From positions 1 to 22,420 of IMG/VR virus record IMGVR_UViG_3300044678_001986: 22,420 bases of DNA. One strand, 5' to 3'. Positions 1-22,420 of the stretch are shown one piece after another (positions within the stretch are counted from its first letter, which is position 1; each line of letters starts with the position of its first letter). Position numbers and translations under genes: made by a program. The DNA is from a virus. The notes under the pieces are model-generated. The model had not been told where the DNA came from, did not search any database, and was given only the letters and a program-made list of their open reading frames with translations.

Positions 1-2
1 TT

Positions 3-125
3 TACGGACCCGGATCAGACGGGCGGATAGATTATTCGGAACCACGTGACTGGCCCTGCTGGTGGCCCAGTCGCATTACGAGCGATTTCTGTGATAAATA
101 TATGATTCCGTGGGTGTTGGCATAA
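3..125 (+). CDS. C-terminal part of an integron cassette gene, unknown function
   Basis: The frame is open from the window edge to a TAA at 123-125, giving about 40 residues that end in WVLA. The start lies outside the window. As in five cassettes downstream, the stop codon is formed by the R'' core of the attC that follows (GCATAAC at 120-126), which is the main reason to believe it is a real cassette gene. The visible end is rich in Trp, Cys and Pro (a short WPCWWP motif), and I do not recognise a family. If the cassette follows the rule seen in its neighbours, its missing left end should begin GTTATGCC. Confidence 0.6.
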   Translation, partial: YGPGSDGRIDYSEPRDWPCWWPSRITSDFCDKYMIPWVLA

Positions 126-209
126 CGACGGCGTTCACGTGGCCGCCGTGAACGATTTCAATTCATAAACCCGCGTTGTCGGCGGCTCCCGTGCAACGCC
201 TTGTTATCT
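120..209 (+). other. attC recombination site (first visible)
   Basis: R'' is GCATAAC at 120-126 and R' is GTTATCT at 203-209. The arms inside pair: GGCGTTCACG...GCCGCC at the left with GGCGGCTCCCGTGCAACGCC at the right, leaving bulged bases on one side as attC sites need for bottom-strand folding. IntI would cut after the G of R' (203). Confidence 0.9.
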
Positions 210-221
210 GGAGTTCGTGGT

Positions 222-461
222 ATGGGATTTCCGACAAGTGCTCACATCCGGCAGTTTATTCGTGGCAAAGTATTTGCTGACATTTCTGCTGACACGGCAG
301 GTGATGTCGTCTTGCATTTCGAAGACGGTGAATCGTTACGTTTGCGGCACCACGCGAAGCAGCCAGAACGACCTGAAGTCGAGGTAATCGCGACTCCATT
401 TCGCGCTGATGGCACAGTGAAGCAGACGATCGAAATCGATTTTAATGTCACTTCCAGATAA
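222..461 (+). CDS. Integron cassette protein, 79 aa, unknown
   Basis: The start is ATG 222, preceded by TGGAG (209-213) at about 8 bases spacing; a longer reading from TTG 201 would begin inside the attC and is less likely. The stop TAA (459-461) is part of the R'' core AGATAAC (456-462). The protein is small and soluble-looking, with an acidic beta-rich middle (residues around DVVLHFEDGESLRLR) and no membrane segment or signal peptide. I do not recognise a family. It is the only gene of the cassette 204-539 and has no visible promoter of its own, so it is probably read from an upstream cassette promoter outside the window. Confidence 0.8.
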   Translation: MGFPTSAHIRQFIRGKVFADISADTAGDVVLHFEDGESLRLRHHAKQPERPEVEVIATPFRADGTVKQTIEIDFNVTSR

Positions 462-545
462 CGACGGCATTCACCGGGTTGCGGCCGGTGACTTCAATTC
501 TTTAGGAACCGTGACCCGCAACTCCGGTGGAATGCTTTGTTAGCA
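456..545 (+). other. attC site
   Basis: R'' AGATAAC (456-462), R' GTTAGCA (539-545). The arms CGGCATTCACCGGGTTGCGG and CCGCAACTCCGGTGGAATGC pair with extra bases on one side. The closing sequences of the cassette to the left (GTTATCTGGA at its start, TCCAGATAAC at its end) are perfect reverse complements. Confidence 0.93.
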
Positions 546-553
546 GGTGTTTT

Positions 554-763
554 ATGGTTGTTGATAAAAATGGCGTGGAGATTAAGCCCGGCCAAAATGT
601 GTTGGTACACAATGACGAAGGGACACGCGAGGCGATCGTCGTTCAGCCGTTTCCCACCCATCCGACGCTTAATTCTCCGGGACATTGGGTGGACGTGAAC
701 ATTGATAATGCAGGTCCACAAGGGATGCCGTCGTACATTCTTGAAGTGCGGGCATCCTGCTAA
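554..763 (+). CDS. Integron cassette protein, 69 aa, SH3-like barrel candidate
   Basis: The start is ATG 554, with a weak AGG-type ribosome site at 544-547; the stop TAA is the one inside the R'' core TGCTAAC. The N-terminus (VDKNGVEIKPGQNVLVHND) has the pattern of small KOW/SH3-like barrels found in many cassette and phage proteins: a short strand, a Gly turn, then a 'G..V.V' strand. The rest alternates short strands and turns and ends SYILEV. No catalytic residues stand out. The fold call is inference from pattern only; the role is unknown. Confidence 0.8.
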   Translation: MVVDKNGVEIKPGQNVLVHNDEGTREAIVVQPFPTHPTLNSPGHWVDVNIDNAGPQGMPSYILEVRASC

Positions 764-843
764 CGACGGCATTCACCGGGCCGACGGTGGATGATTTTTC
801 TTCGAACCGGGTGAATCGGCTCCGGTGCAATGCTTTGTTATCT
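758..843 (+). other. attC site
   Basis: R'' TGCTAAC (758-764), R' GTTATCT (837-843). Inner arms GGCATTCACCGGGCCGA and TCGGCTCCGGTGCAATGC are complementary. Its cassette starts GTTAGCAGG and ends CCTGCTAAC, a perfect 9-base complement. Confidence 0.93.
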
Positions 844-855
844 GGAGTGTTTTGT

Positions 856-1137
856 ATGCTGGGTTTTGACGAGTTGTCAGCCGACGATGAATATGGCGAC
901 GAGATAAACAATAAATTCGACGAGGTAATGCAGAACAACGTGCCCGCTCGTCGTGGGTACGATGCCGCAAAATCCTACGGTTTGTCTGAGGAGTATCGAT
1001 TGAAAGCGGCAATCGTGCAGTTGACTGAGATGAACCGCAGAGCAATGGCGATCATCACAGATGCAATCATGCACGGCATGCCGATTACGCCTGAGGTTGC
1101 CGACGTGAGAAATCAGATTGTTGGTTCTTCCAGATAA
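856..1137 (+). CDS. Integron cassette protein, 93 aa, unknown
   Basis: The start is ATG 856 with TGGAG at 843-847 about 8 bases upstream; the stop TAA lies in the R'' core AGATAAC. The first third is very acidic (FDELSADDEYGDE). The second half looks helical (LKAAIVQLTEMNRRAMAIITDAIMHGM), with a Pro-containing turn (MPITPEV) before a final helix. No known family is recognised, and there is no signal peptide or membrane segment. It is the sole gene of the cassette 838-1231. Confidence 0.8.
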   Translation: MLGFDELSADDEYGDEINNKFDEVMQNNVPARRGYDAAKSYGLSEEYRLKAAIVQLTEMNRRAMAIITDAIMHGMPITPEVADVRNQIVGSSR

Positions 1138-1237
1138 CGACAGGCATCACCGGTGCCGACGAAAGACGAGGAAAAACGAATGACTGAAGGAACTGACAAC
1201 ACGCCTGCATCGGCTCCGGTGGATGCCTTTGTTCTAC
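1132..1237 (+). other. attC site carrying a translation start in its loop
   Basis: R'' AGATAAC (1132-1138), R' GTTCTAC (1231-1237). The arms AGGCATCACCGGTGCCG and CGGCTCCGGTGGATGCCT pair. The unpaired middle holds a good ribosome site (GAGGA, 1168-1172) and an ATG at 1180 whose frame stays open through R' into the next cassette. At 106 bp it is longer than the other sites here (86-93 bp). Confidence 0.9.
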
Positions 1238-1497
1238 CGCTTTGGATTGATCTGCTTCGCCATACTCTCGGAGCAAGGCCGGAACAGCGAAAAGCGGATC
1301 ACGGATACCGCAATAAGTTTTGTGCTTCTGTGGGCTCATCGCACTGGTTGCATTTTGTGGCAATGGTCGATGCTGGTTTAGCCACAGCTGGTGGAATGAT
1401 TAACGATGGCAAACAGCAGTTTTTTTCGGCAACTGTAGCTGGTTGCGAAGCCATCGGTTTGAGTCCATCGGCGATCAAACGAGCTTTTGAGGATTAG
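1180..1497 (+). CDS. Cassette protein, 105 aa, initiated inside the upstream attC
   Basis: The best start is ATG 1180, 7 bases after GAGGA (1168-1172). Both signals lie in the loop of the preceding attC. Translation crosses the R' crossover point (1231) into the cassette that carries the rest of the gene. Inside the cassette (from 1232) there is no in-frame ATG, GTG or TTG before the motif LLRHTLG, which looks like the start of the folded domain; the first in-frame ATG comes only at 'AMVDAG'. The domain (LLRHTLG...YRNKF...LVDAG-like...GLSPSAIKRAFED) resembles small phage and cassette proteins of unknown function. The first 17 residues are thus donated by another cassette. The stop TAG is 3 bases before R''. 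Confidence 0.75.
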   Translation: MTEGTDNTPASAPVDAFVLPLWIDLLRHTLGARPEQRKADHGYRNKFCASVGSSHWLHFVAMVDAGLATAGGMINDGKQQFFSATVAGCEAIGLSPSAIKRAFED

Positions 1498-1500
1498 TCG

Positions 1501-1591
1501 GTAGAACGCAGGCGTTAACCGGACCGCGAACGGTTGACGCTGATTGCAGAAAACGCCTGATTCACGGTTCCGGTTCAACGCTTTGTTCTGC
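1501..1591 (+). other. attC site
   Basis: R'' GTAGAAC (1501-1507), R' GTTCTGC (1585-1591). Arms AGGCGTTAACCGGACCG and CGGTTCCGGTTCAACGC pair. Its cassette begins GTTCTACCG and ends CGGTAGAAC. Confidence 0.92.
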
Positions 1592-1599
1592 CTCTCTTT

Positions 1600-1636
1600 G
1601 GAAACGCTTTCCAGTTATTTTCGAAAATCTTTCGAA
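1600..1636 (+). promoter_or_regulatory. Two small inverted repeats in the leader of a two-gene cassette
   Basis: GGAAA-CGC-TTTCC (1600-1612) and TTCGAAA-ATC-TTTCGAA (1620-1636) are perfect inverted repeats, 7 bases apart. They lie in the 135-base leader of the cassette, just upstream of a weak promoter candidate. They could be operator half-sites for the basic protein encoded downstream; this is inference. Confidence 0.4.
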
Positions 1637-1652
1637 TCTGTTTGAATACTCG

Positions 1653-1680
1653 TTGACGAATCAGACGAAGTAAGTAATAC
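1653..1680 (+). promoter_or_regulatory. Weak sigma70-type promoter candidate inside a cassette
   Basis: TTGACG (1653-1658), 16 bases, then TAATAC (1675-1680). The -35 matches well and the -10 is poor. The unusually long leader of this cassette makes an internal promoter plausible; self-expressed cassettes are often toxin-antitoxin units. Confidence 0.3.
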
Positions 1681-1726
1681 TTCCCTTAGTCGAACGCAAC
1701 GCAAACAACCAGCAAGGAAAAGAATA

Positions 1727-1891
1727 ATGAAAAAGTCAGCCTCAGAAATCATCAGCCTGCGAAACACTCTGCTGTCACAGGTTCGACCAACACGACTGAC
1801 AGGAAATCGCGAACTGATGCACGAACTGGTAATCCGCATTCGTCAGCTGGACGGAATCTTGGAAGCCCGATCACGAAAGGTGCAGGAATGA
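1727..1891 (+). CDS. Small cassette protein, 54 aa, first gene of a coupled pair
   Basis: ATG 1727 follows AAGGAAAAG (1714-1722). The frame runs to TGA 1889-1891, which overlaps the ATG (1888) of the next gene as ATGA, the usual sign of translational coupling. The product is basic and almost entirely helical in appearance: MKKSASEIISLRNTLL, then RELMHELVIRIRQLDGILEAR, with Leu/Ile spacing suggesting a helical hairpin or short coiled coil. I do not recognise a family. It shares the cassette 1586-2168 with a basic DNA-binding-like protein. A regulatory or toxin-antitoxin pair is one possibility, but no toxin family is recognised. Confidence 0.7.
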   Translation: MKKSASEIISLRNTLLSQVRPTRLTGNRELMHELVIRIRQLDGILEARSRKVQE

Positions 1892-2085
1892 GAGGAGGAT
1901 CCCGGAAGGGGGCCGGGCGAAAGCCCGGCCTCGGAGAAACGAAGGTTGACAAGAATATTGCCCTGACGCCTACGCTGTGGGCTTTTCTTATGTCAGGCGG
2001 AAATTCGGCTGGCCATGAAATCGAAACGCGTCTACGGAAGTCTGCGGCGTTTAAGGCGTGGTTGAAGAATCAGGTTTCGGAGTAG
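1888..2085 (+). CDS. Basic cassette protein with GGSRKGAGRKPG N-terminus, 65 aa
   Basis: It starts at ATG 1888, overlapping the previous stop, with AGGTGCAGG just upstream; TAG 2083-2085 sits immediately before R'' (2086). The N-terminus GGSRKGAGRKPG is a Gly/Arg/Lys-rich arm common in small phage and plasmid DNA-associated proteins. It is followed by 'NIALTPTLWAFL', a strand-helix pattern that could be a ribbon-helix-helix-like unit, and a C-terminal helix (SAAFKAWLKNQ). DNA binding is inference. Together with the upstream 54-aa protein it forms a two-gene cassette operon whose leader holds inverted repeats that this protein could bind. Confidence 0.78.
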   Translation: MRGGSRKGAGRKPGLGETKVDKNIALTPTLWAFLMSGGNSAGHEIETRLRKSAAFKAWLKNQVSE

Positions 2086-2174
2086 GCAGAACGCTACCCA
2101 TCAACGGGCGGCGACAAACAAATTTACCATCCCAAACGACGTGACCGCCGCTCCGTTGCATGGGTTTGTTATGC
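2086..2174 (+). other. attC site
   Basis: R'' GCAGAAC (2086-2092), R' GTTATGC (2168-2174). Arms ACCCATCAACGGGCGGCG and CGCCGCTCCGTTGCATGGGT pair. Its cassette begins GTTCTGCCT and ends AGGCAGAAC. Confidence 0.92.
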
Positions 2175-2193
2175 GGCTTTTTTATGGTGATGT

Positions 2194-2733
2194 ATGCAGT
2201 ACGATTTTCAGAGCATTGTGAACCGAATTTCTCGTGATGGGTGGGGACAAGACTTTGAGACCCAAGAGGAAGCGGACCAACATTTGATTGACAACCCGCA
2301 GGAGTTGGCGGCACACGCAGCAGTTGAATTGTTGTCGCGCCTTACGGCGATCGCACGAGCCATTGGCGGATCGATTGAAGATGATGAAAGCAAGATCGAC
2401 GAGCCAGAAGAACCAATGGACGGTTCCATGTTTGCGGTCGGTCAAAAGCTCTACAAGTACGAGTACGGCCTGAGCGTGGAAGAGTACGTGGTGATCGCGA
2501 AGGATGAAGCGAATCGTCTGTTGATTATCAAGTGCAATGATTTTTCGTTGGAGTATCCGCCGTCGCCAAGGATTGCGGAAAAAGAAGATGGATTAGTGGC
2601 GGACATCAAGATTGCCTTGCAAGAAGCGATTGACAAAACCGAAGAGCGTGCAAAGGCGATGCTTGCCAACGCGAAGAAGGCGAGATCGGAAATGGCGGAC
2701 GGCAAGTCGTTGGATGATTACAAGTCCGCATAA
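2194..2733 (+). CDS. Integron cassette protein, 179 aa, unknown
   Basis: This is the largest cassette gene here. ATG 2194 begins the frame; there is no clear ribosome site, and other ATGs at 2184 and 2190 are in another frame that soon closes. The stop TAA is inside the R'' core GCATAAC. The first half is acidic and helical (EEADQHLIDNPQELAAHAAVELLSRL), followed by an acidic linker (DDESKIDEPEEP). Then comes a small beta-rich segment (FAVGQKLYKYEYGLSVEEYVVIAKDEANRLLIIKC) and a Lys/Glu/Ala-rich C-terminal helix likely to form a coiled coil. No family is recognised, and it has no signal peptide or membrane segment. It is the sole gene of the cassette 2169-2812. Confidence 0.85.
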   Translation: MQYDFQSIVNRISRDGWGQDFETQEEADQHLIDNPQELAAHAAVELLSRLTAIARAIGGSIEDDESKIDEPEEPMDGSMFAVGQKLYKYEYGLSVEEYVVIAKDEANRLLIIKCNDFSLEYPPSPRIAEKEDGLVADIKIALQEAIDKTEERAKAMLANAKKARSEMADGKSLDDYKSA

Positions 2734-2818
2734 CGACGGCGTTCACCGGGTTGCGGCCGGTGACTCGGAATTCTGATTCAGCGCGGACCGCAACTCCGTG
2801 TGCAATGCTTTGTTATTT
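2728..2818 (+). other. attC site
   Basis: R'' GCATAAC (2728-2734), R' GTTATTT (2812-2818). Arms GGCGTTCACCGGGTTGCGG and CCGCAACTCCGTGTGCAATGC pair. Its cassette begins GTTATGCGG and ends CCGCATAAC. Confidence 0.93.
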
Positions 2819-2822
2819 TGCC

Positions 2823-2954
2823 ATGCAACGGATTATAAAAGCGGTAGAAGAGTTGTTTATCTGGATCACAGCGGTGCTCGCATTTCTCGTGATTTGTGGA
2901 GTGCTTGGGGCGTTCATTCTATTTGTGATTTGGTTGCATACTGGAGGTGTGTGA
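2823..2954 (+). CDS. 43-aa single-span membrane peptide in a two-gene cassette
   Basis: ATG 2823 lies only 10 bases after the R' crossover point, so it has no room for a good ribosome site. The frame ends at TGA 2952-2954, which overlaps the next ATG (TGATG). After an amphipathic start (MQRIIKAVEELF) comes about 27 uninterrupted hydrophobic residues (roughly 12-38), a clear transmembrane helix, then HTGGV. Its function is unknown; small membrane peptides in cassettes are often toxins or modulators, but nothing here proves it. It is coupled to the 71-aa gene downstream. Confidence 0.65.
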   Translation: MQRIIKAVEELFIWITAVLAFLVICGVLGAFILFVIWLHTGGV

Positions 2955-3169
2955 TGACCCTGAGTGAACTGAGGGAAGCAGTCGCGGATGCGATCGAAAA
3001 GGCAGCGGAATTTGGTGAGTCTCCGGACGACATTCTAGTTTCAGTGCAAATCGACACATGCGGAAAAGACGGCGAACAATGTTTCACAGACAGCACAGGT
3101 GACGTGGAGCTGCACTATGACGGGAACCTGACAGCGTCTGGTTGCGTTCTTGTCGGGGTGTCAAAATAA
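2954..3169 (+). CDS. Integron cassette protein, 71 aa, second gene of pair
   Basis: ATG 2954 overlaps the previous stop (TGATG) and has the strongest ribosome site of the array, TGGAGG (2942-2947). The stop TAA lies in the R'' core AAATAAC. The protein begins with an acidic helix (TLSELREAVADAIEKAAEFGE) followed by strands (DILVSVQIDTCG, DVELHYDG, CVLVGVSK) and has three cysteines. No family is recognised. The tight overlap with the small membrane peptide suggests they work or are dosed together. Confidence 0.8.
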   Translation: MTLSELREAVADAIEKAAEFGESPDDILVSVQIDTCGKDGEQCFTDSTGDVELHYDGNLTASGCVLVGVSK

Positions 3170-3256
3170 CGACCAGCGGTAACCGGGCCGCCGACAAGAG
3201 GCTCGGATTTGTGAACACGGCAGATCGGCGGCTCCGTGTTCACCGCTTTGTTATCC
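3164..3256 (+). other. attC site (last complete one)
   Basis: R'' AAATAAC (3164-3170), R' GTTATCC (3250-3256). Arms AGCGGTAACCGGGCCGCCGA and TCGGCGGCTCCGTGTTCACCGCT pair. Its cassette begins GTTATTTTG and ends CAAAATAAC. Confidence 0.92.
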
Positions 3257-3274
3257 GTCGTTTGTGGTGACGCT

Positions 3275-3457
3275 ATGCAGGACGAAAGAACCTTGAGAGA
3301 GATCGCAAGTAAACTGAAGGCCGATGGGATGCGGTGCAATTGTGATTTGGATAATTGGGAACCAGAGAAGTCAACCGGTCATTCTTGTGTATGTCGTATT
3401 CACAAAGAGTCGCAGCGAATCAAATACCGTCCTCATGACGTTGCCAAACAAGTCTGA
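3275..3457 (+). CDS. Cys-rich cassette protein, 60 aa, possible metal binder
   Basis: ATG 3275 follows GGTGA (3266-3270); an upstream in-frame GTG at 3236 lies inside the attC. The protein has an N-terminal helix, then CNCDLDNWEP, then GHSCVCRIHKES. The four Cys in two CxC pairs plus His could bind a metal ion. Similar 'CDLDNWEP...TGHS..CRIHK' segments occur in small phage and cassette proteins of unknown function (general recollection, not searched). TGA 3455-3457 precedes R'' by one base. This is the last cassette before the phage genes, and the attC after it is broken. Confidence 0.75.
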   Translation: MQDERTLREIASKLKADGMRCNCDLDNWEPEKSTGHSCVCRIHKESQRIKYRPHDVAKQV

Positions 3458-3480
3458 CGGATAACTTTGAATTATCCGTC
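3456..3480 (+). other. Broken attC / possible tyrosine-recombinase core site at the integron-phage junction
   Basis: The R'' core GGATAAC (3459-3465) pairs with the cassette start at 3250-3256 as expected, but the usual GACGGC... arms do not follow. Instead TTTGA leads into TTATCCGTC, so that GACGGATAA (3456-3464), 7 bases, TTATCCGTC (3472-3480) form a perfect 9-7-9 inverted repeat. Arm and spacer lengths fit a tyrosine-recombinase core site. It lacks a T-run, so a terminator is unlikely. Confidence 0.6.
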
Positions 3481-3634
3481 GCGTGTGGTTTTCGGAATAT
3501 CACTTTGCGCGTGATATCCCGATATCGCTTTCGCAAAACACAGCGAGCCGGACGGGTTTCCCCGCCGGCTCTCCCGGTGCTGTGGTGTGGGCCTGCATGG
3601 TGCCAAGGCCGTAGGCTATGACGGTCCGGTGCTT
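3481..3634. other. Non-coding junction between integron and phage genes, rich in inverted repeats
   Basis: No convincing gene. It holds TTTGCG (3504-3509) and CGCAAA (3532-3537) flanking two GATATC words (3513-3518, 3521-3526), then a strong hairpin (3545-3571). It could be a prophage end with arm-type sites, or only the late-operon 3' end. Confidence 0.5.
3545..3571 (-). terminator. Hairpin downstream of the last tail gene
   Basis: GAGCCGG, one bulged A, CGGG, loop TTTC, CCCG, CCGGCTC: an 11-bp stem. On the - strand it is followed by GCTGTGTTTTGCG, a weak T tract. It lies about 64 bases after the stop of the last late gene, so it is probably the end of the late operon. Confidence 0.5.
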
Positions 3635-5806
3635 TCAGAGTTCGGCGCGTGACTCCTGATCGAAATGCACGATTTTGCCATTTTTGAACCAGCTTCCAGC
3701 AGAAGCAGACGGCGATCCTGAACGTGCTCTCCATGTTCTGCCCCATATCGGGGCTGCGTCGTTGTCGCGATCGTAGAGACAAACGGCAGTATCTGAGTAC
3801 GGGTGCCATGTCATGTTGCGAAACTCAAATACGATGTTTGCAGAACTGGTAAATGCGAATTGTTTTGACGAATGGATAAATCGATCATTCGCGGTATTCC
3901 GGTCAACTGTAAACACAATTGCTACACCACGCTCTAAAATCCCGTAGTGTGTCCGATCGTCAGTGTGTACCAGTGTGCTTTGCCCTGCTCCGTTGAAAAT
4001 GTTTCCGACTTCCACTAGTGGCCAATTCGTACCGTCTACCCACGTCGACCCGGCAGGGCCAACTATAGATGTCAGCGCGTCTTTCAAATCTGCTTCTGTC
4101 GTTGTAAGCCAGTCGAGCCAGTCTGTATAGATGTAGGTAACTGGGCTATTTGTCCATTTGATTTGAATACGAAACTCACCTGCAGTTGCTCTTGTGGCAT
4201 CTTCGAGCTGATAGTGCCACCAATAGCGGTAATAGGATCCATTGATCGGTTGGCTTATAAACTCTTGTTTTCTGGCGTAGTTCCTGCCGATACGGCTGTT
4301 TGCGATTCCAGTGGCTCCACCACGGGTTCGCGTGCCTAAAATACGAGTTGCATCACACCCATACAACAAACCAATCCCATCAGACCACCGAGCGAACAAA
4401 CTAGGGTGCGTTGCATCAATTATTGGAAAATCATCCTCGTTGATTTCCTGCAAAGCAATATTAGCACCGTCCGTAAGTGGCACCCCTACGGAATCATCAT
4501 AGCCCTCGGTTCCGTCAACGTTCCACGCTTCGACAGCATCCCAGCCAAGAAAGGGATATTGCAACACCATGCTTGCAGAATTTGAATCCTCTAAAATCAC
4601 TGCTGGAGTTCCAAACCATCCAAGAAAGTTTCCTTCACCAGCACCGTCTATTCCGCGATCAAAGCTCGTCACAGTTCCCGAACCGCAGTCGATTTTTTCT
4701 CCCCATCGGCCAAAATCAGTATATCCCGACCCACCAGACACCTCGGTCAACCCGTGCGATACGCAGACAATATTGTCTTCGACGTTGCTCAGGGCGCAAG
4801 TCAGGCTCCACGTTGACGGCGAATTAAGCCACACAACCCAATTCCGCGACCATGACGTGCCGACTGTCCAGCATTCCAATGCCGTCGTTCGCGTCATGGT
4901 GCCCATCAGCACTTTGTTATCAGCAACAGCCCTCAATGGTCCGGTGACTGTGCTTGGTGCTGTGCCGGGTGCGGGAGCCGAGGCGGTGCCAGAACTGATC
5001 AGTTTCGTTGGTGTAACCCCAGTTCCGAAGCCAAACTGAGCACCAACAGCACTTAGAATTTCTCCGGTTGTGCGATCATAGTAGATAGCGCTGATATCGG
5101 TTGAAATGCCACCGGATGTCGATTCCGTTGAAAACGTTTTGAAGTCTCCAGATGACGAACTCCAAACAACATCTATCGTCACTGGTGATAATGGCCACGG
5201 CCCTCCGGATACCGTTACAGACGTGACTTCTGTCAGCGCGTCGATCGCCGCTTCGATGGTTGCGTTTGACGCTGTGCAGGAAAACACGCAATCAACATTC
5301 CCCACCGTCCGCAGCGTCACGTTTCCAAGCGTTTGGCCGTGCTGATGCAAAATATACTGTTTGGTCGCGGTATTGGATGTGAAGTCAACCAATTCGATGA
5401 TCGGGACACGGCTTTGCCCGGCGACGATGTTACCTCCGCTAAGGCCGTGCAGGCTCATCGAAAATTGCGGTGTATATCGTCCTTTAGTCGTACCAGTGGC
5501 GAACAGCCCAAGTATTTCGGCATCTGACACAACGGTTCCGTCATCGGCGTCGATTGTGACGAAATGCACTGCCTCAGCACCATTTGCCGTCAGTCCGCTG
5601 CGCGTCCAACTCGTACCCACAGCCTGAACACGTCGCGTCAGTACCGTCGCCTTTGGAACATACCATCCTGTGATCAGATCACTGCCATAATGCCAGGTCC
5701 AGCCTTGCCCCGGTCCATATTCCCAAACAGTCGCGCCCGTAGAGGTGTTGTAGCGTCGAATCGTGATGTCGTTTTGGCCGCAACTGCAGCAGAGCTTAAA
5801 CGCCAT
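3635..5806 (-). CDS. Large distal tail / adsorption protein, 723 aa
   Basis: ATG 5806 follows a good ribosome site (AGGTGAGG). It is the last and longest of the distal tail genes and ends the late operon, where siphoviruses usually encode fibres or receptor-binding proteins. The N-terminus (CCSCGQNDITIRRYNTSTG, then VWEYGPGQGW) has the look of a beta-propeller blade of the PQQ-like type ('Y....TG..VW'). The body is almost wholly beta-rich with many Ser/Thr/Gly and Trp, and Trp-rich motifs recur (GTSWTRSGL, GTSWSRNWVVWLN). No signal peptide, membrane helix or known enzyme motif is seen. The fibre/spike role is inferred from position and composition; the blade resemblance is tentative. Confidence 0.75.
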   Translation of the reverse strand: MAFKLCCSCGQNDITIRRYNTSTGATVWEYGPGQGWTWHYGSDLITGWYVPKATVLTRRVQAVGTSWTRSGLTANGAEAVHFVTIDADDGTVVSDAEILGLFATGTTKGRYTPQFSMSLHGLSGGNIVAGQSRVPIIELVDFTSNTATKQYILHQHGQTLGNVTLRTVGNVDCVFSCTASNATIEAAIDALTEVTSVTVSGGPWPLSPVTIDVVWSSSSGDFKTFSTESTSGGISTDISAIYYDRTTGEILSAVGAQFGFGTGVTPTKLISSGTASAPAPGTAPSTVTGPLRAVADNKVLMGTMTRTTALECWTVGTSWSRNWVVWLNSPSTWSLTCALSNVEDNIVCVSHGLTEVSGGSGYTDFGRWGEKIDCGSGTVTSFDRGIDGAGEGNFLGWFGTPAVILEDSNSASMVLQYPFLGWDAVEAWNVDGTEGYDDSVGVPLTDGANIALQEINEDDFPIIDATHPSLFARWSDGIGLLYGCDATRILGTRTRGGATGIANSRIGRNYARKQEFISQPINGSYYRYWWHYQLEDATRATAGEFRIQIKWTNSPVTYIYTDWLDWLTTTEADLKDALTSIVGPAGSTWVDGTNWPLVEVGNIFNGAGQSTLVHTDDRTHYGILERGVAIVFTVDRNTANDRFIHSSKQFAFTSSANIVFEFRNMTWHPYSDTAVCLYDRDNDAAPIWGRTWRARSGSPSASAGSWFKNGKIVHFDQESRAEL

Positions 5807-5809
5807 TCC

Positions 5810-6184
5810 TCACCTCGCTGCCATCGGGCCGCAATCGCCAAAGAACCACCAGTGCCCGTCAATCCATTCGGCCTTGCCAAACGTGTCGACTTCGTAAGAA
5901 TCGGATTCGCTGTGATTCCAGACGGTGATTTGATCAGTTGTCTCGCTGTATTCCTCGTCAACGACGCTGTATGCAAGACGCGTTGCAAGGCACGAGGTTG
6001 CGCCGGTTTTTGAATCGGTGGCGACGTCCAAGGCTGCGTCGAGAATCACGGTGATTGGCGGCTGCGTGCCCATTGGCCGAGGACCACGTGACGTGTTTGA
6101 GTCAGTAGGCATTCCACGACGACGCTGATAGTCTTGCCACAGCGCTCGAGCCTGCTCCGGTGTAAACACACCGATTTCACTCAT
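5810..6184 (-). CDS. Small distal tail protein, 124 aa, unknown
   Basis: The start ATG 6184 overlaps the upstream stop as ATGA, and the stop is 3 bases before the next gene start, so it is tightly coupled on both sides. The N-terminus has a helix (FTPEQARALWQDYQRRRG) and a Pro-rich stretch. The C-terminal half is beta-like (ITVWNHSESDSYEVDTF, GKAEWIDGHWWFFGDCGP). I take it as a minor adsorption-apparatus or adaptor protein from its place between the baseplate-like genes and the terminal fibre; no defined family is recognised. Confidence 0.75.
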   Translation of the reverse strand: MSEIGVFTPEQARALWQDYQRRRGMPTDSNTSRGPRPMGTQPPITVILDAALDVATDSKTGATSCLATRLAYSVVDEEYSETTDQITVWNHSESDSYEVDTFGKAEWIDGHWWFFGDCGPMAAR

Positions 6185-6567
6185 GGTGCAACAATCTTAA
6201 ACAGTGCCACGCGAATTGATGTCGACGCTACACTCGACTTGACATATAGACCAGCCAGCGTAGATGCCACAGGGATGATGCAACGTGGATGACCTGCCGG
6301 AATATCGATCACAGCCGTGAACGCTCCAGCAGTATCGGTGCCGAGCTGAACCAATGCCGTCGCGTGAAGATTTTCCACAACAACCATCGCGTCATCGGTA
6401 ACGTCACCGGCCGCAATCAATTCATGAGTAGTCCCAACGATCTGTGTGCCATCAGCAACAAGCAGACTTGTTGTTTCAACCGTATAAGCCTTTGACGGCA
6501 ACGACCGTGACAGCGATGACGATTCGAAAAACTCGACCTTGATCGTCGTTTTTACTGAGTTGGCCAT
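6181..6567 (-). CDS. Distal tail protein, 128 aa, unknown
   Basis: ATG 6567 comes one base after the stop of the upstream gene, and its TGA overlaps the next ATG. The protein is predicted to be all beta: VKTTIKVEFFE, then a repeating strand-turn pattern ending RVALFKIVAP, with 'AAGDVTDDAMVVVENLHATALVQLG' in the middle. This looks like a small jelly-roll-type structural protein. The role as part of the tail tip or fibre base is inferred from the operon. Confidence 0.72.
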   Translation of the reverse strand: MANSVKTTIKVEFFESSSLSRSLPSKAYTVETTSLLVADGTQIVGTTHELIAAGDVTDDAMVVVENLHATALVQLGTDTAGAFTAVIDIPAGHPRCIIPVASTLAGLYVKSSVASTSIRVALFKIVAP

Positions 6568-6568
6568 A

Positions 6569-7423
6569 TCAAACCAGTCCTAAAGCTGCATATGGGAGAG
6601 ACCCATAGATTTGAGTGTATTTGAAAACCGCGTTGTCAGGGTTTGTTTCTTCCGTGCCGTCTGTCTTCAAAAGCACAGGCTTTGCAGCGTCAGCACCCTG
6701 TGCATCAGTGGCACGACGCACGACAGAACCCACTTTGACGTAAAATCCTTCGTGCCGCCATCGCTTGTACCACGCTTGAGCGTTTGTGGCTCCTGCGAGA
6801 CCTTCACGGAACTGAATGCGTGCTGTGACGTCCCAACCTTCGTTGATGTTGCCGTAGGAAAACTGATTCTTCGCTGAAAACCCGATTAGTCTTGCTGTTC
6901 CCGGAGGCCATCCCAGAAACGTGTCTGAGTTCGTTGCGTGCCGATATGACGCAATTGCATAAGGATTGATTGAAGAAAACCGCCGGCGAATCACACAAAC
7001 CTGGTCCGCAAGCTCCATTGTCAGTCCTTCGACCTTTTCCTTATTCTCCGTAACGATAGCTCGCCCGTTGTAATCTCTGTCAATCGGTTCGGTTGACGAG
7101 GTATCTGTCCATTCGACGTCAACGACTTCAGAATCGAATTCTGGAGCCTGTAAGCCCTCATATCCGACGGTCACCACCCACAACGTCGGACCCAGTGCGG
7201 TGACGTTGTAGTTTTTGGCGAATGAAAACGCCCCGCTTGGATGTTGTTCACCGAGTGCTGGAATCCCAACCGCAGATACTGCAACAGTCGCATCGTCACC
7301 AATTTCGCAAAGCACCTGCCACGCTTCAGTGAATTGATACTTTGCGGAAAACGGTGAAAAGTTTTCAGACGAAAACTGTCCGCCGCGTTTGCTCCACATT
7401 TGAGTGACGTCAATTACGCTCAT
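6569..7423 (-). CDS. Tail-tip / distal tail protein, 284 aa
   Basis: ATG 7423 overlaps the stop of the tape measure gene (ATGA). The gene directly after the tape measure usually encodes the distal tail or tail-tip hub, and the size fits. Sequence features are a mixed beta protein with VTALGPTLWVVTVGYEG near residue 75 and DVEWTDTSSTEPIDRDYNGRA near 125, the latter resembling a loop seen in phage proteins at this place. The C-terminal part (WDVTARIQFREG, KRWRHEGFYVKVG) is again beta-rich. I cannot assign a named family; the distal tail role is inferred from order and size. Confidence 0.75.
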   Translation of the reverse strand: MSVIDVTQMWSKRGGQFSSENFSPFSAKYQFTEAWQVLCEIGDDATVAVSAVGIPALGEQHPSGAFSFAKNYNVTALGPTLWVVTVGYEGLQAPEFDSEVVDVEWTDTSSTEPIDRDYNGRAIVTENKEKVEGLTMELADQVCVIRRRFSSINPYAIASYRHATNSDTFLGWPPGTARLIGFSAKNQFSYGNINEGWDVTARIQFREGLAGATNAQAWYKRWRHEGFYVKVGSVVRRATDAQGADAAKPVLLKTDGTEETNPDNAVFKYTQIYGSLPYAALGLV

Positions 7424-9024
7424 GCGACCGGCACCAATACAGAGCCTCTAGCAGTGTTTTCTGCAATCTTTCGTTGAGCGTCTAAGCTTTGCGCCTGCAG
7501 TGCGTTCTGCTTTGCTATCTCAGACTTAACCCCGTCGAAAGATTGTTTGAGCTTATCCATCGGCCCATTACCTTCACCACGCGTCAACAAACGTGATTCG
7601 CTGGCCTGCAGTGGTCCTGTTTCGGATTTCTTATCCGGCTCTACCTTCTTTCCGTCCTGCTCTTCCTGTTTCTTCTGCTGCAGCAGATCCAGGGATGCTT
7701 CCTCTGCTGCGATAGCTTTCGCCGTCGCTTCGTCAACACCTTGATTGATTAGTGACTGAACTTTCGCTGCCTCTTTACCGCGTTCGAGTTCGATCCGTCG
7801 CAGCTCCAAACGTTCCGCTTCTGACTTCACTAGGTCATCGAGACGTTGCTTTTCCTGTTCTGCTTGCTGCAATGCCAATTCCGCAGCCTTCTGTTCTTCG
7901 TCGCGAATTCGTTTTCGTTCCTCTTCGAGTTCCTTTTCCGCTTCCATCTTCGCATGAATTGCGTCGCGTTCTCGCAGCAACTGCTCCGCCTCGCCACGAT
8001 CTTCAGCAGTTGTGTTTTTCGCTGCCTCAATTTGCAGTTGCTCCTCCTTCGATGCCTTGAGCAACTGCACTTCTTCGCGCAATGTAGCGAGATACTTCTC
8101 TGATGCGTCTTTGGCTTCATTAGCAGCAGCCAATGCCTGCCGTTCCTGCTCTCGCACAGACACCAGCATTTGGATCTCTTGGCGCTGCTCTCGCAATGTC
8201 GCGAGACGTTCTTTGTCAGATTTCAGCAGCTCCTGAGCTTCGACAGCTGAAGCTTTTCGTTCTCCCGTTATCTGCCACGCCTCAGCCCATTTTTCAACGG
8301 CTTTTTCGGATTCATTCACGTTCATGGTGACGGTGGCGAGATCCTTATCAAGCTTGACGAGCAACGCTTCGTAAGCCGCTTTTTTCTTCTCAGGATCGCG
8401 GATCAGCTCGATGTCAGTCTTCTGGCTGTCCATCATGCCGGCACGCAGACTGCGAAGCCTGTCATCTAGTTCAGAAGCAGCATCTCTCGCCCGCTGCATC
8501 TCTCGCTCAAACTTCTTCGTTTGAAAGATAAAGTCACCGAGAGCCTTGCCGATCGCCCCGCCGATCGTGGCCGCGAGACCGACGAGCCCAATTCGCATTG
8601 CAATAACACCGCCGGCTCCGGAATCGGTTGCCTCGCGAAATGCCATGAATTTTCCAGTGGCATTTGACACCTGCGAAGCAATCTTTCCGACTTCTCCCGC
8701 ACCGTTAATATTTGCGAGTGTACCAACCAGTTCAACTATGCTTTTCGTAGCGTTGCCGGTTTCTCGCACAGTGCTGGAGGCATCTTCAAGCTTTTCTTTG
8801 ATTGCCTCCTGTGCTTGTGCGTACTTTTCGGAGCTGATCACGCCCTTTTCGTGCATCTCATCAAGATCGACGAGCATCTGTTTATAGCGGTCTGCTGGTG
8901 ATTCCAGATCCGACAGGACTGATTCGACGCGTTTCATTGCCGCAGTCATGTTGGCGGAAGATTCAGCGAATTTCTGCGACGCCTGATCGTCGGCCTTAAT
9001 CAGAATTTCGACTGCTTCGCTCAT
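7420..9024 (-). CDS. Tail tape measure protein, 534 aa
   Basis: It spans the tail tube and sets tail length during assembly. The N-terminus (EAVEILIKADDQASQKFAES) is typical of tape measures. A Gly/Ala-rich hydrophobic segment lies at about residues 140-172 (VIAMRIGLVGLAATIGGAIG). From about 175 to 460 the protein is a nearly continuous Lys/Glu/Ala/Gln coiled coil (EEERKRIRDEEQKAAEL...). ATG 9024 overlaps the end of the chaperone T-frame by 29 bases, the classical order chaperone then tape measure. At roughly 1.5 angstrom per residue a tail of about 80 nm would be expected, so a fairly short siphoviral tail. It lacks any lytic-enzyme domain. Confidence 0.93.
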   Translation of the reverse strand: MSEAVEILIKADDQASQKFAESSANMTAAMKRVESVLSDLESPADRYKQMLVDLDEMHEKGVISSEKYAQAQEAIKEKLEDASSTVRETGNATKSIVELVGTLANINGAGEVGKIASQVSNATGKFMAFREATDSGAGGVIAMRIGLVGLAATIGGAIGKALGDFIFQTKKFEREMQRARDAASELDDRLRSLRAGMMDSQKTDIELIRDPEKKKAAYEALLVKLDKDLATVTMNVNESEKAVEKWAEAWQITGERKASAVEAQELLKSDKERLATLREQRQEIQMLVSVREQERQALAAANEAKDASEKYLATLREEVQLLKASKEEQLQIEAAKNTTAEDRGEAEQLLRERDAIHAKMEAEKELEEERKRIRDEEQKAAELALQQAEQEKQRLDDLVKSEAERLELRRIELERGKEAAKVQSLINQGVDEATAKAIAAEEASLDLLQQKKQEEQDGKKVEPDKKSETGPLQASESRLLTRGEGNGPMDKLKQSFDGVKSEIAKQNALQAQSLDAQRKIAENTARGSVLVPVA

Positions 9025-9345
9025 TGCGGACTTTTCTTTCTTCGGATTCGAAGAACGCGACGGCCTGAATAAAACTTACTGACTGATCGAGCGTGCCACC
9101 AGAAATTGGCGGAAGCCCTTTGCCGAACAGGTCAATCAGATCGATCAACGTCACCATTTTTCCGCAGTATGAATTCGGGCATCCATCCAGCGAAAACACA
9201 CCTTCCACACAATGACTGCAACCAGTTCCATCACACACAGGACATTCAATGTCTATCCGATGCTCTTCCGTGCTCAGGCTATAACACTTTCCCGGAGTAC
9301 ATGACCGGCACAGCATGCCGCCACGTATCAAGGCTGCTGTTCTAA
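8996..9345 (-). CDS. T-part of the tail assembly chaperone, made by -1 frameshift (Cys-rich)
   Basis: This frame is open from the A9 run (9348-9356) to the stop at 8996. It has only weak independent starts (TTG 9331, ATG 9316 without a ribosome site), so it is best read as the C-terminal part of a G-T fusion made by -1 slippage. It carries three Cys clusters: CRSCTPGKC, CPVCDGTGCSHC (a DnaJ-like CxxCxGxG pattern) and CPNSYCGK. These suggest bound zinc, unusual for this class. The last third is more ordinary (LIDLIDLFGKGLPPISGGTLDQSVSFIQAVAFFE). In lambda the T domain recruits tail tube subunits to the tape measure; the same role is inferred. Confidence 0.78.
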
Positions 9346-9696
9346 GCTTTTTTTTTCCTCTGGTGTGACGTGCTGGTTGTACATGACTTTTCGAAGTAAC
9401 TCACGAGCCTCCTGGAACGTCAGTACATCCCGCAACGCTTCAGCCGAATACTCGATTCCACCCATGTTGGCCCAGCCAAGAATCACGTTACTGAGCACAG
9501 CAACTGTCGCGTCAAACAACTGAGCTAAGGTGAGCTTGTCGTTTTCTGCCCACATGTCGAGGACTTCGCCAACTTTCTGCTGTCCTCGCATTGATTGCGA
9601 CTTGGCATAAAAAGTTGGGCGAGTTGCTTCAGGCTTATCCTGATCACAATCCAATACCACCGGATACTTCTGGCCCGGCTCGAGTGAAATCGGCAT
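9328..9696 (-). CDS. Tail assembly chaperone, G-like, 122 aa
   Basis: ATG 9696 has AAAGAG just upstream and lies 9 bases after the tail tube stop. The protein opens with a beta segment (ISLEPGQKYPVVLDCDQDKPEATRPTFYA) and continues helically (FDATVAVLSNVILGWANMG, DVLTFQEARELLRKVMYN). The position, directly after the tail tube gene and before the tape measure, is where lambda gpG and its equivalents lie. Near its 3' end the codons GAG GAA AAA AAA AGC contain nine consecutive A; a -1 slip there joins it to the Cys-rich downstream frame with no stop between, giving a fusion of about 235 aa. Unshifted ribosomes finish at QQP and TGA. Confidence 0.85.
   Translation of the reverse strand: MPISLEPGQKYPVVLDCDQDKPEATRPTFYAKSQSMRGQQKVGEVLDMWAENDKLTLAQLFDATVAVLSNVILGWANMGGIEYSAEALRDVLTFQEARELLRKVMYNQHVTPEEKKSLEQQP
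9348..9356 (-). promoter_or_regulatory. Programmed -1 frameshift slippery site (A9)
   Basis: On the - strand the sequence is GAGG then nine A then GCTTAG. The in-phase heptamer A AAA AAA allows both tRNAs to re-pair after a -1 slip. About 9 bases downstream CAGCAGCC and GGC...TGCTG can form a stem that could stimulate it. Transcript slippage at A9 would give the same or additional products. Confidence 0.75.
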
Positions 9697-9704
9697 AAAC
9701 TCTT

Positions 9705-10631
9705 TCAGTCAAACGTGATTGTCAGTTCTGTGTCAGCACTGCTGCCCTGAGTCGCCAGCCAAGTGAGGTTGTCGACCATCATGTCTGATCGGTTGCCTTG
9801 CTGCTTGTTTTCCAACTGTGCTTTTGGTGCTGCGATGGTGATCGAAGAACCAGAAACGCCGACCTGAATCGACAACGCCTGTGCAGACGAGGTCAACCAC
9901 AGTGCGTCTCGGTCCTGTGTCGCGACCAGTTCAGATTCTGGATCTGCGGTGATGACCGGTGCTCGGTTCGTGACCAAAGCAGACACGTATCCGGAGCGAT
10001 CACTGGCGTTGACACATTCCCGCATGATGACGCTGTTGCCTGCGTCTACCTCAAGCGTTGATGTGCAGAGTGCAACGCTGTTCCAAGTCAAAGCACCCTG
10101 AGCAAACCGCAGCGGTGAAACTGTCGGATATGTCGGTGTGATGAGTGCCGTGTCGGTTTCGTTGCTGGAGTATTTTCCAGTGAAGGTAAACTCAATGTAC
10201 GCCACCTTGCCAGTCGGACAAACGATTTTCCACGTGCCCATTGCACCAGTGAGCAAGGATCGCTTGCCGTCTTTGTAGTGGCCGATGGTCAATGTCTTGA
10301 CGTTACTTCCGGGACCTTCAGACTTCGGTGAAAAGACGGAACCGGCCGCCACCCATCCACAGGCCGGAAGCAGCACGCTCGCCCAGTTCGGAACGTCCGT
10401 TCCGTTGTACGTGAGATCGTGAACGATCGTGCAAGTTCCGGTCATTCCTTCCGGAATCGACGTCAGGTAGTTGAAACCACCTTGACCTTCACGACGAGTC
10501 ATTCCGACGTTGGGCTGAATTGCAAAGTCGCGAGCGTTGTAAACGCCTTCAGCACCGGTGAGCGTTTCGGCCGTTCCAATCGTTGTTTCGGTTTTGGCAG
10601 CAAACACAGCGCGACGTCTAAGCAATGGCAT
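9705..10631 (-). CDS. Major tail tube protein, 308 aa
   Basis: ATG 10631 follows AGGA at 9 bases. It builds the tail tube. Typical features of the family are the N-terminus LLRRRAVFAAKTETTIGTAETLTGAEGVYNARD (a 'K.E...GT...L...' opening seen in many tube proteins) and the beta-rich body with conserved-type segments GTCTIVHDLTYNGTDVPNWASVLLPACGW and AYIEFTFTGKY. The C-terminus is an Ig-like or beta extension (APVITADPESELVATQDRDALWLTSSAQALSIQVG) that may be exposed on the tube. The place between gpZ-like and chaperone genes agrees. Confidence 0.85.
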   Translation of the reverse strand: MPLLRRRAVFAAKTETTIGTAETLTGAEGVYNARDFAIQPNVGMTRREGQGGFNYLTSIPEGMTGTCTIVHDLTYNGTDVPNWASVLLPACGWVAAGSVFSPKSEGPGSNVKTLTIGHYKDGKRSLLTGAMGTWKIVCPTGKVAYIEFTFTGKYSSNETDTALITPTYPTVSPLRFAQGALTWNSVALCTSTLEVDAGNSVIMRECVNASDRSGYVSALVTNRAPVITADPESELVATQDRDALWLTSSAQALSIQVGVSGSSITIAAPKAQLENKQQGNRSDMMVDNLTWLATQGSSADTELTITFD

Positions 10632-10641
10632 TGATTCTGTC

Positions 10642-11226
10642 CTATGTTTTGACGAGCCCTTCAGCTCGCAGAATGTTAAGATTGATTCGTCGGTTAATCT
10701 GCTTCATCAGTTCTGATTCGATATCAGAAACCAATGGTGCTGCCAGATTGTTTTTTACATAGGCCCCGTATGCCGAGACGCCTTTGATTTGAACGATCGG
10801 AAGACGTCCTTTTCCTGTTCTCTTAAACGCGTTTCCCTTCCAAGACATTTTCACGACGCCAGGCTTTGGACCAGAAAACGCACCATCAACGCGAGAACGC
10901 CCTCCCGTTTTCTTGATCTTGTAACTGACTCCGCGTTTGTCCTGCTTGCCTCCGAAATGTCTCATTCCCAGCCGTGGTGTTTTCTTCAACTGCACGACAG
11001 CAAACAAACTTCCTTCCGTTGCACTGGCTCGGATACTGATTGGCTTTTCCGCTTCGTCTTTCTTCAAGTTGATCGTATTGCGAACGTCTCGACCCATCTG
11101 CAGTTTCGTCTTTTTGCTTACTGCGTTAATCGCTGCAGCCAGTTCCTTTTTCATCTTCTTTCCGGCTCTGGCCGTCGCTGTTGCAAGCCTGTCGAGCTGG
11201 GTTTTTCGTATCTCAACAGACATCAT
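10642..11226 (-). CDS. Minor tail protein Z-like, 194 aa
   Basis: The start ATG 11226 overlaps the upstream stop (TGATG). The pattern of the prophage minor tail protein Z family is clear: an N-terminal helix of Lys/Ala (RLATATARAGKKMKKELAAAINAVSKKTKLQMGRDVR), then the beta strand ISIRASATEGSLFAVVQLKKTPRLGMRHFGG, a Gly-containing 'GVSYKIKKTGGR', 'FKRTGKGRLPIVQIKGVSAYGAYV' and a helical tail. In lambda gpZ works at the tail end that joins the head. It is very basic and lies between the gpU-like and tube genes, as usual. Confidence 0.85.
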   Translation of the reverse strand: MMSVEIRKTQLDRLATATARAGKKMKKELAAAINAVSKKTKLQMGRDVRNTINLKKDEAEKPISIRASATEGSLFAVVQLKKTPRLGMRHFGGKQDKRGVSYKIKKTGGRSRVDGAFSGPKPGVVKMSWKGNAFKRTGKGRLPIVQIKGVSAYGAYVKNNLAAPLVSDIESELMKQINRRINLNILRAEGLVKT

Positions 11227-11723
11227 CAGTTTCGCACCGTATACGGATCGCCTTCACTGACTCGAAACGTCACCATCACAGGGACCGCGATTCCGTCATA
11301 GCCACCGTCAGACGTTGCCGTTTGCTGTGCTCCGAAGTCCGCATTGATCGCGTTCCCATCAAACGTGTGCCAAGTGCCTGATGTTCTGATTGCTTTGTGA
11401 ATCGCAGCCTCTGCGACGTCTTCGTACAACTCAATCGGAGTAGAATCTTTTTCGCTCGGAGCGATATGAACACGCACAAGAAACGTTTGCTGATATGCGA
11501 TCGCTGGGGGATTGCCCGGACAATCGAGGTTTTCAACTCGTGTCACTTCTCCACGTGTCAACACGATCAGACCATGAGCCGGTGTGTATGCTGCAAGCTT
11601 TGTTGGACGCACCACATCAACAAATGTAAACGCGTCGTTCGGTTCAGTGATCAGCGTTTCGAGACGTGCGAAAATCTCGTCAGAGATTTTTGTCACAACT
11701 GGCTTTTCAATAATCACCGACAT
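11226..11723 (-). CDS. Tail terminator / gpU-like, 165 aa
   Basis: ATG 11723 overlaps the previous gene end by 10 bases. The protein starts with a helix (KISDEIFARLETLI), then strands around 'AAYTPAHGLIVLTRGEVTRV', 'AYQQTFLVRVHIAPSEKDSTPIELYEDVAEAAIHKAIR' and a closing strand 'AVPVMVTFRVSEGDPYT'. This strand-helix-strand layout, the size and the site next to gpZ fit a tail terminator or minor tail protein U-type protein, which caps the finished tail before it joins the head. The sequence itself is not decisive, so the name rests mostly on context. Confidence 0.75.
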   Translation of the reverse strand: MSVIIEKPVVTKISDEIFARLETLITEPNDAFTFVDVVRPTKLAAYTPAHGLIVLTRGEVTRVENLDCPGNPPAIAYQQTFLVRVHIAPSEKDSTPIELYEDVAEAAIHKAIRTSGTWHTFDGNAINADFGAQQTATSDGGYDGIAVPVMVTFRVSEGDPYTVRN

Positions 11724-12076
11724 ATCAACACCAACATTCCCTCGTCATGTTCCGTCAGCAACTGCACAGAGACCTTCCGAGCCGTTTCACCGATTCGAGG
11801 TGCCAGACTGATCTGATCGCCTCCCGTGTCGAGTTCGTCGCTACTGATTCCAGTCGTTGCGCTGTTCGCAACACGCACTTCAAATTCCGTCAGAATCTGC
11901 TCGTCCGGATTGAACGTAGCCACCTGATTGCGGGTGACGACAGCTTTGATTTCTCGCGGCTGTCGCACCGCATCAGTATGGAATCGATGCGGGTAGTATG
12001 TCACCGTTTCAGCGAAATGATCGCTGTTGAGAAACACTGTTCCCGCATCAGTTACAATCCGTCCTGCGAGACTCAT
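11714..12076 (-). CDS. Head-tail connector / head closure protein, 120 aa
   Basis: ATG 12076 lies one base after the stop of the upstream gene; a longer frame to 12268 would run through that gene and is rejected. The protein is all-beta in look: GTVFLNSDHFAETVTYYPH, REIKAVVTRNQVATFNP, LTEFEVRVANSATTG, then 'ISLAPRIGETARKVSVQLL'. Phage head-tail joining proteins of this size ('F....E.VTY.P') lie at this very place, so head closure is likely. It would sit under the portal and stop DNA leaking before the tail attaches. Confidence 0.78.
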   Translation of the reverse strand: MSLAGRIVTDAGTVFLNSDHFAETVTYYPHRFHTDAVRQPREIKAVVTRNQVATFNPDEQILTEFEVRVANSATTGISSDELDTGGDQISLAPRIGETARKVSVQLLTEHDEGMLVLICR

Positions 12077-12077
12077 A

Positions 12078-12746
12078 TCAATTTCGCTTCGAAACGATCT
12101 TGATATAGTCGACAGAAAACGCATCGGTGTTGTTGTCCGACGTTTTCTGAATCTGGAAGTATGGCTGAAACCCTGCGGTGTAATTCGCCATCGTGAAAGT
12201 CGTAGACGCTGCCACTCGCACACCGTCGATATAAAATTTGACGTCTGACTTCCCGCCCGTGAAATCAATCACGAACTTGCGATAAACGCCGCTGACGAAA
12301 CTGACTCCGGTGGCGACGTCGTCTCGGTCGGTGACCGCGTCATCTGTTTCGCAGACGATCGCGTTGCTGCCGATAATGCGAAACAACGCATGCGAAGCAA
12401 TGTTATCAATTGCGTCGGCGCGGGCACTGGCCAAACCAAACGCGATCGAAGTTGTTGAGTCGCATGTACCACCCGTCTGAGCAGTAAACTTGACGCGAAA
12501 TTCAGCCCGCTGAATCAGGTCAATGTCATAGTTCAGAATGTCGCTCGTGAAGACGCAACAATTCTGCACTTCCGTAGCTGACGAGTTTGCAAGCGTCAGT
12601 TCACCATTGATTCCGCCGACTGTTGCGGTTGGTGTCGTCCCTGTAACGACCAAATCCCACTGATCGCTTCCAACTGGCGACGCGAGCACTGTCTGTGGCC
12701 CAAGAAAGTCGTCATACCATTCCACGAAATCCTGAATACCAGCCAT
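12078..12746 (-). CDS. Lectin-like capsid-associated (decoration?) protein, 222 aa
   Basis: ATG 12746 follows AAGGTG at 6-7 bases and is chosen over an in-frame GTG at 12755 that would lie too close to that ribosome site. The protein is a beta sandwich by eye. The C-terminal two thirds (FRVKFTAQTGGTCDSTTSIAFGL, YRKFVIDFTGGKSDVKFYIDGVRVA, FTMANYTAGFQPYFQIQKT) have the alternating pattern of concanavalin A/laminin-G-like domains. Placed directly after the capsid protein gene, it could decorate the head. The fold and role are inference; binding to surface glycans is a reasonable guess for such folds. Confidence 0.72.
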   Translation of the reverse strand: MAGIQDFVEWYDDFLGPQTVLASPVGSDQWDLVVTGTTPTATVGGINGELTLANSSATEVQNCCVFTSDILNYDIDLIQRAEFRVKFTAQTGGTCDSTTSIAFGLASARADAIDNIASHALFRIIGSNAIVCETDDAVTDRDDVATGVSFVSGVYRKFVIDFTGGKSDVKFYIDGVRVAASTTFTMANYTAGFQPYFQIQKTSDNNTDAFSVDYIKIVSKRN

Positions 12747-12803
12747 AGTCTTCACCTTTCAAAACAACGGTCATCGCATTCCGCTACGTTGTGGAGATGC
12801 TTT

Positions 12804-12835
12804 CATAAAGCCGGCTGGCCGCACGACCAGCCGGC
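12804..12835 (-). terminator. Strong hairpin after the capsid gene
   Basis: GCCGGCTGG (12810-12818), loop of 8, CCAGCCGGC (12827-12835): a perfect 9-bp GC-rich stem followed on the - strand by TTTATG. It lies 22 bases after the capsid stop. It may act as a partial terminator or protect the abundant capsid message, lowering expression of later genes relative to capsid. Confidence 0.65.
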
Positions 12836-12856
12836 GGAGATCACGTCACAAGAGCA

Positions 12857-15055
12857 TTACGCTCCGTTGTGCTTGTACAGGCCGCGATAGTCGATCGGAG
12901 CAACTCCGAATGTCTGTCGCACCTTGTATTTGTACACGTCCTTGTCGAAGTCCCATTCGTTTTCGAGAACTGGGGACTGCTCACCTTCAAGGAAGGTGAT
13001 TTCGACGGTGTCCACCTGACTATTGTTTGCAGCCAGATACCAAGCCGTTGAACTATTGGCGTCGAGCAGTGGCTCGACGATCACCTTCAACGGTCGATCT
13101 CCGTTCGGCCCGTAGATGTTTTTCGTGTTGCTGTTTCCTGCAACGTTGCCACCCACTGACGGATCTGCAAATGAAGCCATCAACTGTAATGCTGTTGCAC
13201 TGAGTGCCGCAGGAACGATCAGGAAGGCCGGCTGAATGTTCAGAATTACGTCCGAACGCAGCCCCTTTTTCGTCATCATGCTGATGTATGCGGTGTTCAG
13301 AGTGGTGACACTCGGAGCACCTGCACCCGTCGCGAGATTTGCGTGTCCGCCGGCTGTCGTCTGTGCTGTCGCGTTAAACAAAGCTCCAGTGTCAGCCATT
13401 GTCGCATTGCTTGTCAGAACGCCATAGACGGCCTGATTCTGCATACGTCGACACGCTGCACCCTGCATTGCAGGAATGCGGCTGATTGCGTCAAGATCAT
13501 CATTGACGACCGTTTCCCAAGTGATTGTGAACATGTTGCCGTACTTGTTGACCTTGTACGTTTCGCGAGCGTCGTTCATTGGTGCATCAGGATACGGATT
13601 GCCTTCTGGAACCATTTCTGGCGTCCCCATTTCGCTGAACCGGATGCGATTCAGGTTCTTGAAGTCCGCAGTTGTGCCGGCGTCACGAGCCCACATTGAC
13701 CACGTGAACGGAGCTTCTTCGTACCCCGCGAGGAGGGTTTTGTTTGCTGCGTCCAGAAGCAGGTTCGAGAAACTGCCTGTGGTGTGGTACGCGTCACGCT
13801 GCACGCGATATCGATTGAGCGTTCCAGGGTGGCCCATCGCAACGAGTGCGATATCTTTTGGAGCCATTCGCCGAACGTCGCAGCCAAGCTTTTCAACGTA
13901 CATTTCAGCAACTCGGCCCAACTTCATGTTCACGAAATCTTCGTGACCTGCAGCCAGTTTTGCAGACGCCTGACTGCGAATGCCGCCCTGACGGAAGGTA
14001 CGGACAACGAGACCGTCTCGCATTGCTGCGAACATCTTGTCATCAGCGGATTCTGTCACAGTTGCGGACATGCCGGCGGTCTGGCCGATTGGTTTGGTTG
14101 CCATTCTTTCGAGAATCCTTGTACGAGCGGTGTTGAGATCAACGCCGCCATCACAGAGCTGGTCGGCAAAGGAACGTTCGATTTTGTGAGTCGTGCAAAG
14201 TGCGTGGATCTCTTTCCGTCGCTGCGAATCCTTATTGAGCGCCCGGACGATTGCTTCTTCCACTTTCTTTGCTTCCTCTTCCTTCGTTGCACCGTCCATG
14301 TTTTCGACGATGTCTTCTTTCTCTTTCTCAGGCTCAGTCATGCCTTCCATCTTCTTGATTGGTTCTTCTGGTTTCGGCTTTTCACCCGGATTCATCTTGC
14401 CGACAACCCACGCCAAAACCTGATTTGGATCCGTCATTCCGTCTGGGAGCCCCATTGCTGTGAGCTGGCCCAATAGCGCCTCGTCCATTCTGGTTACCTT
14501 TCTTTCGAGGTCTGTATAGGACCTGCGTACAGTTGAAAGCTCGTCTGCACCTGTGGTGCAAATCGAAGCGTTATGAGGCTGCCATCTCACATGGATGACA
14601 GCAGGACCTTCTACAGTCACACCGCGTTTTGTGGTGTATGACTGCCCGTGTGGGACAAACATTGATTCGAGTGGCTCAGCGGTGATTGAAAAATCAGTGA
14701 TGTGGCCTTCATTCATTCGCGTACAGATCGCTTGCGATTCTGCGTCTGACGCAAAGTACGGCTTACCGTGAAGTTCACCGTCTCGGATTTCCAGATCACG
14801 AATGCTGCCGAAAATGTTTCTGACAGTGCGATCGTCGTGAGAATCGACAATAGGAAACTGCTGCTGTCCCTTTCGCAGAACCATGCCTTCCATCAGCAAC
14901 ACTTCACTAATGACATAGCCGCGATCTTCGTCGTATCGCCGAACGGGTGTTTCCGTGGCGACGACAACGTCGGACACACCGCTATTCATGCCGACGGATC
15001 GCATGACGACGCGTTCGTGTTTGGATGGTGGCAGTTTTCCTTTTTTACGTGTCAT
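12857..15055 (-). CDS. Prohead protease fused to Mu gpT-like major capsid protein, 732 aa
   Basis: The likely start is ATG 15055, inside the end of the portal gene; ATG 15064 is the alternative. Residues 1 to about 180 resemble the phage prohead protease: FPIVDSHDDRTVRNIFGSI (His73), and HITDFSITAEPLE (Ser123), the usual His and Ser of this class. Residues 220-270 are a Lys/Glu-rich linker with scaffold-like charge. From about 330 the sequence is Mu gpT-like capsid: MGHPGTLNRYRV, SFSNLLLDAANKTLLAGYEEAP, FSEMGTPEMVPEGNPYPDAP, then the 'ITWETVVNDDLDAISRIPAMQG' helix. One polypeptide supplies protease, scaffold-like segment and capsid, so self-processing is expected. Confidence 0.92.
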   Translation of the reverse strand: MTRKKGKLPPSKHERVVMRSVGMNSGVSDVVVATETPVRRYDEDRGYVISEVLLMEGMVLRKGQQQFPIVDSHDDRTVRNIFGSIRDLEIRDGELHGKPYFASDAESQAICTRMNEGHITDFSITAEPLESMFVPHGQSYTTKRGVTVEGPAVIHVRWQPHNASICTTGADELSTVRRSYTDLERKVTRMDEALLGQLTAMGLPDGMTDPNQVLAWVVGKMNPGEKPKPEEPIKKMEGMTEPEKEKEDIVENMDGATKEEEAKKVEEAIVRALNKDSQRRKEIHALCTTHKIERSFADQLCDGGVDLNTARTRILERMATKPIGQTAGMSATVTESADDKMFAAMRDGLVVRTFRQGGIRSQASAKLAAGHEDFVNMKLGRVAEMYVEKLGCDVRRMAPKDIALVAMGHPGTLNRYRVQRDAYHTTGSFSNLLLDAANKTLLAGYEEAPFTWSMWARDAGTTADFKNLNRIRFSEMGTPEMVPEGNPYPDAPMNDARETYKVNKYGNMFTITWETVVNDDLDAISRIPAMQGAACRRMQNQAVYGVLTSNATMADTGALFNATAQTTAGGHANLATGAGAPSVTTLNTAYISMMTKKGLRSDVILNIQPAFLIVPAALSATALQLMASFADPSVGGNVAGNSNTKNIYGPNGDRPLKVIVEPLLDANSSTAWYLAANNSQVDTVEITFLEGEQSPVLENEWDFDKDVYKYKVRQTFGVAPIDYRGLYKHNGA

Positions 15056-17621
15056 CGTCGTCATCCGTCTTGGCAGCACTCTCCTCAGCCGCTTTTGCCT
15101 TTGCGTCTTTTGCGTCACGTGACGCAATTAACTTTGCCAGTTTTTCTGCACGCTTTTGCAGAACACGCTTTGCCTGTGCTTCGTTTTTGAATTCGCCTGC
15201 TTTTGGCTTGGACATGAAATCCGGCTCGTCCAAACTTATTGGCCCGTCATCCATGTAATGCGTCAGACCGTCGTTATCAGTGACATTCAATTGCCCATGG
15301 AACCCACCGAAACCATCGTGATAAATTTCAACGCCTACTTCTTTTCCGTGTGCAGAAATGGTGTCTGTATCAGACAGTTTTCCGAGATTTTTTGCGTTGC
15401 CTGAGATGGTCGATACGATGCGATCAGCTTCGCGTTCAGCGGCGGCTGTGGAATTAACCTTAGTTTCCTTGACTACCTCACCATTTACTCTGACTTCAAA
15501 TTGAACGGCGTCATCGATGACTTTGCCGTGTTGCTCTCCGAAATCCACTTCCTTGTCTTCTGACTTCTTAACAACAACGGTGACGTCACCGATTTCCGTT
15601 TTTGTCTTGTTGACGACTTCTCCTACTTTTGGACGTCCGGGAAATCGTCTGTCTTCAACCTTGGCGCTTTTTTTTTCACCGTTCGACGCGTTAGACGTTT
15701 TGTCAGCGTCTATCGTCTTTCCTTCGGGGCCTGTCTTGGCAACGCCGTCTTCAATGTATAACGGTGATCCATCTTCTGTGGACACCCACTTGCCACGGCG
15801 TAGCAGTGACCGCTTAATCGCTTGGATTTCGGGTGTTTGATCCAAATCTGTGTCAACAGAGCCATCAGCAGCATCGGTAATGAGCATCTGTGCTGTGGCT
15901 TCCGTTAGCCCAAGCGACTGCAGGAATACTTTTGTTTTGGTTTCACTGGCTGTGCCTGCAATGAATTCGGCAAGAATATCTTCGATGGCTTTTCGGTTTC
16001 GCTGCCACTGCATGCGGGACATGTCCGACATTTCACCCGCTGGCGCTGGTTGCCCATTTGGCATTGCAGACTGTGCTGCCAGTTGCTGACCTTCAGCCTG
16101 AGTTGCGTCGACTTGAGCCATATCAGCAGTCACGAGTCCTAACTGTCGTTTCAGTTTTTCTTCTTTGGCTCGCTGATAAAACACGTTCCGCCAGTTCTTA
16201 CCACGCTGACCGAGCTCGTCTTGATATGTACTCTGGAAGGAGGTCAAAGCAGCGTCAGACGCAGCCTGCTCACTCTGCGGGTCAACCCATTCCCATGCTG
16301 GAGTCTGCCACTCGACAGCGGTTGCGGCTCTACGATCTTCAAGCACTTCGGACATTGACGAAAACCCATCAACGCCAGCGGTTGCCGCCTGCTCACAAAA
16401 CCGATCCCAGATAGGTTGGCAGCAATGCTGCACCATGTATTTTTGCCATCGACGGAACCGGCGACGGTCTTCGAGCATGCTGGTACGACTGCTACTGTAA
16501 CTCGTGCCGCTGTAATTTCTGGAAACAACTTCGTAACTCAGGCCAGTGCCTACTGAGATTCCGCGAAGCATCAGGTTGATCCACGGCTCTGACGCTGAGT
16601 TTGGACGACCCGGATTGATTGATTCAACGGATTCGCCAGGTTGAAGCCGAACGACCATTGCAGGTTCGAGATACTCAAACTGATTGCCGTTAGTGTCCGT
16701 CGTTTCATCATCTGTCGACGGCATTAGCCCGGAACCAGCTCTGCCGGTTGTTGTGATTGCCACTCCGAAACATGACGCCACAGCAGACGCCTGAATCTCA
16801 TTGTCGACGTAAACGCCAAGGTCCCGCAGCCACGACATCACAGGCGCGAACCACGACACGCCACGGCTCTGGCCGATACGATCCATGCGATACAGGTGCA
16901 GGATGTTTTTTGCGTCGACTCGTACCGGTTCCTGTCGACCCTGTGAATAAGGTCCGTTTGGATGCTCCGGATAGATCCAATACGCAAGAGGTTTTCCGAG
17001 TTCGTCGAGTTCGACGCCGCGTGTAATGCGGTTGCCGTCAGTGCTACGAACCTTGTACGTGTCTTTTTCGTTGGCGAGCCGATCGGCTTCGATCAGTTCA
17101 ATAGCGAGCGGGACGGGCCGATAGATTCCGCGATACTTTTCTGACGGTGTATTGACCAAGTGAATCAGCACTTCACCGGCTTCGACCATTTCCCGCTGTG
17201 CAAGCTGCTGGATTTCAGCAAAGCTCAAACGCCCGTTGACATCGCAGACTTCGCACCATTCCAACCACACTTTATCTCGGAGTTCGTTGACGTCCTCAAT
17301 GTCCGTGCCTTCAGGCGTTTCCACCTGACTCTGAGCGGTGATTCCGCTACCTACAACGGAACTGACAATTGTGTCAACGACGCCCCATGCATAGGCGTTG
17401 TCTCGCACGAGAGCCCGTGACCATGCCCGAAGAGCATCAGCCCCGAATGGGCCAAGCAGCTCGCTGTCAGCAGATTGGTTTTTCGGCTTTTTGTTATTGG
17501 TGAGCCGATTCGCCTCAGCGCCCGAGTACATACGCTCAAGGGTTCGGCGTTGCTGAGTTCGTCGCACACCAGCGGCCGGTGAAAACATTCCGACAATCCG
17601 GTCGATTGCAGAGCCGATCAT
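15045..17621 (-). CDS. Phage portal protein, lambda type, with long C-terminal extension, 858 aa
   Basis: ATG 17621 overlaps the upstream stop (ATGA). The first 500 residues fit lambda-type portals: WSRALVRDNAYAWGVVDTIVSSVVGSGI (residues 67-94), GEVLIHLV, then ELIEADRLAN, HLYRMDRIGQSRGVSWFAPVM (242-262), INLMLRGISVGTGLSYEVVS. Lambda portal is about 530 residues, so residues 530-858 are extra. This part is hydrophilic, Lys/Asp-rich, contains GKWVSTEDGSPLYIEDGV (about 611-628), two beta-like domains (FEVRVNGEVV; VGVEIYHDGFGGFHGQLNVTDN) and ends in a DDDDDT tail. The portal forms the ring through which DNA enters and leaves the head; the extension may serve as an internal or clip-region adaptor. 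An A9 run is inside this extension. Confidence 0.9.
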   Translation of the reverse strand: MIGSAIDRIVGMFSPAAGVRRTQQRRTLERMYSGAEANRLTNNKKPKNQSADSELLGPFGADALRAWSRALVRDNAYAWGVVDTIVSSVVGSGITAQSQVETPEGTDIEDVNELRDKVWLEWCEVCDVNGRLSFAEIQQLAQREMVEAGEVLIHLVNTPSEKYRGIYRPVPLAIELIEADRLANEKDTYKVRSTDGNRITRGVELDELGKPLAYWIYPEHPNGPYSQGRQEPVRVDAKNILHLYRMDRIGQSRGVSWFAPVMSWLRDLGVYVDNEIQASAVASCFGVAITTTGRAGSGLMPSTDDETTDTNGNQFEYLEPAMVVRLQPGESVESINPGRPNSASEPWINLMLRGISVGTGLSYEVVSRNYSGTSYSSSRTSMLEDRRRFRRWQKYMVQHCCQPIWDRFCEQAATAGVDGFSSMSEVLEDRRAATAVEWQTPAWEWVDPQSEQAASDAALTSFQSTYQDELGQRGKNWRNVFYQRAKEEKLKRQLGLVTADMAQVDATQAEGQQLAAQSAMPNGQPAPAGEMSDMSRMQWQRNRKAIEDILAEFIAGTASETKTKVFLQSLGLTEATAQMLITDAADGSVDTDLDQTPEIQAIKRSLLRRGKWVSTEDGSPLYIEDGVAKTGPEGKTIDADKTSNASNGEKKSAKVEDRRFPGRPKVGEVVNKTKTEIGDVTVVVKKSEDKEVDFGEQHGKVIDDAVQFEVRVNGEVVKETKVNSTAAAEREADRIVSTISGNAKNLGKLSDTDTISAHGKEVGVEIYHDGFGGFHGQLNVTDNDGLTHYMDDGPISLDEPDFMSKPKAGEFKNEAQAKRVLQKRAEKLAKLIASRDAKDAKAKAAEESAAKTDDDDDT

Positions 17622-17833
17622 CGACTGGTCCTCTGCATTTTGGCGAGTCGAAACATCCCGCCGCCAGATTCACGGTCGACCTGCGTTTGCAACATGTTTC
17701 GCTGCTCGAACAGCGTGTTGAGATCCAACGCTGTGACTGTGCGAGACCCGATTGAGTACGACGACGCCCCGCCGGTGAGCAGTGCTTCTATCGCTGCGTC
17801 GATCTGTGCCAGTAGTGAAGACGCTGTTGCCAT
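17618..17833 (-). CDS. gpW-like head-tail connector, 71 aa
   Basis: The gene begins at ATG 17833 and its stop overlaps the portal start. The pattern is that of small lambda gpW-type/DUF6148-like proteins: a helix (SLLAQIDAAIEALLTGGASS), a beta hairpin (YSIGSRTVTAL) and a second helix (LNTLFEQRNMLQTQVDRES). Such proteins are normally placed between terminase and portal, as here, and bind the portal so that the head can be closed. No good ribosome site is seen; a perfect palindrome lies right in front of the start. It is the first gene of the head-tail block after the terminator and the inverted + strand gene, so a promoter is needed nearby but I see none convincing. Confidence 0.8.
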   Translation of the reverse strand: MATASSLLAQIDAAIEALLTGGASSYSIGSRTVTALDLNTLFEQRNMLQTQVDRESGGGMFRLAKMQRTSR

Positions 17834-17834
17834 G

Positions 17835-17858
17835 TCACACAGTTTCGCGTCTGTGTGA
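17835..17858. promoter_or_regulatory. Perfect inverted repeat between divergent genes
   Basis: TCACACAG (17835-17842), 8 bases, CTGTGTGA (17851-17858). It lies between the start of the - strand connector gene and the + strand promoter at 17864. It is likely an operator or a repressor half-site pair for one or both directions; no T-run follows it, so it is not a terminator. Confidence 0.5.
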
Positions 17859-17863
17859 TCCGT

Positions 17864-17892
17864 TTGGCAAAACTCAACGTTCTACGTATGCT
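17864..17892 (+). promoter_or_regulatory. Sigma70-type promoter of the + strand gene
   Basis: TTGGCA (17864-17869), 17 bases, TATGCT (17887-17892). The -10 lies in the loop of a small inverted repeat CTACG (17882-17886) and CGTAG (17897-17901). The ribosome site and start codon follow at 17917 and 17931. Confidence 0.65.
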
Positions 17893-17930
17893 ATGGCGTA
17901 GCAATGCACATTTTTCAGGAGCTCACTGCA

Positions 17931-18140
17931 ATGTCAAAGACAGTCGCGGGATTTATGGTCACGTTCGGGCCGCTGCTTGCATGGTTTGGTGGAGAGTTTT
18001 CAGCAAAGGCGAACAACGCCGCCTCGACACCAGATACAGACTGGTATTACTCAATCAAGAATGGAATCGGCGTGATTCTGATTTTGATTGGTTTGGGGAT
18101 GTTCTTTTTTGGGGCAAAGCGGTTTGCAAGCGGAAAATAA
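17931..18140 (+). CDS. Two-span small membrane protein, moron-like, 69 aa
   Basis: ATG 17931 follows AGGAG (17917-17921) at 9 bases; an upstream in-frame ATG at 17904 lacks a site. The protein has two hydrophobic segments, residues about 4-22 (VAGFMVTFGPLLAWFGG) and 44-62 (GIGVILILIGLGMFFFGA), with a polar loop between. It is the only + strand gene in the phage part, set between head genes, with its own promoter and a strong terminator directly after it. That is the pattern of a moron, a gene expressed from the prophage. Superinfection exclusion, holin-like or host-membrane roles are possible; the sequence does not decide. Confidence 0.8.
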   Translation: MSKTVAGFMVTFGPLLAWFGGEFSAKANNAASTPDTDWYYSIKNGIGVILILIGLGMFFFGAKRFASGK

Positions 18141-18176
18141 AAAAGGCGACTGATGTGAGTCAGTCGCCTTTTATTG
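18137..18176. terminator. Bidirectional intrinsic terminator
   Basis: GGCGACTGA (18145-18153), loop TGTGAG, TCAGTCGCC (18160-18168), flanked by A-run and TTTTATT. It ends the + strand membrane gene and, from the other side, the two-gene - strand unit at 18253-19547. Confidence 0.9.
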
Positions 18177-18180
18177 TGTT

Positions 18181-18250
18181 GTCAAGTCTTGCCTAGTCTC
18201 ATCCTGTCATGTCCGGTCATGTTCCGTCGAGTCGTGTCTGGTCCAGTTAT
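18181..18250. repeat. Period-5 GTCNN repeat tract
   Basis: Fourteen consecutive five-base units (GTCAA GTCTT GCCTA GTCTC, and so on to GTTAT), eleven starting GTY. They fill exactly the space between the terminator and the 3' end of the gene at 18253. The frame does not code. Confidence 0.85.
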
Positions 18251-18252
18251 TT

Positions 18253-18738
18253 TCACCCGCCAAACAGTTTCAACGTCTCGCCGATTGCCATCTGATGTGA
18301 AACGTCTTTGACTGCGGTTTCGATTTTCTTCGTTGCCTTCGTTGTGCTGAACAACTCGACCGCACCGAGTTGTGCAGACATCGTCAGATGTTTCTTCTTT
18401 CCCTCGTCAGTCAGCCGGTCAAAAGGGATATGTTGCAGATGCACCAGCCCGCGACGTGCAGCCTTCTTTGCCCGTGTTCGATAGTGTTCGGAGGCGTTGA
18501 CGGCCTGCTCTGAATCAAGCCGTAGATATCCCTGATTTGCCACGCAGTCAAAGAAAATAGATTCCCTGACGAGCGTGTGCCGTGCTGAATTTACGTTGCT
18601 TCGGCAGAACTCGATAACGTTCCGGCCCAGAAGTTTCGACAGCTCATCGTATGTCACCAACTCACCGACTTGAGTATTCCTCAAACGGTTTTCAATGATC
18701 GCTGTATCCGCTGATTTTGCAAATCTTCCGTTTTCCAT
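18253..18738 (-). CDS. Conserved phage protein, 161 aa, unknown
   Basis: ATG 18738 follows GGAG at 10 bases. The N-terminal part (TQVGELVTYDELSKLLGRNV, then NVNSARHTLVRESIFFDCVANQGYLRL) resembles a winged-helix unit with a 'wing' ending in Y/LRL; the middle is basic (RTRAKKAARRGLVHL) and the end helical. From memory, similar proteins occur in many phages beside a protein like the next gene upstream, always without known function; this was not searched. DNA binding is inference. It lies between two tracts of five-base repeats and ends before the bidirectional terminator. Confidence 0.8.
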   Translation of the reverse strand: MENGRFAKSADTAIIENRLRNTQVGELVTYDELSKLLGRNVIEFCRSNVNSARHTLVRESIFFDCVANQGYLRLDSEQAVNASEHYRTRAKKAARRGLVHLQHIPFDRLTDEGKKKHLTMSAQLGAVELFSTTKATKKIETAVKDVSHQMAIGETLKLFGG

Positions 18739-18774
18739 ATTGAGTGATCTCCGTTGAGTAAGTAAATAAGTTAC

Positions 18775-18978
18775 GTCGAGTCGTGTCGAATAGCGTCGAA
18801 TCGAGTCGTGTCGCGTCGCGTCGTGATATCCCGCGTGCCACCAAAAGTCTTGTGTTGTCGAATCTCAACAAGTCGAGTCTCGTCTCATCACGTCACAATA
18901 TTCCGCAAGCCACCAAAAGTCTTGCCTTGTCGCGTCGCGTCGCGTCGCGTCATGTCATGTCGTGTCGAGTCTCGTCAC
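18775..18978. repeat. Period-5 GTCNN repeat region with two 35-base direct repeats
   Basis: GTCGN-type units run at 18775-18824 (10 units), 18872-18896 (5) and 18929-18978 (10). Between them lie two copies of a 35-base element (18826-18860, 18898-18932; 5 differences; common core GCCACCAAAAGTCTTG). The region fills the space between the two - strand genes and stops 2 bases before the stop codon of the upstream gene. It does not code. It is not a CRISPR: units are 5 bases and there are no spacers. Confidence 0.88.
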
Positions 18979-18980
18979 GT

Positions 18981-19547
18981 TTACTCAACAACGGAAAACC
19001 GACCTGCGACGCCACCGTTTTCGACTCGCATTGAGCCGAATCCGATAAACTTGCCAGCCTCTTCCAAGTGCTTCCGCACCACTTCTTCAGTCAACCGATT
19101 ATCGAAGCACAGAATCTCAACCATCGTGAACCACTTTGACAGCTGCGGAAAAATCCGCATCACTCGTTTTCCGCTTCCACGTTTGCCGTCCGATGGAACG
19201 AACATCGAAATCGGTTTAACGTCCGCAATGGTAATTGCACCGCCGGAAGCGTTTGTCAGCAGCAGGTTGTCATTGATCATGATTCCCTGACGGAACAGTT
19301 TCGTATAGGTGGCCTTGCCCGTCAGTTTCATGTTCAACCGACTGCCCGCAGCCTCCAGTGCGTTTTTCAGCGCGAACGGCTGAACGAACACCTGACCATC
19401 ATCAGCCTGATGCACTTTCAGTTGCCATGTTCGCTCCTCGAACTGTTCATGTGTTTCGTCGCTGTTCTTTTTTTCGAAGACAGGCTTGCCAAAAAAAATC
19501 GGGGCAGCAGACTCCAGCCGAAAACTCAAATTTGTGACACTTGACAT
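18981..19547 (-). CDS. Conserved phage protein, 188 aa, unknown
   Basis: ATG 19547 follows GGAG at about 8 bases; an in-frame GTG at 19556 is less likely. The sequence shows THEQFEERTWQLKVH, FVQPFALKNALEAA, GKATYTKLFRQGI, MFVPSDGKRGSGKRVMRIFP, and FIGFGSMRVENGGVAGRF. These motifs belong to a family I recall from many prophages as 'hypothetical protein', often beside a protein like the gene downstream; the function is unknown to me. The Gly-rich C-terminal loop recalls RNA-binding RAMP-type domains, but that is speculation. It has its own promoter (19671-19698) and leader, so it need not be expressed with the late genes. Confidence 0.82.
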   Translation of the reverse strand: MSSVTNLSFRLESAAPIFFGKPVFEKKNSDETHEQFEERTWQLKVHQADDGQVFVQPFALKNALEAAGSRLNMKLTGKATYTKLFRQGIMINDNLLLTNASGGAITIADVKPISMFVPSDGKRGSGKRVMRIFPQLSKWFTMVEILCFDNRLTEEVVRKHLEEAGKFIGFGSMRVENGGVAGRFSVVE

Positions 19548-19562
19548 ATCTGACACTCCACG

Positions 19563-19603
19563 AAAAAACCCGCAGTCAAACGCTGCTAGACGTCTGACGC
19601 GGG
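19563..19603 (-). terminator. Intrinsic terminator or attenuator before the 188-aa gene
   Basis: On the - strand CCCGCGTCA, a 17-base loop, GACTGCGGG (one bulge), then TTTTTTCG. It ends the terminase operon, but also lies between the promoter at 19671-19698 and the gene start, so it can act as an attenuator. Confidence 0.75.
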
Positions 19604-19664
19604 CTGATCAATGAGCCGAAGCTCATAAAATCCAAGTTGTGACGACAGCTAGCAGACTGCCGGT
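19604..19664 (-). promoter_or_regulatory. Leader RNA with UUCG hairpin and possible antiterminator
   Basis: The expected 5' end (about 19664) begins CCGGCAGTC (19655-19663), which pairs with 8 of 9 bases of the terminator arm GACTGCGGG; the adjoining CTGCTAG (19649-19655) pairs perfectly with CTAGCAG (19583-19589) in its loop. Between them ATGAGC-TTCG-GCTCAT (19611-19626) is a very stable tetraloop hairpin. An alternative fold that opens the terminator is thus possible. Confidence 0.45.
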
Positions 19665-19670
19665 GCGGGA

Positions 19671-19698
19671 AGTCTACAGGCGTTTTTTAGACTGTCAA
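19671..19698 (-). promoter_or_regulatory. Sigma70-type promoter on the - strand
   Basis: TTGACA (19698 down to 19693), 16 bases, TAGACT (19676 down to 19671). The -35 is perfect and the -10 matches 4 of 6. It sits just past the stop of the zinc-ribbon gene and points at the 188-aa gene. Confidence 0.6.
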
Positions 19699-19700
19699 CA

Positions 19701-20036
19701 TCATTCAACCTCTTTCCATGTGTGCCCGCAGTACCCGCACTTGCAATACCGCGTCCGGCCTTGAGTGCTGTAGACACGTGAATATGAATTTCCTTCAGTG
19801 GCTGGATCCAGCTCACGCAGCCGCTGGCATGCCGTGCAGTTCTGCGGCACAAATGATGTCACTCGTGGTTTCGGCTGCTGCACAACGACGGCAGAAGCCT
19901 TAACGTTTTCTGAGACTGTTGACCCATCCTCCTGGCCGTCTTTTGGGAACTCCATGACGTTGGGCCGCTGGCTTTCCTGCCGGTTGTTTCGCTTGCTCAT
20001 TGGAGGCTTTCTGTCGAGGAGTGACACTGGGGCCAT
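19701..20036 (-). CDS. Zinc-ribbon protein after the terminase, 111 aa
   Basis: ATG 20036 has AAAGAGAA upstream; ATG 20000 is the alternative start without a ribosome site. Either way the gene begins inside the 3' end of the terminase gene in another frame. The N-terminal half is polar and disordered-looking (SKRNNRQESQRP, with VVVQQPKPRVTSFVP). The C-terminal half holds CTAC and, about 30 residues on, CKCGYCGHTW, a typical four-Cys zinc ribbon with aromatic and basic residues between. Small zinc-ribbon proteins between terminase and portal genes are common; binding of nucleic acid or terminase is inference. Confidence 0.78.
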   Translation of the reverse strand: MAPVSLLDRKPPMSKRNNRQESQRPNVMEFPKDGQEDGSTVSENVKASAVVVQQPKPRVTSFVPQNCTACQRLRELDPATEGNSYSRVYSTQGRTRYCKCGYCGHTWKEVE

Positions 20037-22128
20037 TCGGATTCTCTTTAGTTGGTGACAGTAAATAAATGCCGCGAGCACCAGCCGCAGCCGCTGACAT
20101 GCACATTGCATCCAGCCAATGATTGTTTTCGCTAACGACGTTCCAGTACGTTTTCAGCCCTTTGCCTTCCTTGAACTCGCTCACCAATTCTTCGGCGACA
20201 ACATGCTGAGCAAAGCTCGTGTGCTTTCGGTCATTCGGTTGCACGAACAGCGACAACGCACCGCGACGCAGAAAGTTCTGATCGTCGAACGTCGGTGTCA
20301 GAAATCGTTCATGCACGAATTGTTTCCAATAGTCTGTGTCCAGCTCGTAAAGCCAAAGGTGCTGAGCTTCCTGATATGCTGCGTGAAAGTGATTACCCGG
20401 CTTGATGTTGTCGGTTTCAACCGTTTTGTCACGATACCGCCCGATCCCCTTTGACACATAAAATGGCGACCCGCCGACGTTCCGCACGAATTCATAGGCT
20501 GCATCGGTGAAGGTTCCTGAGTCAACGAAGATCGCATCAACCTTGCGTTCAGATCCTGCCGCGTCGACATACGTTTTCTGAAGCAATTCGTCACGCCATT
20601 GAAGCAACGCTCTGTAAATCTGCGGCTCACTAGCTTCGTTATCCATGGCTCTGTCAGTGCCAGCGACTTCCGCCCTGCCGTAATCGATCACGCAACCGCC
20701 GGCACCTTTCCACCACGCGACAACAACCCAGTGACAGAGATACTTGCCGAGGTCAATCGCTGCCGTAATACAAGACGCATTCGCTGGCAACTGTCCACGA
20801 TCAAGCCCACTCAGGCGACTCGCTACAATCTGCCACGTCAACCCGCTTCCCTGTGGTCCGACTTCCTCCGGAGGATCGTTGTCGATTTCTGTGGCTACGG
20901 CCTTTTCGCCTAGGTCCGCCACTTTGTTGTAGTACGACTGGATCGCAGATAACTCAAGCGGCTCACCGTCCTCATGCAGTTTTTTGCTGTAGGATGACGG
21001 ATTGCTGATGACACAATCACGTTCGATTTCGTCTCGATTATCTCGCCAGAATCTAAACGCAACGCGTGCGTCAGGGTCTGTGTCTTCTCGCTCGATTCTC
21101 AGACGCAGATACTCTTGCACCAAATCCATGCGGTCTGGTGCTTTGATCATCTTTCGATATCGTTTGCCCTTCCACGACGGTTTCTGTTTTGGATCCGTGA
21201 ACTTGTACGCCACACACTTACGGTTTTGGATTGTGCAGAGAAACACGCGGGCAACACGTTCTGCAGACGATGCCAGCCCGCCGATATCCTGCTCAATAAT
21301 CTCTTCATTTTTTGCAATCAGTGCATCAGATTCAGCTGCCTGCCGGTCTTCGATATCGTCGATGATTGCAATATCTGGCCGCACGTCTCGATAGTTGGTT
21401 CCTCGAATACCTCCATCGATACCAATCGACGCGAGAATCTGACCACGCGAAACTGGCTCAATGTCCTCAGGCCAGTCATCGGGTAACTGGTGCCTGCCGA
21501 TCGTCGGATAAATGATGTGATCCGCGGCTATCTTTAGGTTTGAATATTCCCCTTTAACCGTCTGCATCCGTGCTCGTGATGACCAGCCGCCAACGGCCTG
21601 AAACGGTATGCACAACTCTGGAAAGTCCTGCAGCAACAACTCAGACTGTTGCAGTTTTTCGCGTACCGTTCTCAGTTCCGCTTCGCTTTTTCGTTGATTC
21701 TTGCCAATCACAATCGGAAATCGACTCAGACCCTTAAGCGTCAGAAACAACGCCGTATAAATCGCAAGCTTCGTTTTGCCTTCACCTCGCGTGCCTGCTA
21801 TTGCCTGATCGCCGCCATACATTGCAGCCCTCACAATTGACTCGTGCATATCACGACGGTCGGCAGTAAAGTCTTCGAAAAACACGTCTGGGAAGTAGGT
21901 CCGCAGAAACAACTCTCCGTCTTGAAGCGTATCCAGTCTGCGCTGTGGTTCCTTCGGGCAAGCAATTTTCAGGTCACGTTCGGAAGCGCGTTTTGTGGCC
22001 ATCCGCTCGCGTTGTTTTGTCCGCTCATCCTCACGCAGCAGATTCCGCGTCACCGGATGCGAGCTTAGCAAGCTCTCCAGGCGGGAGGTGCTTAAGGAGT
22101 TCAAGTAATCTAAGGCGTCTTGCGTCAT
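19900..22128 (-). CDS. Terminase large subunit, 742 aa
   Basis: ATG 22128 follows AGGAAG; a TTG at 22152 is less likely. The protein is the DNA-packaging motor and headful/cos nuclease. The ATPase: IAGTRGEGKTKLAIY (Walker A, residues 110-124) and PDIAIIDDIEDRQ (Walker B, 251-263), then VARVFLCTIQNRK (coupling motif, about 292-304). The nuclease has RNase H-type spacing: AIDLGK (Asp459), FVDSGT (Asp536) and HWLDA (Asp673). The last 50 residues are basic and Pro-rich. It overlaps the small subunit by 98 bases and the zinc-ribbon gene, and is first in the late operon with TerS. Confidence 0.95.
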   Translation of the reverse strand: MTQDALDYLNSLSTSRLESLLSSHPVTRNLLREDERTKQRERMATKRASERDLKIACPKEPQRRLDTLQDGELFLRTYFPDVFFEDFTADRRDMHESIVRAAMYGGDQAIAGTRGEGKTKLAIYTALFLTLKGLSRFPIVIGKNQRKSEAELRTVREKLQQSELLLQDFPELCIPFQAVGGWSSRARMQTVKGEYSNLKIAADHIIYPTIGRHQLPDDWPEDIEPVSRGQILASIGIDGGIRGTNYRDVRPDIAIIDDIEDRQAAESDALIAKNEEIIEQDIGGLASSAERVARVFLCTIQNRKCVAYKFTDPKQKPSWKGKRYRKMIKAPDRMDLVQEYLRLRIEREDTDPDARVAFRFWRDNRDEIERDCVISNPSSYSKKLHEDGEPLELSAIQSYYNKVADLGEKAVATEIDNDPPEEVGPQGSGLTWQIVASRLSGLDRGQLPANASCITAAIDLGKYLCHWVVVAWWKGAGGCVIDYGRAEVAGTDRAMDNEASEPQIYRALLQWRDELLQKTYVDAAGSERKVDAIFVDSGTFTDAAYEFVRNVGGSPFYVSKGIGRYRDKTVETDNIKPGNHFHAAYQEAQHLWLYELDTDYWKQFVHERFLTPTFDDQNFLRRGALSLFVQPNDRKHTSFAQHVVAEELVSEFKEGKGLKTYWNVVSENNHWLDAMCMSAAAAGARGIYLLSPTKENPNGPSVTPRQKASNEQAKQPAGKPAAQRHGVPKRRPGGWVNSLRKR

Positions 22129-22351
22129 CAACTTCCTGTTTTTTGATTGCAATTTCTTCGCGCTTCAAATCTGCCAAGTCCGCACGAGTCAAAGCTTGAA
22201 ACGCTTTGACTTTCATTTCGTCATCGCCTGACTTGACCACTTCAAACATCGCGTTCACTGCATCGCGTTTCTTCGTTTTGCAGTTATCAAGCCATCCGCT
22301 CGTGAGTGCTCGCCCAACTAGTTTCACATCAGCGAGCGTGTTCAGTTGCAT
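22031..22351 (-). CDS. Terminase small subunit (probable), 106 aa
   Basis: ATG 22351 has AAAGGGG (22356-22362) at 5 bases; a GTG at 22369 is in frame but lies over that site. The protein is small and helical: a start resembling a helix-turn-helix-like unit (LADVKLVGRALTSGWLDNCKTKKRDAVNAMFEVV) and a charged coiled coil (LADLKREEIAIKKQEVDDARRLRLLELLKHL), as in many small terminases that form rings and pick the packaging site. Its position directly ahead of the large subunit supports the call, though the sequence is not decisive. A weak promoter (TTGAAA, 16 bases, TAAGTC, within 22373-22400) may precede it. Confidence 0.75.
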   Translation of the reverse strand: MQLNTLADVKLVGRALTSGWLDNCKTKKRDAVNAMFEVVKSGDDEMKVKAFQALTRADLADLKREEIAIKKQEVDDARRLRLLELLKHLPPGELAKLASGDAESAA

Positions 22352-22420
22352 TCGAACCCCTTTCCCCACAACGACTTAGAACGCACTAACTTTCTTTCAA
22401 GAATTTTGGGCTTTCCTGAC

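Follow-up and report, generated by a model that had tools for sequence, protein, structure and literature searches.

Inverted attC sites in a phage cassette array and the likely use of an attC loop as a gene start

Results and Discussion

We consider it likely that a phage genome carries an integrase-less array of inverted gene cassettes at an attI-like site, in which about a quarter of the cassettes, including the one at 1138-1506, use the loop of their own attC as translation initiation region. The evidence consists of the anatomy of the site, its recurrence in related contigs, the agreement of reading frame between attC and gene, the lack of other starts, the orientation markers, the match to an attI and the joint travel of attC and gene. 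The stretch analyzed (22,420 bp, an IMG/VR virus record) is referred to below as the window. The array occupies positions 1-3464 and consists of eight attC sites and short + strand genes, while the remainder of the window holds - strand phage head and packaging genes (portal, capsid/protease and terminase). The array sites show the imperfect palindrome, AAC...GTT ends and extrahelical bases of attCs, and were scored with a covariance model built on 16 array sites. The features of the array are as follows:

120..209, + strand: attC, 91.0 bits
456..545, + strand: attC, 89.5 bits
758..843, + strand: attC, 72.3 bits
1132..1237 (flanking R-box bases to GTTCTAC), + strand, which is the gene strand and is minus in the integron convention: leader-bearing attC, 61.3 bits, itself among the training sequences of the model
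1138..1506, + strand: proposed cassette of 369 bp, made up of its own 5' attC and the gene; AA^C crossovers at 1137/1138 and 1506/1507
1168..1171, + strand: Shine-Dalgarno sequence GAGG (GAGGA at 1168-1172), in the attC loop, 8 nt 5' of the start codon
1180..1182, + strand: ATG, predicted start codon within the attC loop
1180..1233, + strand: leader codons MTEGTDNTPASAPVDAFV, encoded by the attC loop and right arm
1180..1497, + strand: cassette gene, 105 aa, matching phrog_13561
1231..1233, + strand: GTT, putative uncut R'' side; the crossover according to an earlier note on this DNA
1501..1591, + strand: attC of the cassette after 1138-1506, 79.7 bits
2086..2174, + strand: attC, 74.7 bits
2728..2818, + strand: attC, 87.0 bits
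3164..3256, + strand: attC of the final cassette ahead of the attI-like site, 79.5 bits
3463..3524, - strand: attI-like site at the right array end, minus strand GGGATATCAC...GACGGATAATTCAAAG^TT

An attC loop in frame with a cassette gene

The earlier note had placed GAGGA 1168-1172 and ATG 1180 in the unpaired middle of an attC, and the coordinates, the attC score and the RNA fold bear this out. As RNA, attC 1132-1237 has a folding energy of -33.3 kcal/mol (z -3.4 versus shuffles) with the Shine-Dalgarno sequence and AUG in the apical loop; folded as DNA, the site gives z values of -3.6 and -4.2. The GAGG has a duplex energy of -5.9 kcal/mol with ACCUCCUUU. From ATG 1180 the frame is open to the stop TAG at 1495-1497, and GTTCTAC (1231-1237) complements GTAGAAC (1501-1507), confirming the boundary of the next cassette. 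We also agree with the earlier observation that a usable start is missing from the cassette ahead of its conserved domain: between GTT 1231 and the conserved LLRHxLG motif there is no ATG, GTG or TTG, and the first in frame is a GTG 99 nt past GTT. The match of the protein to phrog_13561 (E 1.8e-8) begins at residue 23. In homologues (Sphingomonas plasmid, Pseudomonas phage Aurca01, planctomycete genome) 3-16 residues precede the motif; barring a rare start codon, translation should therefore begin 5' of the cassette body. A single-protein scan of viral contigs returned no relative of the gene, and none of the window's cassette proteins has a Pfam or NCBIfam match over cut-off. We predict that ribosomes initiate at ATG 1180.

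Ribosomes that end at the upstream gene's TAA (1135-1137), about 42 nt before ATG 1180, might restart there, and such coupling has been proposed for attC short ORFs of class 1 integrons (PMC8876359). We regard this as possible but doubtful. The presence of a Shine-Dalgarno sequence makes independent initiation at ATG 1180 plausible, which counts against coupling, and in the described cases the short ORF terminates and translation of the following gene resumes at a codon of that gene, whereas here the frame is the gene. Coupling leaves the start site itself unchallenged and is compatible with initiation in the attC loop as we propose it.

Orientation and boundaries of the phage cassettes

In a standard attC, the extra helical bases lie on the arm adjoining the preceding gene, as we checked in aadA1 of plasmid R721 and in the first cassette of a planctomycete integron. 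Extrahelical bases, with other unpaired features, determine which attC strand is chosen (review PMC8946536). In 84 of 85 phage attCs the extra bases are on the right arm in the sense of the gene, whereas they are on the left arm in aadA1 and the host attC. Likewise, genes on the attC model strand stand at 48:8 in phage arrays versus 13:60 in chromosomal arrays. Pairs of cassettes with the same gene point the same way: the upstream attC was kept (88-100% identity) in 5/7 pairs and the downstream attC in 0/5, where kept means at least 88% identity against a background with a mean of 62% and a 95th percentile of 81%; in two of the seven pairs neither attC was retained.

The ends of the arrays provide another marker. 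Every phage array with a visible right end finishes with gene-AAC followed by TTTGAATTATC, the reverse complement of the attI core of the planctomycete genome G003, and the same end is found in 11 arrays. In G003, intI is adjacent to TTAATTCAAAG^TT; next come a + strand gene and an attC, in the normal order. No attC follows the last gene in any phage array whose right end is visible, and a plain standard-cassette reading was dropped on this ground. Because of the orientation markers, the match between array end and attI, and the co-travel of upstream attCs, we take the cassette to be an attC plus the gene after it, with the crossover at 1137/1138. Integron attCs lie 3' of their genes; on the markers above, the phage attCs are inverted relative to the genes, and each lies 5' of the gene to which it belongs.

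The earlier note had drawn the cassette differently, with the attC belonging to the upstream cassette and the crossover at GTT 1231, such that the frame would cross the crossover point, the loop would act as a trap feeding any cassette inserted in frame after it, and proteins would gain a variable N-terminus. This is the standard reading of cassette arrays, and near-identical leader attCs (92-97%) do stand in frame before unrelated genes. Nonetheless, we judge it unlikely, as it is contradicted by the orientation markers, the position of the attI-like site, the right array ends without attC and the co-travel of attC with the downstream gene, and the downstream attC is kept in no same-gene pair. 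What stands is the open frame running on to 1497; the gene that it continues into appears to share a cassette with the attC, as opposed to being that of the next cassette, and the crossover moves from GTT to AA^C 1137/1138. With ATG 1180 in the gene's own cassette, the loop would be neither a trap for a neighbor nor the source of a shuffling-dependent N-terminus: start and gene would move together, leaving the protein unchanged by shuffling. The near-identical leader attCs before unrelated genes nevertheless indicate past changes in which leader goes with which gene, and together with the two pairs in which neither attC was retained they argue for some exchange on the GTT side also. To this extent, a weak form of the trap idea may survive alongside the inverted cassettes that we favor.

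Attachment site, integrase and host

The attI-like sequence GATATCAC...GATAATTCAAAG^TT is found at window 3463-3524 and at the ends of L085-L092, L094 and L124, with no intI in the contigs. As its core is common to the phage arrays and the G003 integron, it is a candidate attI at the start of the array. We found no TIGR02249 match in the window and none over cut-off in the phage records, where fragments are possible, and the array accordingly lacks the adjoining intI of a complete integron. The pattern GGAGTAAAACATGGA was too unspecific as a probe, matching mostly unrelated sites; most of the 39 attI-pattern loci were rejected as chance matches in coding DNA, and of the newly fetched loci only L109, L113 and L124 have an attC at the model threshold, two of these belonging to or duplicating contigs already included. 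Based on the shared attC class and attI, the phages probably infect planctomycetes.

Candidate attC starts in related phage contigs

Across related phage contigs, the covariance model picked up about 80 attCs. An in-frame attC ATG backed by a Shine-Dalgarno sequence occurs in 19/80 cassettes from 11 related phage contigs, at least one per contig; the contigs are mutually related and the counts not fully independent, and the frame-match count leaves out L124_2117 (wrong left coordinate). In a closely similar set, 18/73 phage attCs combine a Shine-Dalgarno sequence, ATG and open frame, versus a shuffled expectation of 4.2 +/- 2.0 (no more than 10 in any of 300 shuffles), whereas in planctomycete chromosomal arrays there is no excess (2/91 attCs versus 2.0 in shuffles). 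An exact search of the genome contigs for the Shine-Dalgarno leader pattern gave zero matches, so the chromosomal comparison uses the broader attC pattern. That the in-frame ATG 1180 is chance, one attC among thousands, has a negligible probability and was ruled out by the shuffle counts, since purine-rich loops give a background of about 4/73 against the 18/73 observed and the loops are conserved in other contigs.

The loop of attC 1132-1237, with Shine-Dalgarno sequence, ATG and 18 codons, recurs in other phage contigs. A leader homologous to that at 1180-1233, MTEGTENAGASAPVHAFV, is present in L011 and L015, and in L011, L015 and L016 the loop recurs as GACGAGG-spacer-ATGACTGAAGGAACTGA, joined in frame to another gene, HTPGPW...ANARLIAAAPDLLEAC. 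Leaders are read in one of two frames, ending either in ...APVxxxV, with GTT read as a codon, or in CS (for example ...CASPCS). The attC loop and right arm encode the first 14-20 residues, which are mostly hydrophilic, and the ORFs that start in an attC have their stop 1-14 nt before the next crossover. Cassette ends are complementary (R''/R') in 78/80 cassettes. A start backed by a Shine-Dalgarno sequence within 45 nt after GTT is found in 0/19 attC-start cassettes versus 29/44 other short cassettes (p 5e-7), a contrast that may partly reflect how the classes were set.

These comparisons bear on whether translation begins in the cassette body at a rare codon (ATT 1246 or CTG), with the attC ATG being chance or part of a short non-fused ORF. 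In bacteria infC uses an ATT start, which gives a precedent, and in several attC loops, L091_2497 among them, the Shine-Dalgarno sequence and ATG are in a frame other than that of the gene. ATT 1246 lacks a Shine-Dalgarno sequence, though, and the 19 frame-matched cassettes, the enrichment over shuffles, the absence of other starts and the upstream extension of the homologues all speak for the attC start, making a rare-codon start very unlikely.

Two DNA methyltransferase cassettes have the attC-start arrangement with a weaker Shine-Dalgarno sequence; the pair at L087 5490 and 7853 (minus-strand coordinates) have attCs that are 99% identical and share the first residues MKAENGMTATPVEPIV. A PAPS-reductase-like cassette (L089 4738) starts in its attC, with profile position 3 aligning at residue 21, below the Pfam cut-off; its nucleotide-binding loop comes directly after the attC.

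A proposed route of loading and expression

We somewhat favor a scheme in which a phage lineage keeps a copy of a host attI and a host integrase loads compact inverted cassettes, with one hairpin serving as recombination site, translation start and N-terminal codons. The attI-like site would have been copied from, or be shared with, planctomycete integrons, and host IntI would presumably act in trans, inserting inverted cassettes at that site. A transcript would enter from the left and run through the array, and ribosomes would initiate either immediately 3' of an attC or, for about one cassette in four, within the loop. In those cassettes the apical loop would be the initiation region, loop and right arm would supply the 14-20 leading residues, and the coding region, beginning in the attC loop and stopping just short of the next crossover, would take up almost the entire cassette. 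A start in the attC loop would work because the cassettes are inverted, which puts the hairpin before its own gene, not behind the previous one.

If true, the double role of the hairpin lets coding sequence fill nearly the whole cassette, and would place the attC under a double constraint, that of folding for recombination and that of coding for a protein start. The phage cassette set would be turned round relative to that of the host. This bears on how cassette genes without a 5' region of their own are expressed, on why the orientation of attC to gene matters, and on how phages tap host integrons. It also carries a risk for annotation, as treating an attC as non-coding, or as the preceding gene's, would misplace starts or miss genes.

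In the open-access papers that we searched, we found no attC described as providing the translation start for the inverted cassette to which it belongs. The nearest relatives are ORF-11 and ORF-18 of attI1 in class 1 integrons, which aid translation by coupling (Hanau-Bercot 2002, as cited in PMC8876359). There too, a recombination site with Shine-Dalgarno sequence and start codon helps to translate a poorly started cassette gene. However, ORF-11 as presented in that account lies in attI and helps only the first cassette, through coupling to a separate downstream start, whereas the phage ORF lies in the attC of its own cassette and continues as the gene, its codons being the protein N-terminus. 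Short ORFs in attCs overcome the block posed by the hairpin through termination-reinitiation (Jacquier 2009, as cited in PMC8876359) and resemble the phage case in that an ORF within an attC is translated, as we predict for the phage loop; as cited there, that ORF is separate and its attC is the upstream cassette's, while the phage ORF is fused in frame within one inverted cassette. CALINs and integrons have been reported in phage genomes (PMC9892861), and these CALINs, like the present arrays, are attC arrays without integrase; in the part of that report drawn on here they run mostly in the normal direction with no mention of attC translation starts, whereas the genes studied here are systematically inverted at an attI-like site. 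Finally, fused cassettes such as blaGES-1/aacA4 (PMC4670013) also join a coding frame to attC-derived sequence, but there the attC is lost, whereas in the phage cassettes it is complete.

Other features of the arrays

Window 1-119 is part of a cassette gene seen whole in L011 (MPHVHV...WVLA), where the start is in the attC too. At L090 6617 and L094 7539, compared with window 1172-1179, the 7-8 nt spacer from Shine-Dalgarno sequence to ATG is wholly different between two copies of a cassette that is nearly identical elsewhere. At L091 2497, the attC has a strong Shine-Dalgarno sequence and ATG, and the leader frame ends within a gene whose own start is in a different frame. Window 1507-2085 contains a 504-nt cassette body with two small ORFs, a 98.8% identical copy of which occurs in L015/L016, adjoining a relative with the first 148 nt in common. 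Lastly, an inverted repeat (AGCCGG...CCGGCT, window ~3540-3570) lies between the convergent array and phage genes and is a possible terminator.
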